Positions 1-64,000 of a DNA stretch of 64,000 nucleotides are shown in pieces. This DNA comes from Tianweitania sp. UT-5YL-CI-8 (GTDB taxonomy: Bacteria > Pseudomonadota > Alphaproteobacteria > Rhizobiales > Rhizobiaceae). The position numbers were made by a program, and so were the translations under genes. Each line of letters begins with the position of its first letter. The first letter of the stretch is position 1. The stretch is from assembly GCF_030010215.1 (NCBI RefSeq), contig NZ_JASCRR010000004.1, forward strand, positions 62,001 through 126,000. The letters are read 5' to 3'. The notes below the pieces were generated by a model. It was not told the origin of the DNA. It saw nothing but the letters and a program-made list of their open reading frames with translations, and searched no databases.

Positions 1-1037
1 TACAAGTCCTTCGTCTTCGACGGGTTGGCGACCGCCTCAAGCGATGCGCGCCCCGGATTGGCGATCGGCGTCGGCGGAAGGCCATTGATTGTATAGGTGT
101 TGTAGGGCGTCGGCTTCTGGATGTCCGACTGATAGATAGGGCGATCCGCCGGCCTGCCCTTGCCGCCAAACAAACCGTAGAGGATCGTCGGATCCGACTG
201 CAGGCGCATGTTCTTGTTCAGCCGGTTGATGAAGACGCTGGCAACATGCGGGCGTTCGTCGGACTTGCCGGTTTCCTTCTCGACGATGGACGCAAGCGTA
301 ACGAACTCGTTGATGTCCTTAACGGGGAGGTCCGGAGAGCGGCGCTCCCAAATCTCTTCGACCAGCGCCTTCTGGTGAGCCAGCATCTTGTCGATGATCT
401 GCCGGCGCGAGGCGCCGCGCGTGAAACGCTGGGTATCGGTTGCCAGCGACCCTTCCGGCGGGATCTCGGTTGGCATCTCGCCGCTCAGCGCTTCGTTTTC
501 GGCAATGCGCTGGAACGCCTGTTCGACGGTCAAGCCTTCCGGAATGGTCAACGAATACAGAACCGACTTGCCGCTTTTCAGCAGTTCCATGATCTCGAGC
601 ATGGAGGCACCAGGCTTGATTTCATATTCGCCAGCCTTCAAGGCCTGATCGTTGCCATAGGCGCGGACGCCGACACGAAAGATGCGTGCGTCGCTGACCA
701 GTCCCCGGCGTTCGAGCAGGCTTGCCACCTCGGATACACCGGCGCCCTGCTTGACCAGGAATGTCGACGCCACCTGCGACGGGCCTCGGCCCTCGAACTG
801 GCGCTTGCCGAAATAGACCGCGCCCGCGCCGATCAGCACCACCAGGATGACGATGGTCATGACGAAGTTGAGGAACACTACGACTTGGCTGCGTGAGCGG
901 CGTGAGCGCTTGCCCGGCGGGGGTGTGCCGGCCTCAGGGCGCAGCGCTTCACTGGCCGACTTCGGCACGATGGGAGCTTTCGGCGGCTGCGCTGGAGGCT
1001 GCCCGGCGTCTCCGGCTCCAGGAATATCTGTACTCAT
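1..1037 (-). CDS. mltG: Endolytic transglycosylase MltG (3' end outside window)
   Basis: Inner-membrane lytic transglycosylase that cuts nascent glycan strands and is thought to set their length. The ATG at 1035-1037 opens a frame with no stop before the window edge, so about 345 N-terminal residues are visible. The order is a Pro-rich cytoplasmic stretch (1-40), a basic patch KRSRRSRS, one membrane helix (about 52-74), a LysM-like region, then the YceG/MltG domain. The catalytic Glu is E253 in LASIVEKETG, followed by VFINRL and SDPTILYG as in the family. It lies 104 bases after fabF on the same strand, the usual rhizobial arrangement, so it is probably read from the fab transcript. Confidence 0.93.
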   Translation of the reverse strand, partial: MSTDIPGAGDAGQPPAQPPKAPIVPKSASEALRPEAGTPPPGKRSRRSRSQVVVFLNFVMTIVILVVLIGAGAVYFGKRQFEGRGPSQVASTFLVKQGAGVSEVASLLERRGLVSDARIFRVGVRAYGNDQALKAGEYEIKPGASMLEIMELLKSGKSVLYSLTIPEGLTVEQAFQRIAENEALSGEMPTEIPPEGSLATDTQRFTRGASRRQIIDKMLAHQKALVEEIWERRSPDLPVKDINEFVTLASIVEKETGKSDERPHVASVFINRLNKNMRLQSDPTILYGLFGGKGRPADRPIYQSDIQKPTPYNTYTINGLPPTPIANPGRASLEAVANPSKTKDL

Positions 1038-1141
1038 TACGCCTCGTTGCTCTCTGCTGTGTCGAATCCCCGACGGCAGAGTAAGGCGGAATATGGCGAA
1101 ATTCCCTTCAACCGCCCTTCCTGTCCGTCATTGAGAAGAGC

Positions 1142-2404
1142 TCAGCCATTATAGCGGCTGAATACCAGGGAGGCATTCGTTCCGCCAAAGCCGAAGGAGT
1201 TCGACAAGGCGACGTCGATCCGGCGCTCGCGCGGCTTGTGCGGAACGAGGTCGATCGCGGTTTCGCGTTGGGGATTGTCCAGATTGATGGTCGGCGGCGC
1301 AATGTTGTCGCGGATTGCCAGCACAGAGAAGATCGCTTCCGCCGCGCCAGCCGCACCGAGAAGGTGGCCGATCGATGACTTGGTCGACGACATCGAGATT
1401 TTCGAGGCCGAATCGCCCACCAGCCGCTCGACAGCACCCAGTTCGATGGTGTCGGCCATGGTGGATGTGCCATGAGCGTTGATATAGTCGACATCGGACG
1501 GCTTGAGATTGGCCCGCTTCAGCGCAGCGGTCATGCAGCGGAACGCGCCGTCCCCGTCTTCGGCCGGCGCCGTGATGTGGTATGCGTCGCCCGTCAGGCC
1601 GTAGCCAACCACCTCGGCGTAAATCTTTGCTCCGCGCGCTTTGGCATGCTCGAGTTCTTCAAGCACCACCACGCCTGCGCCCTCTCCCATGACAAAACCG
1701 TCGCGGTCGCGGTCATAGGGGCGGGATGCCTTTTCGGGCGTGTCGTTGTAATCCGTCGAAAGTGCTTTGCAGGCCGCGAAACCCGCCATCGACAGGCGCG
1801 TGATCGGCGCTTCCGCACCACCGGCCAGCATGACATCGGCATCGCCTAGCATGACGAGACGCGCGGCATCGCCAATGGCGTGCGCGCCGGTCGAACAGGC
1901 GGTGACGACAGCGTGATTCGGTCCCTTTAGCCCATGACGGATCGACACCTGGCCGGAGACCAGATTGATGATGTTGCCGGGGATGAAGAAGGGGCTGATG
2001 CGGCGCGGGCCGCGATCCCTCAGGATCAAAGCATTGTCGGCGATGCCGTCGATGCCGCCGATTCCCGAACCGATCATGACGCCGGTGGCGTACTGCTCGT
2101 CGGGGGTTTTGGGCTGCCAGCCCGAATCCTTGAGAGCTTCGTCGGCCGCAGCGATGCCATACAGGATGAAATCGCTGATCTTGCGAAGCTCCTTGGGCTC
2201 AAGGAAAGCCTCGGGATTGAAGGTCCCGTCGCTGCCGTCCCCGCGGGGGACGGCATGCGCGATCTTGCAGGGAAGGTCGTCCACTTCGAAAGTGGCGATC
2301 CGGCTTGCAGCGCTGCGGCCGGTCAGAATGTGCTTCCACCCGTGTTCCGCACCGACGCCGAAAGGCGAAAGCAGGCCAAGGCCCGTGATAACCACACGCC
2401 TCAT
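1142..2404 (-). CDS. fabF: Beta-ketoacyl-ACP synthase II (FabF)
   Basis: Condenses malonyl-ACP with acyl-ACP in fatty-acid elongation. The 420-residue length is normal for KAS II. The nucleophile is C170 in VVTACSTGAHA, and the two active-site histidines lie in NAHGTSTMADTIE and SSIGHLLGAAGA. The frame is open a little further upstream, but I chose the ATG at 2402-2404 because the protein then begins MRRVVITGLG, as in homologues, and GGAAGGA precedes it. It follows acpP by 34 bases and is surely cotranscribed with it. Confidence 0.97.
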   Translation of the reverse strand: MRRVVITGLGLLSPFGVGAEHGWKHILTGRSAASRIATFEVDDLPCKIAHAVPRGDGSDGTFNPEAFLEPKELRKISDFILYGIAAADEALKDSGWQPKTPDEQYATGVMIGSGIGGIDGIADNALILRDRGPRRISPFFIPGNIINLVSGQVSIRHGLKGPNHAVVTACSTGAHAIGDAARLVMLGDADVMLAGGAEAPITRLSMAGFAACKALSTDYNDTPEKASRPYDRDRDGFVMGEGAGVVVLEELEHAKARGAKIYAEVVGYGLTGDAYHITAPAEDGDGAFRCMTAALKRANLKPSDVDYINAHGTSTMADTIELGAVERLVGDSASKISMSSTKSSIGHLLGAAGAAEAIFSVLAIRDNIAPPTINLDNPQRETAIDLVPHKPRERRIDVALSNSFGFGGTNASLVFSRYNG

Positions 2405-2438
2405 GGCAGGTCCTTCCCGAGTCACACTACGCGAAATA

Positions 2439-2675
2439 TTAGGCCGAAGCCTTGTCGATGTACTTCACGGCGTCGCCGACCGTGAGAATGGTCTCGGCAG
2501 CGTCATCCGGAATCTCGACGCCGAATTCTTCTTCGAACGCCATCACGAGCTCGACCGTGTCGAGGCTGTCTGCGCCCAGGTCGTCGATGAAGCTGGCGGC
2601 CTCGGTGACCTTGTCGGCCTCGACACCGAGGTGTTCGACAACGATCTTCTTGACGCGCTCTGCAGTGTCACTCAT
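2439..2675 (-). CDS. acpP: Acyl carrier protein
   Basis: 78-residue acidic carrier of growing acyl chains. The phosphopantetheine attachment site is S37 in GADSLDTVE, which is modified by AcpS (encoded at 51199-51609). Length and motif are canonical. GAGGA precedes the ATG. The 231-base gap to fabG suggests acpP also has its own promoter (a candidate lies at 2812-2839), as expected for such an abundant protein. Confidence 0.97.
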
Positions 2676-2811
2676 GTGGACATCCTCGTCTTGTGTTAAT
2701 TAGTTTGGTCTTCGTTAACGGGCGGACTGCCCGTAATCAAGCTCAATTCTGCGCCCACCATAAGCGCGGCGGAGGCGGGACCAGTCATCGCCGACCGCCT
2801 TACGGCTCGCG

Positions 2812-2839
2812 GCATTACACGAAAAAATAATTGCGTCAA
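2812..2839 (-). promoter_or_regulatory. Candidate sigma-70 promoter for acpP-fabF
   Basis: Read on the minus strand, TTGACG (2834-2839) is followed after 16 bases by TAATGC (2812-2817). The -35 is good and the -10 poor. It sits in the gap between fabG and acpP, about 140 bases before the acpP start. Inferred from sequence only. Confidence 0.35.
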
Positions 2840-2906
2840 AGGCGAAAGAACCTCTTTCAACACGCCAGAGGCATGGAGAATGGCCTTCTGCACCCTCGTT
2901 CGGCGG

Positions 2907-3644
2907 TCAGATCATCGCCATTCCGCCATTGACGTGAATGGTTTGGCCGGTGACGTAGGAAGCTTCGTTGGAGGCGAGATAGACCACCGCTGAAGCAACT
3001 TCGGCGCCCGTTCCCATCCGCCTGGAGGGGATCGCTGCCATGATTGCCTCTTTCTGCTTGTCGTTCAGCTTGCCAGTCATGGCCGATTCGATAAAGCCGG
3101 GAGCGACGCAATTGACGGTGATGTTGCGCGTGGCAATCTCCTGCGCAAGCGACTTGGAGAAGCCGATCATGCCGGCCTTGGAGGCGCAGTAGTTCGCTTG
3201 GCCGGGGTTGCCCGTCACCCCCACCACCGAAGTTATGTTGATGATGCGGCCATGGCGGCGACGCATCATCGGATGCGTCAATTCGCGTGTCAGGCGGAAC
3301 ACAGCGCTCAGATTGACGTCGATCACGCTGTCCCAGTCGGCGTCCGACATGCGCACGAACAGGCCGTCTTTGGTAATGCCGGCGTTGTTGACCAGAATAT
3401 CGACGCCTTCCAGTTCGGCTTCCGCTTTCTGGCCCAGCGCTTTCACGGCATCACGGTCGGCTAGATTTGCCGGAAACAGCTTTACCCGGTCGCCCAGTTC
3501 GGAAGCCAGCGCTTCCAGCTTTTCGACGCGGGTTCCATGCAGGCCGACGGTGGCGCCCTGCTTATGCAAGAGCCGGGCAATCTCTTCGCCGATGCCACCC
3601 GAAGCGCCGGTGACGAGCGCCTTACGGCCAGTCAGATCGAACAT
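2907..3644 (-). CDS. fabG: 3-oxoacyl-ACP reductase FabG
   Basis: NADPH-dependent reductase of the fatty-acid elongation cycle, 245 residues. It has the classical SDR pattern: TGASGGIG cofactor loop near the N-terminus, NNAG, the Ser in ITSVVG and YCASKAG for the catalytic Tyr/Lys, ending GQTIHVNGGMAMI as in FabG. GAGGAAGACC precedes the ATG. Normally it directly follows fabD; here a toxin-antitoxin pair lies between them, only 37 bases upstream of fabG. Confidence 0.96.
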   Translation of the reverse strand: MFDLTGRKALVTGASGGIGEEIARLLHKQGATVGLHGTRVEKLEALASELGDRVKLFPANLADRDAVKALGQKAEAELEGVDILVNNAGITKDGLFVRMSDADWDSVIDVNLSAVFRLTRELTHPMMRRRHGRIINITSVVGVTGNPGQANYCASKAGMIGFSKSLAQEIATRNITVNCVAPGFIESAMTGKLNDKQKEAIMAAIPSRRMGTGAEVASAVVYLASNEASYVTGQTIHVNGGMAMI

Positions 3645-3681
3645 GGTCTTCCTCTTTTCAATTCAAGCCGATGCCTGACGA

Positions 3682-3948
3682 TCAACGATAAATGTCGCGA
3701 CGGTGCCCGATCATGACCACAAGAATGACCAGACGGTCGTCCTGAACGTCACAGATGATGCGGTAGTCTCCGACCCGATATCTCCAGAACGTGGCAAGCG
3801 GTCCTTTTAAAGCCTTACCAGCCTCTCTTGGATTGTCGAGCACGGCAAGTCTGGTTTCAATGAAGCTGCGAATGCGTTGGCGTGTCTGCGGGTCCAGCTT
3901 CTCGACGAATTTGCGCGCTGAGCCAGCATATTCAAGCTTCCAGGCCAC
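3682..3948 (-). CDS. RelE/ParE-family toxin
   Basis: 88-residue basic protein with the RelE/ParE fold signature: N-terminal WKLEYAGSARKFVEKLD, a central helix, then FWRYRVGDYRIICDVQD and a C-terminal VVMIGHRRDIYR. The RVGDYRI strand and the terminal GHRxxIY are typical of RelE-type mRNA interferases. Its start lies inside the antitoxin gene (17-base overlap), so the two are translationally coupled. It looks intact. The location inside the fatty-acid synthesis cluster is unusual. Confidence 0.9.
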   Translation of the reverse strand: MAWKLEYAGSARKFVEKLDPQTRQRIRSFIETRLAVLDNPREAGKALKGPLATFWRYRVGDYRIICDVQDDRLVILVVMIGHRRDIYR

Positions 3949-4153
3949 GCCAGAAGTCCTCGCCGGTCAGAACTTCCTCTTCGCCACGCCGGATACGCTC
4001 CCGCACTTCCGCCGCGAGATAATAATCCTCCAGCTCATCCAGTCCGCGCTCGATCATCTCGCGCAGATAGAAGGCTTTGCTGCGGCCGGTCCTGTCTGTC
4101 AGCGCTGTAAGGCGCTGTTCGGTTTCGGGCGAAAGTCTGATCGATGTTGGCAT
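3932..4153 (-). CDS. Ribbon-helix-helix antitoxin of the RelE pair
   Basis: 73-residue antitoxin. MPTSIRLSPETEQRLTAL is the ribbon-helix-helix strand and first helix; the rest (RSKAFYLREMIERGLDELEDYY) fits RelB/DUF6290-type antitoxins, and the acidic C-terminus would wrap the toxin. I chose the ATG at 4151-4153 because GGAGG lies just upstream and the RHH begins at residue 4; longer open frame upstream lacks family similarity. It probably represses its own operon by binding the inverted repeat at 4168-4185. Confidence 0.88.
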   Translation of the reverse strand: MPTSIRLSPETEQRLTALTDRTGRSKAFYLREMIERGLDELEDYYLAAEVRERIRRGEEEVLTGEDFWRGLEA

Positions 4154-4167
4154 CAAAACCTCCGTGA

Positions 4168-4207
4168 ATACATGTAGTCGTGTATCGCGTTCGACGCGAC
4201 TTATCAA
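4168..4207 (-). promoter_or_regulatory. Promoter and operator of the RelE-type module
   Basis: On the minus strand TTGATA (4202-4207), a 17-base spacer and TACACG (4179-4184) form a plausible promoter. A perfect inverted repeat ATACA-N8-TGTAT (4168-4185) overlaps the -10, where an autorepressing RHH antitoxin would be expected to bind. The GGAGG ribosome site and antitoxin ATG follow. The pattern is visible; function is inferred. Confidence 0.5.
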
Positions 4208-4215
4208 GATTTCCA

Positions 4216-5157
4216 CTAACCGAGGCTGGCCATCGCGGCATCGACATCGGCCGGCGTATTGACAGCCGACACGGCGATATCCCTGTCGATGCGGCGCGCA
4301 AGACCCGACAAGACCTTGCCGGCGCCGATTTCGTACAAAGTCTTTACGCCATTGGCGCCGAACCACTCGACGGTCTCGCGCCAGCGAACCCGGCCCGTCA
4401 CCTGCTCCACCAGGCAAGCGGCGATCTCATCGGGATCGGTCAGCGGCGCCACGGTCACGTTGGCGACCACCGGAACCACCGGCGTGTTGCGTTTCACCTC
4501 GGAAAGGGCGGCGCGCATCCTCTCGGCGGCAGGCGCCATCAGCGCGGAATGGAACGGTGCGGAAACCTGCAGCATCAGCGCCCGCTTGGCGCCCTTATCG
4601 GAGCAGAGCTTGGCGGCCCGTTCGACCGCGGCCTTCTCGCCCGAGATCACCAGTTGGCCTCCGCCATTGTCGTTGGCGATCTGGCACACGGCGCCTTCGG
4701 CGCCCTCGCTGCAGGCGGCTTCGACATCGGGCTGTTCCAGGCCGATGATCGCTGCCATTGCACCCTTGCCGGCAGGAACGGCCTCCTGCATAGCGTTGCC
4801 GCGAATGCGCAGCAGGCATGCGGCATCCGAGATCGACACGAAGCCTGCGGCAGCCAGCGCGGAATATTCGCCAAGCGAGTGGCCGGCGACATAGGCGACC
4901 TTATCCTTGAGCGACAGCCCGCGCGATTCGAGTGCCCGGAACGCAGCAAGCGAGACCGCCATCAGCGCCGGCTGCGCGTTGGCCGTCAACGTCAGCGTTT
5001 CCTCGGGGCCTTCCCAGATCAGCGCCGAGAGATTTTCGCCCAACGCCTCGTCAACCTCTTCGAAGACGCGTCGCGCTTCGGGGAACGAATCGGCCAATTG
5101 CTTGCCCATGCCGACAGCCTGGCTTCCCTGCCCGGGAAAAGTGAATGCAACGGACAT
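4216..5157 (-). CDS. fabD: Malonyl-CoA:ACP transacylase FabD
   Basis: Transfers malonate from CoA to ACP, supplying extender units. 313 residues, standard length. GQGSQ near the N-terminus, the nucleophile S94 in AGHSLGEYSAL, and the conserved Arg and His (in SAPFHSALM) are all present. First gene of the fab cluster; it is separated from fabG by the toxin-antitoxin pair. The 196-base divergent gap to 5354 must hold its promoter. Confidence 0.96.
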   Translation of the reverse strand: MSVAFTFPGQGSQAVGMGKQLADSFPEARRVFEEVDEALGENLSALIWEGPEETLTLTANAQPALMAVSLAAFRALESRGLSLKDKVAYVAGHSLGEYSALAAAGFVSISDAACLLRIRGNAMQEAVPAGKGAMAAIIGLEQPDVEAACSEGAEGAVCQIANDNGGGQLVISGEKAAVERAAKLCSDKGAKRALMLQVSAPFHSALMAPAAERMRAALSEVKRNTPVVPVVANVTVAPLTDPDEIAACLVEQVTGRVRWRETVEWFGANGVKTLYEIGAGKVLSGLARRIDRDIAVSAVNTPADVDAAMASLG

Positions 5158-5309
5158 GTCGCGCTCCTATCATTTTGAAATGGGCGTGTGCGTCACACCG
5201 TGCCGCAAAGTCAAGCCCGCGCCTGCCGAATAGCTGCATGGACGGACTTTGCAAAACAATCACAGATCGTTGCAAACTCACATCTTTTGTCGTTGGACGC
5301 TTCTCATTC

Positions 5310-5338
5310 TTGACACAAGCCCTAGCTCTTCGTGACAT
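5310..5338 (+). promoter_or_regulatory. Candidate promoter for the LtaS-like gene
   Basis: A perfect TTGACA (5310-5315), 17-base spacer and TGACAT (5333-5338). The -35 is consensus and the -10 weak. The predicted start would fall only about 10 bases before the first possible ATG (5354), which could mean a very short leader or that translation starts further in. Confidence 0.35.
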
Positions 5339-5353
5339 CTGCATGTCAAAGAC

Positions 5354-7318
5354 ATGACACTTTTGTTACGAGGTGCGGATTTGAAGTTGGCGATTACGAT
5401 CGAAGGAGAAGAGCTCGACTTACGGTCACGACGCATGTCTGGAGCACGGCGCGCGCTTGGGTCTTTCGGGTTTACCCTCGTCCTCTCGGCGCTCCTGGTC
5501 TTCTTTGTCGAACTCATCGCACGCGGTTCGTTTGTCGAAACCCTTGCATTTCTGTCGCAGCCGCATCGCCCGGGCTGGTCCACCATCGGCCTGATCGTCG
5601 TGCTCGCCATCGGTCTTGACGCACTCTTGGGCAGGCATCACAACGGCTTTCTCGTCATCGGCCCGGTTTTTTTGGTGCTCGCCTTCGTCGGCCAGCAGAA
5701 ATCACTGTATCTCGGCGATCCGCTCTATCCCACCGACTTTCTCTATTCGCGCCAGATCGTCGAACTGATGCCGCTGCTCGTGCGCGAGCGCCCGATCATG
5801 ACTGTTGCCACTGTGTTGGCGGTGCTCTTTTCGATCGGCGGGCTGGTGTGGTCCTGGCGCTACTGGCGACGGCGGGCGGAGTCCATCGCCTTCGCGGCAC
5901 GCCTGTCGCGTCTTGCCATTGCCATACCCGCTTTGGTGGCCTTCGCATCGATGATGGACTATGCGACCTTCTCCTGGGTGCGCGACCGGCTGCAGATCGT
6001 CCCGATGATGTGGGACCAGAAAGAAAACTACCGCAGCAACGGCTTCACCCTTGCCTTTGCGCTCAACCTGCCGATGGCCAAGGTGAGCGCGCCGGCGGGT
6101 TACTCCGAGCGTGCCGTCAACACCATCGGCAAGCCCGCCGTCGCCACTGCCCTGCCCGACCAACAGCCCGACATCATCATGGTGATGAGTGAATCGTTCT
6201 GGGATCCAGCGCGGCTGCCGGACGTCACCATCAAGCCCGATCCCATCGGCTTCATTCGCTCGACCCAGTCCGGCAACGTCTTTTCCCCGGAATTTGGCGG
6301 CATGACCGCCAATGTCGAGTTCGAGGCGCTGACCGGCTTCTCCAACGCGTTTCTGCCGGCCGGCAGCATCCCCTACCAGCAATATATCCGTACGCCGATC
6401 CCCTCGCTGGCAACCTTTCTGCGCAGCGAAGGCTACGAGACGCGCGCAATCCATCCCTTCGCAGGCTGGTTCTGGAACCGATCCATGGTCTACAAGGCGC
6501 TCGGTTTCGAGACTTTCAAGTCGGAGGAGACGCTGCCGAAGCTCAAGAAGCGCGGCATGCTCGCGTCCGATGCCGCCCTGGCGGGTGAAATCATCCGCCA
6601 GGCGGATGCGCAGGAGCGGCCGTTCTTTTTCTTCGCCGTCACGCTGCAGGGCCATGGCCCCTACCCGCCCGGCCGCTACGGCAAGGAGACGCGGTATGAG
6701 GTCGAGGCCGACACCAACAGCTGGGCCAGCGATTCGATCGCGACCTATGCGGAAGGTGCGGCGGACGCCGACGGCAGCCTGAAGACGCTGGTCGAATGGG
6801 CCAAGAAGCGCGAGCGCCCGACCGTCATCGCCTTTTTTGGCGACCATCTGCCGCCGCTGGGCGACGTTTATGTCCAGACCGGCTTCATGGAAGGGCCAGT
6901 CGCACCGCGCCGCGCACCGCCGGACGACATGATGGCGCAGCATGAGACGCCGCTCTTCGTCTGGTCCAACAAGACAGGCACGGAACGCCGCATCGGCACG
7001 ATCAGCCCTGCTTTCCTGCCGCTGCACGTTTTGGAGAGCGCCGACATCAGTCATCCCTACTACACGGGTTTCCTGGGCAAGTTGCGCAGCAGCTACAAGG
7101 TGATAGACCGCAACCTGCTGCTCGGCCAGGACGGTGCTGCAGACCAGGACTGGCTGCGCGAACCGAACCTCAACCGGGACCTGAAAAACTTTCGTCTCCT
7201 GCAATATGACATGATGTTTGGCGGCAAGCACGGCGCCAAGCGTTACTTCCCCGAACTGATCGACGAGCTGATCGCGGGCCGTCGGGCCACTCCCGGGCGG
7301 TTTCTTTCCTTCGGTTGA
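5354..7318 (+). CDS. LtaS-like membrane sulfatase-family phosphoglycerol transferase
   Basis: 654-residue member of the LTA synthase/OpgB branch of the alkaline phosphatase superfamily. About five membrane helices fill residues 35-225; the extracytoplasmic catalytic domain follows. Expected active-site residues are visible: E280 in VMSESFWD, the nucleophile T318 in GGMTANVEFE, FWNRSMVYKALGF for substrate binding, and D497-H498 in FFGDHLPP. Gram-negatives lack teichoic acid, so the likely job is transfer of phosphoglycerol (or another phospholipid head group) to periplasmic glucans or envelope glycans; rhizobial cyclic-glucan modification by CgmB is the nearest known precedent. M28 (5435) is an alternative start. 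The acceptor is not deducible. Confidence 0.85.
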   Translation: MTLLLRGADLKLAITIEGEELDLRSRRMSGARRALGSFGFTLVLSALLVFFVELIARGSFVETLAFLSQPHRPGWSTIGLIVVLAIGLDALLGRHHNGFLVIGPVFLVLAFVGQQKSLYLGDPLYPTDFLYSRQIVELMPLLVRERPIMTVATVLAVLFSIGGLVWSWRYWRRRAESIAFAARLSRLAIAIPALVAFASMMDYATFSWVRDRLQIVPMMWDQKENYRSNGFTLAFALNLPMAKVSAPAGYSERAVNTIGKPAVATALPDQQPDIIMVMSESFWDPARLPDVTIKPDPIGFIRSTQSGNVFSPEFGGMTANVEFEALTGFSNAFLPAGSIPYQQYIRTPIPSLATFLRSEGYETRAIHPFAGWFWNRSMVYKALGFETFKSEETLPKLKKRGMLASDAALAGEIIRQADAQERPFFFFAVTLQGHGPYPPGRYGKETRYEVEADTNSWASDSIATYAEGAADADGSLKTLVEWAKKRERPTVIAFFGDHLPPLGDVYVQTGFMEGPVAPRRAPPDDMMAQHETPLFVWSNKTGTERRIGTISPAFLPLHVLESADISHPYYTGFLGKLRSSYKVIDRNLLLGQDGAADQDWLREPNLNRDLKNFRLLQYDMMFGGKHGAKRYFPELIDELIAGRRATPGRFLSFG

Positions 7319-7329
7319 CGGGACCTCGC

Positions 7330-7357
7330 TTGCAATTCGGGCCTATTGCTGTATAGA
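7330..7357 (+). promoter_or_regulatory. Candidate promoter of rpsF-rpsR
   Basis: TTGCAA (7330-7335), 16-base spacer, TATAGA (7352-7357). Transcription would begin near 7364, leaving a leader of about 205 bases before rpsF. A leader that long fits autoregulation by the S6:S18 complex, but I could not convincingly place its binding motif. Confidence 0.45.
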
Positions 7358-7570
7358 CGCGCGCATTCTGCCGGTCCCGACCGGGGGCTGAACGGAGGGC
7401 CGGAGGTTTTTCGAAACCGCCGTGCGAAGTCAAAAGCGCTTCCGCCTCCCGTGTTCCCGCTCTCGACCGTCTCGTCATGCTACCTTTCTTCCCCGTTTGC
7501 GGGTCAGGAGAGATCGCAGAGGCTTTAGCCGCCGGGGCCGGGAGATAGAAACGAAGAAAGGCAAAGAACA

Positions 7571-8047
7571 ATGGCTCTTTACGAACATGTGTTTCTTGCC
7601 CGCCAGGATCTGTCCCAGCAGCAGGTCGACGCGCTTGTGGAAAACTACAAGGGCATCGTCTCCGCGAATGGCGGCTCCGTCGGTCGGGTCGAGAACTGGG
7701 GACTGAAGTCCCTCACCTACCGGATCAACAAGAACCGGAAGGCCTACTACACGCTCATGGACATCGACGCTCCGGCTGCGGCCATCAAGGAGATCGAGCG
7801 TCAGCAGGGCCTGTCCGAAGACATTCTCCGCTTCCTGACCATCCGTGTCGAAGCGCATGAGGAAGGCGTCTCCGCCATGATGCAGAAGCGCGAAGAGCGC
7901 TCAGAGCGTGGTGACCGTGGCTTCGGCGACCGTCCGTCGCGTGGCTTCGGCGACCGTGACCGTGGCGACCGCCCGGCTCGCAACTTCGGCGACCGCGACG
8001 ATCGTGGCCCGCGCCGTCCGCGCGAAGCAGTTGAAGGAGCAGAATGA
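7571..8047 (+). CDS. rpsF: 30S ribosomal protein bS6
   Basis: Binds bS18 in the 30S platform. [20 protein letters not shown] and [15 protein letters not shown] are the S6 core (about 1-100). After that the protein carries an unusually long, low-complexity tail (about 110-158) with repeated GFGDR/RGDR units rich in Arg, Gly and Asp; such tails occur in alphaproteobacterial S6. 158 residues in all. Its TGA overlaps the rpsR start as ATGA. Confidence 0.97.
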
Positions 8048-8295
8048 TGGTCGACATCAACCAGATCCCGACCCGGCGTCCGTTTCATCGCCGCCGCAAG
8101 ACCTGCCCGTTCTCCGGCGCCAATGCTCCGAAGATCGACTACAAGGACGTGCGTCTGCTGCAGCGCTACATATCCGAGCGCGGCAAGATCGTTCCGTCGC
8201 GCATCACCGCCGTCAGCCAGAAGAAGCAGCGTGAACTCGCCCAGGCGATCAAGCGCGCCCGCTTCCTCGGCCTGCTGCCTTACGTGGTGAAGTAA
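8044..8295 (+). CDS. rpsR: 30S ribosomal protein bS18
   Basis: 83 residues, bS18 signature [15 protein letters not shown] and [20 protein letters not shown]. Two ATGs are adjacent: 8044, overlapping the rpsF stop, and 8047, which gives the commoner N-terminus MVDINQIP. Either is possible; translation is coupled to rpsF. A UUCG-capped hairpin lies just past the stop. Confidence 0.97.
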
Positions 8296-8304
8296 GACTT
8301 CTTC

Positions 8305-8328
8305 GGACGGGCGGTTCGCCGCCTGTCC
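8305..8328 (+). other. UUCG-tetraloop hairpin after rpsR
   Basis: GGACGGGCGG, loop TTCG, CCGCCTGTCC: a 10-bp stem with one G-T wobble, 9 bases after the rpsR stop. No T-run follows (a C-run does), so it is not a classical terminator; it may protect the 3' end or pause polymerase. Confidence 0.5.
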
Positions 8329-8462
8329 GCCCCCCCGCGACGGGCGCGGGACGAGACGCTGCAAATCCCGAGTTGGGTATTCCGCCCATGAGACCAGCCG
8401 AAAACCTAGCTTTCGGGATCATGGGCCGCCCTAACTGCCACCGCAGGCAGGACAGCGACACC

Positions 8463-8481
8463 GGCGCCAAGCGCCTTTTTT
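8463..8481 (+). terminator. Rho-independent terminator between rpsR and rplI
   Basis: GGCGC-CAA-GCGCC followed by six Ts. The stem is short but all GC. It would end the rpsF-rpsR transcript about 58 bases before rplI, implying partial read-through or a separate rplI promoter. The gap 8296-8538 shows no gene. Confidence 0.55.
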
Positions 8482-8538
8482 GCGTCCTCGCCTGTCTTCG
8501 ATTTTTCGCCAGAAATGGCGCACCAGGAGACAAGAGAC

Positions 8539-9120
8539 ATGCAAGTCATCCTTCTCGAACGCATTGCGCGCCTCGGCCAGATGGGCGAGACCGTCAAGGT
8601 CAAGGACGGGTTCGCCCGCAACTTCCTGCTGCCGCAGGGCAAGGCGCTGCGCGCCAACGAAGCCAACAAGAAGAAGTTCGAAGGCCAGCGCGCCCAGCTC
8701 GAGACCCGTAATCTCGAGCGCAAGTCGGAAGCCCAGAAGATCGCCGACGTGCTCGACGGCAAGAGCTTCATCGTCGTCCGTTCGGCCGGCGAAACCGGCC
8801 AGCTCTACGGTTCGGTCTCGACCCGCGATATCGCCGATCTGGTGACCGCCGAAGGCTTCACCGTTGCCCGCAACCAGGTCGAGCTCAACCAGCCGATCAA
8901 GACCATCGGTCTGTCGAATGTGGCGATTGCGCTGCATCCGGAAGTCGAGGTCACCATTACGCTCAACATCGCCCGCAGCGCGGACGAAGCCGAGCGCCAG
9001 TCGAAAGGCGAGTTGCTCACCACCGCCGAAGCCATCTATGGCGACGACATCAATGAGAATGCCCGTCCCGACAACTTCTTCGATCCGAACGAGGACGAAG
9101 GCGACTCCGAAGAAGCCTGA
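8539..9120 (+). CDS. rplI: 50S ribosomal protein bL9
   Basis: Binds 23S rRNA domain [34 protein letters not shown] is the N-domain and connecting helix; the C-domain follows, then an acidic tail ending [10 protein letters not shown]. At 193 residues it is longer than the usual 149, as is common in alphaproteobacteria. I start at the ATG at 8539, preceded by GGAGACAAG, although the frame is open from 8515. Confidence 0.96.
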
Positions 9121-9143
9121 TCGAGGCCCCTTCGACCGAGATC

Positions 9144-9174
9144 AAGCCCGGATGCCAGCATCCGGGCTTTTTTT
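9144..9174 (+). terminator. Rho-independent terminator of rplI
   Basis: AAGCCCGGATGC and GCATCCGGGCTT form a stem of about 11-12 bp with a minimal loop, running into seven Ts. It begins 24 bases after the rplI stop. Confidence 0.9.
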
Positions 9175-9193
9175 ATGCCAGCGAGGAACCCAC

Positions 9194-9222
9194 TTGATGC
9201 CACGGCAAAAACGGAGATTATA
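9194..9222 (+). promoter_or_regulatory. Candidate promoter for cfa
   Basis: TTGATG (9194-9199), 17-base spacer, ATTATA (9217-9222), just after the rplI terminator and about 30 bases before the cfa start. Weak-to-moderate match. Confidence 0.35.
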
Positions 9223-9253
9223 GGCTTAGGTTATCATATCCAGGTAGGCGTAT

Positions 9254-10549
9254 ATGAACACGTTCCTGCAGCGCGTTGTCGATCATCTCGTCCGCAAGGG
9301 TAATCTCAAGATCACCGGACCGAACGGCGAAACGCACAGCTTCGGAGACGGTGTAGGCGAGGCGGTCCATGCCCGGCTGCATACGCGGCACGCCGAACGC
9401 GCGATTACGCTCGATCCGATGCTCGCTTTTCCGGAAGCCTACATGACCGGCGAGGTCACGATGGAGCGCGGCGACATCCTCGACCTGCTCCATGTCGTCT
9501 ACATCAATATGGGCCCGGCCGGTGTGGAAGCCACCTGGACACGGGCCGTCGAGGGGCTGCGCCATGCCTTCCGCAGGCTGCAGCAGGTCAACACGCCGCT
9601 GCGGTCGCGGCGCAACGTGCAGCGCCACTACGACCTTTCCGGCGAGCTCTACAAACTCTTCCTCGACGAGGACATGCAATATTCCTGCGCCTATTTTGAG
9701 CGGCCCGACATGACGCTCGAAGAGGCACAGATGGCCAAGAAGCGCCATCTCGCGGCCAAGCTGAAGATGAAGCCGGGCCAGACCGTCCTGGACATCGGCT
9801 CAGGCTGGGGCGGTCTCGGCCTCTACCTCGCCCGGGCTTTCGAAGCTGATGTGCTGGGCGTGACGCTGTCGACCGAACAGCACGCGGTGGCCACCGAACG
9901 CGCACAGGCGGAGGGACTGAACAATCACGTCCATTTCGAGATTCGCGACTATCGCGATCTCAACGAACGTTTCGACCGCGTCATCTCGGTCGGCATGTTC
10001 GAGCATGTCGGCGTCAACCACTATCGCACCTTCTTCGACAAATGCGCCAAGCTGCTCAAGCCGGACGGCGTCATGGTGCTGCATTCCATCGGCCGCAGCG
10101 GCCCGCCCTGCGCCACCAACGCCTTCATCCGCAAACACATCTTCCCAGGCGGCTATATCCCTGCCCTTTCCGAAGTTCTGCCGGCGATCGAGAAGTCGGG
10201 GCTGATCGTCTCGGATGTCGAGATCCTGCGGCTGCACTATGCCGATACGCTGAAGCACTGGCGCGAGCGTTTCCATGCCAACCGTGAAAAGGTGCTGCAG
10301 ATTTATGACGAGCGCTTCTTCCGCATGTGGGACTTCTATCTCGCCGGATCGGAAGCAGCCTTCCGCTGGCAGGATTTGATGGTGTTCCAGATTCAGCTCA
10401 CCCAACGCAACGATACGTTGCCGGTGACGCGCGATTATATCGGCAAATGCGAATCCGCGCTTGCAATGCACGAGAAGGCGCATGACCATGAACCACGCAC
10501 CAAGTTGACCAGAAAGCCGCGCAAGACGAAGAAAACCGCTGGCAGCTGA
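9254..10549 (+). CDS. cfa: Cyclopropane-fatty-acyl-phospholipid synthase
   Basis: Adds a methylene group from S-adenosylmethionine across double bonds of membrane phospholipid acyl chains. 431 residues. An N-terminal lipid-binding region (about 1-130) precedes RNVQRHYDLSGELYKLFLD and the SAM motif TVLDIGSGWGGLGLYLA; SVGMFEHVG and the FPGGYIPALSEV stretch are family hallmarks. The basic Lys-rich tail (KLTRKPRKTKKT) is unremarkable. It follows a strong terminator and so forms its own unit. Confidence 0.93.
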   Translation: MNTFLQRVVDHLVRKGNLKITGPNGETHSFGDGVGEAVHARLHTRHAERAITLDPMLAFPEAYMTGEVTMERGDILDLLHVVYINMGPAGVEATWTRAVEGLRHAFRRLQQVNTPLRSRRNVQRHYDLSGELYKLFLDEDMQYSCAYFERPDMTLEEAQMAKKRHLAAKLKMKPGQTVLDIGSGWGGLGLYLARAFEADVLGVTLSTEQHAVATERAQAEGLNNHVHFEIRDYRDLNERFDRVISVGMFEHVGVNHYRTFFDKCAKLLKPDGVMVLHSIGRSGPPCATNAFIRKHIFPGGYIPALSEVLPAIEKSGLIVSDVEILRLHYADTLKHWRERFHANREKVLQIYDERFFRMWDFYLAGSEAAFRWQDLMVFQIQLTQRNDTLPVTRDYIGKCESALAMHEKAHDHEPRTKLTRKPRKTKKTAGS

Positions 10550-10621
10550 TCGTCGGCAACGGGTTGACCCGCTTGGCTATCTCGCTTTCGACGAAAGCAA
10601 CGTTGGAGGCTGCATCAGCGC

Positions 10622-10945
10622 ATGACCATTCCGATTTTCATTGCGGCGTCGATTGCGGAAATCGCCGGCTGTTTCGCTTTCTGGGCGTGGTGGCGGCTGG
10701 ACAAGTCCGTCCTGTGGCTCGTTCCCGGCATCTTGTCGCTGATCCTGTTCGCCTGGCTTCTGGCGCAGGCGGAAACCGATGCGGCGGGCCGCGCCTATGC
10801 CGCTTACGGCGGGGTCTACATCCTGGCGTCGCTGGGCTGGCTGTGGCTGGCCGAAGGCGTCCGGCCCGACCGCTGGGACATGATCGGCGCCGTCATCTGC
10901 CTTGGCGGCGCGGCGATCATCCTGTTTGCGCCAAGGGCGACATAG
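10622..10945 (+). CDS. YnfA family (UPF0060) small membrane protein
   Basis: 107 residues with four predicted membrane helices. [19 protein letters not shown] at the N-terminus and [18 protein letters not shown] are diagnostic of UPF0060/YnfA, a small-multidrug-resistance-like family of uncertain substrate. Its stop codon (10943-10945) directly abuts the stop of the convergent gene at 10946, leaving no room for a terminator between them. Confidence 0.9.
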
Positions 10946-11521
10946 CTACTTCGCTGGTGTCACGATCTCATAGGTGCAGGCAAAAGACGCTGCCGCGATG
11001 CGGTAGGTATCGCTCGTATCCGTCGGCACCTGTACGATGGCATCACCCACCTTGGCCACCATCGTCTCACCCCAGGGTGCCGTAAAAGTAAAGTCGCCTA
11101 TTTCTTTGGAAACAACGAAATAGCCCATGTCGCCGCCTTTCGGATTGAAGGCGCGGTAGCCCTGGGCATCGGGTTCAGACTGCGGCTCGCCATAGCGGGT
11201 CGGGAATTTTGCAGCCTTCACCAAAATTTCCTCATTGCCCGTCTCAGGGCAGCGGTTGCGTACCACCCAATCGCCAGCTTCGGCCGGCTTGGATTTCGTC
11301 TCGACGCCTTCTCCCTTGATGATCGTGACGATCACCTCTCCCGGCACGGCCGGACGTGCGTCCACGGCCTTGGTTTTGTGAGCGATGCCGGTAAGACCCT
11401 CCTTCTTCGCCACCTCGAACAGTTGCACCTGATCCTTCTTCCGAGCCTCTTGCGCATGAAGGATCGCAGGCGCGGCTAGAACCGTGGCGAGCAACGCAGT
11501 GGTCATCATGGGGATATTCAT
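10946..11521 (-). CDS. Secreted hypothetical protein, PGDYG-like
   Basis: 191 residues. The N-terminus MNIPMMTTALLATVLAAPAILHAQEA is a clear signal peptide with an Ala-x-Ala-like site. The mature part has GDWVVRNRCPETGNEEILV and KFPTRYG, which recall the small PGDYG-motif family (a tentative resemblance). Two cysteines could form a disulfide. Function unknown, presumably periplasmic. The adjacent gap 11522-11792 contains the dnaB promoter region but no gene I can support. Confidence 0.75.
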   Translation of the reverse strand: MNIPMMTTALLATVLAAPAILHAQEARKKDQVQLFEVAKKEGLTGIAHKTKAVDARPAVPGEVIVTIIKGEGVETKSKPAEAGDWVVRNRCPETGNEEILVKAAKFPTRYGEPQSEPDAQGYRAFNPKGGDMGYFVVSKEIGDFTFTAPWGETMVAKVGDAIVQVPTDTSDTYRIAAASFACTYEIVTPAK

Positions 11522-11792
11522 GGCCGGCCCTTTGGCTGTTGTGACGGATAAGCATCATCCGTGCAGTCGCCATCGAAAAACAAGCGCAAACTTCGATCCT
11601 CCGATGAAGGCGTGGTCTTTCCGGTTTTGTTCCGAGTGACGGAGGGATAGATTCAGGAGGACGATTCGAGTCAACCGTGATTCTTTCCACCGCTTCTACA
11701 AGGGCTGTGAATCGCGGGCACCAATTCCGAATAATCGGCATTGGCGCGTACCGATCTGATACCCATTCGGCGGGTGCAATAGCGGGACAGAC

Positions 11793-13283
11793 ATGGCAGA
11801 GGCAGCACGGAAATTCAGCGTGGCGGAAACGCCGCTCTATCGGGAGGCCCCGAACAACATCGAGGCCGAGCAGGCCCTTCTGGGAGCCATGCTGGTCAAC
11901 AACGACGCCTTCTACCGCGTCTCGGACTTCCTGAAGCCGACCCATTTCTACGAACCGCTGCACCGGCGCATTTTCGAGATTGCCTCGGAATTGATCCGCA
12001 TGGGCAAGATGGCCAATCCGGTCACGCTGAAGACCTTCCTGCCAGCCGACGAGAAGGTCGGCGACATGACCGTGCCGCAATATCTCGCCCGGCTCGCCGC
12101 AGAAGCCGTGACGGTCATCAACGCCGCCGACTATGGCCGCGCCATCTACGATCTCGCCACCCGCCGCGCTCTGATCACCGTCGGCGAGGACATGGTCAAC
12201 ATCGCCTATGATGCGCCGGTCGACATGTCGCCTTCGGCGCAGATCGAGGACGCCGAGCGGCGCCTGTTCGAGCTGGCCGAAACCGGCCGCTACGATGGTG
12301 GTTTCGAAGCCTTCTCGGACGCTATCAAGACCGCTATCGACATGGCGAGCGCTGCCTATATGCGCGATGGCCACCTGTCCGGCATCGCGACCGGCCTGCA
12401 CTATCTCGACGCCCGTATGGGCGGCCTGCAGCCGTCGGATTTGATCGTGCTCGCCGGACGTCCCGGCATGGGCAAAACGTCGCTCGTCACCAACATCGCC
12501 TTCAACGTTGCCAACGCCTACGAGCCGGCACAGCAGGCGGATGGCTCATTCAAGGCTGCGAATGGCGGCGTGATTGGCTTCTTCTCGCTCGAAATGTCGT
12601 CCGAACAGCTCGCAACGCGTATCATTTCCGAGCAGGCCGAAGTGCCCTCCTCCAAAATCCGGCGTGGCGACCTGACCGAAGCCGACTTCGAAAAGCTTGT
12701 CGGCTGTACCCAGACGCTGCAGAAAATCCCGCTCTTCATCGATTCGACCGGCGGTATCTCCATCGCCCAGCTGGCTGCCCGCGCCCGGCGGCTCAAGCGC
12801 CAGCGCGGTCTCGACGTCATCATCATCGACTATATCCAGCTCATGCAGGGCTCGTCGGCGAAGGCCTCGCAGAACCGCGTTCAGGAAATCACCGAAATCA
12901 CCACCGGGCTGAAGGCGCTCGCCAAGGAACTGGGCGTGCCGATCATCGCGCTGTCGCAGCTGTCGCGTCAGGTGGAAAGCCGCGAGGACAAACGCCCCCA
13001 ACTGTCCGATCTTCGCGAATCCGGTTCCATCGAGCAGGACGCCGACGTGGTTCTGTTCGTCTATCGCGAGGAATACTACCTCAAGAACAAAGAGCCGAAG
13101 CCGGGCACCGACGAGTATTTCAAATGGGAAACCGAGATGACCGCCGCGAAGGGCAAGGCCGAAGTGATCGTCGCCAAGCAGCGCCACGGCCCGACCGGTT
13201 CAGTCCAGCTCGGCTTCCAGGGCGAATTCACCCGCTTCTTCGACCTTGCAGAGGACAGCCACCTGCCTGAACGGTTCGAATAA
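11793..13283 (+). CDS. dnaB: Replicative DNA helicase DnaB
   Basis: Hexameric helicase that unwinds DNA at the fork. 496 residues. The N-domain begins with REAPNNIEAEQALLGAMLVNN. The RecA-like domain has Walker A GRPGMGKTS at about 223-231, Walker B DVIIIDYIQLM, and the ESGSIEQDADVV and KQRHGPTG motifs. No intein interrupts it. In related rhizobia I would expect alr then radA downstream; here an orphan antitoxin gene and a repeat lie between dnaB and radA. Confidence 0.97.
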   Translation: MAEAARKFSVAETPLYREAPNNIEAEQALLGAMLVNNDAFYRVSDFLKPTHFYEPLHRRIFEIASELIRMGKMANPVTLKTFLPADEKVGDMTVPQYLARLAAEAVTVINAADYGRAIYDLATRRALITVGEDMVNIAYDAPVDMSPSAQIEDAERRLFELAETGRYDGGFEAFSDAIKTAIDMASAAYMRDGHLSGIATGLHYLDARMGGLQPSDLIVLAGRPGMGKTSLVTNIAFNVANAYEPAQQADGSFKAANGGVIGFFSLEMSSEQLATRIISEQAEVPSSKIRRGDLTEADFEKLVGCTQTLQKIPLFIDSTGGISIAQLAARARRLKRQRGLDVIIIDYIQLMQGSSAKASQNRVQEITEITTGLKALAKELGVPIIALSQLSRQVESREDKRPQLSDLRESGSIEQDADVVLFVYREEYYLKNKEPKPGTDEYFKWETEMTAAKGKAEVIVAKQRHGPTGSVQLGFQGEFTRFFDLAEDSHLPERFE

Positions 13284-13312
13284 AATCTCAGGCCTTCTCG
13301 CCACGTATTTCA

Positions 13313-13325
13313 TGCATTATATGCA
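13313..13325 (+). promoter_or_regulatory. Possible operator of the Phd-like gene
   Basis: TGCAT-TAT-ATGCA is a perfect inverted repeat 38 bases before the antitoxin ATG, with further TGCAA copies immediately after it. Phd/YefM antitoxins repress their own promoters from such sites. Inference only. Confidence 0.35.
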
Positions 13326-13363
13326 AGCCATGCAAATCGTATGACTTACGGAGGTCTTGAGCA

Positions 13364-13621
13364 ATGCTGAAGGTCAGCGCCGCGGAATTTCAACGCAATA
13401 TCGGTCGCTATCAGGATCTGGCGCTAACGCAGCCGATAGTGGTGACGCGCAACGGTCGCGAGCGCACGGTGATGATCTCGACAGAAGAATACAATCGCCT
13501 TAAGCGGCGTGACCGCGAAGTCTTGAGCCTCGACGATTTCACCGATGAGGACATCGCGGCAATCGCGGCGGCGCGAGCGCCGGAAGAAGCCAAGGCTTTT
13601 GATCACGAAGTTGAAGAATAA
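13364..13621 (+). CDS. Phd/YefM-type antitoxin without a visible toxin
   Basis: 85 residues. MLKVSAAEFQRNIGRYQDLA, PIVVTRNGRERTVMIS and EEYNRLKRRD match the Phd/YefM DNA-binding fold; the acidic remainder is the usual toxin-binding tail. GGAGG precedes the ATG. No Doc, YoeB, RelE or PIN reading frame follows: a repeat element starts 61 bases after the stop and then radA. It may be a solitary regulator, an anti-addiction relic or a partner of a distant toxin. Confidence 0.85.
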   Translation: MLKVSAAEFQRNIGRYQDLALTQPIVVTRNGRERTVMISTEEYNRLKRRDREVLSLDDFTDEDIAAIAAARAPEEAKAFDHEVEE

Positions 13622-13681
13622 ACTGCGCCACAATTTCCTGTCATTGAACAGGCTTTCATAGATTGGCTGTGTCAATCCACA

Positions 13682-13838
13682 GCACCCCCCTCTGGCCTGC
13701 CGGCCATCTCCCCTCAAGGAGGGAGATCAGATGGTGTTGCCTTTCGCCAATCGCCAACGGCGAGAAATGGTGTCGCCGGGCGAAGCTACCAATCTCCCCC
13801 CTTGAGGGGGAGATGGCCGGCAGGCCAGAGGGGGGTGC
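13682..13838. repeat. Palindromic intergenic repeat, copy A
   Basis: Two arms of about 47 bases (13682-13727 and 13792-13838) are near-perfect inverted copies, each with CTGGCCTGCCGGCCATCTCC; about 64 bases separate them. The spacer holds a CGCCAATCGCCAACGG stretch resembling, in reverse, the spacer of copy B (32344-32503). It ends 20 bases before radA, so its hairpin would form in the radA leader. Confidence 0.85.
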
Positions 13839-13858
13839 CTCACTATTTGAGAAATCTC

Positions 13859-15265
13859 ATGGCTAAACCTCCGCGCGTTCAGTTCATCTGCCAGAATTGC
13901 GGCGCCACGCATCAGCGCTGGGCCGGCAAATGCGATTCCTGCGGTGCGTGGAACACGCTGGTCGAGGAAGGCACCTCGGGCGGCATCGGCAGCGGGCCGG
14001 CAAGCCTTCGCGCCGCGCGCAAGGGCCGTGCCGTGGCGCTCACCAGTCTGGACGGCGACATCGAGGACGCACCGCGCATCATCTCGGGCATCGGCGAACT
14101 CGACCGCGCGACCGGCGGCGGCTTCGTGCGCGGCTCGGCACTTCTGGTCGGCGGCGACCCCGGCATCGGCAAATCGACGCTGTTGACCCAGGCAGCGGCG
14201 GCCCTTGCCGCGCGCGGCCACCGCGTCGTCTATGTTTCAGGCGAGGAGGCGGTCGCGCAGATCAGGCTGCGCGCCCAGCGGCTCGGCGTCGCCACAGCAC
14301 CGGTGGAACTGGCGGCCGAAACCAATGTCGAGGACATTCTGGCCACCATTGCCGACGGCAGGCGGCCGGATCTGGTCATCATCGATTCGATCCAGACGTT
14401 GTGGACCGACCTCGCCGATTCGGCCCCGGGCACCGTCACCCAGGTGCGCGCGGCAGCCCAGGCGATGATCCGCTATGCCAAGTCCACGGGCGCGGCGGTC
14501 GTTCTGGTCGGTCACGTCACCAAGGAAGGCCAGATCGCCGGTCCCCGCGTGGTCGAGCACATGGTCGATGCCGTGCTTTATTTCGAAGGCGAAGGCGGCC
14601 ACCACTACCGCATCCTGCGCACGGTCAAGAATCGTTTCGGCCCGACCGACGAGATCGGCGTCTTTGAAATGTCCGACAAGGGCCTGCGCGAGGTCGCCAA
14701 CCCGTCTGAGCTTTTTCTTGGCGAACGCCATGCCAAGGCGCCGGGTGCGGCGGTGTTTGCCGGCATCGAAGGCACCAGGCCGGTGCTGGTGGAAATCCAG
14801 GCGCTTGTCGCCGCCTCTTCGCTGGGCACGCCGCGCCGCGCTGTGGTCGGCTGGGATGGCGCTCGCATGTCGATGATCATCGCCGTGCTCGAAGCGCATT
14901 GCGGCGTCCGCTTCGGCACCCATGACGTCTACCTGAACGTGGCCGGCGGATACCGTATTTCGGAGCCTGCGGCAGACCTCGCGGTGGCTGCGGCACTGGT
15001 TTCCTCCCTCACCGGACTTGCCCTGCCTGCGGATTGCGTCTATTTCGGCGAAATCAGCCTTTCGGGTGCGGTGAGGCCTGTCGCGCATGCGCAGCAGCGC
15101 CTCAAGGAAGCCGAGAAGCTGGGGTTCGGACAGGCGGTACTGCCACGAACCAGCGAGGATCTCGCTGGTGGGATCGGCGGCAAGGCCTTCCAACCGGCGG
15201 AACTGGCAGACCTCGTGGCGCGCATCGCAGGCGGCAAACGCAGACGCACCGAAGACGCCGAATGA
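13859..15265 (+). CDS. radA: DNA repair protein RadA
   Basis: RecA-like helicase that helps process recombination intermediates. 468 residues from the ATG at 13859. Zinc finger C11-x2-C14 ... C25-x2-C28, Walker A GGDPGIGKST at about 98-107, the RadA signature VKNRFGPTDEIGVFEM and a C-terminal Lon-like domain (about 280-468). The upstream open frame starts inside the repeat and is ignored. Followed after 24 bases by cvpA. Confidence 0.97.
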   Translation: MAKPPRVQFICQNCGATHQRWAGKCDSCGAWNTLVEEGTSGGIGSGPASLRAARKGRAVALTSLDGDIEDAPRIISGIGELDRATGGGFVRGSALLVGGDPGIGKSTLLTQAAAALAARGHRVVYVSGEEAVAQIRLRAQRLGVATAPVELAAETNVEDILATIADGRRPDLVIIDSIQTLWTDLADSAPGTVTQVRAAAQAMIRYAKSTGAAVVLVGHVTKEGQIAGPRVVEHMVDAVLYFEGEGGHHYRILRTVKNRFGPTDEIGVFEMSDKGLREVANPSELFLGERHAKAPGAAVFAGIEGTRPVLVEIQALVAASSLGTPRRAVVGWDGARMSMIIAVLEAHCGVRFGTHDVYLNVAGGYRISEPAADLAVAAALVSSLTGLALPADCVYFGEISLSGAVRPVAHAQQRLKEAEKLGFGQAVLPRTSEDLAGGIGGKAFQPAELADLVARIAGGKRRRTEDAE

Positions 15266-15289
15266 CGATAGTCTACTGTTGGAGAGACC

Positions 15290-15886
15290 ATGCCGATTAC
15301 GCTGCTTGACGGAATCCTCGTCGGCTTCACCCTGGTTTCGGCCATGCTGGCCATGGTTCGCGGCTTTTCGCGAGAGGTGCTGTCCATCGCATCGTGGATT
15401 GCAGCGGCCGCCGCTGCCTTCTTTCTGTGGCGCCCGGTGCTGCCCTTCGTGCAGCCCTATATCGACAACGAGCAGTTCGCCATGGCAGCTGCGGCGGGCA
15501 TCGTCTTCCTCGTCGCTTTGATCATCGTCACGCTGATCACCATGAAGATCGCCGATTTCATCATCGATTCGCGCGTCGGCGCGCTCGACCGTACGCTTGG
15601 CTTCGTCTACGGCGCAGCACGCGGCATTCTCGTGGTGGCTGTCGGCCTGCTGTTCTTCAACTGGCTGGTCGGCGCCAACAAGCCTGTGTGGATCACCGAG
15701 GCGAAATCGCGTCCGCTTCTGGAAAGCATCGGCACGACGATCGAAGGCCTGCTGCCCGCGGACCCCGAGAACACGATCCTCAAGCGCCTGTCCAACGACA
15801 ACGATGCGCCCGAGACCGGTACCGAAGCGCCGCCTGCCGAAGGCGCGCCCGACGCACCGGCACCCAACGCTCCGACAGCACCATGA
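15290..15886 (+). CDS. cvpA: CvpA family membrane protein
   Basis: 198 residues, four predicted membrane helices in residues 5-125 followed by a Pro/Ala/Glu-rich tail. TLLDGILVGFTLVSAMLAMVRGFSRE and the ...LGFVYGAARGILVV helix are typical of CvpA (colicin V production). Precise function unknown; commonly next to purF, as here. GGAGAGA precedes the ATG. Confidence 0.92.
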   Translation: MPITLLDGILVGFTLVSAMLAMVRGFSREVLSIASWIAAAAAAFFLWRPVLPFVQPYIDNEQFAMAAAAGIVFLVALIIVTLITMKIADFIIDSRVGALDRTLGFVYGAARGILVVAVGLLFFNWLVGANKPVWITEAKSRPLLESIGTTIEGLLPADPENTILKRLSNDNDAPETGTEAPPAEGAPDAPAPNAPTAP

Positions 15887-15914
15887 CGTTGGTGTGAACG
15901 ACGCGATTGTCGCG

Positions 15915-15943
15915 TTGCCCTTTTCAATTGTTGCCACTATATA
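15915..15943 (+). promoter_or_regulatory. Candidate purF promoter
   Basis: TTGCCC (15915-15920), 17-base spacer, TATATA (15938-15943). Good spacing and a strong -10. The predicted leader is about 107 bases. No purine riboswitch fold was evident to me. Confidence 0.5.
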
Positions 15944-16056
15944 ACGGCCTTGGCGCCCCTGCTGCCCCGTGCGATCTGTACGAGGCGGCAGGTGTTTTCT
16001 TTTTCCGAGGCAGTTTTCCGGCAGGGTCCGGTATGCCGCTTTGAAAGGCCGCACCG

Positions 16057-17523
16057 ATGGCAGACGCAAACGACGTGCTTTCCGCGGAAGCTGACGATCA
16101 TTTCCACGACGAATGCGGGGTGTTCGGCATCTTTGGCCGACAGGATGCCGGCGCCATCGTCACGCTCGGCCTGCATGCGCTGCAGCATCGCGGTCAGGAA
16201 GCGGCTGGTATCGTCTCTTATGACGGCACGCAGTTCCACGTCGAACGCCATGTCGGCCTGATCGGCGACACCTTCACCAAGCAGGCCGTGCAGGACCGCC
16301 TTCCCGGCAGTCGCGCCATCGGCCACACCCGCTACGCCACGACCGGCGGCGCCGGCATGCGCAACATCCAGCCTTTCTTCGCTGAACTGGCGGATGGCGG
16401 CTTCGCGGTTGCCCACAACGGCAATCTCACCAACGCCATGACGGTGCAGCGCACCCTGCAGAAACAGGGTGCGATCTTCTCGTCCACCTCCGACACCGAG
16501 ACCATCCTGCATCTGGTCGCCACCAGCAAGGAACGCGACCTCAACTCGCGCTTCATCGATGCGGTGCGGCAGGTCGAAGGCGCGTTTTCGCTCGTCGCCA
16601 TGACGGCCAAGAAGATGATCGGCTGCCGCGATCCGCTTGGCATCCGCCCTCTGGTGCTGGGCGACCTCGACGGCGCCTGGATCCTGGCTTCCGAAACCTG
16701 CGCGCTCGACATCATCGGCGCACGCTTCGTGCGGGACCTCAAGCCCGGCGAGATGGTCATCATCACCTCCAAGGGCATCGAGAGCGTCTTCCCCTTCGAG
16801 CCGGTCAAGTCGCGCTTCTGCATCTTCGAATATGTCTATTTCGCCCGGCCCGATTCGAGCGTCGAGGGTCGCAACGTCTATGACGTGCGCAAGCGCATCG
16901 GCATGGAGCTTTCCAACGAAAGCCCGGTCGATGCGGATATCGTGGTGCCGGTTCCCGATTCGGGTGTGCCGGCCGCCATCGGCTTCTCGCAGGAATCGGG
17001 CATTCCGTTCGAGCTGGGCATCATCCGCAATCACTATGTCGGCCGCACCTTCATTTCGCCCGGCGATTCGATCCGCCACATGGGCGTGCGCCTCAAGCAC
17101 AACGCCAATCGCCGCATGATCGAGGGCAAGCGGGTGGTGCTGGTCGACGATTCGATCGTTCGTGGCACCACCAGCCAGAAGATCGTGCAGATGGTGCGCG
17201 ATGCCGGCGCGAAGGAAGTGCATATGCGCATTGCCTCGCCGCCCACCCGCGCCTCCTGTTTCTATGGCGTCGATACGCCGGAGAAGGCGAAGCTCCTGGC
17301 CTCGCGTATGTCCGTCGATGAGATGGCCGATTTCATCCGCGTCGATTCGCTCGGCTTCCTGTCCATCGATGGCCTCTACCGAGCGGTGGGGGAGGCATCA
17401 CGCGATAGCGAACAGCCGCAATTCTGCGATGCCTGCTTCACCGGCGAATACCCAACCCGCCTCGCCGATTTCGACGGCGCCGACAATGTGCGCACGCTTT
17501 CGCTGCTGGCAAACAGCGGCTGA
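16057..17523 (+). CDS. purF: Amidophosphoribosyltransferase PurF
   Basis: First committed step of purine synthesis: PRPP plus glutamine to phosphoribosylamine. 488 residues. The Ntn nucleophile is C20 in DECGVFGIFG, so residues 1-19 are a propeptide to be cleaved. PRPP motif VVLVDDSIVRGTTS. Cysteines in CIFEYVYFARPDS, SCFYGVDTPEKA and FCDACFTGEYP correspond to the four 4Fe-4S ligands of the Bacillus-type enzyme, so this is the oxygen-labile, processed type. Confidence 0.97.
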   Translation: MADANDVLSAEADDHFHDECGVFGIFGRQDAGAIVTLGLHALQHRGQEAAGIVSYDGTQFHVERHVGLIGDTFTKQAVQDRLPGSRAIGHTRYATTGGAGMRNIQPFFAELADGGFAVAHNGNLTNAMTVQRTLQKQGAIFSSTSDTETILHLVATSKERDLNSRFIDAVRQVEGAFSLVAMTAKKMIGCRDPLGIRPLVLGDLDGAWILASETCALDIIGARFVRDLKPGEMVIITSKGIESVFPFEPVKSRFCIFEYVYFARPDSSVEGRNVYDVRKRIGMELSNESPVDADIVVPVPDSGVPAAIGFSQESGIPFELGIIRNHYVGRTFISPGDSIRHMGVRLKHNANRRMIEGKRVVLVDDSIVRGTTSQKIVQMVRDAGAKEVHMRIASPPTRASCFYGVDTPEKAKLLASRMSVDEMADFIRVDSLGFLSIDGLYRAVGEASRDSEQPQFCDACFTGEYPTRLADFDGADNVRTLSLLANSG

Positions 17524-17686
17524 TCTTCCGTTTCCGCCGAAATCGTATTATTTGCGCCTCACCCTGTACCCTGAAGACCGGGGAGAGGAAGGCATCGGCG
17601 CACGGTCTCATCTCTCTGGCCATCTAGGGGGAGAAAATACCGGCAGGCGGATGACGGCAAATAATTACGGACAGAAGGCAAGCTGC

Positions 17687-18433
17687 ATGACCCCTACCCC
17701 CGATCTCTCCGGTCGTATCGCCCTCGTCACCGGCGCATCGCGCGGCATCGGCTATTCCGTTGCCAAGCAGCTTGCAGCCGCTGGCGCGCATGTCGTGGCG
17801 GTGGCGCGCACCATCGGCGGGCTTGAGGAACTGGATGACGAGATCAAGTCAGCCGGCGGTCAGGCGACGCTTGTTCCGCTCGACCTTACCGACATGCCAG
17901 GCATCGACCGGCTCGGCGGCGCGATCAACGACCGCTGGGGCAAGCTCGACATTCTCGTCGCCAATGCCGGCGTTCTGGGCGTGATTTCGCCGATCGGCCA
18001 TGTCGAGGCCAAGGTCTTCGATAAAGTCATGGCTGTGAACGTCACCGGCACCTGGCGCCTGATCCGTTCTGTCGATCCGCTTCTGCGCAACGCCGAGGCG
18101 GGCCGCGCCGTCATCGTGAGCTCCAACGCCGCCCATTCGGCGCGCGCCTTCTGGGGACCTTATGCCGCGTCGAAGGCAGCCGTTGAAACCCTGATGCGGT
18201 CCTGGGCCGACGAAACCAAGTCGCTGCCCTTGCGCGTCAACGCGTTCGATCCCGGCCGCACGCGTACCGCGATGCGTGCTCAGGCGGTGCCGGGCGAAGA
18301 CCCGAAAACCCTGCCGCAACCGTCGGAAATCGCTGCGAAGCTGATGCCGCTCGTCAGCTCCGCTCTGACCGAAACCGGCTTGATCTACCAGGCGCAGCGC
18401 GACCGGTTCGTCGCCTACCGGCAGCCTGAGTAA
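17687..18433 (+). CDS. SDR-family oxidoreductase
   Basis: 248-residue short-chain dehydrogenase. TGASRGIG cofactor loop, NAGVLG, SSNAAHS with the catalytic Ser, and YAASKAA with Tyr/Lys. I start at the ATG at 17687, downstream of AGAAGG; the frame stays open upstream into the purF region but without similarity (an in-frame ATG also exists at 17651). It follows purF as in several rhizobia. Substrate not deducible. The 163 bases before it hold only a degenerate GGGGAGAGGAAGGC-type repeat remnant. Confidence 0.9.
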   Translation: MTPTPDLSGRIALVTGASRGIGYSVAKQLAAAGAHVVAVARTIGGLEELDDEIKSAGGQATLVPLDLTDMPGIDRLGGAINDRWGKLDILVANAGVLGVISPIGHVEAKVFDKVMAVNVTGTWRLIRSVDPLLRNAEAGRAVIVSSNAAHSARAFWGPYAASKAAVETLMRSWADETKSLPLRVNAFDPGRTRTAMRAQAVPGEDPKTLPQPSEIAAKLMPLVSSALTETGLIYQAQRDRFVAYRQPE

Positions 18434-18455
18434 AGGCACTTTCCAAGCAAAGAAA

Positions 18456-18477
18456 AAGCCGACGCAAAGGTCGGCTT
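18456..18477. terminator. Stem-loop after the SDR gene
   Basis: AAGCCGAC-GCAAAG-GTCGGCTT, an 8-bp perfect stem 22 bases after the SDR stop. On the plus strand no T-run follows; on the minus strand it runs into TTTTTCTTT. A second weak hairpin followed by eight Ts lies near 18544-18571 and may be the real plus-strand terminator. Confidence 0.4.
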
Positions 18478-18620
18478 GAGGGGGACGGGCTGAGGGGTTG
18501 GGGGACAGAATTGCCCGTCGATCTTATAACTCCGTTCTTTTAAAACGGTTCCGTCCGTTCTGATTTTTTTTGAGATTTTTTTCGAGTCCACGCTGCGCAT
18601 TGACGTTGGGGCCACATGGT

Positions 18621-18894
18621 CTAGAGCCTTTCATGATGAGTTGGAATCGTTCTGCCGGAGGGAATTCGGGACAAGGTCGAGGGATGCGGCGAGGTCGTAG
18701 TGGTGCTACGGCCGAGCCGAAGCCCGATGGATTTGGCCCGAATTCACCCGGCCCGAAGGGTTTCCCGCTGGCGGGCACCCGGTACGTCGAGCCGCTTGGA
18801 CGATGGAACCCCATCGACCTGCGCGCCTCTCCTGCCGGATTGTCGCGCCATCGGAGAAACAGAACTGCTTCCAACTCATCATGAAAGGCTCTAG
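18621..18894. mobile_element. MITE-like element with 26-bp terminal inverted repeats
   Basis: The 274-base segment begins with CTAGAGCCTTTCATGATGAG and ends with its exact reverse complement; the identical terminal repeat is 26 bases (18621-18646 and 18869-18894). No coding capacity is convincing inside. Both ends carry CTAG, a target type favoured by IS5-like transposases. It lies between the SDR gene and the acyltransferase gene, ending 68 bases before that start codon. Confidence 0.75.
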
Positions 18895-18962
18895 TTTCCG
18901 CAGTCGCGGTCGCGAGGATCGCTCCGCATAAAGCGTTGGCCCGAATCGTTGAAAGGTGCGGC

Positions 18963-21185
18963 ATGATTCTGTCCGGTGCGTTGCTGCTCGGCGTCGTTAT
19001 TGCCTGGCTGATCGTCGCGGCGGTCGATTGCGCCCGGCTTGGCCTCGACGTCAAGCAGGCGCTGCTCTACACGCCCTTCAAGCTTCTCTACCGCATCGAC
19101 GACGCAGCCATGCGCGGCGCGCGCAAGACGCAGGCTCCGGTCATCTATGTGATCTGCCACCAGTCCCGCATCGAGCCGGCCCTGATGCTGTCGCTGCTGC
19201 CGGACGACACGCTGCACATTCTCGACGACGCATCAGCAAAGGCAGGCTGGCTCGATCCTTGGCGCTCGCTGGCCCGAACCATCGCCTTCAACGCCGAGCA
19301 CGTCTTTGTCAGCCGCCGGCTGGTGCGCGTGCTTAAGGGAAAAGGCCGGCTGGCCGTCTATTTTCCCGACACCGTGGAGCCGGACATCAAGGCGTTTCGC
19401 CTGTTCCGTGCCGTCTCGCGCATCGCCATGCAGGCGGATGCCAAGATCGTCCCGATTTTCATCGACGGCACCCGCCACCTGCCGGTTTCGCTGGCCAGCA
19501 AGGAAAAAGCCCCGCGCCACTGGTTTCCACGGCTGCGCATTACGGCACTCGAAGCGATCGACATGAATGCGTTGACCGAGCGCATGGGCGGCGGGCGCAT
19601 CACCAGCTCGAACGCCCTGTTCGACCGCTTCATGGAGGCGCGATATGCCGGCGCCGATGCGCGCCTGACCCTGTTCCAGGCAACGCGCGACGCTGCCCTC
19701 CGCTACGGTCCGTCCCATCCCATTATCGAGGATCCGGTCGGCGGCGCGATGAGCTATCGCGAAACGATGATCGGTGCGCGCATTCTCGGCCGCCGTTTCG
19801 AAGGCGTGACAGCCCCCGGCGACGTGGTCGGCGTGATGCTGCCCAACTCCAACGGCTTCGTTCTCACCTTGCTGGCGCTGGCGTCCACGTCGCGGCCGGC
19901 AGCGATGATCAACTACACGTCGGGCACGGCCAATGTCGCTTCTGCGGTGAAGACGGCGGTGATTCGCACGATCGTCTCCTCGCGTCTGTTCATCGAAAAG
20001 GCCAATCTGGCCGATATCGTCGAAGCCGCGCAAAAGGCTGGCGCAAAATTCCTGTGGCTTGAAGATATCCGCAAGCAGACGAACAGCCTGGACAAGATCG
20101 CCGGTGCTGTGATGTGGAGGCTCGCTTTGCAGCGTCAGGATGCCCAGCGGCCTGCTGTGATCCTGTTCACCTCAGGCTCCGAAGGCGCTCCAAAGGCCGT
20201 TGTGTTGTCGCACCGGAACATTCTGGCGAATGCGATGCAGGCGGAAGCGCGGCTCACCGTCTCACCGGCGGACAAGCTGCTCAACGTGCTGCCGGTTTTC
20301 CACTCCTTCGGTCTCACAGCCGGCGTGGTCTTGCCGCTGGTCAGCGGCGCAAAGCTGTTCCTCTATCCCTCCCCGCTGCATTACAAGCTCATTCCGGACA
20401 TTGCCCGGCGCATCCGCCCCACGGTGATGATCAGCACGGATACTTTCCTCGCCGCCTATGCGCGCACCGCGGAAGACGATGATTTTTCAAGCCTGCGTTT
20501 CGTCGTGGCCGGCGCTGAGCCGGTCAAACAGGAGACGCGGCGGATTTATCGCGAACGCTTCCATGCCGAGATCGTCGAGGGCTTCGGCTTGACCGAGGCA
20601 GCACCGGTGGTTGCCGTGAATTCCGCCGCCCATGGCCGGGATGGCACCGTAGGTCGCCTCTTGCCCGGCATGCGCATGCGGCTCGAGCCGGTGGAAGGCG
20701 TTACAGAGGGTGCGCGCCTTTGGGTCAATGGCCCAAATGTGATGATGGGCTACATCAATGCCGAGCGCCCCGGCGAACTGCAACCCTTGTCGGATGGCTG
20801 GCATGACAGCGGCGACATCGTGTCCGTCGACCGTGAGGGCTTCATCACCATTCGCGGCCGCGCCAAGCGTTTTGCCAAGATCGCGGGTGAGATGATCTCA
20901 TTGGGCGCGGTCGAAATCCTCGTCCAGGCGCTTTGGCCCGAGGAGCGCCACGCCGTTGTCGCGATACCGGACAAGAAGCGCGGCGAGCGGCTCGTGCTGG
21001 TCACGACAGCGACGCAGGCGGATGCGGAGGCGTTGCGGCGCTATGGGCGCCAGGCAGGCGCAACCGAGCTGATGGTGCCGCACGACATCGTCAAGGTCAC
21101 CGAACTACCGCTGCTTGGCTCTGGCAAGGTGGACTATACCGCAACCCGCGGCATTGCCATCGAGAAACTCGGCCAATCCGCCTGA
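18963..21185 (+). CDS. PlsC-like acyltransferase fused to AMP-dependent acyl ligase (Aas-like)
   Basis: 740-residue fusion. Residues 1-20 are a membrane helix, about 55-215 a lysophospholipid-acyltransferase (PlsC-like) domain, and about 235-735 an AMP-binding ligase with LFTSGSEGAPK (about 401-411), GFGLTEAAPV and DSGDIVSVDREGF. Architecture matches E. coli Aas, which re-acylates lysophospholipid via acyl-ACP. The acyltransferase signature is altered: H66 to E71 gives H-x4-E instead of H-x4-D, and FPDT replaces FPEG. I start at the ATG at 18963, after GAAAGG. Proximity to pssA-psd supports a phospholipid role. Confidence 0.85.
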   Translation: MILSGALLLGVVIAWLIVAAVDCARLGLDVKQALLYTPFKLLYRIDDAAMRGARKTQAPVIYVICHQSRIEPALMLSLLPDDTLHILDDASAKAGWLDPWRSLARTIAFNAEHVFVSRRLVRVLKGKGRLAVYFPDTVEPDIKAFRLFRAVSRIAMQADAKIVPIFIDGTRHLPVSLASKEKAPRHWFPRLRITALEAIDMNALTERMGGGRITSSNALFDRFMEARYAGADARLTLFQATRDAALRYGPSHPIIEDPVGGAMSYRETMIGARILGRRFEGVTAPGDVVGVMLPNSNGFVLTLLALASTSRPAAMINYTSGTANVASAVKTAVIRTIVSSRLFIEKANLADIVEAAQKAGAKFLWLEDIRKQTNSLDKIAGAVMWRLALQRQDAQRPAVILFTSGSEGAPKAVVLSHRNILANAMQAEARLTVSPADKLLNVLPVFHSFGLTAGVVLPLVSGAKLFLYPSPLHYKLIPDIARRIRPTVMISTDTFLAAYARTAEDDDFSSLRFVVAGAEPVKQETRRIYRERFHAEIVEGFGLTEAAPVVAVNSAAHGRDGTVGRLLPGMRMRLEPVEGVTEGARLWVNGPNVMMGYINAERPGELQPLSDGWHDSGDIVSVDREGFITIRGRAKRFAKIAGEMISLGAVEILVQALWPEERHAVVAIPDKKRGERLVLVTTATQADAEALRRYGRQAGATELMVPHDIVKVTELPLLGSGKVDYTATRGIAIEKLGQSA

Positions 21186-21194
21186 GACAGGCGC

Positions 21195-22016
21195 TCAGGC
21201 TTCCGGATCAACCGCCTCGGCGGTAACGGTCTTTTCGGTCTGCGCCCGCTTCGAATAGGCCCGCATGCTGAGCGGCAAGAAGGACAAATAGAGGGCGACG
21301 GACACCGACAGTGTTTCCCACGTAAAGGTCGCGATCAACAGCACATAGAGAGCTGCGATCATGAGGGCAGGCAGCACGTTTTCACGGCGGATTTTCAACT
21401 TCTTGCCGGAATAGACAGGCAAGCGGCTGACCAGCAGGAAAGCGACGACGATGGTGAAGGCGCTGGCGATGAACGCCAAGGCTCGCGTCGGGTCCATGCC
21501 GAGGAAACCGAGATACATCGGCGTCATCACCACCAGTGCACCGACGGGCGCGGGAACGCCGACGAAATACTCCGCCTGCCATGCGGGCCGTTCCAGGTCC
21601 TCGTCGAGCACGTTGAAGCGGGCAAGACGCAGGCCGCACGCAATGACGAACATCAGCGCTGCGATCCAGCCGGCGGACCCTGCCTGGTCGAGCAGATAGG
21701 CATAGAGCACCAACGCGGGTGCGACGCCGAAATTGACGATATCGGCCAGCGAATCCATCTGCGCGCCGAATTTCGATGTCGCCTTGAGCAGCCGCGCGAT
21801 GCGGCCGTCGACGCCGTCCAAAAGTGCTGCGACCAAAACGAGGATGACCGCAGTCTCGAAACGACCGTCGAAGGCAAGCCGGATGCCGGACAGCCCGGCA
21901 CAGATCGACAGCACGGTGATCAGGTTGGGCAGCACCATACGGATCGGGATTTCGCGGATGCGCGGACCGCCGCTGCCATGCGGCTCGAAACTCTGGAACG
22001 GACGGGGTCTGGGCAT
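21195..22016 (-). CDS. pssA: CDP-diacylglycerol-serine O-phosphatidyltransferase (PssA)
   Basis: Makes phosphatidylserine from CDP-diacylglycerol and serine. 273 residues, mostly membrane helices. The CDP-alcohol phosphotransferase motif is complete: DGVDGRIAR, then G and MDSLAD with the two catalytic Asp. The substrate path continues with Psd, encoded 10 bases upstream in the same operon. The start at 22016 gives a short basic N-terminal arm; an internal ATG before VLPNLITVL is possible. Confidence 0.95.
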   Translation of the reverse strand: MPRPRPFQSFEPHGSGGPRIREIPIRMVLPNLITVLSICAGLSGIRLAFDGRFETAVILVLVAALLDGVDGRIARLLKATSKFGAQMDSLADIVNFGVAPALVLYAYLLDQAGSAGWIAALMFVIACGLRLARFNVLDEDLERPAWQAEYFVGVPAPVGALVVMTPMYLGFLGMDPTRALAFIASAFTIVVAFLLVSRLPVYSGKKLKIRRENVLPALMIAALYVLLIATFTWETLSVSVALYLSFLPLSMRAYSKRAQTEKTVTAEAVDPEA

Positions 22017-22026
22017 CGGCGCGCCC

Positions 22027-22725
22027 TCACCCGACCCTGACGAGCGGCGCAGTCGGCGAACCGCCGAATTCCGCGATCACCGTTTCACCAGCCACGGCGG
22101 TCTGGCCGACGGCAACGCGCGGTACGGCGCCCGCGGGCAGATAGACATCGACGCGCGAACCGAAACGGATCAGGCCGAAGCGCTCGCCCACTGCAATGTT
22201 CTCGCCGGTGCCGGACCAGCACAGGATGCGACGGGCGACGAGGCCCGCGATTTGCACGGCGACGACGGTGCCGTTGGGACTGTCGATGACGAGGCCGTTG
22301 CGCTCGTTCTCCTGGCTCGCCTTGTCCAGTTCTGCGTTCAGAAATTTGCCGGGGCGATGTTCGATGCGGGTGATGCGGCCACGCACCGGCGAACGGTTCA
22401 CATGGCAGGAGAATACATCCATGAACACCGAGATGCGGGTCATCTCGCCAGCCGGCAGGCCGAGTTCAAGCGGTGGCACCGCAGGACCGACGGCCGAAAC
22501 AACACCGTCCGCCGGGCTGATGACCAGCCTGTCGTCGGTCGGCGTCACGCGTTCGGGATCGCGGAAGAAATAGGCGCACCAGGCGGTCAGGATCGCACCG
22601 ATCCAGAACAAAGACGTCGAGAAAAAGCCCAGAAGGACCGTCACCGCGGCAAATCCGGCGATGAAGGGATATCCCGCGCGATGCACCGGAACGAAGGCGT
22701 TTCGGATCGTGTCGGCTATGCTCAT
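22027..22725 (-). CDS. psd: Phosphatidylserine decarboxylase (Psd)
   Basis: Converts phosphatidylserine to phosphatidylethanolamine using a pyruvoyl group. 232 residues, the short rhizobial type. [14 protein letters not shown] and [15 protein letters not shown] are family motifs; [11 protein letters not shown] contains the Gly-Ser at which the proenzyme cleaves itself and generates pyruvate from Ser. Paired with pssA (10-base gap) in an operon. Confidence 0.96.
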
Positions 22726-22813
22726 AGGCTTGGGCGGCTCCGCTTTTCGTCCGGGTTGCTTATCGGAAACACCCCTTCACCGCAACGAAACATTGGTTGA
22801 CCGCCGCCTTCGC

Positions 22814-24709
22814 TTACGACGCCGGATCGACCTCCGGCGTCCGCCGGCGCGTCACCACGCCCAGATCGTCTTCCTCCCGCGCGGCGCGCAAGCGTTCTTC
22901 CGCCTCGCTGGCCTCGCGCTGGCGATCCCACATCGACGCATAGAGGCCGGCCTGCGCAAGCAGTTCGACGTGGCGGCCGCGTTCGGCGATCACACCGTCC
23001 TTGAGCACGATGATCTCGTCCGCGCTGACCACCGTGGACAGGCGGTGCGCGATGACGATGGTCGTACGGTCACGGCTGACGAGATCAAGCGCGGCCTGGA
23101 TTTCCTGCTCGGTGTGGCTGTCCAAAGCGGATGTCGCCTCGTCGAGAATCAGGATCGGCGGCGCCTTGAGGATCGTACGTGCGATGGCTACGCGCTGCTT
23201 TTCACCGCCCGAAAGCTTCAGGCCGCGCTCACCCACCATCGCCTTATAGCCATCGGGCAGGCGCTCAATGAAATCGGCGACCTGTGCCAGTTCGGCTGCC
23301 GTCCGCACCTCGTCCTCGGTCGCGCTCATGCGGCCGTAGCGGATGTTGTAGCTGATCGTGTCGTTGAACAGCACCGTGTCCTGCGGCACCATGCCGATCG
23401 CCGAGCGCAGACTTTCCTGCTGCACGTCGCGCAGATCCTGCCCGTCGATCAGGATCGCGCCCTGCTGGATGTCGTAGAAGCGGAACAGAAGCCGCGAGAT
23501 CGTCGACTTGCCCGCCCCGGAAGGCCCGACGATGGCCACCGTCTTGCCGGCCGGAACCTCGAAGCTGATGCCTTTGAGGATCTGCCGGTTCCGGTCATAG
23601 GCAAAATGCACATTGCGGAACTCGACGCGCGCAGCCTCCACGGCAAGCGGCAAGGCGCCGGGTTTGTCGAGCACCTCCTGGTCGACGTCGAGCAGGTCGA
23701 ACATCTGTTCGATGTCGGTCAGGCCCTGGCGGATTTCGCGATAGATGAAGCCGATGAAGTTGAGCGGCACCGAAAGCTGCATCATCATCGCGTTGACGAA
23801 AACGAAATCGCCGACCGTCTGCGTGCCTGCCTGCACTTCGAATGCCGACATGACCATGATGACGGTGGTGCCGACGCCGAAGATGATGCCCTGGCCGAAG
23901 TTCAGCCATCCCAGCGAGGTCCAGGTCTTGGTCGCGGCCTCTTCGTAGCGCGCCATGGAGCGATCGAAACGCTCGGCTTCCATGCGCTCATTGTTGAAAT
24001 ATTTCACCGTCTCGAAGTTCAACAACGAATCGATCGCCTTGCTGTTGGCGTCGGTGTCGGAATCGTTCATCTCGCGACGGATCTTGATGCGCCAGTCGCT
24101 CGCCCAAACGGTAAACCAGGTGTAGAGCCAGACTGTAATCGCCATGACGGCCACATATTTCCAGCCATAGGCATAGGCGAAGATCGCCGCCGTCAGAGCG
24201 AATTCCAGCACCGTCGGCAGCGAGTTCAGGATGGTGAAGCGGACGATGGTCTCGATGCCCTTCGTGCCGCGCTCGATGATGCGCGACAGGCCGCCGGTGC
24301 GGCGCTCGAGATGGAAGCGCAACGACAGTTCATGCATATGCACGAAGGTCTTGAAGGCGAGTTGGCGCACCGCGTGCTGGCCGACGCGGGCAAACAGCGC
24401 ATCGCGCAACTGGTTGAAGCCGAGTTGAACGAGGCGCAGCACATTATAGGCAATGACGAGCATCACCGGCGCCAACAGGAAGGCGGGCAGCGGTGGCGGC
24501 GTATGCGCATCGTTGGCCAGCGCGTCGGTGGCCCATTTGAAGAAATACGGTCCCGCCACAAGCGTCAGCTTGGCGATGACGAGAAAGACGGAGGCCCAGA
24601 CGATGCGCGCCTTCAGGTCGGGCCGGTCCGAAGCCCACATGTAAGGCCACAGATTGCGCAGCGTGGAGAAGGTCGAGCCCCTCTCTGCGGAGACGGTTTT
24701 TTCAGCCAA
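22814..24709 (-). CDS. Atm1/ABCB7-type ABC exporter (fused permease-ATPase)
   Basis: 631 residues: six membrane helices (about 35-320), then the ATPase domain with Walker A GPSGAGKSTISR, signature LSGGEKQRVAIAR and Walker B LILDEATSALDS. The N-terminal LRNLWPYMWASDRPDLKAR and FKWATDAL are those of the Atm1/HMT1 group, which exports glutathione-linked compounds. The arsR gene 19 bases upstream on the same strand suggests metal or thiol-metal conjugate efflux rather than general Fe-S export. Substrate inferred, not shown. Confidence 0.9.
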   Translation of the reverse strand: MAEKTVSAERGSTFSTLRNLWPYMWASDRPDLKARIVWASVFLVIAKLTLVAGPYFFKWATDALANDAHTPPPLPAFLLAPVMLVIAYNVLRLVQLGFNQLRDALFARVGQHAVRQLAFKTFVHMHELSLRFHLERRTGGLSRIIERGTKGIETIVRFTILNSLPTVLEFALTAAIFAYAYGWKYVAVMAITVWLYTWFTVWASDWRIKIRREMNDSDTDANSKAIDSLLNFETVKYFNNERMEAERFDRSMARYEEAATKTWTSLGWLNFGQGIIFGVGTTVIMVMSAFEVQAGTQTVGDFVFVNAMMMQLSVPLNFIGFIYREIRQGLTDIEQMFDLLDVDQEVLDKPGALPLAVEAARVEFRNVHFAYDRNRQILKGISFEVPAGKTVAIVGPSGAGKSTISRLLFRFYDIQQGAILIDGQDLRDVQQESLRSAIGMVPQDTVLFNDTISYNIRYGRMSATEDEVRTAAELAQVADFIERLPDGYKAMVGERGLKLSGGEKQRVAIARTILKAPPILILDEATSALDSHTEQEIQAALDLVSRDRTTIVIAHRLSTVVSADEIIVLKDGVIAERGRHVELLAQAGLYASMWDRQREASEAEERLRAAREEDDLGVVTRRRTPEVDPAS

Positions 24710-24728
24710 TTGTCAGGTCCAGTACGGA

Positions 24729-25055
24729 TTACCGGCAGGGCTTGCAGCAGTCCTCGACCATCGCGGCAAGCGTGGAGGACAGCGATGAAAGCGCTTCGGG
24801 ATTGATTTCATAAAGCGAGCGTGGGCGCTGGGGCGCATAACGGACCAGCCCCGCCTCGACGAGAACCTTCAGATGCTGCGAGACTGTCGACTGCGCGAGG
24901 TCGAGATGATCAACCACATCCTTGCAACAGCATGGTGAACTACCACCGAGCCGGCGCAGAATTTCGAGGCGTGCAGGATGCGACAGCGCAGCGAATTTGG
25001 CTGCCGCGCCGATCTTACAATCGCCTTTGATGACATCTGCAATGTTGGTATTCAT
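24729..25055 (-). CDS. ArsR/SmtB-family metal-responsive repressor
   Basis: 108-residue winged-helix regulator: ALSHPARLEILRRL, then the recognition helix in LDLAQSTVSQHLKVLVEAGLV. Cysteines are numerous and placed like metal ligands: C13, C42-C43-C44 at the start of the DNA-binding helix region, and C103, C104, C107 at the C-terminus. It heads an operon with the Atm1-type exporter. A perfect palindrome (25057-25078) touches the start codon. No good Shine-Dalgarno precedes the ATG, so initiation may be weak or leaderless. Confidence 0.92.
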   Translation of the reverse strand: MNTNIADVIKGDCKIGAAAKFAALSHPARLEILRRLGGSSPCCCKDVVDHLDLAQSTVSQHLKVLVEAGLVRYAPQRPRSLYEINPEALSSLSSTLAAMVEDCCKPCR

Positions 25056-25056
25056 C

Positions 25057-25078
25057 GTTCATCGTCGATATACGATGA
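25057..25078 (-). promoter_or_regulatory. ArsR-type operator
   Basis: TTCATCGT-CGATAT-ACGATGAA: perfect 8-base arms, one base upstream of the arsR ATG. An extra TTCATCGT copy overlaps the start codon side. ATCGT-N6-ACGAT fits ArsR-family half-site spacing. Autorepression is inferred. Confidence 0.65.
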
Positions 25079-25143
25079 ACAGAGTTTAGGCAAGCCTGGC
25101 AGCAGATTCATGCTGACATCGGCTGATTTTCAAGAACCGATTT

Positions 25144-26553
25144 CTACTGAACGGTGGTCGCCTGGTCTTTCAGCGCCTTCATGTCGGCGTCGGTGCCGTC
25201 ATCCGTCTTCGTCGGCACCTTGAACACCTGCCCGGGCCAGATCTTATGCGGGTTCTGAATCTGCGGCTGGTTGGCGATATAGATGTTCGAATAGCGCACG
25301 CCCTGGCCGTAGACGCGGCGCGAAATCCGCCACAGCGAATCGCCTTTGCGGATGATGACCGCACCGCTGGCGGGCTGCAGCTTGGCGGCGGTGGCAGTGT
25401 CATGTGCGGCTGCGACCCGTGCATTGGCAGGTGCTTCCGATGGCGCAGGCGCGGTGGAGGTGGGAGCAGCAACCGCGGATACTTGCTCGCCCGGCTCGCG
25501 CTCGAAGGGCACGGCGGCACGGGCAATGACCGACGCGCCGTCCTTGTCCAGCGCATCGACGCGAATGATGTAGTCGCCGACGGGAAGCCGGCGCTGCTGC
25601 TCGATCAGGAAGCGGCCATCCGGCGAGGCAATGGCATCGCCCAGGAGAACCTCATTGGCATAGGCGCGAACGCGCCGGTCCGGATCGGCAATGCCGGCGA
25701 CGAAGATCTTGTCGCCTTCGATCTCGACCGCCTCGACGGAAACTTTTGGGCCTGTCGCAGCGGCTTGCGCCGGGGCCGCGGGCTGCGGGGCCGGCGCGGC
25801 GGCCTGAGCTTGCGAATCCGCATTTGCCGGAACGCCAGGTGCTTGCGGCTGTGCGACGACAGGCGCTTCAGCCGCCGGTTCGGGCGCCTGCGGAACGGTG
25901 ATCAGTTCGGAGGGCTTGCCCGCCTGCTCGACCAGCGCAAGAACCTGGCCGGACGGGCTGTCGGGAATGGAAACCACGGCGGTCTCGGGTGACATCGCCA
26001 CTGTTTTGTCAGGGTTCGTCGCCCGCAGCACGAGCTGATAGTCTCCCGGCGCCAGCGGATTGTCGAGCACAACAGCGAAATCGCCGCTCGGGCCGGCGGT
26101 CGCATTGCCGAGCACAGCGGAGCCCTTCATGACCTCCACTTGTGCGTTGGGCGCCGCCTTGCCGGCTATCACCAGCGATCCATCGCCCTCGGCGCGAACG
26201 ACATCGAAAGATGGCGGAACGATTTCAGGCGTTGCTTGCTGCTGCGCCGGTGCCTGTGCGGTGGTGCCTGGGGCAGCCGGTGCTGTGTTGGTAACGGGCA
26301 CAGCGGGAGCAGGAACAGCTGCCGACGAGGTCGGGGTCACGGGTGCCGCAGGCGCTGCTGGAGACGACGGCGCTGCCGGTGCCGGGCTGTTGGAAGCAGG
26401 AGCCGGCGCGGCGGTCGCCGGCTGCGCGGGAACGGAGGCAAGGCTTGCAGGTTCCGGCTGCGAATGGAACGCGCCCGAATAATACGCCACCGCACCGGCG
26501 GCGATGATCACCCCCGCTCCGAAAAGAAGTCCTTTTCCCGCCGTCATGGCCAT
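25144..26553 (-). CDS. LysM-domain envelope protein
   Basis: 469 residues. A membrane anchor near the N-terminus (LLFGAGVIIAAGAVAYYSG) is followed by a long Ala/Pro/Thr-rich spacer (about 35-115), two Ig-like segments (SFDVVRAEGDGSLVIAG..., KVSVEAVEIEGDKIFVAG...) separated by another Ala/Pro/Gln stretch, and a C-terminal LysM (VIIRKGDSLWRISRRVYGQG ... IWPGQVFKVP) that would bind peptidoglycan. Similar proteins are common in Rhizobiales; likely a periplasmic envelope-stability factor. Function otherwise unknown. Confidence 0.88.
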   Translation of the reverse strand: MAMTAGKGLLFGAGVIIAAGAVAYYSGAFHSQPEPASLASVPAQPATAAPAPASNSPAPAAPSSPAAPAAPVTPTSSAAVPAPAVPVTNTAPAAPGTTAQAPAQQQATPEIVPPSFDVVRAEGDGSLVIAGKAAPNAQVEVMKGSAVLGNATAGPSGDFAVVLDNPLAPGDYQLVLRATNPDKTVAMSPETAVVSIPDSPSGQVLALVEQAGKPSELITVPQAPEPAAEAPVVAQPQAPGVPANADSQAQAAAPAPQPAAPAQAAATGPKVSVEAVEIEGDKIFVAGIADPDRRVRAYANEVLLGDAIASPDGRFLIEQQRRLPVGDYIIRVDALDKDGASVIARAAVPFEREPGEQVSAVAAPTSTAPAPSEAPANARVAAAHDTATAAKLQPASGAVIIRKGDSLWRISRRVYGQGVRYSNIYIANQPQIQNPHKIWPGQVFKVPTKTDDGTDADMKALKDQATTVQ

Positions 26554-26667
26554 GATTATTTTCGCCCTCGTCGTCCTTAGCCGGGTCTAGCGTGTTTTGT
26601 GCGGCGCGACAAGAAAAAGCCCGATAACGCTTGACCTCGTCATCAAACGAAATACCCAATCGGCGCC

Positions 26668-27279
26668 ATGAACACGATTCGATCCATCTGCGTTTACTGC
26701 GGCTCATCTCCCGGCAAGGATGAGATTTATCTCAAGGCCGGACACCAGCTCGGCCGCTCGCTCGCACAGTCCAATGTCCGCCTCGTCTATGGCGGCGGCA
26801 CCAAGGGCATCATGGGCGCGGTCGCCGAGGGCGCCCTGCGCGCAGGCGGCAAGGTCACCGGCATCATCCCGCGCTTCCTGATGAACAAGGAAGCCACCGA
26901 AACCGCCCTCACCCGGCTGGACGAACTGGTCATCACCGAGAACATGCATGAGCGCAAGCACATCATGTTCGAGAAATCCGACGCTTTCGTCGCTTTGCCC
27001 GGCGGCATCGGCACGGTGGAAGAGATCGTCGAGATCATGACCTGGGCGCAGCTCGGCCATCATCGCAAGCCCATCGTCTTCGCCAATATTGCCGGCTTCT
27101 GGGATCCGATGCTGACGCTAATCGACCACATGAAGCAGGAGGGCTTCGTCCACACCTCGCATCTGGTGCAGCCGCTTGTGATCGATCAGGCCGACGCCAT
27201 CGTCGCCGCGATCATGACGGCGGCAAGCGCCGACAACGCTCCCACCGAGGGCGTCAGCACCGTCATCGACAAGATGTAA
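26668..27279 (+). CDS. LOG-family nucleotide phosphoribohydrolase
   Basis: 203 residues, TIGR00730/LOG family. SICVYCGSSPG, LVYGGGTKGIMG, the active-site stretch MHERKH and PGGIGTVEEIVEI are all present. Family members release a base from nucleoside 5'-monophosphates and some activate cytokinins; in rhizobia a cytokinin role is possible but not implied by context. The convergent rarD gene ends 2 bases after its stop. Confidence 0.92.
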   Translation: MNTIRSICVYCGSSPGKDEIYLKAGHQLGRSLAQSNVRLVYGGGTKGIMGAVAEGALRAGGKVTGIIPRFLMNKEATETALTRLDELVITENMHERKHIMFEKSDAFVALPGGIGTVEEIVEIMTWAQLGHHRKPIVFANIAGFWDPMLTLIDHMKQEGFVHTSHLVQPLVIDQADAIVAAIMTAASADNAPTEGVSTVIDKM

Positions 27280-27281
27280 TT

Positions 27282-28208
27282 TCAGGCCGACTTGCGGTCG
27301 CCGAAGAACACCGACCATGTGAAGACGATCAGCGCCGACCAGATGAACAGGAAGGCGACGAAGGTCGACAGTGTGAACGGCTCCTTGAACACGAAGATCG
27401 CGACCAAAAAGATGATGCTGGGCGCAATGTACTGCATCATGCCGATGGTGGAGAGCTTCAAGAGTTTCGCGCCATTGGCATAAAGCATGAGCGGTCCGGC
27501 GGTGGCGATGCCGGAGGCCATGATGAGCCAGGCATCCGTGCCGGCAAGGCTACCGAAATGCGAGTTGCCGGTGGCGACCAGCCAGGCGATGTAGCCGAGC
27601 GCCGGCACGCTGATGATCAGCACTTCGATGAAGAAGCCCTGGTTCGGCCCGATCGGCAGCGACCGCTTGAACATGGCGTAAAAGCCCCAGGACACCGCCA
27701 GGCTCACCGACACCCATGGCAGGCCGCCTCGCCCCCACGTCAGGATGCCGACCGCGATCACGGCGAGGCCGATGGCCACGATCTGCGGCTTCGTCAGCTT
27801 CTCGCCGAGAAACATCGCGGCCAGAAACACGCTGAACAGCGGATTGATGTAGTAGCCAAGCGCAGCCTCGACCGTGCGGCCCGCGCCGATCGCCCAGACA
27901 TAGACGCCCCAGTTAACCGATACGGGGATGGCAGTCAGCACGGCCATCCCCAGCATGCGCGGCGTGCTCAGCGCAACTTTGATGTCCGCCGTCCGACCCA
28001 GCCAGAATATGACGAGACCGGCCAAAGGAACCGACCAGACGGCGCGATGCGCGACCACCTCGGCGGCAGGAATATGCGCGAGAGCTTTCATGTAGAGCGG
28101 CAGCCCGCCCCAGAGCAGATAGGCCGACAGGGCAAAGAGAAAACCGCGTGTCGGCCCGTTGTCAGGCGCGGCGGCATCTTTTTCGGCGCGGGTGGACTGG
28201 ATGGCCAT
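27282..28208 (-). CDS. rarD: EamA-family transporter RarD
   Basis: 308 residues with ten predicted membrane helices. GFLFALSAYLLWGGLPLYMKAL and HRAVWSVPLAGLVI at the N-terminus are characteristic of the RarD branch of the drug/metabolite transporter superfamily. Substrate unknown. Monocistronic by appearance. Confidence 0.9.
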   Translation of the reverse strand: MAIQSTRAEKDAAAPDNGPTRGFLFALSAYLLWGGLPLYMKALAHIPAAEVVAHRAVWSVPLAGLVIFWLGRTADIKVALSTPRMLGMAVLTAIPVSVNWGVYVWAIGAGRTVEAALGYYINPLFSVFLAAMFLGEKLTKPQIVAIGLAVIAVGILTWGRGGLPWVSVSLAVSWGFYAMFKRSLPIGPNQGFFIEVLIISVPALGYIAWLVATGNSHFGSLAGTDAWLIMASGIATAGPLMLYANGAKLLKLSTIGMMQYIAPSIIFLVAIFVFKEPFTLSTFVAFLFIWSALIVFTWSVFFGDRKSA

Positions 28209-28331
28209 GATTCAGCCTATGCACCCGCAGCGCACGGCAAGCCATTGCAAACTTCTAATGGTTCAGTCGCTTTTCGTTGATGGATCAATACGCAGGATGC
28301 CCAGCGATTGGGCACCGTCCGCCCAACGACG

Positions 28332-29948
28332 CTACTCCGCCGCCACCAATCCTGCCATTTCGCGGTTTTTCATCAGCTTGTAGACGATGGAATCCATCAA
28401 GGCCTGAAACGAGGCTTCGATGATGTTGTCAGACACACCCACGGTCCACCACCGCGCGCCGGTGGCGTCATGCGATTCGATCAGCACGCGGGTGATGGCC
28501 TCCGTGCCGCCATTGAGGATACGCACCTTGTAGTCCGCCAATTCCAGATCGCCGATCTCGTGCTGGAACTTGCCGAGATCCTTGCGCAGCGCCAGATCGA
28601 GCGCGTTGACCGGGCCATGGCCCTCGGCCACTGACATGCGCTCCTCGCCGTCGACCACCACCTTCACGATGGCTTCCGACACGGTCTTGATGTTGCCATT
28701 GGCGTCGAAGCGCCGCTCGATCATGCAGCGGAAGCTGGTGACGTTGAAGAATTCCGGCACCGTATGCAGCATCTTGCGCGCGAGGAGCTCGAAGCTCGCA
28801 TCCGCGCCCTCATAGGCATAGCCTTCTGCCTCGCGCTCCTTGACCACGGCGATCAGCGCATCCAGCCGCTGGTCGTTGCGCGGCACCTCGATGCCGCGCC
28901 GCTTCAACTCGGCGATGAAGTTGGCCTTGCCGCCCTGGTCCGACACCATCACCTTGCGCCGGTTGCCCACAGTCTCTGGCGGCACATGCTCATAGGTCGC
29001 CGGCTCCTTGATCAGCGCCGAGGCATGAATGCCCGCCTTGGTGGCGAAGGCAGAGCCGCCGACATAGGGCGCCTGCGCCTCAGGCGCGCGGTTGAGCAGT
29101 TCGTCGAACGCCCGAGACAGCCGCGAGATGCCAGCAAGCCCCTCTTGCGAGATGCCGGTTACGAAGCGGTCGGCGTAGAGCGGTTTGAGCATCAAAGTGG
29201 GGATCAGCGTGATCAGGTTGGCGTTGCCGCAACGCTCGCCAAGGCCGTTCAGCGTGCCCTGCACCTGGCGTACGCCTGCCTCTATTGCCGCGAGCGAATT
29301 GGCCACCGCCTGGCCGGTGTCGTCATGCGCATGGATGCCGAGCCGCGCGCCCGGCAGCCCGGAGGCAATCACTTTGCCGACGATCTCGCGCACCTCGGCC
29401 GGCTGCGTGCCGCCATTGGTGTCGCACAGCACAACCCAGCGTGCGCCGGCATCCAGCGCCGTTCGCGCGCAGGCCAGCGCATAGTCGGGGTTAGCCTTGA
29501 AGCCATCGAAGAAATGCTCGCAATCGACCAGCGCTTCCTTGCCCGCGGCAATTGCCGCTTGCACCGAGGCGCCGATGGTCTCCAGGTTTTCCTCGTTGGT
29601 GCAGCCCAGCGCCACGCGGACATGATAGTCCCAGCTCTTTGCCACGAAGCAGACCGCGTCCGACTTCGCCTGCAAAAGCCCGGCAAGGCCGGGATCGTTG
29701 GAGGCCGAAACGCCTGCCCGCTTGGTCATGCCGAAGGCGACGAAACTGGCCTTTGCGGTACGGTTCTGGGCAAAGAACGCGGTATCAGTCGGGTTCGCGC
29801 CGGGATAGCCGCCTTCGACATAATCGATGCCGAAACCGTCCAAAAGCTTGGCGATCTCGATCTTGTCCTCGACCGAAAAGTCGATGCCGGGCGTCTGCTG
29901 GCCATCGCGCAGCGTCGTGTCGAAGAGGTAGATGCGTTCTTTGTTCAT
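28332..29948 (-). CDS. cimA: (R)-citramalate synthase
   Basis: Condenses pyruvate and acetyl-CoA to citramalate, the threonine-independent route to isoleucine. 538 residues. LFDTTLRDGQQTPGIDF is the HMGL/LeuA-like active-site start, HAHDDTGQAVANS gives metal ligands, and NLITLIPTL plus the C-terminal regulatory domain (about 390-520) match CimA rather than LeuA. I saw no leader peptide or attenuator in the 55 bases upstream. Confidence 0.92.
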   Translation of the reverse strand: MNKERIYLFDTTLRDGQQTPGIDFSVEDKIEIAKLLDGFGIDYVEGGYPGANPTDTAFFAQNRTAKASFVAFGMTKRAGVSASNDPGLAGLLQAKSDAVCFVAKSWDYHVRVALGCTNEENLETIGASVQAAIAAGKEALVDCEHFFDGFKANPDYALACARTALDAGARWVVLCDTNGGTQPAEVREIVGKVIASGLPGARLGIHAHDDTGQAVANSLAAIEAGVRQVQGTLNGLGERCGNANLITLIPTLMLKPLYADRFVTGISQEGLAGISRLSRAFDELLNRAPEAQAPYVGGSAFATKAGIHASALIKEPATYEHVPPETVGNRRKVMVSDQGGKANFIAELKRRGIEVPRNDQRLDALIAVVKEREAEGYAYEGADASFELLARKMLHTVPEFFNVTSFRCMIERRFDANGNIKTVSEAIVKVVVDGEERMSVAEGHGPVNALDLALRKDLGKFQHEIGDLELADYKVRILNGGTEAITRVLIESHDATGARWWTVGVSDNIIEASFQALMDSIVYKLMKNREMAGLVAAE

Positions 29949-30003
29949 TTCGGATGCCTGTACGCGCTTTGTCAGCGCGGTTGGGTGTCTATCGAATTTG
30001 GGC

Positions 30004-31426
<1,423 letters not shown>

Positions 31427-31430
<4 letters not shown>

Positions 31431-31918
31431 GATCTGCCCTCCGGAGGCCATTGATCGGTGTCGTGGTCGGGATGCTGGTAGGAAACGAGATGGGCGAGGA
31501 AATCGGTCGCGCCGACATCGGCCATGGTGTCCTCGCCCGGCAGTTCGGGCACGCCGTCGACGTAAGGCAGCTTCGCCTCGATGCCCCACTGGATCGTGGG
31601 CGCGATGCTTTCGGCCTCGTCGAAGCTGCCGATGGTCAGCGCCATGCCGTCGGGCGCCTCATAGGTCAGCGGCGTTCCGCACTCGCCGCAAAAGCCGCGC
31701 CTGCCGACATTGGACGACTGGAACCGCTTCGGCTCGCCCCGCGTCCAAATCACCTCGGCACCGCGCACCGAAACCAGCGGCTCGTAGAAACCGCCTACGG
31801 CTTTCTGGCACATGCGGCAGTGGCACACCGAGGCATCGCCCAGCGCGCCCTCGACGCGGAAACGTACGGCGCCGCACTGGCATCCGCCTGTATAGACCGG
31901 CCTGTTGTCGAGGCTCAT
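31427..31918 (-). CDS. GFA-family zinc protein 2
   Basis: 163 residues, same architecture as its neighbour: GGCQCGAVRFRV, CHCRMCQKAVG, FCGECGTPLTY. The two share recognisable sequence throughout, including the ending SYQHPDHDTDQWP versus [13 protein letters not shown], so they arose by tandem duplication. First gene of the GFA-GFA-pip operon. Start at the ATG at 31918; the longer frame upstream overlaps the DUF559 gene. Confidence 0.9.
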
Positions 31919-31952
31919 GCAGTTCCTCCCTGGTTTGCAGCGTTTTGCGCCA

Positions 31953-32315
31953 TCAGCCCTGCCCGATGACGATATGCTGGCACACACCATCAATATCCCT
32001 GTGCACGTCATCGTTCCAGAAGCGCAGAATGGTCCAGCCGGCGGAACGGAGGACAGTGTCGCGCATCGCGTCGTATTCGGCTTGCGCAGCTTCGCCATGC
32101 TGGGAACCGTCGACTTCGACGACCAAGCGCTTCGCCGAACAGGCGAAATCGACAATATAGGGTCCGATCGGCACTTGCCGCCTGAAGGAGAGCCCCATCA
32201 GCCTGTGTGCCCGAAGCTCGTTCCAAAGCTTCAACTCAGCCTCTGTCATGACCTTGCGCATCGATCTGGCATTTTTACGCTGGCGCGGGGCGACAATCTC
32301 ATGCGGCATGGACAT
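31953..32315 (-). CDS. DUF559 (Vsr-like) endonuclease-fold protein
   Basis: 120 residues. MTEAELKLWNELRAHRL, FRRQVPIGPYIVDFAC and LVVEVDGSQH match DUF559, a family with a PD-(D/E)xK-like core (D in IVDF, E-x-D in VEVDG). Such proteins are frequent near repeats in rhizobia; cellular role unknown. A palindromic repeat begins 28 bases upstream. Confidence 0.85.
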   Translation of the reverse strand: MSMPHEIVAPRQRKNARSMRKVMTEAELKLWNELRAHRLMGLSFRRQVPIGPYIVDFACSAKRLVVEVDGSQHGEAAQAEYDAMRDTVLRSAGWTILRFWNDDVHRDIDGVCQHIVIGQG

Positions 32316-32343
32316 CTCCTTGCCGGTCTTTCAGCGCTCTACG

Positions 32344-32503
32344 GCGCCCCCCTCTGTCCTGCCGGACATCTCCCCCGCATGGGGGGAGATCAGCAGCTGC
32401 GCGCTCGGCGCCTCTTTTGCAACGCCTGCGATTGGCGAAAGCCGACGCGACATCCAATCTCCCCCCATGCGGGGGAGATGTCCGGCAGGACAGAGGGGGG
32501 CGC
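32344..32503. repeat. Palindromic intergenic repeat, copy B
   Basis: Inverted arms 32344-32390 and 32457-32503 match over about 47 bases, with CTGTCCTGCCGGACATCTCC at the core. The family is the same as copy A, but the arms read TGTCC/GGACA instead of TGGCC/GGCCA, a compensatory change that keeps the hairpin. The spacer's GATTGGCGAAAG matches copy A in the opposite orientation. Lies between cysS and the DUF559 gene. Confidence 0.85.
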
Positions 32504-32552
32504 TGTCCCGCCAACGTCTCCACGCAGCAAAGGCGAGCGGCCAATCCCATCG

Positions 32553-34121
32553 CTATCTCTTGACCTCCCAGGTCGTCACCCGTTCACCGGTGACCGGGTC
32601 CTTGCCGTCTTTCAGTTGGATGCCCTGGGCGAGAAGTTGTTCACGAACGCTGTCGGCCTCTGACCAATTTTTCAGAGACAAATGAATAATCCTAAGCGCG
32701 ATTTGGCTGGCTATAAGGTCAGGTAAAAGGCCCAACTTTTCCGCCGCAACAAACTCGCGAACAGTCGGACGATTGACCAATACAGGTAGGAATTCTGATT
32801 TATTTGCTATACTGTTAAATCGCGCGTTTTCATCTTCAACAATCCCCTCCGGCTGATCATATCGCCGCTGAAGGTGTTTGGTCCAAGGCAAAGCGCCTAA
32901 CACTCCGAGGTCAGCTCCAAACTGGCTGAGCGCCTCCAAATCGACTTTAGCCTGGTTTTCTGTGCGAGTGAGATACTGGATTGCCTCTGGAGTATTTAGA
33001 TCCTCTGACAAAATCTCGACCAATTCGGGGGAAGGTGGCCTCCTCAAAGCATCGATGGAAAGTTCGCTCAGCAAACTTCCCCAAATCTTCAATTTATTCT
33101 CCGCTTCCTCCAACCGCCTCACACTGAAATCGATCGGCTCGCGGTAGTGCGTCATCAGCATGGCGAGGCGCAGCACCTCGCCCGGCCACTTCCGGCCGCC
33201 GAAGGCCTCCGTCTCCATCAGCTCGTTGATCGTGTAGAAATTGCCCAGACTCTTGGACATCTTCTGGCCTTCGACCTGCAGAAAGCCGTTGTGCAGCCAG
33301 TAGTTGGCCATGACGTCCGTGCCATGGGCGCAGCGCGACTGGGCGATCTCGTTTTCGTGGTGCGGGAAGATCAGGTCGAGCCCGCCGCCATGGATGTCGA
33401 ACACGTCGCCGAGATAGGCCGCGGACATGGCCGAGCACTCGATGTGCCAGCCCGGCCTTCCGCGGCCCCAGGGGCTGTCCCAGCCCGGCTCCTCCGGGGA
33501 CGATTGTTTCCACAGCACGAAGTCGGCGGGGGTCTTCTTATGCGCATCGACCTCGACGCGCGCGCCGGCCTGCTGCTCGTCCAGCGGCCGCTTCGACAGT
33601 TGCCCGTAATCTGCCATGGAGGCTGTGTCGAACAGCACTTCGCCATTGGTTTCATAGGCATGGCCGCGTTCGATCAGACGCTGAATCAACGTGATCATGT
33701 CTGTCTTGCCATCTGCGCGCGGCTGCACGAACTCGGTCGCGCGCGGCTCTACCGTCGGCTCAAGGCAGCCCAGTGCCTTGACGTCGGCATGGAACTGGTT
33801 GGCGGTCTTTTCCGTCACCCGGCGGATCGCCTCGTTCAACGGCAGATCGGGAAAATCGCGCAGGGCACGCGCGTTGATCTTGTCGTCCACGTCGGTGATG
33901 TTGCGGACATAGGTCACCGCCGTCTCGCCATAGAGATGGCGCAGCAGCCGGAACAGCACATCGAAGACGATGACGGGCCGCGCATTGCCGATATGGGCGA
34001 AGTCGTAGACCGTCGGGCCGCAGACATACATCCGCACGTTACCGGCATCGATGGGGACGAAATCCTCCTTCGACCGCGTCAGCGTGTTGTAAAGCCGCAA
34101 ACCCCTGGACGCCTCGGACAT
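32553..34121 (-). CDS. cysS: Cysteine-tRNA ligase, with an atypical 3' segment
   Basis: Charges tRNA-Cys. 522 residues, full length. Zinc ligand C34 in [12 protein letters not shown] motif as HIGN (from H43), WHIECSAMS and KMSKSLGNF (about 286-290). Residues about 333-484 (DNA roughly 32670-33125) are read from clearly AT-richer DNA, about 49% GC over 32701-33120 by my count versus 60% or more on either side, with rare codons such as AGG, ATA, ATT, TTG and TCT. The frame is unbroken and the final residues ([11 protein letters not shown]) look native. It may be a recombinant gene; the catalytic half is ordinary. Confidence 0.95.
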
Positions 34122-34502
34122 AACCCACTTCCCCTCATTCGGCGCCTGCCGAACACGTGTCGCGGCCTGCTGGCCGGGGCGTTTGTCCTGTCTTTGGGAG
34201 ATGAGGCGAAAACGTCCGGACCAGCGCGAGCGCTAGCCAATAATGCAGATGCCGCAGATGGCAAAAGACGTTTTCATGGCCGCTTTATCGCGCCCCCACC
34301 TGTTGCCGTCAAGACGCAGCGTCAAGAATTGTGAACGGAAAAACAGGGTCAAAACCGGAACAATGCCGCAAAGAAACATTTGGTTAAACATGTCGCCACT
34401 CTGATGAAACATTCGGCGGCTAACGGAAACGATAGCCACCATTCGGTCCAAGTTGGACCGCAGCAGCAGTGAGCACCCGCAACAGACCTTAGGGAAGAGA
34501 CA
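34122..34502. other. Intergenic region between cysS and a small gene
   Basis: 381 bases without a convincing gene. It must carry the minus-strand cysS promoter and the plus-strand promoter of the 56-codon gene. Visible structure is the 17-base palindrome at 34444-34460; an AT-richer stretch (about 34340-34440) is where a promoter would be expected. Confidence 0.5.
34444..34460. promoter_or_regulatory. Perfect 17-base palindrome before the small gene
   Basis: CGGTCCAA-G-TTGGACCG, 8-base arms around a single G, 42 bases before the small gene's ATG. It could be a repressor-binding site or a leader hairpin. Confidence 0.45.
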
Positions 34503-34673
34503 ATGAAACGGCCTCAAAGCCAAGTCGACAAGACCCAGCCACAGAAGACCGAGCTGCACAAACAGTACCGTGCCATCGGTCCAGCAGCCATCGCCGCGGC
34601 ACTCGTCTTCTCGCGCAAGCGCAAGCCGATGGTCACGACAGCGTCCAGCCTGAAGTCAGGCAAGGCTGCGTAA
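34503..34673 (+). CDS. Small basic protein, 56 residues
   Basis: Begins MKRPQSQVDKTQPQKTELHK and ends SSLKSGKAA; a short hydrophobic run (AIGPAAIAAALVF) is flanked by basic residues (SRKRK). AGGGAAGAG lies at proper distance before the ATG and the codons have the high GC third positions of real genes here. The hydrophobic stretch is only about 13 residues, so it is probably not a full membrane span. Its last 18 bases overlap the convergent LysE gene. Family not recognised. Confidence 0.65.
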   Translation: MKRPQSQVDKTQPQKTELHKQYRAIGPAAIAAALVFSRKRKPMVTTASSLKSGKAA

Positions 34674-35279
34674 AAGGCTGATTGCGATCGCGGCCATGAC
34701 GAGCCCGATCAGCACATCGAGCACGCGCCAGGCCGACGGCCTGGCAAACAGCGGCTGCAACAGCCGCGCGCCATAGCCGAGCGCGAAGAACCAGACGAAG
34801 GATGCGAGGCAAGCGCCCGCGCCATAGGCGATGCGGCCCGCCCCTTGATAGGCGGCCGACAGCGAGCCGAGCAGGACCACCGTGTCGAGATAGACATGCG
34901 GGTTCAGGAAGGTGAATGCCAGGCACGCGGCAATTGCCGGCATCAATCGCGGCTCGCCCTGCCTTGCAGCTTGCAGCGCCTCAGGCTTCATCGCCCGCCG
35001 GAACGCGATAAATGCATAAGCCAACAGGAACGCCGCTCCGCCGAGCGTCACGACCGTGATCAGGCGGGGCGAAGACGAGATCAGCGTGCCAAGGCCGGCT
35101 ACTCCAACCGCAATCAGAAGCGCATCGGATAAAGCGCAAATCAGGCACAGCACGAAGACATGCTGGCGCATCAGCCCCTGGCGCAGGATGAAAGCATTCT
35201 GCGCGCCGATCGCAATGATGAGCGATCCGCCAAGCAGGAAACCGGAAAGAGCGGCTGGGAGAAGCGTCGAGATATCCAC
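34656..35279 (-). CDS. LysE/ArgO-family amino-acid exporter
   Basis: 207 residues, about six membrane helices. The N-terminal LPAALSGFLLGGSLIIAIGAQNAFILRQG contains the LysE hallmark GAQNAFVLRQG-like motif. Family members export basic amino acids. Starts with GTG at 35277-35279. No LysG/ArgP-type regulator lies next to it. Confidence 0.92.
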   Translation of the reverse strand: MDISTLLPAALSGFLLGGSLIIAIGAQNAFILRQGLMRQHVFVLCLICALSDALLIAVGVAGLGTLISSSPRLITVVTLGGAAFLLAYAFIAFRRAMKPEALQAARQGEPRLMPAIAACLAFTFLNPHVYLDTVVLLGSLSAAYQGAGRIAYGAGACLASFVWFFALGYGARLLQPLFARPSAWRVLDVLIGLVMAAIAISLLRSLA

Positions 35280-35299
35280 GCTGTCGTTCTAGTGCAGTC

Positions 35300-36070
35300 T
35301 CAGAACAACGTCATCTGCTTGCTGTCGCTGGCCTCATTTTTCGGCTTGGCTGGCTTTGCGGCCAGAGGTTCAAGACTTTCCACCAAACGCTCCTGAAGCT
35401 CGACGCCGACATTGGCCACCTTGTTGACCTTGTCGGAAACGGGGATGGCCTCGAAGAAGCCGGGCTCGACCGGCCGAAGCAGATCCGCCACATCGCGTGG
35501 CTCCTGCGTCCGGCAATCGAGCCAGCGCGCGAAATCCTCGGGACGGATCACCACCGGCATGCGTTCGTGGATATCGGCGATTTCGCCGGTGGCTGATGTC
35601 GTCAGGATCGCCGCAGTGTCGATTTCCGAACCGCCGGCATCGGCATAAGGCTCGAACAGCCCGCCGAACGCCACCAGCCCGCCCTGGCGCGGCCGTATCC
35701 AGTAGGTCTGCCGCTGGTTGTTAGACAGCTTGCGCCATTCGTAGAAGCCGGAGGCCGGAAACAGTACGCGCCGGTGGCGCATGGCGGTGCGGAACGATGC
35801 CTTTTCGGATGCGGTTTCCGAGCGCGCATTGAACAGAAGCGGCATGTCGGCCGGGTTCTTGGTCCAGCCGGGAATCAGCCCCCAGCGCGCCAGCATCGCC
35901 ATCCGGTCCGGCAGGTTCGAACCTGGCTCGCGCGGCGGGGCAGCGGTGACGATCAAAACCGGCTGGGTCGGCGCAATGTTGTAACGCGCCGGAAAATCCT
36001 CCAGTTCGGCCACACCCATGAAGGCTGCCGTCTGGTCGGGCGTTGCAGTCAGCGCAAAACGTCCGCACAT
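35300..36070 (-). CDS. SRAP-domain (YedK/HMCES-like) protein
   Basis: Shields abasic sites in single-stranded DNA by forming a covalent link through Cys2. 256 residues from the ATG at 36070, giving MCGRFAL, with the nucleophilic Cys at position 2. RYNIAPTQPV, FNARSETASEKASFR, FPASGFYEW and HERMPVVI are all SRAP motifs. The frame upstream of 36070 is open but must be untranslated, because Cys2 has to be N-terminal after Met removal. Confidence 0.94.
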   Translation of the reverse strand: MCGRFALTATPDQTAAFMGVAELEDFPARYNIAPTQPVLIVTAAPPREPGSNLPDRMAMLARWGLIPGWTKNPADMPLLFNARSETASEKASFRTAMRHRRVLFPASGFYEWRKLSNNQRQTYWIRPRQGGLVAFGGLFEPYADAGGSEIDTAAILTTSATGEIADIHERMPVVIRPEDFARWLDCRTQEPRDVADLLRPVEPGFFEAIPVSDKVNKVANVGVELQERLVESLEPLAAKPAKPKNEASDSKQMTLF

Positions 36071-36187
36071 GGCTTTTACTTTCCAGAAATCTCGTTCCCC
36101 GAAAGTGGGGAGAGAAAGCGGCTGCCGCAACCGGCAAAGGCTGATAGAATCGCCCCGTCCACAGCAAGCCGCGATGAGGAACCGCAT

Positions 36188-36625
36188 TTGACCACGCCAG
36201 CCGAAATTCCGGCCGTCTCCGTCGCCCTCGTGCGCGGCGATACCGTCATGCTGGTGCGGCGCGGACACGCACCGTCCAAAGGCCTGTACGCCTTTCCTGG
36301 CGGACGGGTCGAGCAAGGCGAAACTCTGGAAGAAGCGGCGCGACGCGAACTCCTGGAGGAAACCGGGCTTGAGACCGCCGATCTTCGGCCGGTGCGCGAG
36401 ATCGTCATCGACAGCCGCCGGGAGGACAAGTCCTTCTTCTACCGACTGACCGTATTTACCGGCAACCATATCGGCGGCGAGCCGGTGGCCGGCGACGATG
36501 CCGACGAGGCGAGCTTTCTGACGATGGAACAGATGCAGGCGCTGCCGCTGACCGATTCGACGCTGGAGATCGTCATCGAATTGCTGGGCGAAGGCAGCGA
36601 TCCTGCCATGCGCTTGACAAATTGA
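36188..36625 (+). CDS. Nudix hydrolase
   Basis: 145 residues. The Nudix box is complete: GGRVEQGETLEEAARREL followed by LEETGL. It hydrolyses a nucleoside diphosphate linked to some group; which one cannot be told. I take the TTG at 36188 because GAGGAA lies at good spacing and homologues begin just before IPAVSVALVRG; no ATG fits as well. Its stop is followed after 17 bases by the next gene. Confidence 0.88.
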   Translation: MTTPAEIPAVSVALVRGDTVMLVRRGHAPSKGLYAFPGGRVEQGETLEEAARRELLEETGLETADLRPVREIVIDSRREDKSFFYRLTVFTGNHIGGEPVAGDDADEASFLTMEQMQALPLTDSTLEIVIELLGEGSDPAMRLTN

Positions 36626-36642
36626 GGGGGCATCAGCGCGCC

Positions 36643-37014
36643 ATGCGCGGACGTTTTGTCATAGCACTGTCGATGGTCTCTGCCCTTTGCCTGGCCCAGC
36701 CGGCGCAGGCTGCGGAAGCGCCGTTCGATGCCGGTTTGGCGCGGCTGGCCGAGGTGCTGGGCTCGCTGCATTTCCTGCGCAATCTGTGCGGGGAAAAAGG
36801 CACCGAATGGCGCGACGAGATGGAAAAGCTGCTGGCTTCCGAAAACCCCTCGCCCGAGCAGCGGACCAGGCTGGTTGCCGGATTCAACCGAGGCTATCGC
36901 TCGTTCGACGCCTCTTACACCTCCTGCACGCCTTCCGCGACCGTCGCCATCGACCGCTACATGAAAGAAGGCGAAGCATTGAGCCGGGACATCGCATCCC
37001 GTTACGGCAACTGA
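36643..37014 (+). CDS. TIGR02301-family secreted protein
   Basis: 123 residues. MRGRFVIALSMVSALCLAQPAQA is a signal peptide. The mature part LARLAEVLGSLHFLRNLCGEKGTEWRDEMEKLL and RLVAGFNRGYRSFDASYTSC matches the Rhizobiales-restricted TIGR02301 family; two Cys may pair. Function unknown. I chose the ATG at 36643 over a TTG at 36622 because GAGGGGG sits upstream of it. Probably cotranscribed with the Nudix gene. Confidence 0.85.
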   Translation: MRGRFVIALSMVSALCLAQPAQAAEAPFDAGLARLAEVLGSLHFLRNLCGEKGTEWRDEMEKLLASENPSPEQRTRLVAGFNRGYRSFDASYTSCTPSATVAIDRYMKEGEALSRDIASRYGN

Positions 37015-37090
37015 ACGCGCTCCGTGCAGAGCAAATGCTCATGGCGTGGGCATATGACATTTTTGCATAGCAAATATGCAAAAATTGCAA

Positions 37091-37118
37091 TTGATGAAAT
37101 CAAAGGCTTTCCCTACAT
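37091..37118 (+). promoter_or_regulatory. Candidate promoter of the anti-SD RNA
   Basis: TTGATG (37091-37096), 16-base spacer, CTACAT (37113-37118), close to the rhizobial CTTGAC/CTATAT-type consensus. The start would fall near 37125, exactly where the first hairpin of the RNA begins. Confidence 0.5.
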
Positions 37119-37124
37119 TTGACT

Positions 37125-37236
37125 TGTCAGCGGCTCACCTCCTCCCGGGCTTCTGACACACTGAACGCACTACTCCTCCTCCCAAGTGCGTTTCCAGATT
37201 GAGCCCGTCGCACCTCCTCCCGCGACGGGCTTTTTC
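37125..37236 (+). ncRNA. Putative small RNA with three CCTCCTCCC hairpin loops
   Basis: Three hairpins in a row. First: TGTCAG/CTGACA (37125-37158) with inner GCTC/GGGC and loop ACCTCCTCCC. Second: AACGCACT/AGTGCGTT (37164-37192), loop ACTCCTCCTCCCA. Third: AGCCCGTCGC/GCGACGGGCT (37202-37231), loop ACCTCCTCCC, followed by Ts. Each loop repeats the anti-Shine-Dalgarno sequence of 16S rRNA, the hallmark of alphaproteobacterial regulators such as the MmgR and cuckoo RNAs, which are thought to cover ribosome-binding sites. No reading frame spans it. Which Rfam family it belongs to, if any, I cannot say. Confidence 0.8.
37202..37235 (+). terminator. Terminator of the small RNA
   Basis: 10-bp stem AGCCCGTCGC/GCGACGGGCT and five Ts (37231-37235). 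The loop carries CCTCCTCCC. Confidence 0.85.
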
Positions 37237-37592
37237 GTTGCGCGGCCCTCCTTGAAAACTGCACAAATCGCTGCGGATGCATTGTCTCAGGCTATGCGCC
37301 GCCTTCATCTGCGGCTATACCGTGGCAACTGTGTTTGAAATGCAACAGCCTTAACGAAACGCTACCATCCAATTGTGTAATTAACTCAAAACTTAGGTTT
37401 CGGTTTCGGCGCCATAGGCAATCGACTACGATCCTTTGTATAGGAAGGCGCGTCGTACTCGGGCGGATGAGACCGGCGCTGCTCTGGCACAATCGGAAGC
37501 GTTTTGGTCTGCAGCGATTGTCGAGGTGCAGAGGGACAACTCAAGTCAGATCCGGTGTGTCGGGTCGCCGCTTGAAAGGGTGGAATTAGGAT
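37237..37592. other. Intergenic region after the small RNA
   Basis: 356 bases with no reading frame I can support on either strand. Composition is AT-richer around 37330-37400. It presumably contains the promoter of the 85-residue gene at 37593. Confidence 0.45.
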
Positions 37593-37850
37593 ATGGAACA
37601 CGCCGTCAGCGATATCGACGCACTGGTCAGGGAAGAAAAGCGGCTGACCGCTGTCGAGAGCCACAATGAGGCCTGGGCGGAAGGTCTTTCGGCCGGCATC
37701 GAGCCCGAGATCATCGCAGAGGCAGCACTTGCCACCGCTTTCGCCGAAATCCTGCGCACGGAGGGCGAAGACTCTGCGCTGGCCTTGCTTGAGCGCATGC
37801 GCGAAAAGGTGATCGCCGGAGAGTTCGACCCCTTCCGTTATCGGCATTGA
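37593..37850 (+). CDS. Small acidic hypothetical protein
   Basis: 85 residues, soluble, mostly helical and acidic: SDIDALVREEKRLTAVESHNEAWAEG and ALATAFAEILRTEGEDSALALLERM. GGAAUUAGGAU-like sequence precedes the ATG. Looks like a conserved rhizobial small protein but I cannot name a family. No cysteines, no signal peptide. Confidence 0.7.
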   Translation: MEHAVSDIDALVREEKRLTAVESHNEAWAEGLSAGIEPEIIAEAALATAFAEILRTEGEDSALALLERMREKVIAGEFDPFRYRH

Positions 37851-37946
37851 TCGGCCTGGCACTTTGACGGCGCGCTGCGATAACGGCATACCGGCCCGCG
37901 ATTTCAGGCCCAAGAACTGGCAAGGCCAGCAGGGAAATTTGGCAGA

Positions 37947-38744
37947 GTGATTTCTTACACGCTTACCTCGGCTTCGATTCGATCCGCGCGGCGCTTAGCA
38001 TTCGCAGCGGGTGCTGTGCTTTGTGTCTTTGCCAACACGTCCCTGCCCGCCTATGCGCTGAGCGAGATCAAGCGCGAGGAACTGCCGGCGCCCGCGCCAA
38101 GCCCGGACGATCAGTCCGCCCCTGAAAATGCGGTGCCGATGCCCGATCCGATTGCGCCGCCGCCGTCCACGGACGAGCCGACCGACCCGTCGGCACCGGA
38201 TGAGGAAGAACCCGAACAGGTCGAACCGGAAGAGCCCGACGCCGGCGCCGGTCCCGACCTCGACCCGAACGCGCCGCTGCCCGAGGTCGTCTACGACTTG
38301 AGCCGCCTGCCGGAGCCTGTCCGGCGTATGCACGGGCTGCTGGTGGAAGCCGCCAAGACCGGCGACATCGAGAAGCTGCGCCCGCTGATCGGCACCGGCG
38401 ACAGCGCCCCACAGCTCTCCTTCGGCGATATCGGCGGCGATCCCATCGAATTCCTGCGCGGCCTTTCCGGCGACACGGAGGGCCAGGAAATCCTCGCCAT
38501 CATCGAGGAAATTTTAGATGCCGGCTACGTCCATCTCGGCGAAGGCACCTCCGACGACCTCTATGTCTGGCCCTATTTCTTCGGCATCCCGCTGGATCGG
38601 CTCGACGCGCGCCAGCGCGTTGAGCTGTTCAAAATCGTCACCGCCGGCGACTACGAAGACATGAAGACCTTCGGCTCCTACATATTCTACCGCCTCGGCA
38701 TCACGCCCGAAGGCCGCTGGGCGTTCTTCGTCGCTGGAGATTGA
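37947..38744 (+). CDS. Exported hypothetical protein with Pro/acidic linker
   Basis: 265 residues from a GTG at 37947, with AGGGA upstream. Residues 1-37 (RSARRLAFAAGAVLCVFANTSLPAYA) form a signal peptide. Residues about 45-110 are a Pro/Asp/Glu-rich linker (DEEEPEQVEPEEPD). The C-terminal domain (about 115-265) is folded-looking: VRRMHGLLVEAAKTGDIEKLRPL, FLRGLSGDTEGQEIL, YVWPYFFGIPLDRLD, GSYIFYRLGITPEGRW. Seen widely in Rhizobiales as hypothetical. Probably periplasmic; function unknown. Confidence 0.8.
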   Translation: MISYTLTSASIRSARRLAFAAGAVLCVFANTSLPAYALSEIKREELPAPAPSPDDQSAPENAVPMPDPIAPPPSTDEPTDPSAPDEEEPEQVEPEEPDAGAGPDLDPNAPLPEVVYDLSRLPEPVRRMHGLLVEAAKTGDIEKLRPLIGTGDSAPQLSFGDIGGDPIEFLRGLSGDTEGQEILAIIEEILDAGYVHLGEGTSDDLYVWPYFFGIPLDRLDARQRVELFKIVTAGDYEDMKTFGSYIFYRLGITPEGRWAFFVAGD

Positions 38745-38783
38745 GAAAGTTGGCAAAATGAAAGCTATATGCTTACATTTGCC

Positions 38784-39060
38784 ATGATCCGATCGTTTCC
38801 TAGCAAGGTGCTGGCTGAGTTGTTCGAAGAGGCAGGTCGGCCGGCATTGATGCGCGGCTGCACAAGCGAATTCTTGTTCGTCTCGACCGGTTGGATGTTG
38901 CGACGCGACCGGAAGATATGAACCTTCCCGGCTTCGATTTTCATGGACTGAGGGGCTTCTCACCGACGCGCTACACCATCCATGTGAATGGGCCTGGTGC
39001 ATAACCTTTGAGTTCGACGGCAATGACGCAATGAAAGTCGACTTCGAGCAGTATCATTGA
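38784..39060 (+). pseudogene. higB: Frameshifted HigB toxin
   Basis: Begins MIRSFPSKVLAELFEEAGRP in one frame, then at about 38840-38847 continues as IDARLHKRILVRLDRLDV, ATRPEDMNLPGFDFHGLRGF and SPTRYTIHVNGP in another, then at about 38990-38996 shifts again to WCITFEFDGNDAMKVDFEQYH and stop. Joined, these give a normal HigB of about 92 residues. Length 277 bases is two short of an intact frame, fitting two net -1 shifts. The toxin should be dead; higA follows 9 bases later. Confidence 0.85.
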
Positions 39061-39069
39061 GGATTGGCG

Positions 39070-39384
39070 ATGGTTGACTATAACCCCAAGCGGCCTATCG
39101 AACGCTGCCCTTCCCATCCGGGAGCCTTGCTGGACGACATCATCCTAGCAACCGGCAAAACCAAGGTCGAAATAGCGAGCCTGCTCGGTATTTCTCGGCA
39201 GCAGCTTTACGACATCATCCGCGAACGCAAACCGGTCTCACCCTCCGTTGCAGCCCGGTTGGGTAAGATGTTCGGTGACGGCGCCGCCGTGTGGCTCCGC
39301 ATGCAGGCTGCCTACGATGCATGGCATGCCGAGCGCGAGACCGATGTCAGCAACGTGCCCACGCTCGGTGCCAAGGCGGCCTGA
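39070..39384 (+). CDS. higA: HigA-type antitoxin (XRE/HTH)
   Basis: 104 residues. HPGALLDDIILATGKTKVEIASLLGISRQQLYDIIRERKPVSP is the helix-turn-helix of HigA, and ARLGKMFGDGAAVWLRMQAAYD its usual C-terminal part. Intact although its toxin gene just upstream is frameshifted, so it is an antitoxin left over or serving as a stand-alone repressor. I use the ATG at 39070 rather than the TTG at 39064. The convergent pyrC gene ends 5 bases away. Confidence 0.9.
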   Translation: MVDYNPKRPIERCPSHPGALLDDIILATGKTKVEIASLLGISRQQLYDIIRERKPVSPSVAARLGKMFGDGAAVWLRMQAAYDAWHAERETDVSNVPTLGAKAA

Positions 39385-39389
39385 CCGTT

Positions 39390-40724
39390 TCAGCCCCGCA
39401 CGGACCCTTCCGAAAACTCCACCGGCCGGCCCTGCCCGGCGGTCACCAACTCGCCCTCCCACATCACGCGGGTGCCGCGAACGATGGTGCCGACCGGCCA
39501 GCCAGTGACCTGCTTGCCGTCATAAGGTGTCCAGCCCGACTTGGAGCCGGCCTGCGCGTTGGTGATGGTCTCCTTGCGCTTCAGGTCGACCACAGTGAAA
39601 TCCGCGTCATAGCCGGCCGCGATGCGGCCCTTGCGCGCCATGCCGAAGATGCGGTTGGGGCCGTGGCTCGACAGATCGACGAAACGCTCCAGCGTCAGAC
39701 GCCCGGCGTTCACATGGTCGAGCATGACCGGCACCAGAGTCTGCACGCCCGTCATGCCCGAGGGCGAGGCAGGATAGGGTTTCTGCTTTTCCTCCAGCGT
39801 ATGCGGCGCATGGTCCGATCCGAGCACGTCGACGATGCCCTGCTCGATGCCTTTCCACACGCCATCGCGATGGCGTTTCTCGCGTACCGGCGGGTTCATC
39901 TGGATCAGCGTGCCAAGCCGCGCATAATCGTCGGCGCTCAAGGTCAGGTGATGCGGTGTCGCCTCGCAGGTCGCCACGTCCTTATGCTGCTGCAGAAAGT
40001 CGATTTCCTCAGCCGTCGAGATGTGCAGCACATGGATGCGCGCCCGGACCTCGCGCGCGATCCGGACCAGCCGCTCGGTGCATTGCAAGGCGGCAATCTC
40101 GTCGCGCCAGACCGGGTGCGAGGACGCATCGGCCTCGATCCGCTCGCCCAGCCGCTGGCGCATACGGAACTCGTCTTCGGAATGGAAGGCGGCGCGGCGG
40201 CGCGTGTTGCGCAGGATCGACGCCACGCCCTCGTCGTCCTCGACCAGAAGGTCGCCGGTGGACGAGCCCATGAACACCTTGATGCCGGCTGCACCCGGCA
40301 GGCGCTCCAATTCGGCAACGTCGCTAGCGTTCTCACGCGTACCGCCGACCCAGAAGGCAAAGTCGCAATGCATCCGGCCGGTGGCGCGAGCGATCTTGTC
40401 GTTCAACGCCGCCTCGCTGGTGGTCAGCGGATTGGTGTTCGGCATTTCGAAAACGGCCGTCACCCCGCCCAGCACGGCGGCCAGCGAGCCGCTCTGAAGA
40501 TCTTCCTTGTGCTCCAATCCCGGTTCGCGGAAATGCACCTGGCTGTCGACCACGCCCGGCAGGATGTGAAGGCCGGAACAGTCGACCGTCTCGCCGGCGG
40601 ATGCCTGCGACAGGTCGCCGAGCGCTGCGATGCGGCCGGCAATCACGCCGACATCGCGCGCGCCGATGCCGTCATGGTTGACGACCGTGCCGCCCTTGAG
40701 GATGAGATCGAAGGTGGTCGGCAT
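39390..40724 (-). CDS. pyrC: Dihydroorotase-like amidohydrolase
   Basis: 444 residues, type I dihydroorotase by overall similarity: GLHILPGVVDSQVHFREPG, FEMPNTNPLTTSE, the carbamylated Lys in GIKVFMGSSTG, His in AAFHSEDEF and VLHISTAEE, Asp in GSDHAPH. The first metal-binding motif reads Q62-V-H64 where the usual type I enzyme has His-x-His. That may be a subfamily trait or a sign of different chemistry. No pyrB is adjacent, so pathway assignment rests on homology only. Confidence 0.82.
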   Translation of the reverse strand: MPTTFDLILKGGTVVNHDGIGARDVGVIAGRIAALGDLSQASAGETVDCSGLHILPGVVDSQVHFREPGLEHKEDLQSGSLAAVLGGVTAVFEMPNTNPLTTSEAALNDKIARATGRMHCDFAFWVGGTRENASDVAELERLPGAAGIKVFMGSSTGDLLVEDDEGVASILRNTRRRAAFHSEDEFRMRQRLGERIEADASSHPVWRDEIAALQCTERLVRIAREVRARIHVLHISTAEEIDFLQQHKDVATCEATPHHLTLSADDYARLGTLIQMNPPVREKRHRDGVWKGIEQGIVDVLGSDHAPHTLEEKQKPYPASPSGMTGVQTLVPVMLDHVNAGRLTLERFVDLSSHGPNRIFGMARKGRIAAGYDADFTVVDLKRKETITNAQAGSKSGWTPYDGKQVTGWPVGTIVRGTRVMWEGELVTAGQGRPVEFSEGSVRG

Positions 40725-40810
40725 GTCGCCCTGCTCCTGTCTTGTAGCTCTTGTGCGGTGGATGTGTGCGGCTTACGTAATGACCTCTCTCTTTGCAAGA
40801 TTGCGGACCC

Positions 40811-41707
40811 ATGCCGACAGCCATTCTCGACAATCGCGCGCTGATTTCAATCTCCGGCCCGGATGCGGAGCATTTTCTGCAGAACATCCTGACGCTCGAT
40901 CTCGACAAGCTCGTCGAGGGCGAAGCGCGGCCCGGCGCTCTGCTGACCCCACAAGGCAAGATCCTGTTCGACTTCCTGATTTCGCGGAACGGCGCGGATG
41001 CCTTCCTGCTCGAGTGCCGCGCCGATATCGCCGCCGATTTCATGCGCCGACTGATGCTGTACAGGCTCCGGGCCAAGGTGGAGATTTCCCAGCGGGATGA
41101 ATCGGTTACCGCTGTCGGCTGGCAGGGCGATTCATCGAGCTTAGATTTCGATTCAACGGGCTGGCTGCGCGATATGCGCTTTGCCGAACCTGCGAAAGCC
41201 TCGCGCAGCTACGAGGCTGCCATCGACCCGACCGAAACCCTTGCCGGCTGGCATGCCTTCCGCATCGCCCAGGGCGTCGCCGAGAGCGGCGTGGATTATG
41301 CCTTGGGCGATGCCTTCCCGCATGACGTGCTGCTCGACCAGAATGCCGGCGTGGCGATCCGCAAGGGTTGTTATATCGGCCAGGAGGTCGTCTCGCGAAT
41401 GCATCATCGCGGCACCGCGCGCCGGCGTGTGCTGCTGGCACATGCCGAAGGCGCCCTGCCCGAAGCCGGCGCCGACATCGTTGCCGGCGGCAAGACGGTG
41501 GGGACGCTGGGCTCGTCTTCAGGTGCCAACGCCCTTGCCATAGTCCGCATCGACCGGGTCAAATCCGCACTGGATGCCGGCCTGCCGATCACGGCGGGCG
41601 ATGCGGTGCTGGAGCTGGCCATTCCAGCCTGGGCGACCTTCACTTTCCCCGAGACGGCTGGCCCCGAAACCGCCGGCCAAAAAACAGCGGCGATGGACGA
41701 AGCCTGA
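40811..41707 (+). CDS. ygfZ: YgfZ/GcvT-like folate-binding protein
   Basis: 298 residues from the ATG at 40811. The signature KGCYIGQEVVSRMHHRG (K185, C187) identifies YgfZ, a tetrahydrofolate-binding factor needed for repair or assembly of some Fe-S enzymes. N-terminal LISISGPDAEHFLQNILTLD fits too. Its TGA shares a base with the next gene's ATG (ATGA-like joint), so translation is coupled to the HD gene. Confidence 0.93.
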   Translation: MPTAILDNRALISISGPDAEHFLQNILTLDLDKLVEGEARPGALLTPQGKILFDFLISRNGADAFLLECRADIAADFMRRLMLYRLRAKVEISQRDESVTAVGWQGDSSSLDFDSTGWLRDMRFAEPAKASRSYEAAIDPTETLAGWHAFRIAQGVAESGVDYALGDAFPHDVLLDQNAGVAIRKGCYIGQEVVSRMHHRGTARRRVLLAHAEGALPEAGADIVAGGKTVGTLGSSSGANALAIVRIDRVKSALDAGLPITAGDAVLELAIPAWATFTFPETAGPETAGQKTAAMDEA

Positions 41708-42312
41708 TGGCGGACCGCGCCGGCGCCCCGCCGCGTGCCTGGCAGCGCATGCTGTCGGGCCGGCGGCTCGACCTGCTCGACCCCTCGCCGCTGGACGTCG
41801 AGATCACCGACATCGCCCATGGGCTCGCCCGCGTCGCCCGCTGGAACGGCCAGACTGCGGGCGACCACGCCTTTTCCGTCGCGCAGCATTCTCTGGTGGT
41901 GGAGGATATTTTCGGCCGCATCTGCCCCACTGCCACGATCGACATGCGGCTGGCCGCCCTTCTGCACGATGCGCCCGAATATGTCATCGGCGACATGATC
42001 TCGCCGTTCAAGTCGGCGGTCGGCGGCGGCTACAAGGAGGTCGAAGCGCGGCTGCAGCAGGCGATCAACCTGCGGTTCGCGCTGCCGGCGGAAACGGATG
42101 CTAAGCTCAAGAAGGACATCAAGCGCGCCGACCAGATCGCCGCCTATTTCGAAGCGACCCTGCTTGCCGGCTTTGGAACCACGGAGGCAACACAGTTCTT
42201 CGGCCGTCCGCGCGGCATCTCGGCCAACGGGCTCGACCTCTCGCCTCGACCAGCGAAAGCGGTGCAGACAGCGTTCTTGAAGCGGTTTTCCGACATTGAG
42301 GCGGCGCGCTGA
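41707..42312 (+). CDS. HD-domain phosphohydrolase (YfbR-like)
   Basis: 201 residues. GDHAFSVAQHSLVV, RLAALLHDAPEYVIGD and DIKRADQIAAYFEA give the H...HD...D metal set of HD hydrolases. The group includes 5'-nucleotidase YfbR; substrate here unknown. Starts at the ATG overlapping the ygfZ stop; a longer upstream frame lies wholly inside ygfZ and is discarded. Confidence 0.9.
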   Translation: MADRAGAPPRAWQRMLSGRRLDLLDPSPLDVEITDIAHGLARVARWNGQTAGDHAFSVAQHSLVVEDIFGRICPTATIDMRLAALLHDAPEYVIGDMISPFKSAVGGGYKEVEARLQQAINLRFALPAETDAKLKKDIKRADQIAAYFEATLLAGFGTTEATQFFGRPRGISANGLDLSPRPAKAVQTAFLKRFSDIEAAR

Positions 42313-42422
42313 CCTATGGCATGGTGCCTGCGAACCGCGCCTATACATCAAAAAAACTGAACGATTGCCGATCATCAATTGATTATGCTGGAACGCTGCA
42401 ATGCGGTAAAAACGACCGTCAT

Positions 42423-43673
42423 ATGGAGACTCCCGAGATGGCAATGGCGGCACCGGCGCGGCAGGCACGCGGTATTCCCTGGCTTCTGGTCATCTGCGGC
42501 TGCATTATCGCCGGCCTGACCTTCGGGCCGCGCTCGGCCATGGGCTTCTTCCAGCTTCCCATGCTCGCCGAACGCGGCTGGGATCGCACCACCTTCGGCC
42601 TCGCCATGGCTCTGCAGAATCTTTTCTGGGGCATTGGGCAGCCATTCTTCGGCGCCATTGCCGACAAGTTCGGCACCTGGCGGGTCCTCGTGGTCTCCGC
42701 CATCCTCTATTCCTCCGGCCTGATCCTCATGGCGCATGCCGAGAGCGCCACCATGCTGCATATCAGCGGCGGCATTCTGGTCGGCCTCGGCGTCGCCGCC
42801 GGTTCGTTCAGCATCGTTCTGTCAGCCTTCGCCCGTAACGTCTCGGCCGAGAATCGCAGTCTCGTCTTCGGACTTGGCACGGCGGCGGGCTCGGCCGGCA
42901 TGTTCCTGTTCGCGCCCATCAGCCAGGGCCTGATCGACGCCTATGGCTGGTCGGACACGCTGGTCTATATGGGCATCGCCATGCTGGTCATCCCGCTGCT
43001 CGCCATCCCGTTGGCAGGCAACTCCAAGACGGGCCGGATCGCGCAGACCGACATCGAGCAATCCGCATCGGCCGCGTTGCGCGAAGCGCTTGGCCACCGC
43101 AGCTTCGTGCTCTTGACCTCCGGCTTCTTCGTCTGCGGCTTCCAGGTGGCATTTATCACCGCCCACTTCCCCGCCTATATCCGCGATCTCGGCATCGACG
43201 CCCGCTATGCCGTCATCGCGCTGGCGCTGATCGGTTTCTTCAACGTCGTCGGCTCGTTGGCGGCCGGCTTCATCGGCCAGCGCTATTCGAAGCCTGCCTT
43301 CCTGGCGTGGATCTATATCGGACGCTCCATCGTCATTACGGCGTTCCTGCTGATCCCGCAGACGCCGACGACGGTGATCGTCTTCGCGGTCGCCATGGGC
43401 CTTCTGTGGTTGTCGACGGTGCCCCCGACAAACGGGCTGGTGGCGATCATGTTCGGCACGCGGCATCTCGGCATGCTCGCGGGCGTGGTGTTCTTCTCCC
43501 ACCAGATCGGCTCGTTCCTCGGCGTCTGGCTGGGCGGCTATCTTTATGACCGCTTCGGCTCATACGACGCCGTCTGGTGGCTGGGCGTCGCACTCGGGCT
43601 GTTCGCAGCCGCGGTTCATCTGCCGATCAAGGAACGGCCCGTCGACCGTTCGGCGCTGGTGCCTGCGGAATAA
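42423..43673 (+). CDS. Major facilitator superfamily transporter
   Basis: 416 residues, 12 predicted membrane helices. LTFGPRSAMGFFQLPMLAERGW and the cytoplasmic loop GAIADKFGTWRVLV are MFS features of the oxalate/formate-antiporter-like branch; substrate unknown. Two starts are plausible: 42423, or 42438, which has GGAG at better spacing. Probably monocistronic; a repeat element follows. Confidence 0.9.
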   Translation: METPEMAMAAPARQARGIPWLLVICGCIIAGLTFGPRSAMGFFQLPMLAERGWDRTTFGLAMALQNLFWGIGQPFFGAIADKFGTWRVLVVSAILYSSGLILMAHAESATMLHISGGILVGLGVAAGSFSIVLSAFARNVSAENRSLVFGLGTAAGSAGMFLFAPISQGLIDAYGWSDTLVYMGIAMLVIPLLAIPLAGNSKTGRIAQTDIEQSASAALREALGHRSFVLLTSGFFVCGFQVAFITAHFPAYIRDLGIDARYAVIALALIGFFNVVGSLAAGFIGQRYSKPAFLAWIYIGRSIVITAFLLIPQTPTTVIVFAVAMGLLWLSTVPPTNGLVAIMFGTRHLGMLAGVVFFSHQIGSFLGVWLGGYLYDRFGSYDAVWWLGVALGLFAAAVHLPIKERPVDRSALVPAE

Positions 43674-43717
43674 AGGCTGTTCACTTGACGGGCATCACGC
43701 TCGCACGGCTTGGCGCT

Positions 43718-43840
43718 GAATTCGCGTCAGGGCGTGCCGAAAATGGTGGACTTCGAGAACCGAAGCGGAGTGTACGTTGTTGTACACGAGCATCGGAAGC
43801 GCAGAAGACCGCCATTTGCAGGCGGCCCTCACGCGAATTC
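43718..43840. repeat. Dispersed hairpin repeat, copy 1
   Basis: Starts GAATTCGCGTCAGGG and ends CCCTCACGCGAATTC, inverted with one mismatch; inside lie AAATGGTGG/CCGCCATTT and a central GTGTAC-GTTGTT-GTACAC hairpin (43770-43787). The last base is the first base of the DUF2339 stop codon complement. A related copy is at 54571-54665, with the same GCGTCAGGGCGTG and CGAGAACCG motifs. Confidence 0.75.
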
Positions 43841-46524
43841 TACCGCGCCGCCCGGGTCAGCAGTTTCTGATAAAACAACCCGATCCCGATCAGCACCGCG
43901 CCCAGCCCGATGAAGGACAGCGCGCGCAGCACGCCTTCGAGTTCGGACATGTCGAACAGGAAGACCTTCGCCACCGACACGACGATGAGGGCGGCAGACG
44001 CGATGCGCAGCACCTGCGACTTCATCTGCACGCCGGCAACCAGCAGCCCGACGCCCATGACCAGCCACAGTGCCGAGTAGGAATAGGTCTCCCACGGCTC
44101 CAGCCCCGCCCAACTGCCGATATATTCGCCCTTGAAAAGGCGGCGCACCGACAGCGTCGCATAGGCGAAGACCAGCAGCGAAGCCACGCCCGCCAGGATC
44201 CCCGAATACCATTTCGGCCGCTTGTCGCGCGCATACCAGGCCAGTCCCGCGGCGGCCACGGCCGGCAGCAGATAGCCCAGCAACAGCAGGTTGAAAACCG
44301 GTATCCGCCCGGTCGATTCTCCCGTGAAAAGAGGGTTGAGCAGCCCGAAATGCTGGATCGCGATGAACGCGGCCGAGACCACGCCCATGCCGAGCGACCC
44401 GTAGCGCAGCACCGAACTTGGCGAGCGCATGTCGAGCGAGACCATGATGCCGCCGCTGCCCAGCGCCAGCAGCGTGTAGATCGCCTGCTCTGCAAGCGTC
44501 GGCGCGCTCGAGGCGATGACGCCGCCGTTCATCGCATGCCGCACCAGCATCGCTATCGTCAGCAGCGACAGAAGTGCTGTCGCCGCCTCCATGATCAGAC
44601 GCGGGCGTCCGTCAGTGGTGCGCCGGAGCTGCCAGGCGGCAGCGAAGAAGGCGAGCGCCGGGACGCCATAGCCGAATAGCAGCCAGTTGAAGACCGGCGT
44701 GGTCGACAGCCGGTCCGCGCCGACGATGGTCGGGTCGAGCGCAATGCGGCCGATGACCACGACCGCGAGCGCAGCACTCAGCCAGCCCAGCACCGGATAG
44801 GCGCGCTGCCGTGTGGCAAGCGCCGGCACCGCCGCAAGCACGCCACAGAACACGGTGGTCAAGCCCGAACCGAAGGCCATGTGCAGCATGACAATAGCTG
44901 CCACGGCCGCCCCGCCCAGGGCGATGGAGACGGCTACGCCGCCCGACAACGGCGGATGCTCATTGCGCGCGACCCACTCTCCGCCGCCGGCAAAGGCCAG
45001 CACCAGCACCAGCATGGCGGCGGCATAGAACAGGTCGCGGTCGATGTTGCCGAAGCCGAGCCACAGGCAGGTGGCGACCGCGAATGGCGCGATCACCGCC
45101 CAGGACGACCAGTTGGCGGCAAACAGCGGCTGTGCCGCCACCATCCGCCGCGCGCTCCAGAAGCCGGCGGCCAGGAAGACCGCGCCGAACAACAGGCCGA
45201 ACCAGCGCAGGCTCTCGCCCATGGCGAGATAGGCCGACCCGCCGACCAGCGTGTCCACCGCCGGCGACACGCCGCCCAGCACATAGCGCAGATAGATCAG
45301 CACCACGGCCGCACCCGCGCCGTGCAGCAAGGGCAGAGCTCGGCCACGATAGAGCGCGCCGGCAACCATCGCCACGATCAGAACGGCAGCACCCAGCGGG
45401 CTCAGCAGGCTGACTGCGCGGTTGTCGATGAAGAGTGAAATGGCCGCCAGCGCGAGCAGGAAGGCCACGGCGATGGACGGCGCGTCCGGCTTGCTCGGTA
45501 CGGCGAACGGCTCGCGCCGCGTCAGCCACACGCCCAGCAGCAGCCCCAGGCTGACCAGCGTCATGAACAGAACGGCGGGTACGGAAAGGGCTGCCGCATT
45601 GCCGATATAGAGCAGCGTCCAGAGACCGGTGCCGACAAAGGCCGCCGCCATGAGGGAGGACCAGCTGCGCATACGCGCAATGACCGCCGTCGCCGCCAGT
45701 ACGATCGCCAGATAGCCGAACAGCGCCCAGACATTGGGTGCCTGCGAATCGACCAGCATCGGCGTGACGAAGGAGCCGAGCAGGCCGACGCCGGCCAGCG
45801 CCCTGCCATGCACCAGGGAGGCGGCTATGGTGGCGACGCCGATCAGGCCCAGCAGCAGAAAAGCCGGCGCCGGGCCGATGAAGCCGTAGACGCCATATGC
45901 GGCATAGACCACGCCGAACAAAGTGAACGCGCCCGCCGCCGTCAGGATGGCGGGAATATAGGCCGCCGCGGCACCCTGCACGGGCACCTTGAAGCCGGTG
46001 CGGCGGATGAACTCGCCGCCGCCGATCAGCACAAGGCCGAACAAGGCTGCCAGTGTCAGCCGCGCGGCGGGTCCGAAATAGCCGGCCTCGATGGAATAAC
46101 GCACGAGAAACACACCACCGAGTGCCAGCGCCACGCCGCCGACCCATACCGCCCAGCGGGTGCCGAGCGCTGTTTCGATATCCGGCCTGGCGGCAACCTT
46201 TTCGGGTGGGACCGCTGCCGCAGCCGCCTGATCCCAAGGGCCTTCGGCAATGGGTTCGGCTGCGCTCACCGCGTCGGGATCGTGCGCCAGAACCGGTGCT
46301 TCGGCTTCCAACAGCGAAGGCTCTTGAGCGTCGATGACTTCAGGCGTTAGCGCTTCGACAGCCTTTGCCTCCTCCACGGTCGGCTTGGCAGCAATCGCAC
46401 CCGACAGCACCAGGCTTCTCAGCGCGCCGAGTTCGCGTTCCAGAAGGCCGACGCGGGCGCGCAGGCGCAACACCAGAACCAAAGGCACAAGAACGAGGAT
46501 GAAGCCGATCAGGCCTTCGAACAT
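43840..46524 (-). CDS. DUF2339 polytopic membrane protein
   Basis: 894 residues. An N-terminal helix and coiled region with Glu/Ala-rich spacer (about 1-120) precede more than twenty predicted membrane helices. GTRWAVWVGGVALALGGVFLVRYSIEAGYFGPAARL is the defining DUF2339 stretch. Function unknown; located in the inner membrane. The convergent repeat at its 3' end overlaps its stop. Upstream neighbour is the thioesterase gene with an 11-base gap to 46536, on the same strand. Confidence 0.9.
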   Translation of the reverse strand: MFEGLIGFILVLVPLVLVLRLRARVGLLERELGALRSLVLSGAIAAKPTVEEAKAVEALTPEVIDAQEPSLLEAEAPVLAHDPDAVSAAEPIAEGPWDQAAAAAVPPEKVAARPDIETALGTRWAVWVGGVALALGGVFLVRYSIEAGYFGPAARLTLAALFGLVLIGGGEFIRRTGFKVPVQGAAAAYIPAILTAAGAFTLFGVVYAAYGVYGFIGPAPAFLLLGLIGVATIAASLVHGRALAGVGLLGSFVTPMLVDSQAPNVWALFGYLAIVLAATAVIARMRSWSSLMAAAFVGTGLWTLLYIGNAAALSVPAVLFMTLVSLGLLLGVWLTRREPFAVPSKPDAPSIAVAFLLALAAISLFIDNRAVSLLSPLGAAVLIVAMVAGALYRGRALPLLHGAGAAVVLIYLRYVLGGVSPAVDTLVGGSAYLAMGESLRWFGLLFGAVFLAAGFWSARRMVAAQPLFAANWSSWAVIAPFAVATCLWLGFGNIDRDLFYAAAMLVLVLAFAGGGEWVARNEHPPLSGGVAVSIALGGAAVAAIVMLHMAFGSGLTTVFCGVLAAVPALATRQRAYPVLGWLSAALAVVVIGRIALDPTIVGADRLSTTPVFNWLLFGYGVPALAFFAAAWQLRRTTDGRPRLIMEAATALLSLLTIAMLVRHAMNGGVIASSAPTLAEQAIYTLLALGSGGIMVSLDMRSPSSVLRYGSLGMGVVSAAFIAIQHFGLLNPLFTGESTGRIPVFNLLLLGYLLPAVAAAGLAWYARDKRPKWYSGILAGVASLLVFAYATLSVRRLFKGEYIGSWAGLEPWETYSYSALWLVMGVGLLVAGVQMKSQVLRIASAALIVVSVAKVFLFDMSELEGVLRALSFIGLGAVLIGIGLFYQKLLTRAAR

Positions 46525-46535
46525 GGCAGCGCCCC

Positions 46536-47054
46536 TCAGCGTGCGGCAAGCCTCCCGATCGGGAAGATGGAGCAGGTCTCGGTGCCGAAGGCGAGCAGCT
46601 TGCCGCCGCCGTCCTTCAGCGTCGCTTCCGAGACCGCAAGCGTGCGCCCCTTATGGATCACCCTGCCCTCGCAGACAACCTCGCCGGTTTTGGGCGAAAT
46701 CGGCCGGATCAGGTTCACCTTGAACTCGGCGGTGGTGTAGGCCTCGCCTTTGTCGAGCATGGAATGCACCGCGCACCCCAGCGCGGAATCGAGCAGCGTC
46801 GCGGCCCAGCCGCCATGCACCCCGCCAAGCGGATTGAGATGCTGCGCGCCGGGAAGCCCGCGAAACACGACCCTGCCCTCGTCCGCTTCGGTCAGCCCGA
46901 AATTCATCACCGCCGAGATCGGCGGCGCAGGATAGAGCCCCGCTATCAGCCGCCGCAGCATCTCCAGGCCTGTATAGGTCTCGACATCCTCATGCGGAAT
47001 GGTGCCGAGCCCGAGGCGGGACACATAGCCGGGGAACAGTTCGACTTCGCTCAT
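46536..47054 (-). CDS. PaaI-family hotdog thioesterase
   Basis: 172 residues from the ATG at 47054. [27 protein letters not shown] has the hotdog HGG core, followed by [13 protein letters not shown] and [17 protein letters not shown]. Hydrolyses an acyl-CoA; substrate unknown. The ATG overlaps the recO stop by 4 bases, so the two are translationally coupled. Confidence 0.9.
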
Positions 47055-47812
47055 GCAGCACTCTCTCCGTGGTGGGGGGCAGGCGCGGCATGATGCCTGC
47101 GCAGCGCCGTCAGAAAGCCGGCCCGCGCATCGGGTTGCTGCATGCCGCGCGGTTCGTAGACGTGGCGGGTGAAGAAGAACGCCGTCAGCCGGAATGCGTC
47201 CTCGACATCGTTCAGCGCAGCACCCCGCCCCGCGGTGACGGCAAGAAACCCGGGCAGCGCCAGCATCCTGTCGCGCCACGGCTCGCCCGCTGCTCGCGAG
47301 ACGGCGCGGCCGGATTTCGGCGATACATAGACCAGATCCTGCCGCGAGCCGGTCGCCGCGCATTCATGCAGATCGAGGCCGAAGCCAAGCTCCTCCAGCA
47401 CCATCAGCTCGAACCGGACCATCAGTTCGCCGGCGAGATGCGGGTCGTCGAGATGCGCCAGCATCACCGACAGCGTTTCATAAAGTGCCGCATGCGGATC
47501 GCGCTCGGGCAGAAGCCGCAGATGCGCGGCCAGCGTCTGCAGGCCATAGACAGCGACCGCGCTGTCGATCAGCCGCGCGGCGTTCGATTCCAGCGATTCC
47601 GCCTGGAACAGTCCGAGATGCTCGTCCAGCCGCGCCCGCCAGATCAGCTCGACGCGGTTTCCCGGCTGCAGCAGCGGCTGCTGCCGACGCGACCGTCCTC
47701 CCTTGACCATGCCGAGATGGCGGCCATGCGCGCGCGTCATGACCTCCAGTATCGCACTGGTTTCGCCATGCCTGCGGGTGCCGAGGATGATTCCTTCGTC
47801 GCGCCATTCCAT
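47051..47812 (-). CDS. recO: DNA repair protein RecO
   Basis: Helps RecR load RecA on single-stranded DNA. 253 residues. [27 protein letters not shown] and HLGMVKGG form the OB domain; the C-terminal helical domain follows, without the zinc cysteines seen in some species. In relatives it follows era directly; here the BrnT-BrnA pair and a repeat fragment intervene. Confidence 0.94.
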
Positions 47813-47870
47813 CTCCGAAGCCTTTCACGGCGCGGAAGGCAAAATCAAGGTCGCTTTGCCGACGCTAATC

Positions 47871-47898
47871 TTGTTTTTCTATGCTGCCAGCCTATTTT
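47871..47898 (+). promoter_or_regulatory. Candidate brnTA promoter
   Basis: TTGTTT (47871-47876), 16-base spacer, TATTTT (47893-47898), about 16 bases before the brnT start. Both boxes are AT-rich in otherwise GC-rich DNA. Confidence 0.35.
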
Positions 47899-47914
47899 TG
47901 GTGTACGAATAATC

Positions 47915-48163
47915 ATGAAGATCGTTTGGGATGAGCCGAAGCGGAAACACAATCTGGCTAAACATGGGCTGGACTTTGGTGATTTGTCCTTCGCGTTCTT
48001 CCTGTCCGCAACGATTGAGCCCGCGAAGGAGAACCGCTTTCTTGCCATTGGCGAACTCGACGGTCAGATCGTTTTAGCCGTCGTCTTCAAGCCGCTCGGT
48101 TCGGAAGCTCTTTCCATCATCTCCATGCGCCGCGCCAGTCACGGTGAAAGGAACCGGCTATGA
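47915..48163 (+). CDS. brnT: BrnT-type toxin
   Basis: 82-residue ribonuclease of the RelE-like BrnT family. MKIVWDEPKRKHNLAKHGLDFGD at the N-terminus, ENRFLAIGELDGQIVLAVVF in the middle and IISMRRASHGERNR at the end are diagnostic. Intact. The toxin precedes the antitoxin, as in other BrnTA loci, and its stop overlaps the brnA ATG (ATGA). Confidence 0.92.
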   Translation: MKIVWDEPKRKHNLAKHGLDFGDLSFAFFLSATIEPAKENRFLAIGELDGQIVLAVVFKPLGSEALSIISMRRASHGERNRL

Positions 48164-48597
48164 CCAAAAAATGGCCCAGCTTTGTCACAAAGGACCTTCG
48201 CGACACCCCTGAAGACGAGGCTGAGATGCACCGTCGATGGGAGACTTATAATCGTGAGATGCAGGCGATCATATCCGCCGGCGGCGTCCATCTGGACGCC
48301 GACGGCTGGTGGGTGGACGATGCAACCGGGGCGTTGATCGGTCCTGACCCTGAAATCGAACGCCCGCTGAGAGCGGAGGAGCTTGCAGATGCGAAGCCAC
48401 TCAAGGAAGTGTTGCCGGACCTTTACGAAAGCCTCCAGCGTGCTCGTGGTCGGCCAAAGGTCGAGAAGCCGAAGCAGGCAGTAACCTTGCGGCTTGATCC
48501 CGATACGTTGGCATTTTTTAAAGAGGGCGGTCCGGACTGGCGCAGCAGGATGGCAGAGACTTTGGACGATGCAAGCCGGACAAAGAAGTCAGCATGA
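48160..48597 (+). CDS. brnA: BrnA-type antitoxin, long form
   Basis: 145 residues. The C-terminal RGRPKVEKPKQAVTLRLDPDTLAFFKEGG and WRSRMAETL is the BrnA ribbon-helix-helix. The N-terminal 90 residues (TYNREMQAIISAGGVHLDADGWWVDDATGAL) are longer than in most BrnA proteins and would contact BrnT. Presumed to autorepress the operon. Confidence 0.9.
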   Translation: MTKKWPSFVTKDLRDTPEDEAEMHRRWETYNREMQAIISAGGVHLDADGWWVDDATGALIGPDPEIERPLRAEELADAKPLKEVLPDLYESLQRARGRPKVEKPKQAVTLRLDPDTLAFFKEGGPDWRSRMAETLDDASRTKKSA

Positions 48598-48656
48598 GCG
48601 TGATGAACAGGTTGCGGCTCGTCAACGCTCGGATCCACCCTTCTGGGAAATGACGC

Positions 48657-48690
48657 GCGGGGGAGATGTCCGGCAGGACAGAAGGGGCGC
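48657..48690. repeat. Single-arm fragment of the A/B palindromic repeat
   Basis: Contains GGGGAGATGTCCGGCAGGAC followed by AGAAGGGGCGC, matching one arm of copy B; the partner arm is missing. It lies between brnA and era, on the side where the synteny with recO is broken. Confidence 0.7.
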
Positions 48691-48730
48691 TTCGCATGAA
48701 AACACCGCCAAGCGCCGGCTCCATGTCACC

Positions 48731-49645
48731 TCACTTCGGGAAATCCAGCCCCATCTCGCGATAACGTTCGGGATCGTCGCCCCAGTTCTCGCGCACCTTG
48801 ACGAACAGGAACAGGTGAACCGTCTGCTCCAGGATGTCGCCGATCTCCTTGCGGGCGGATTGGCCGATGGCGCGGATGGTTTCGCCCTTGTGGCCCAGCA
48901 CGATCTTCTTCTGGCTGTCGCGCTCGACATAGATGACCTGTTCGATGCGCACCGAGCCGTCCTTCTTCTCTTCCCACTTTTCCGTCTCGACGTGGGAGGA
49001 GTAGGGCAATTCCTGATGCAGGCGCAGATACAGCTTTTCGCGCGTGATCTCGGCGGCGAGCTGGCGCATCGGCAAGTCGGAGATCTGGTCTTCCGGATAA
49101 TACCACGGACCGAGCGGCAGTTCGGACGCCAGATAGTCGAGCAAATCCTTGCAACCCGAACCGGTCAGCGCCGAGACCATGAAGGTGCGCTTGAACGGCA
49201 CGCGCTCGTTGGCCGTCTGCGCCAGCGTCAAAAGCGCTTCGGGCCGCACCCGGTCAACCTTGTTGAGGATCAGCACCATCTGCTGGCGCACGTCCTTGAG
49301 CCGTTCGAGGATCGCATCGGCGTCGCCCTTGATGCCGCGTTCGGCATCGATCAGCACCAGCACCACGTCTGCATCGCGCGCGCCGCCCCAGGCCGTCGTC
49401 ACCATCGCCTCGTCGAGACGGCGGCGCGGCCTGAAGATGCCGGGCGTATCGACGAAGACGATCTGCGCGGTGTTATGGGTGGCAATGCCCCGCACGATGG
49501 CGCGCGTGGTCTGCACCTTGTGGGTGACGATTGAAACCTTAGCGCCGACAAGCTTGTTGACCAGCGTCGACTTGCCGGCATTCGGAGCGCCGATGAGCGC
49601 GACGAAACCCGAGCGGGTGGTCGCCTGTTCCGGCTGTTCTGTCAC
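48731..49645 (-). CDS. era: GTPase Era
   Basis: Essential GTPase for 30S assembly; binds the 3' end of 16S rRNA. 304 residues. GAPNAGKST (about 19-27), DTPGIF, NKVD, and a C-terminal KH domain with KIVLGHKGETIRAIGQSARK. The GTG at 49643-49645 is used because it overlaps the rnc stop (GTGA) and homologues begin there. Confidence 0.96.
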   Translation of the reverse strand: MTEQPEQATTRSGFVALIGAPNAGKSTLVNKLVGAKVSIVTHKVQTTRAIVRGIATHNTAQIVFVDTPGIFRPRRRLDEAMVTTAWGGARDADVVLVLIDAERGIKGDADAILERLKDVRQQMVLILNKVDRVRPEALLTLAQTANERVPFKRTFMVSALTGSGCKDLLDYLASELPLGPWYYPEDQISDLPMRQLAAEITREKLYLRLHQELPYSSHVETEKWEEKKDGSVRIEQVIYVERDSQKKIVLGHKGETIRAIGQSARKEIGDILEQTVHLFLFVKVRENWGDDPERYREMGLDFPK

Positions 49646-50364
49646 GATACGATGTCCTCGTTTTTCCAGACGCCCTCGCGCAGCAGGATTGCCGCGGCCG
49701 CTGCCTGCTCTGCTTCGCGCTTGGAGCGCCCCTCGCCCAGTCCGGGCGGAAACTTTCCCACCTTCACCTCCACGGTGAAAACCGGGTCGTGGTCGGGTCC
49801 GTTGCGACCGGTGATCGCATAGGTCGGCGTCACCGCCGCCGCCTGGTGCGCCCATTCCTGCAATTCGGTCTTGGGGTCGCGGCGGGCCGCACCCGCTGCC
49901 TTGGCGCGCGGCTTCCAATATGTGTGGATGAAGGCGCGGGCAGCCTCGATGCCGCCGTCGAGATAGAGCACCGCGATCAGCGATTCCAGCGCGTCGGCAC
50001 GCAAATTCACCAGCTTGCGTTCGGCCAGGCTGCGCACTTCGCTGCCGGCCCGGATCAGTTCGGGAAGGCCGATCTCGTCGGCAATCGCCGCCAGCGCTTC
50101 CGCATTGACCAGCGCGTTGAGCCGGCGCGACAGCTCGCCCTCGGCAGCGTCGGGGAACCCTTCCAGCAGCATGTCGGCCACCATCAGCCCGAGCACGCGG
50201 TCGCCCAAAAACTCGAAGCGCTCGTAATCGACGCCGGCATGCGCGCTGCGCGCACTGCCGTGGGTCAGCGCACGCTGCAGCCGCTTTGGGTCGTTGAACA
50301 CGTGTCCCGTGCGCTCGGCGAGGATGTCGGCAAGCTCGGTCGCTGTCAGCCGTTTCGCTGTCAT
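49642..50364 (-). CDS. rnc: Ribonuclease III
   Basis: Cleaves double-stranded RNA in rRNA and mRNA processing. 240 residues. Catalytic signature ERFEFLGDRVLGLMVADMLL, second acidic cluster in ADALESLIAVLYLDGG, and a C-terminal dsRNA-binding domain (DPKTELQEWAHQ ... SKREAEQAAAAAIL). Lies between lepB and era; 4-base overlap with era. Confidence 0.97.
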   Translation of the reverse strand: MTAKRLTATELADILAERTGHVFNDPKRLQRALTHGSARSAHAGVDYERFEFLGDRVLGLMVADMLLEGFPDAAEGELSRRLNALVNAEALAAIADEIGLPELIRAGSEVRSLAERKLVNLRADALESLIAVLYLDGGIEAARAFIHTYWKPRAKAAGAARRDPKTELQEWAHQAAAVTPTYAITGRNGPDHDPVFTVEVKVGKFPPGLGEGRSKREAEQAAAAAILLREGVWKNEDIVS

Positions 50365-50367
50365 GCC

Positions 50368-51114
50368 TTATCTTACGACATTCAGCAGGCGCGATGCACG
50401 CAGATCCGACGGCCAGTTCCAGATCGCCAGCGGGCTCGACTTGTCGGCTATGGAGAAGAAGATGATGTTGGCGCGGCCGACGAGGTTTTCAGCTGGCACG
50501 AAGCCGAAGACGCGGCCGTCGGACGAGTTGTCGCGATTGTCGCCCATCATGAAGAAGTTGCCCTCGGGCACGACGAATTCGCGCGTGTTGTCGAAGGAGC
50601 CGTTCGGCGTCAGGTCCAGCGTATCGTAGGACACGCCGTTGGGCAGCGTCTCGCGATAGACGTCGACCGGGCGATTTTCCTCTGTGACGTCGGGATTGTT
50701 GATCTCGCCGACCTTCTCGCGTTTGACCGCTTCGCCGTTGATGTAAAGCACGCCCTCGCGCATCTGCACACGGTCGCCCGGCAGGCCGATCACGCGCTTG
50801 ATATAGTCGAGCGAAGGGTCGGGCGGATACTTGAACACGGCGACATCGCCGCGCTCGGGATCGCTGCCGAAGATGCGTCCCGAAAACAGGTTGGGCGAGA
50901 ACGGCAGCGAATAGTGCGAATATCCATAGGCCCATTTGGTCACGAACAGATAATCGCCCTCCAGAAGCGTTGGGCGCATCGAGCCGGAGGGAATCGAAAA
51001 CGGCTGGAACAGCAGCGTGCGGATCACCAGAGCGAGCAGCAGGGCCTGCACGATGACGCTGACGGTCTCGCCGAGGCCACCCGATTTCTTCTGCGTTTTC
51101 TCAGCCACGCTCAT
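50368..51114 (-). CDS. lepB: Signal peptidase I
   Basis: Cleaves signal peptides at the periplasmic face. 248 residues with one N-terminal membrane helix (about 18-36). The nucleophile is S45 in IPSGSMRPTL and the general base K106 in YIKRVIGLPGD; GDNRDNSSDGRVFG is the third conserved box. 3 bases upstream of rnc, in operon. Confidence 0.96.
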   Translation of the reverse strand: MSVAEKTQKKSGGLGETVSVIVQALLLALVIRTLLFQPFSIPSGSMRPTLLEGDYLFVTKWAYGYSHYSLPFSPNLFSGRIFGSDPERGDVAVFKYPPDPSLDYIKRVIGLPGDRVQMREGVLYINGEAVKREKVGEINNPDVTEENRPVDVYRETLPNGVSYDTLDLTPNGSFDNTREFVVPEGNFFMMGDNRDNSSDGRVFGFVPAENLVGRANIIFFSIADKSSPLAIWNWPSDLRASRLLNVVR

Positions 51115-51198
51115 CTCATTCTCGATTTCAGTCGCGTTGATATACGGGGTTGGCGCGCGCAGGGCAACGCCTCAACATGCGCTGCACCAATCGCAGGA

Positions 51199-51609
51199 TC
51201 ATGGCGCTTGTTCGACGGGCAGAGCCTCGATGATCACGAATGCTTGCGCGAGCGGAAAATCGTCGGTTATCGTCAGGTGCACCACCGCGCTGTGGCCTCC
51301 CGGAAGCATCGAGCGCAGCCGCGTCGCAGCCCCGCCCGACAGTTCCATGGTCGGCCGCCCGCCGGGCAGATTGACCACCCCCATGTCGCGCCAGAACACC
51401 CCGTCGGAGATGCCGGAGCCGAGCGCCTTGGAGCAGGCCTCCTTGGCGGCAAAGCGCTTGGCATAGGATGCCGCCCTGCCCCTGCGGCCTTCGGACTTGG
51501 CCTGTTCGACATCGGTGAAGATGCGCTGGATGAAACGGTCGCCATAGCGCTCCAGCGAGCGCTCGATGCGGCGGATGTCGATCAGGTCGCTGCCGATGCC
51601 CAGGATCAT
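51199..51609 (-). CDS. acpS: Holo-ACP synthase
   Basis: Transfers 4'-phosphopantetheine from CoA to AcpP. 136 residues. D8 in GIGSDLIDI and the Glu of [14 protein letters not shown] bind Mg2+. Standard length. 84 bases upstream of lepB and 7 bases after pyrE. Confidence 0.96.
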
Positions 51610-51616
51610 GCCGTGC

Positions 51617-52195
51617 TCAAATGTTCCGGCTGCCGGGCTTCACGGCCGGCAGGGCTGCGAGTTCCGGCGGCAGCGCGTCGGCCGGATAGGCCGGAACCTC
51701 GTATTCGGCGAGTGCTACCAAAGGCACGCCGACATCGCTCTTGCCGGCCGAACGGTCGATGATGCAGGCAGCCGCCACGACCTTGGCGCCCAGCGCCTGC
51801 AAACATTCGATGGTCTCGCGGATCGACAGGCCGGTGGTGACGATGTCCTCAACGATGACCACGCGGGCGCCCTGTTCGATCTCGAAGCGGCGCAGGCGGA
51901 ATGTGCCCTGTTCGCGCTCGACCCAGATTGCCGGCACGCCCAGATGCCGCGACGTCTCATAGGCCGGGATCAAGCCGCCGATTGCGGGGCCGACGACATA
52001 GTCGATCTTGCCGGGCACCTGTTCCCTGATCTTTTCAGCCAGCGCCCTGCACAGCGTCTCGGTCTTGTCGGCATGCATGAACACGCGCGCCTTCTGCAAA
52101 AAGACCGGGCTGCGCAGGCCGGACGTCAGGATAAAATGCCCTTCCAGCACAGCGCCCGCATCGCGAAAAATTTCCAGCACCTCGTCGGTGTTCAT
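51617..52195 (-). CDS. pyrE: Orotate phosphoribosyltransferase
   Basis: Makes orotidine monophosphate from orotate and PRPP. 192 residues. PRPP-binding [14 protein letters not shown] and the [19 protein letters not shown] region are typical. An ATG two codons upstream (52201) is possible; I use [10 protein letters not shown]. Placed between rsh and acpS as usual in Rhizobiales. Confidence 0.95.
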
Positions 52196-52213
52196 CGGCA
52201 ACCTGTCCCCTCG

Positions 52214-54445
52214 TCAGCCATTGACGCGCCGCGCTTCGCTGACGCTCGAATTGTCCTTCAGCTGCGACAGCAGCCGGTTGAGATGCTTGAGGTCCCACAC
52301 TTCGAGATCGACCAGCATTTCGGTGAAATCGGGCGCGGTGCGGATCATCGACAGATTGTGGATGTTGGCATCGTTGGCCGCCATCACCTGGGCGATGTCG
52401 GCAAGCGAGCCCGGCGCGTTGATTGCGGTCACCGACACCCGCGCCGGAAAGCGCTCCTTCGAACCTTCCTCCAGGTCCCAGCGCACGTCGATCCAGCGCT
52501 CGGGCTGGTCGTCGAAGGCGGTCAGCGACGGCGACTGGATGGGATAGATCGTAATGCCCGAACCCGGCTGCAGGATGCCGACGATGCGGTCGCCCGGCAC
52601 AGCCCCCTCCGGCGCGAAACGCACCGGCAGGTCGCCGCGCACGCCGCGGATCGGCACTGCGCCCGCTGCCTCGCGGGCAGCCGCCCGTGACGGCGAGGCC
52701 GACGACAGGCCCGGAATCTGGAACAACATGCCGGCCGCGTCGCGGATCTTCGACCAGCCCTCTTCGCGCGGACGCTGGGGCTGAGCGGCGCGCTCGTCCT
52801 TATAATCGGGATAGAGCGCGCGCAGCACGTCGTTGGACGCCAGTTCGCCCCGGCCGACCGTGGTCAGCACGTCTTCGATGTCCTTGCGCGCCAGCCGATG
52901 CAGCACCGTCTTCAGGCTCTCCTTGGAGAATTTCTTGCCGCTGCGCTCGAAGGCGCGCTCCAGAATGCGCAGGCCAAGCCCCGAATATTGCTTGCGGATG
53001 GCATTCTTGGTCGCCCGGCGGATCGCCGAGCGCGCCTTGCCGGTGACCACGACCGATTCCCACGCCGCCGGCGGCACCTGCGCCTTGGAGCGGATGATCT
53101 CGACCTCGTCGCCGTTCTTCAGCTCCGTCATCAGCGGCATGACACGGCCGTTGACCTTGGCGCCGACACAGGTATCGCCGACATCGGTATGAACCGCATA
53201 GGCGAAGTCGATGGGCGTGGCGCCGCGCGGCAGCGCGATCAGCATGCCCTTGGGCGTGAAGCAGAACACCTGGTCCTGGAACAGTTCCAGCTTAGTGTTC
53301 TCCAGGAAATCCTCGGGGTTGTCCCCGTCGGTCAGTTGCTCGATCGTCCGCCGCAGCCAGGCATAGGCGTTGGTCTCGTTGGACAGCGTGTGCGCGGCAC
53401 CGTTCGGCTTGACGCCGTCCTTGTAGATCGAATGCGCGGCCACGCCATATTCGGCGACCTTGTTCATCTGCGCGGTGCGGATCTGCAGCTCGATGCGCTG
53501 GCGCGACGGGCCGACGATGGTGGTGTGGATCGAGCGGTAGTCGTTCTGCTTGGGTGTCGAAATATAGTCCTTGAACCGCCCCGGCACCATCGACCAGCGC
53601 TGGTGGATCACGCCAAGCGCACGGTAGCAGTCCTCGACGCTGTCGACCACGACGCGGAAGCCGAACAGATCGGACAGTTGCTCGAAGGACAGGGACTTGG
53701 TCTCCATCTTGCGGAACACCGACCAGGCCTTCTTGCGCCGGCTCTTTACCGAAGCCTTGATGTCGCTCTTTTCGAACAGATCGGCCAGAAGCTTGGTAAT
53801 CTCGTCGACCACGCCCTGGTTGCGCTCGAAAATCTCTTCCAGCCGCTCGGTGACGGTCTTGTAGGCTTCCGGATTGACATAGCGGAAGGCGAGTTCTTCG
53901 AGTTCCTCGCGCATGCTCTGCATGCCCATGCGGCCGGCCAGCGGCGCATAGATGTCCATCGTCTCTTCGGCGATGCGCAGCCGCTTGCTGTCCGGAACAT
54001 GATGCAATGTGCGCATATTGTGCAGCCGGTCAGCCAGCTTGACCAGAAGCACGCGCACATCTTCGGAAATGGCAAGCAGAAGCTTGCGCAAATTCTCCGC
54101 CTGCTCGGCCTTCTTGGAGACGAGATCGAGCTTCTTGAGTTTGGTCAGCCCCTCCACCAGCTTGCCGATATCGGGACCGAACAGTTCGTCGATCTCCTGG
54201 CGGGTGGCGGAGGTATCCTCGATGGTGTCGTGCAACAGGGCAACGGCCACCGTGGCCTCGTCCATATGCATATCCGTCAGGATGGCGGCGACTTCGAGAG
54301 GGTGCGAGAAATAGGGATCGCCAGAGGCGCGGCGCTGATGACCGTGCTTCTGCATCGCATAGACATAAGCCTTGTTCAGCAAGGCCTCATTGACGTCAGG
54401 CTTGTAGCGCTGAACGCGCTCGACAAGCTCATACTGACGCATCAT
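52214..54445 (-). CDS. rsh: Bifunctional (p)ppGpp synthetase/hydrolase (RSH)
   Basis: Controls the stringent response. 743 residues. Hydrolase HD domain with H48, H72-D73 and E77 (LLHDTIEDT), so the hydrolase should be active; synthetase domain with GRFKDYISTPKQNDYRSIHTT; then TGS (about 395-455) and a C-terminal ACT domain (about 665-735). One long RSH is typical of alphaproteobacteria in place of RelA plus SpoT. rpoZ lies upstream, giving the familiar rpoZ-rsh pairing, here separated by a repeat. Confidence 0.97.
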   Translation of the reverse strand: MMRQYELVERVQRYKPDVNEALLNKAYVYAMQKHGHQRRASGDPYFSHPLEVAAILTDMHMDEATVAVALLHDTIEDTSATRQEIDELFGPDIGKLVEGLTKLKKLDLVSKKAEQAENLRKLLLAISEDVRVLLVKLADRLHNMRTLHHVPDSKRLRIAEETMDIYAPLAGRMGMQSMREELEELAFRYVNPEAYKTVTERLEEIFERNQGVVDEITKLLADLFEKSDIKASVKSRRKKAWSVFRKMETKSLSFEQLSDLFGFRVVVDSVEDCYRALGVIHQRWSMVPGRFKDYISTPKQNDYRSIHTTIVGPSRQRIELQIRTAQMNKVAEYGVAAHSIYKDGVKPNGAAHTLSNETNAYAWLRRTIEQLTDGDNPEDFLENTKLELFQDQVFCFTPKGMLIALPRGATPIDFAYAVHTDVGDTCVGAKVNGRVMPLMTELKNGDEVEIIRSKAQVPPAAWESVVVTGKARSAIRRATKNAIRKQYSGLGLRILERAFERSGKKFSKESLKTVLHRLARKDIEDVLTTVGRGELASNDVLRALYPDYKDERAAQPQRPREEGWSKIRDAAGMLFQIPGLSSASPSRAAAREAAGAVPIRGVRGDLPVRFAPEGAVPGDRIVGILQPGSGITIYPIQSPSLTAFDDQPERWIDVRWDLEEGSKERFPARVSVTAINAPGSLADIAQVMAANDANIHNLSMIRTAPDFTEMLVDLEVWDLKHLNRLLSQLKDNSSVSEARRVNG

Positions 54446-54570
54446 CGCTGCAAACCCCGGGACCGAAATGAATCATGCGCCGCAATAACTTACGGCTGAT
54501 GTCATAGATAGCCACGAAAGTGCCGTAACGAAAGGCCGAAGCGGGCTTACACGCGCCGCCCGCTTGGAAA

Positions 54571-54665
54571 CGCGTCAGGGCGTGACGAAAATGGCGGTTT
54601 CGAGAACCGGAGCGGAGCGTACTTAAAGTACGTGAGCACCGGAAGCGGAGAAAAACCGCGTCAGG
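54571..54665. repeat. Dispersed hairpin repeat, copy 2
   Basis: CGCGTCAGGGCGTGACGAAA, then CGAGAACCGGAGCGGAGCG, a perfect CGTACTT-A-AAGTACG hairpin (54618-54632), and GAGCACCGGAAGCGGAG. It matches copy 1 (43718-43840) over most of its length, while the central palindrome differs in sequence but not in form. Sits between rsh and rpoZ. Confidence 0.75.
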
Positions 54666-54694
54666 TGCCCACCGGAGGTGAATGATCGACCGGC

Positions 54695-55093
54695 TTAGTA
54701 GTCGTCGCTCTTTTCGGGAGCAACCAACCCCTCGATGCCGGCAAGCAGATCTTCTTCCGTCATGCGGTCGAAGGTGATGTTCTCTTCTTCCTCGACGTCG
54801 GCGGTGACAGCTGCGGCGGTTGCCTGGTCCGGAATCTCGGGCGCATCGGCCTCGGGCTCGTCGACCTCCACATGCTTCTGCAGCGAATGGATCAGGTCTT
54901 CCTTGAGGTCGTCGGGCGACAGGGTCTCGTCGGCGATTTCGCGCAGCGCGACCACCGGGTTCTTGTCGTTGTCGCGCGGAATGCTGATCTGCGCGCCCTG
55001 CGAGATCATGCGGGCGCGGTGGCCGGCCAGAAGCACGAGCTCGAAGCGGTTGTCGACTTTGTCAATGCAGTCTTCAACGGTTACGCGGGCCAT
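54695..55093 (-). CDS. rpoZ: RNA polymerase omega subunit
   Basis: 132 residues. [30 protein letters not shown] is the conserved omega N-terminus; an acidic C-terminal tail (about 75-132) is usual in rhizobia. Binds beta-prime and aids ppGpp response. The 280-base divergent gap to 55374 must contain promoters for both neighbours; I found no convincing gene in it. Confidence 0.96.
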
Positions 55094-55373
55094 GGAATGC
55101 CCCTTTCATGCATGGATTTATCGGGAAGCTGACGGGCTCCATAACCCGAAAGGCCCGCCAAGACAAGTCTTTGGCACAGCGAGGAACCGCGCCTTCCGCC
55201 CTCCTGAGCTTCGAAAAGCAAACTTCGCTGCGGATATCGCTGTTTACAAGCTGGATTCGGGCCTTGGAGACCTATTGTCACGGCCGCTTCCAACTATAGA
55301 TGGTGTCATAAGTGGCTTGCTGCCTATAGTGACGACCATTGCCAGACCATTCATTATGAGAAGGACTTTTTCG

Positions 55374-55958
55374 ATGTTCGACCAGAGAGAGAAAATCGCG
55401 TTGTTCATAGACGGCGCCAATCTCTACGCAACGTCGCGGGCGCTCGGTTTCGACATCGACTATCGCAAATTGCTCTCCAGCTTCCAGAAACGCGGCTATC
55501 TGCTGCGCGCTTATTACTACACCGCGCTGGTCGAGGATCAGGAATATTCTTCGATCCGTCCGTTGATCGACTGGCTCGACTATAATGGCTTCCAGGTCGT
55601 CACCAAGCCGGCGAAGGAATTCACCGACGCGGCCGGCCGACGCAAGATCAAGGGCAATATGGATATCGAGCTCGCCGTCGATGCGCTCGAACTGGCCGAT
55701 GTCGTCGATCACTACGTCATCTTCTCCGGCGACGGCGATTTCCGCACCCTCGTCGAAGCGCTGCAGCGGCGCGGCCGCAAGGTCTCGATCGTCTCGACCA
55801 TGGCCTCGCAACCGCCGATGATCTCCGACGATTTGCGTCGCCAGGCCGACCATTTCGTCGACCTCATGACCCTGAAAAGCGAAGTCGGCCGCGACCCCTC
55901 CGAACGGCCGGCACGTCGCTCCGAACCTGCTGCTCCGAGCGATGAAGACGACTATTGA
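55374..55958 (+). CDS. LabA-like NYN-domain protein
   Basis: 194 residues. FDQREKIALFIDGANLY, KGNMDIELAVDALELAD and YVIFSGDGDF are the acidic motifs of the NYN/PIN-like (DUF88, LabA) nuclease fold; the tail ends in Ser/Pro/Glu. Presumably an RNase. I start at the ATG at 55374, 8 bases after AGAAGG. The next gene's ATG shares one base with its stop. Confidence 0.9.
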   Translation: MFDQREKIALFIDGANLYATSRALGFDIDYRKLLSSFQKRGYLLRAYYYTALVEDQEYSSIRPLIDWLDYNGFQVVTKPAKEFTDAAGRRKIKGNMDIELAVDALELADVVDHYVIFSGDGDFRTLVEALQRRGRKVSIVSTMASQPPMISDDLRRQADHFVDLMTLKSEVGRDPSERPARRSEPAAPSDEDDY

Positions 55959-56626
55959 TGCCTGACGTCCTGCTTGACAGGCAGGTGCCGGAGCCCGATC
56001 GCGACTGCCCGCTCTGCCCCCGCCTGCATGACTTCATCGCTGTCTGGCGCGAGCGCGAACCGGAATGGCACAACGCGCCCGTTCCCACCTTCCTCCCGCC
56101 CGAAGGCGCCGAGAGCGTGCGCTTTCTCATCGTCGGGCTCGCTCCTGGTCTGCGCGGCGCCAACCGCACCGGGCGTCCCTTCACCGGCGACTATGCCGGC
56201 GACCTGCTCTACGCCACCTTGATCCGTTTTGGTTTCGCGCGCGGCCGCTTCGAGGCACGGCCCGACGACAGCCTGACACTCGTCGGCACCGCCATCACCA
56301 ATGCGGTTCGCTGCGTGCCGCCCGAAAACAAGCCGGTCGGCGCCGAAATTGCGACCTGCCGCAACTTCCTGGTTCCCACCATCGCCAGCTTCCCGAACCT
56401 CAGGGCAATCCTGGCGCTCGGCTCCATCGGCCATCAGTCGACGGTGCGTGCGCTGGGCCAGCGCGTCGCTGCCATGCCCTTCAAGCACGGCGGTCGCTAT
56501 CAGGCCGGCCCGATCACGCTTTTTTCCAGCTACCACTGCTCGCGCTACAACACCAACACCGGCGTGCTGACCGAAGACATGTTCGTCAAGGTCTTCGCGG
56601 ATATCGCCGAGTTTCTGGCGGCGTAA
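55958..56626 (+). CDS. Family-5 uracil-DNA glycosylase (UdgB-like)
   Basis: 222 residues. Fe-S cysteines C17-P-L-C20 and those in AVRCVPP and IATCRNF; motif GLAPGLRGANRTGRPFTGD and the downstream HCSRYNTNTGVLT identify family 5, which lacks the catalytic Asp/Asn of classic UDG and removes uracil and some other deaminated bases. Coupled to the NYN gene by a one-base overlap. Confidence 0.92.
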   Translation: MPDVLLDRQVPEPDRDCPLCPRLHDFIAVWREREPEWHNAPVPTFLPPEGAESVRFLIVGLAPGLRGANRTGRPFTGDYAGDLLYATLIRFGFARGRFEARPDDSLTLVGTAITNAVRCVPPENKPVGAEIATCRNFLVPTIASFPNLRAILALGSIGHQSTVRALGQRVAAMPFKHGGRYQAGPITLFSSYHCSRYNTNTGVLTEDMFVKVFADIAEFLAA

Positions 56627-56786
56627 GGCTCTGTTTTCTCATTCAGAACGACAAAGCGTCTCATTCTGCCTAGCCTTCCCGCGCCTTCGTCATTCTCGGG
56701 TGAAGCCGAGCGCAGCGAAGGCGGAAACCCGGGAATCCATTCCGTGACCTATGAGATACACCTGCGAAAGCAGAAAGGATCGCCCC

Positions 56787-57071
56787 CTTCTCCCCCTGCG
56801 GGGTGAAGAGCGGTCGACGAAGTCGATCAATCGACAACGATTTGTCGATTGAAGCGATGAACGCCCGGAGCCCAGGCGTAGGGCAGGTGGCCGAAGAGGG
56901 ACGGATGAGGGGTGTTGGAAGAAACGAGACGATGGGAGGAAGGGGAAGTTTGGTGCATTAATGCGCGCAGTTTCCAGCCTCCCGCTCCGTCCAACACCCC
57001 TCATCCGTCGCCTGATCTCGTCCTTGCTGCGCAAGTCCGAGGGCGACACCTTCTCCCGCAGGGGGAGAAGG
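56787..57071. repeat. Nested inverted-repeat region
   Basis: Outer arms CCTTCTCCCCCTGCGGG (56787-56803) and its exact complement (57055-57071); inner arms GGATGAGGGGTGTTGGA (56903-56919) and complement (56990-57006); and a local hairpin TCAATCGACAA-CGAT-TTGTCGATTGA (56827-56852). It fills most of the 531-base gene-free gap between the UDG gene and the gene at 57158. Looks like composite rhizobial palindromic elements. Confidence 0.75.
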
Positions 57072-57157
57072 CCTGGCGCTCAATCGCAAAAGTTTATCCA
57101 CGCTCTCCGCACCCGCCTTACACTCCAACCGCCTTAAACCGACGAAAGGAGGCGGCG

Positions 57158-57925
57158 ATGGATTGGGCAGGGGCGATCGACAAGCATCAGGCAGCACTCA
57201 AGCGCCTGCTCGCCATGCTCGTCGCCATGGCCGGCATGACGGTTGCGGCTGGCGGAAGCCAAGGTGCCGCCGGCAGCCTCGTTGGCCAAAAAACCCTGCC
57301 GCGTCATCTGCACCGCGCCATTCTCAGCCTGCTGCGTCCCGCCGAGGCCGCAGCCCGGCGACTGATCATTCTCGCCGCACGCGGCATGATCGTGCCGCCG
57401 TCGCGCCCGCCCGCAGGCAAACCGCAGCAACATTCCGCCTTCCTGCGTACCCCCGGCGGCACCGGCATCCTTTTGCCAAAATCGGCCATGCCGCCGCGCC
57501 CCGCGCCTCAATCCATGGCGCTGCCGCTGCTCGACCCCTTGCGCCTGCCCCGGCGCAAGCCGTCGCGGCCGACCGTCGTGCCGCGCATTCGTAGCTTCGG
57601 CATCGATTCTAGTTTCGGGGCGCCCGCGCTTATCCCGGCCCGCCCGACGCCGCTGCCTGACGATCCGCTCAATGCCAATCGTCTGCGGCTCAGGCTGGCA
57701 GCGCTCGGCCGCGCGCTGGACGACCTTCCCCGCCAGGCCCGGCGCTTCGTGCGCTGGCGGCAGCGGCGGCGGCGCGGCGCGTTTCATCGCCTGTCGCCGT
57801 TGCGCGGCGGGCCGCCGCCCGGCTTGCGGACACCGGGCTCGCGCCATGCCCGCGAGGTCGACAAGACCCTGGACGATCTGCACGGGCTGGCGCTCTGGAC
57901 GCTGGAGCACCCCGACAGCTCATGA
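57158..57925 (+). CDS. Basic, Pro/Arg-rich hypothetical protein
   Basis: 255 residues, with an excellent AAAGGAGG ribosome site before the ATG. The N-terminal third is hydrophobic-helical (KRLLAMLVAMAGMTVAAGG; RAILSLLRPAEAAARRLIILAARGM), the middle is Pro-rich, and the end very basic (RRFVRWRQRRRRGAFHR). No known family recognised. The strong ribosome site and codon bias argue it is real. It could associate with membrane or nucleic acid; function unknown. Confidence 0.7.
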   Translation: MDWAGAIDKHQAALKRLLAMLVAMAGMTVAAGGSQGAAGSLVGQKTLPRHLHRAILSLLRPAEAAARRLIILAARGMIVPPSRPPAGKPQQHSAFLRTPGGTGILLPKSAMPPRPAPQSMALPLLDPLRLPRRKPSRPTVVPRIRSFGIDSSFGAPALIPARPTPLPDDPLNANRLRLRLAALGRALDDLPRQARRFVRWRQRRRRGAFHRLSPLRGGPPPGLRTPGSRHAREVDKTLDDLHGLALWTLEHPDSS

Positions 57926-58215
57926 CCGGCCGGCCTTGCGACAGAACAGCTTTGTCCGCTGCTCCGGCACCCGGCGCAGCCACGCTCGCGCGCGGCAAAA
58001 CTGTTGGCCGATTTTGCGGTCCGACCTTTTTGTCAGCAGCGTTTCGCAGGCGATGGACAACGCCGCCGGGTGCGGGTCGGTCGGTTCGAGACTTTGCTCT
58101 CCCAACCGCACCGACCGTCCTCATCCTGAGGTGCGAGCCTGCAGGACGCTGCGGATTAACGCCAAATCCCCGAAGGGCGCACCCAGCCGCCAAAGTTGAC
58201 AGCTGTCAACTCATA
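57926..58215. other. Gene-poor stretch with repeat remnant
   Basis: 290 bases. The frames here overlap other genes or lack a ribosome site. A CCTCATCCTGAGG palindrome with GTGCGAG after it (58119-58138) resembles common rhizobial intergenic repeats; nothing else supported. Confidence 0.4.
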
Positions 58216-58563
58216 TCATTTACCGCCAATGCTCAGCGACACTTGAAACGAAAGTGGAATGGAAGCCGGGACATTCTTGATCGGATCGAGGCGTTCGAAT
58301 GCCCTTACGATGTAAGCATTCAACTCTCTCGACATAGGGCTCGAAACGATTCTCACCCGCTGGATCTTTCCGTCCGCGCCGACAGCGAACGCGACCTTGA
58401 TCAGCTTTGCATCCAACCTGCCGGCCGATTGGCCCACGATGGGATCGTAGCGAACGGAGTCGACATGTCTATGAAGGCGCGCGGCGAAAGCTTCGCGGCT
58501 TTCGGCAGAATATGCCGATGCAATTGAAGAAAGAATGTAAAAAACAGCGATAAGCAGACGCAT
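58216..58563 (-). CDS. TonB C-terminal-like small periplasmic protein
   Basis: 115 residues from the ATG at 58563. MRLLIAVFYILSSIASAYSA is a signal peptide. The rest (KVAFAVGADGKIQRVRIVSS, ELNAYIVRAFERLDPI, FQVSLSIGG) resembles the TonB C-terminal domain (beta-alpha-beta), without the membrane anchor or Pro-rich linker of true TonB. Such stand-alone modules are common in alphaproteobacteria; partner unknown. Confidence 0.75.
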   Translation of the reverse strand: MRLLIAVFYILSSIASAYSAESREAFAARLHRHVDSVRYDPIVGQSAGRLDAKLIKVAFAVGADGKIQRVRIVSSPMSRELNAYIVRAFERLDPIKNVPASIPLSFQVSLSIGGK

Positions 58564-58649
58564 GTTAGCCCCCGGCAGCGACAGACACGTTCTTCTCATA
58601 AGAGTTGTTGTCACGCAATTGGGACTTACATTCGCAGCGAAGTGGAGGC

Positions 58650-59129
58650 CTACCCCCGCTCTTTGAGCAGACGGCCTTTCTCGCGGTTCCAGTCGCGCTG
58701 CTTCTCGGTCTCGCGCTTGTCGTGCAGCTTCTTGCCGCGCGCCACGGCAAGCAGGAGTTTCGCCCGGCCCCGGTCGTTGAAATAGATCTTCAACGGGATG
58801 AGCGTCATGCCCTCGCGGTCGACGCTTTGCGACATGCGGGCGAGTTCGCGCTTGTTGACCAGGAGCTTGCGGCGGCGGCGCGGCTCATGATTGAAGCGGT
58901 TGGCCTGGAGATATTCAGGCAAATAAGAATTGATCAGCCACAACTCGCCGCCCTCGACCGAGGCGTAGGAATCCTGGATGTTGGCCTGCCCGCCGCGCAG
59001 AGATTTCACCTCGGTGCCGGTCAGCATCAAGCCGGTCTCGACGGTGTCGAGAACCTCATAGGAAAACCGCGCCTTGCGGTTCTCGGCGACGGTCTTGCTG
59101 TTGGGATCGGCTTTTCTGACCTGGTTCAT
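58650..59129 (-). CDS. smpB: SsrA-binding protein SmpB
   Basis: Binds tmRNA and delivers it to stalled ribosomes. 159 residues. [29 protein letters not shown] and [19 protein letters not shown] are the OB-fold core; the basic tail ([20 protein letters not shown]) enters the mRNA channel. tmRNA itself is not in this window. Follows dapA on the same strand (23 bases), a common rhizobial pairing. Confidence 0.97.
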
Positions 59130-59152
59130 GATGCTGAAGTGGGCTGATCCAC

Positions 59153-60034
59153 CTAATTTATCAAGCCGGCATGCTTCATCGCCGCATCGATCCTCTCGGC
59201 GGTGGCGTCTTCGACCGTCATCAACGGCGAACGCAGCACGTTTTCCAGCTTGCCAAGACGCGACAGCGCATATTTTGCGCCAGACACGCCCGGCTCGATG
59301 AACAGCGCCTTGTGCAGCGGCATCAGACGATCCTGCAACTCGAGCGCCGTCTTGCCCTCGCCGGCGAGCGTCGCTTCCTGGAACTCGGCGCAGAGGCGCG
59401 GCGCGACATTCGACGTCACCGAGATGGCGCCGACGCCGCCATGGGCGTTGAAGCCAAGGGCGGAGGCATCCTCGCCGGAAAGCTGGATAAAATCGGTTCC
59501 GCAGGTGATGCGCTGTTCGGAGACGCGCTCGACCTTGCCGGTCGCATCCTTGACGCCGGCGATGTTCTTGAAGTCGTGCGCCAACCGGCCCATCGTCTCC
59601 GGCGTCATGTCGATGACCGAACGCGGCGGGATGTTGTAGATGATGATCGGCAGGCGGACCGCCTTGGCGATCGAGGCAAAATGCTCGTAAAGACCGCGCT
59701 GCGTCGGCTTGTTGTAGTAGGGCGTTACCACCAGGACGGCATCGGCGCCGACCTTTTCGGCATGCTTGGCCAGGCTGATCGCCTCGGCGGTGTTGTTGGA
59801 ACCCGCGCCTGCGACGACCGGCACGCGGCCATTGGCGACGTCCACACAGGCTTCGACGACGCGACGGTGTTCCTCATGGCTCAGCGTGGGCGATTCGCCG
59901 GTCGTGCCGACAGGAACCAGGCCGCGCGTGCCTTCGGCTATCTGCCATTCGACGAACGCACGAAAGGCTTTCTCGTCCAGTCCGCCATTCTTGTCGAAGG
60001 GCGTAACCAGCGCTGTCAATGAGCCTCTCAGCAT
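59153..60034 (-). CDS. dapA: 4-hydroxy-tetrahydrodipicolinate synthase
   Basis: First step of the lysine/diaminopimelate branch: pyruvate plus aspartate semialdehyde. 293 residues from the ATG at 60034 ([13 protein letters not shown]). T44-T45 in GTTGESPT, Y133 in IIYNIPP and the Schiff-base K162 in AGVKDATG are all in place. Frame open upstream is not used. Confidence 0.97.
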
Positions 60035-60295
60035 GTCGTGCGAACTCCCGGAACCTTTTTGGTCAGATTTTGGTTGCGCGCCCGACCCATCGGACCCGGG
60101 CACGAAGCGGGCTTTCTATCCGAAAGCGACGCCACGCACCATAGTCTCGACATCAATTTGGAGGAAATTGGATCAATCCCCATATGGGCGGTTCAAATGC
60201 CTTGGCCGGAGCTGATAACCTTTTCTTCACCATCTTTTCATGTCCCGACACTACCCTTTCGGAGAGCTGACCGTCATTCGCGCAGGAACAGACGC

Positions 60296-62329
60296 ATGAA
60301 GCATCGTTTCTCAGCCTTGAGGCTCGACCGTGCCGCCTTGGCCGCGGCGGCGCTGCTGCTTGCGCCGACGGCGATCGCCGCCGAGCCGCTCGAGTCGAAG
60401 CTCAATTCCGCTGTGTCCTATGTCCAACATATGTTGGGAATGACTGCGCCGGAAACAATCGAAACCTTGAAAAGCGGCCTCGACGCCCTGGCCTCGCGCG
60501 ACATTGACGGTGCGCGGTCGATACGCGACAGCCTGCCGAAGGAAGCGCTGGACCGGCATATCCTGACATGGGCGGTGGCCCTTTACGGCGGCAGCCGCGT
60601 TCCCAGCCAAGAGATTTCCGCCGCTGCCGAGACCCTGCGGGGCTGGCCGGGTCTCGACACACTTCAGCAGAATGGCGAACGCGCTCTGGCACGGGAAAAT
60701 GCCGGCCCGCGCGAGGTCATCGCAGCATTCGACGGCAAGCCTCCGCTGACGATGCAGGGCGCGGTGATTCTGGCGCGTGCCCGGCTCCATCTGAGCGACA
60801 CGGACGGCGCACGCGCAGCACTCGTGCCCTTCTGGCGCACCGAAAAGCTGGAGCCGGAGGAAGAACGGGCGCTGATTGCCGAATTCGGCGCATTGATTCC
60901 CGCAGCCGATCATCGCTTCCGCATGGAACGCATGCTCTACGCTGAACGCGCCAATTCAGCCCAGCGTATGGCACCTCTCGCCGGTGCCAAGGCGCTGGCC
61001 GACGCTTGGAGCGCCGTATTCCGCGGCGACAAGACGGCCGGCATGCTGCTTGACGCGGTGCCGGCGGACCAGCGGTCGGCTGGCTATATTTTCGCCAAAG
61101 CCAAATATCTGCGGTGGCAGAAGAAGTATCAGGACGCAGCGGCCGTCATGCTGTCTGCGCCCGAAGGGCGCGAGGCGCTGGTCGACCCCGACGCCTGGTG
61201 GATCGAGCGCCGGGTCCTGTCGCGCGAACTTTTGGATGCAGGCGATGTGGAAGCGGCTTACCGAATCGCGGCCGGTCACTCTGCGGAGAGCCCTGCCAAT
61301 GCGGCCGATGCGGAGTTTCATGCCGGCTGGTACGCGCTGCGCGGCCTGCGCGACCCAAAAATAGCGGCCCAGCATTTTGCCCGAATCGCCGAGGTCTCCG
61401 AAGGGGCCATATCGCTGTCCCGCGCTTATTACTGGCTCGGCCGCGCCGCCGAAGACGGTGGCCCCGGCGACGCGATGGCCTATTACCGGCGGGCGGCGAG
61501 CTATGGCGCGACATTCTACGGCCAGCTCGCATCGGAAAAAGCCGGCAGCCACACGCTGAACATCGCGACACCGCAGCCATCGGAGGCGGACGTTAAGACA
61601 TTTGGCGAGCGCGAAGCGGTCAATGCCATCAAGCGTCTCGAGCAGGCCGGCTATCCACGCTATGCGGATGCGCTTTATCGCGACCTCGCCCGGCAACTCA
61701 CCAGCCCCGGCGAGGTGGCGCTTTTGGCCGATATGGCCGAGAAACAAAAGAATCACTATCTCGCGCTGCGAATAGGCAAGGCCGCCGCAGGCAATGGCGT
61801 CGATGTCGGCGCGCTGTCCCATCCGGTCGGCGTGATTCCCACCGATACCGATATCTCCGGATCCGGAACGGCGCTTGCTTACGCCATCGCCCGCCAGGAG
61901 AGCGAGTTCAATGTCGGCGCGGTTTCCGGCGTCGGCGCGCGCGGCCTGCTGCAGCTGATGCCCGGCACCGCGAAAGACATGGCGCGCAAGGCCGGCCTGC
62001 CCTATTCGCAATCGCGCCTGACCACGGATGCGGGCTATAACGCGGCGCTGGGCTCCGTCTTCCTCGGCGAACAGCTCGGCCGGTTCAACGGCTCTTATGT
62101 CTTGACCTTTGCCGGATATAACGCAGGTCCGGGCCGCGCGCGCCAGTGGGTTCAGCGCTATGGCGACCCGCGCGGCAAGCCGATCGAAACCGTCGTCGAC
62201 TGGATCGAACGTATTCCCTTCGCCGAAACGCGCAGCTACGTTCAGCGCGTGATGGAGAATTATCAGGTCTACAAGATGCGGCTATCGGGCAGCGTCGATA
62301 TTGCGGGCGACCTCGTCAACGGACGGTGA
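60296..62329 (+). CDS. Soluble lytic murein transglycosylase (Slt-like)
   Basis: 677 residues. A signal peptide (RAALAAAALLLAPTAIAAEP) leads into a long alpha-helical superhelix of repeats (about 30-510) and a C-terminal lysozyme-like domain. The catalytic Glu is E535 in ARQESEFNVGAVSGVGARG, with LLQLMPGTA and AGYNAGPGRARQW following. Cuts peptidoglycan glycan strands in the periplasm. Divergent from dapA. Confidence 0.93.
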   Translation: MKHRFSALRLDRAALAAAALLLAPTAIAAEPLESKLNSAVSYVQHMLGMTAPETIETLKSGLDALASRDIDGARSIRDSLPKEALDRHILTWAVALYGGSRVPSQEISAAAETLRGWPGLDTLQQNGERALARENAGPREVIAAFDGKPPLTMQGAVILARARLHLSDTDGARAALVPFWRTEKLEPEEERALIAEFGALIPAADHRFRMERMLYAERANSAQRMAPLAGAKALADAWSAVFRGDKTAGMLLDAVPADQRSAGYIFAKAKYLRWQKKYQDAAAVMLSAPEGREALVDPDAWWIERRVLSRELLDAGDVEAAYRIAAGHSAESPANAADAEFHAGWYALRGLRDPKIAAQHFARIAEVSEGAISLSRAYYWLGRAAEDGGPGDAMAYYRRAASYGATFYGQLASEKAGSHTLNIATPQPSEADVKTFGEREAVNAIKRLEQAGYPRYADALYRDLARQLTSPGEVALLADMAEKQKNHYLALRIGKAAAGNGVDVGALSHPVGVIPTDTDISGSGTALAYAIARQESEFNVGAVSGVGARGLLQLMPGTAKDMARKAGLPYSQSRLTTDAGYNAALGSVFLGEQLGRFNGSYVLTFAGYNAGPGRARQWVQRYGDPRGKPIETVVDWIERIPFAETRSYVQRVMENYQVYKMRLSGSVDIAGDLVNGR

Positions 62330-62370
62330 CCCCCCGTCCTTATAAGACGCTGTTGCCGATCGGAGGGACA

Positions 62371-63264
62371 ATGACCGGCGAGCAGCAGGATTTCTCGGAC
62401 TTTTTCTACAAGTCCGACGATGGGTTGAGGCTTCATGCGCGGCTCTATGGCGGCGCGGCCGATGGCAGGCTGCCCGCCGTCGTCTGCCTGCCGGGCCTGA
62501 CGCGGAACGCGCGCGACTTTCATGAGCTCGCGGTGCATCTGTCAACCGACCACACGACCCCACGGCTGGCGATCGTCTTCGACTATCGCGGGCGCGGGCT
62601 GTCCGACTACAGCCCCCATCCCGCAACCTATTCGGTAGCGGTCGAGGCGCGCGATATCGTTACCGGGCTGAACGAACTCGGCGTGGAGCAGGCGCAATTC
62701 ATCGGCACCTCGCGCGGCGGGCTGATCATGCACGTTCTGGCTGAGAGCAATCCTGGCTTGATGAGCGCTGCCGTGTTCAACGATGTCGGCCCGGCGCTGG
62801 AGGTCGAAGGCCTCAGGCAGATTCGCGGATATCTCGACGGCAGCCGGACGCCTCAAACCTTCGAAGAGGCGGTCGACATTCAGCGCGGCATCCATAGCGC
62901 GGCGTTTCCGGCCCTACTGCAAGAGGATTGGGAGCGATTCGTCCGCGCCATCTATCGCGACGAATCGGGCATTCCGGTCCTTGATTACGACCCAAAGCTG
63001 GTCGAGCCTTTCAAGACGATGACGCTCGAAGGGCCGCTGCCGACGCTGTGGGAGCAGTTCGACCTGATGCGGAATATTCCCATGATGGTGATTCGTGGAG
63101 AAAATTCGCGGCTGTTGTCCGTGGAGACCGTCGAGGAGATGGAAAGAAGGTATCCGGGACTGGTGGCGATCACCGTTGCTGGACAGGGCCACGCGCCTTT
63201 GTTGGAAACCGGAGACCTGCCGGAGATTATCGGGCAGTTTCTGAAGGATGCTGCGAAGCAGTAG
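62371..63264 (+). CDS. Alpha/beta-fold hydrolase
   Basis: 297 residues, start at the ATG at 62371 after CGGAGGGA. Oxyanion CLPGLTRNARDF, the nucleophile S114 in GTSRGGLIMHV, and H274 in GQGHAPLLE. Resembles small-ester hydrolases and haloalkane-like esterases; substrate unknown. Follows slt by 41 bases and ends at a two-way terminator. Confidence 0.88.
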   Translation: MTGEQQDFSDFFYKSDDGLRLHARLYGGAADGRLPAVVCLPGLTRNARDFHELAVHLSTDHTTPRLAIVFDYRGRGLSDYSPHPATYSVAVEARDIVTGLNELGVEQAQFIGTSRGGLIMHVLAESNPGLMSAAVFNDVGPALEVEGLRQIRGYLDGSRTPQTFEEAVDIQRGIHSAAFPALLQEDWERFVRAIYRDESGIPVLDYDPKLVEPFKTMTLEGPLPTLWEQFDLMRNIPMMVIRGENSRLLSVETVEEMERRYPGLVAITVAGQGHAPLLETGDLPEIIGQFLKDAAKQ

Positions 63265-63315
63265 CGATCTGTTCAACCAAAGTCGCGCCAACATCGCGGA
63301 AACCAGGCAAAGAAA

Positions 63316-63343
63316 AACCCGGCAGTCGCCTGCCGGGTTTTTT
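63316..63343. terminator. Bidirectional terminator
   Basis: AACCCGGCAG-TCGC-CTGCCGGGTT (63316-63339), Ts on the plus side (to 63343) and TTTTTCTTT on the minus side. Lies between the convergent hydrolase and porin genes. Confidence 0.92.
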
Positions 63344-63365
63344 GTATTCCGATCAGATGAACTGA

Positions 63366-64000
63366 TTAGAACGAAGCGTCGAGACGGAGGAAGCCGTTGA
63401 AGTGGCCGTCACCATCGCCGCCATTTTCTACATCATAGCTGTCGCCATCATAGTAGTTCAGAGCGAGCTTTGCATCGAGGTTTTCGACGATCTTGTAGTC
63501 GACAACCGCGCCAACGACCCAATCGTTAAGACCGTCGCTGAAATATCCAGAGTCATTACCCGATCCAAAATGACGATCAGCGAGATACTGGCCGCCGGCA
63601 CCGATCGCCAGCTTTTCATTGACCTGGAACTTCAGGTAGCCGCCTGCAGACCACTCGTAGCCGATGTACGGTGCACCAAGGCTCCAATAGGTCGGGCCAG
63701 ACTCATAGGCAGCCAACAATTCAAGCGTCACCGCTTCGGTTGCCTTGATCTTGGCAATACCCTTCACAGCGAACTCTTCGTAGAAGTTGTCATAGCCAGC
63801 AAAGAGGTCGACCGAGCCCCAACCCTGAGCGATTGAAACCTTACCAACAACCAGAGGGACGTAGTCGTAGTTTTCACGCTCTTCTTCCAGGCCCATCGAC
63901 ACCGAGATGCCGTTGCCTGCATCGAAGGTATAGCGAATCTGGTTAACGCGCTCACCGCCGCCGAGATCGAACTCGCCCGACAGGTCGCCATCGAACAGCG
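63366..64000 (-). CDS. Porin, C-terminal part (5' end outside window)
   Basis: At least 211 residues visible and the frame runs off the window edge. Alternating beta-strand patterns (QGWGSVDLFAGYDNFYEEFAVKGI, AIGAGGQYLADRHF, LDAKLALNYYDGD) and the terminal Phe in FLRLDASF, a BAM recognition end, identify an outer-membrane porin of the alphaproteobacterial porin family. The DNA is less GC-rich than its neighbours, common for highly expressed porins. The N-terminus cannot be judged. Confidence 0.88.
   Translation of the reverse strand, partial: LFDGDLSGEFDLGGGERVNQIRYTFDAGNGISVSMGLEEERENYDYVPLVVGKVSIAQGWGSVDLFAGYDNFYEEFAVKGIAKIKATEAVTLELLAAYESGPTYWSLGAPYIGYEWSAGGYLKFQVNEKLAIGAGGQYLADRHFGSGNDSGYFSDGLNDWVVGAVVDYKIVENLDAKLALNYYDGDSYDVENGGDGDGHFNGFLRLDASF

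Follow-up and report, generated by a model that had tools for sequence, protein, structure and literature searches.

An αr14 small RNA gene with three anti-Shine-Dalgarno hairpin loops in Tianweitania sp. UT-5YL-CI-8

The element at 37125-37236 of the window (the whole stretch of DNA that was analysed, 64 kb in length) is a true but unremarkable αr14 small RNA, from the family to which Sinorhizobium meliloti NfeR1 belongs. It does not represent a new element, and its RNA gene opens no new mechanism. Peculiar to this copy are its position behind a TIGR02301 gene and a 27-nt palindrome upstream of it. We consider it very probable that this αr14 RNA has its own upstream promoter, ends at its third hairpin and uses its loops to block GGAGG-type ribosome-binding sites.

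Identity and fold of the RNA gene

A search against Rfam matched RF02344 (ar14) at 37120-37237 on the + strand with 91.3 bits, well over the curated cut-off of 58.8 bits (cmscan, E 2.6e-15, full model 1-123). This was the only Rfam match in the 64-kb window at curated cut-offs, and a tRNA scan of the window gave no match. The gene and its parts are as follows.

37120-37237, + strand: αr14 (RF02344) small RNA gene of the NfeR1/cuckoo type (cmscan; predicted transcript about 37125-37236)
37125-37158, + strand: hairpin 1 (fold), loop CCTCCTCCC at 37138-37146, unpaired probability 0.99-1.00
37163-37193, + strand: hairpin 2 (fold), loop CCTCCTCCC at 37175-37183, unpaired probability 1.00
37201-37235, + strand: hairpin 3 with T-run, terminator-like (fold and sequence), loop CCTCCTCCC at 37213-37221, unpaired probability 1.00

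Folding of 37125-37237 gave three hairpins at -47.4 kcal/mol (z = -6.60), and none of 200 shuffles was as stable. Stem 1 has 6+5 bp interrupted by a 1x1 internal loop, stems 2 and 3 have 9 and 11 bp, respectively, and the predicted unpaired probability is 0.99-1.00 at every base of all three motifs. This fold confirms the initial observation of three hairpins in a row that all present CCTCCTCCC unpaired in the loop. It also supports the proposed layout, in which an sRNA about 110 nt long (the size predicted here as well) has three anti-Shine-Dalgarno (anti-SD) loops and one of these belongs to a terminator-like hairpin; αr14 RNAs are expected to be stable transcripts of about 110-125 nt. The third stem (37201-37232) leads into TTTTT at 37231-37235. 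A terminator scan made no call at hairpin 3; the loop limit of the scan was 8, and the loop of hairpin 3 is 10.

In all, the 64-kb window has three exact copies of CCTCCTCCC. They start at 37138, 37175 and 37213, on the + strand in every case, and fit inside an 84-nt span. Shuffled windows held a mean of 0.64 matches on both strands, and 3 of 100 reached three, scattered anywhere. Taken by itself, the number of motifs is just moderately rare; it is their clustering in hairpin loops that is unlikely. When the motifs were fixed and the rest of 37120-37237 was shuffled, all three motifs fell in hairpin loops in 4 of 1000 sequences.

Cuckoo RNAs were reportedly described by Reinkensmeier and Giegerich in 2015 as two to four adjacent hairpins with motif loops, a definition consistent with PMC3927594, and by this definition the fold, with its adjacent CCUCCUCCC hairpins, is of the cuckoo kind. 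The initial annotation was right in its cuckoo lead. Its suggestion of a family member with an added loop, or of a new type, finds no support, since αr14 RNAs are described with three hairpins, each carrying an unpaired, ultraconserved CCUCCUCCC anti-SD motif on stems that differ in sequence (PMC10746234); three motif loops are thus the normal form of αr14, and that of RFMSmelA075 too. Three- and four-hairpin families with the CCUCCUCCC loop motif were described in 2011 (PMC3927594). The window RNA shares three consecutive CCUCCUCCC-loop hairpins and several copies per genome with cuckoo RNAs and RFMSmelA075 (PMC3927594), and no difference from the three-hairpin form was found.

Permissive settings returned four matches below cut-off in 36950-37450, all other than ar14. 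CcsR1 (RF02791) covered hairpins 1-2 with 37.9 bits against a cut-off of 65.3 bits. Three further matches, to anti-hemB (26.6 bits), again to part of CcsR1 (17 bits) and to a betaproteobacterial toxic sRNA (16.7 bits), were rejected as identities, being sub-threshold and overlapping the ar14 motifs. CcsR1 of Rhodobacter has the same motif, but it stays under its cut-off both at 36950-37450 and genome-wide and is not a better name. The gene before the window copy is TIGR02301 and not DUF1127.

Copies and conservation across genomes

Seven ar14 copies in the window's own genome score above the cut-off. In a sample of 101 genomes (the window's own and 100 relatives; 61 belong to the same family and 40 to other families within the order), ar14 matched at E <= 0.001 in 73. 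These comprise 60 of the 61 from the same family, counting the window's own, and 13 of the 40 from other families. A match over the cut-off was found in 58 of the 101 genomes. None of 14 control genomes gave an ar14 match.

We aligned 37 copies, consisting of the window copy, its six paralogues and one locus each from 30 relatives; the 30 loci were those returned for the best matches, so the sample is biased to high scores. Three exact CCTCCTCCC motifs were present in 32 of the 37 copies, two in L005, L009, L022 and L030, and one in L006. With one mismatch allowed, three motifs lay in predicted hairpin loops in 36 of the 37, the exception being L006; in shuffles of the 37 copies with the motifs held in place, this arrangement arose in 1 of 740. 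The initial annotation would have been refuted by a lack of loop and stem conservation in relatives, and the aligned copies do show such conservation.

In these 36 copies, base pairs that differ from the window's pair on both sides occur in all three stems. At the two loop-closing pairs of hairpin 2 they were found in 26 and 27 of 36 copies, and at the fourth pair of hairpin 3 in 32 of 36, where pairs were taken from each sequence's own predicted fold and from CTCCTCC loops only, so that unpaired cases are under-counted and loops appear constant. The 36 sequences show stems that vary in sequence yet stay paired in relatives, which is a trait of αr14.

Several own copies have features of their own. 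L006 (1501-1618) is a decayed copy with one exact CCTCCTCCC left, and its three stems are still predicted. The copy at L005/L093 has a changed first motif and is found close to the end of a contig, with an integrase-like ORF about 300 nt upstream of it; this neighbour, read as an integrase by eye, could point to dissemination by a mobile element. In L007 (L095:1603-2220), the stop codon of a phasin gene (Phasin_2) precedes the start of ar14 by about 14 nt. A tiny, Pfam-confirmed DUF1127 gene stands just before the ar14 RNA in L006 and in relatives L026, L031 and L035, its stop codon 6 to 76 nt before ar14, and further copies look similar by eye. The order in these four resembles the published CcsR/CIN1 arrangement (PMC10253847), and by analogy the DUF1127-linked copies may be processed from the 3' end of an mRNA.

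Genomic setting and alternative readings of the window copy

Upstream of the sRNA, the following features were found.

36622-37014, + strand: TIGR02301/DUF2385 family gene (family search; start codon uncertain)
37036-37052, + strand: TGC-N11-GCA, a loose form of the published S. meliloti PnfeR1 NtrC site (pattern match; candidate)
37059-37085, + strand: perfect 27-nt inverted repeat with 11-nt arms and a 5-nt spacer, candidate regulator site
37091-37119, + strand: candidate weak sigma-70 promoter, TTGATG-N17-TACATT (read from sequence)

The sRNA lies on the same strand as the TIGR02301 gene, about 110 nt after its stop codon, and this neighbour sets it apart from NfeR1. Among the 42 named TIGR02301 loci returned, the closest protein was that of Oryzicola mucosus (Phyllobacteriaceae), with 96% identity. 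This locus (L038) was also the only one of the 42 with the motif on the + strand within 3-kb flanks, and L076 carried it on the opposite strand. Scanning 40 of the 42 loci with cmscan (all but L078 and L079) gave ar14 at cut-off in L038 only. Conserved microsynteny of ar14 with TIGR02301 is rejected for these 42 loci on the single + strand occurrence, and the ar14 copy at the TIGR02301 site is lineage-specific as far as the sampled loci show. Window and Oryzicola differ by one substitution in 37125-37236, and the stretch from gene to sRNA is well conserved in Oryzicola; this comparison of three genomes is effectively one of two, with L033 and L038 identical where aligned. Further along the window, 39064-39384 holds a HigA-family antitoxin gene (TIGR02607), and 38744-39064 contains no + strand ORF of 60 aa or more, so this antitoxin is perhaps solitary.

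The promoter-like pair reported initially is present, with TTGATG at 37091-37096 and TACATT at 37114-37119, but it is weak: 8 of 12 positions agree with consensus (counted by hand), and a promoter scan requiring 9 of 12 found nothing for the sRNA. The 27-nt repeat lies at about -66 to -40 from the predicted sRNA start, and its inner 25 nt are identical in L033 and L038. With up to 3 mismatches, this 25-nt core has its sole site in the window here and none in 100 shuffles; a 21-nt core has one further site in the genome, with 2 mismatches. Within 150 bases upstream of the 37 copies, the 27-nt repeat was found at the window copy and L033 only, and ten other copies carry inverted repeats (arms of 7 nt or more) that differ from it in sequence.

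The TGC-N11-GCA pattern has two loose matches upstream, with starts near -89 and -61, and one of the two falls within the 27-nt repeat; the NtrC motif of PnfeR1 is placed at -116 to -101 in the published description (PMC10746234). The LsrB box of NfeR1 is given as TGCA-N6-GCAT (PMC10746234). Its exact form is absent from 36991-37130, a weak test in that 1 of the 37 copies has it in the 150 bases upstream (L017), and the palindrome of the window copy does not fit the box exactly. We file the gene as αr14 and not as the NfeR1 orthologue.

Could the element mainly be the terminator or 3' UTR of the TIGR02301 gene, its RNA freed from the mRNA by processing? CcsR RNAs are reported to be processed from the ccaF1 transcript in Rhodobacter (PMC10253847), and the common strand and the distance of about 110 nt from the stop codon suit such an origin, as do two other own copies, one of which begins about 8 nt behind the stop codon of a DUF1127 gene and the other about 14 nt behind that of a phasin gene. 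We regard it as unlikely for the window copy, given that the intervening stretch is conserved in Oryzicola and holds both palindrome and promoter-like pair, and that 41 of the 42 named TIGR02301 loci have no + strand motif within 3 kb. Just as improbable, in our judgement, is a silent duplicate, intact in sequence and not transcribed. Its promoter is weak by consensus, and one of the six αr14 copies of S. meliloti is reported as reliably detected by Northern blot (PMC7143759), so any single own copy may be silent. Against silence speaks the comparison of window and Oryzicola, which differ by a single substitution across 37125-37236 and not at all in the palindrome's inner 25 nt, and all three motifs are exact in the window copy, whereas the own copy L006 is degraded.

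The MmgR/αr8 lead of the initial annotation, as an RNA of this suhB-like kind with extra loops, is extremely improbable. MmgR likewise has an anti-SD loop, and MmgR/αr8 and AbcR/αr15, which share anti-SD loops with the window RNA as alphaproteobacterial sRNAs, are described as partly homologous to SuhB (PMC7143759). With suhB standing in as a proxy for MmgR, no match was found in 36950-37450 at E up to 1; the ar14 model matched at full length instead. The single suhB match in the genome sits on a different contig.

Proposed mechanism and targets of the αr14 RNA

By analogy with published NfeR1 work, the window copy is most likely a trans-acting RNA that would block ribosome-binding sites. Transcription would begin at the promoter just upstream, and the transcript would end at the sRNA's own third hairpin. 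The three loops would each offer unpaired CCUCCUCCC to GGAGG-type ribosome-binding sites of several mRNAs, and this pairing would block translation, probably mostly of transport and metabolic genes. Such a role best explains the Rfam match, the seven copies, the family-wide spread, the fold compared with shuffles, the both-side pair changes and the accessible loops, together with the published αr14 description and the silencing experiments on NfeR1. The anti-SD motifs of αr14 are reported to be redundant in silencing (PMC10746234). Full-length match, three CCUCCUCCC hairpins, variable stems and several copies per genome are all shared with αr14/NfeR1 of S. meliloti (RF02344; Smr14C2, SmelC397).

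The sequence GGGAGGAGG lies 3-9 nt before ATG at six genome sites, and the backward pattern at 1. Two of the six precede long Pfam-matched ORFs, a Peripla_BP_6 substrate-binding protein and an AMP-binding enzyme; the former comes near the kind of target published for NfeR1, whose predicted targets are mostly transport proteins (PMC7143759). Of the other four full-complement sites, three precede ORFs with 3, 6 and 7 codons, and the fourth precedes a 97-aa ORF that gave no Pfam match at E 0.001. Pattern counts before ATG were 6, 26 and 122, against 1, 5 and 10, respectively, for the backward control. This excess is not specific evidence of a regulon, as it is expected of any Shine-Dalgarno sequence.

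NfeR1 is reported to silence ntrBC at the ntrB translation start (PMC10746234). Unlike this case, the likely ntrB start in the window's genome, where the ORF preceding the ntrC match was read as ntrB, has no GGGAGGAGG and only AGAAAGG. Simple complementarity at the likely start does not support ntrB as an obvious target, and RNAduplex energies for ntrB ignore the sRNA's own stems and are not usable either way.

The genome, which is close to that of Oryzicola, adds members to a riboregulator family already known to be multi-copy, among them one αr14 copy with a clear candidate regulator site in its 27-nt palindrome. It is conceivable, if somewhat doubtful, that the window copy is an Oryzicola-lineage αr14 paralogue under a private regulator acting through this palindrome. 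If true, the shared anti-SD output would answer a signal other than that of LsrB/NtrC-controlled NfeR1.
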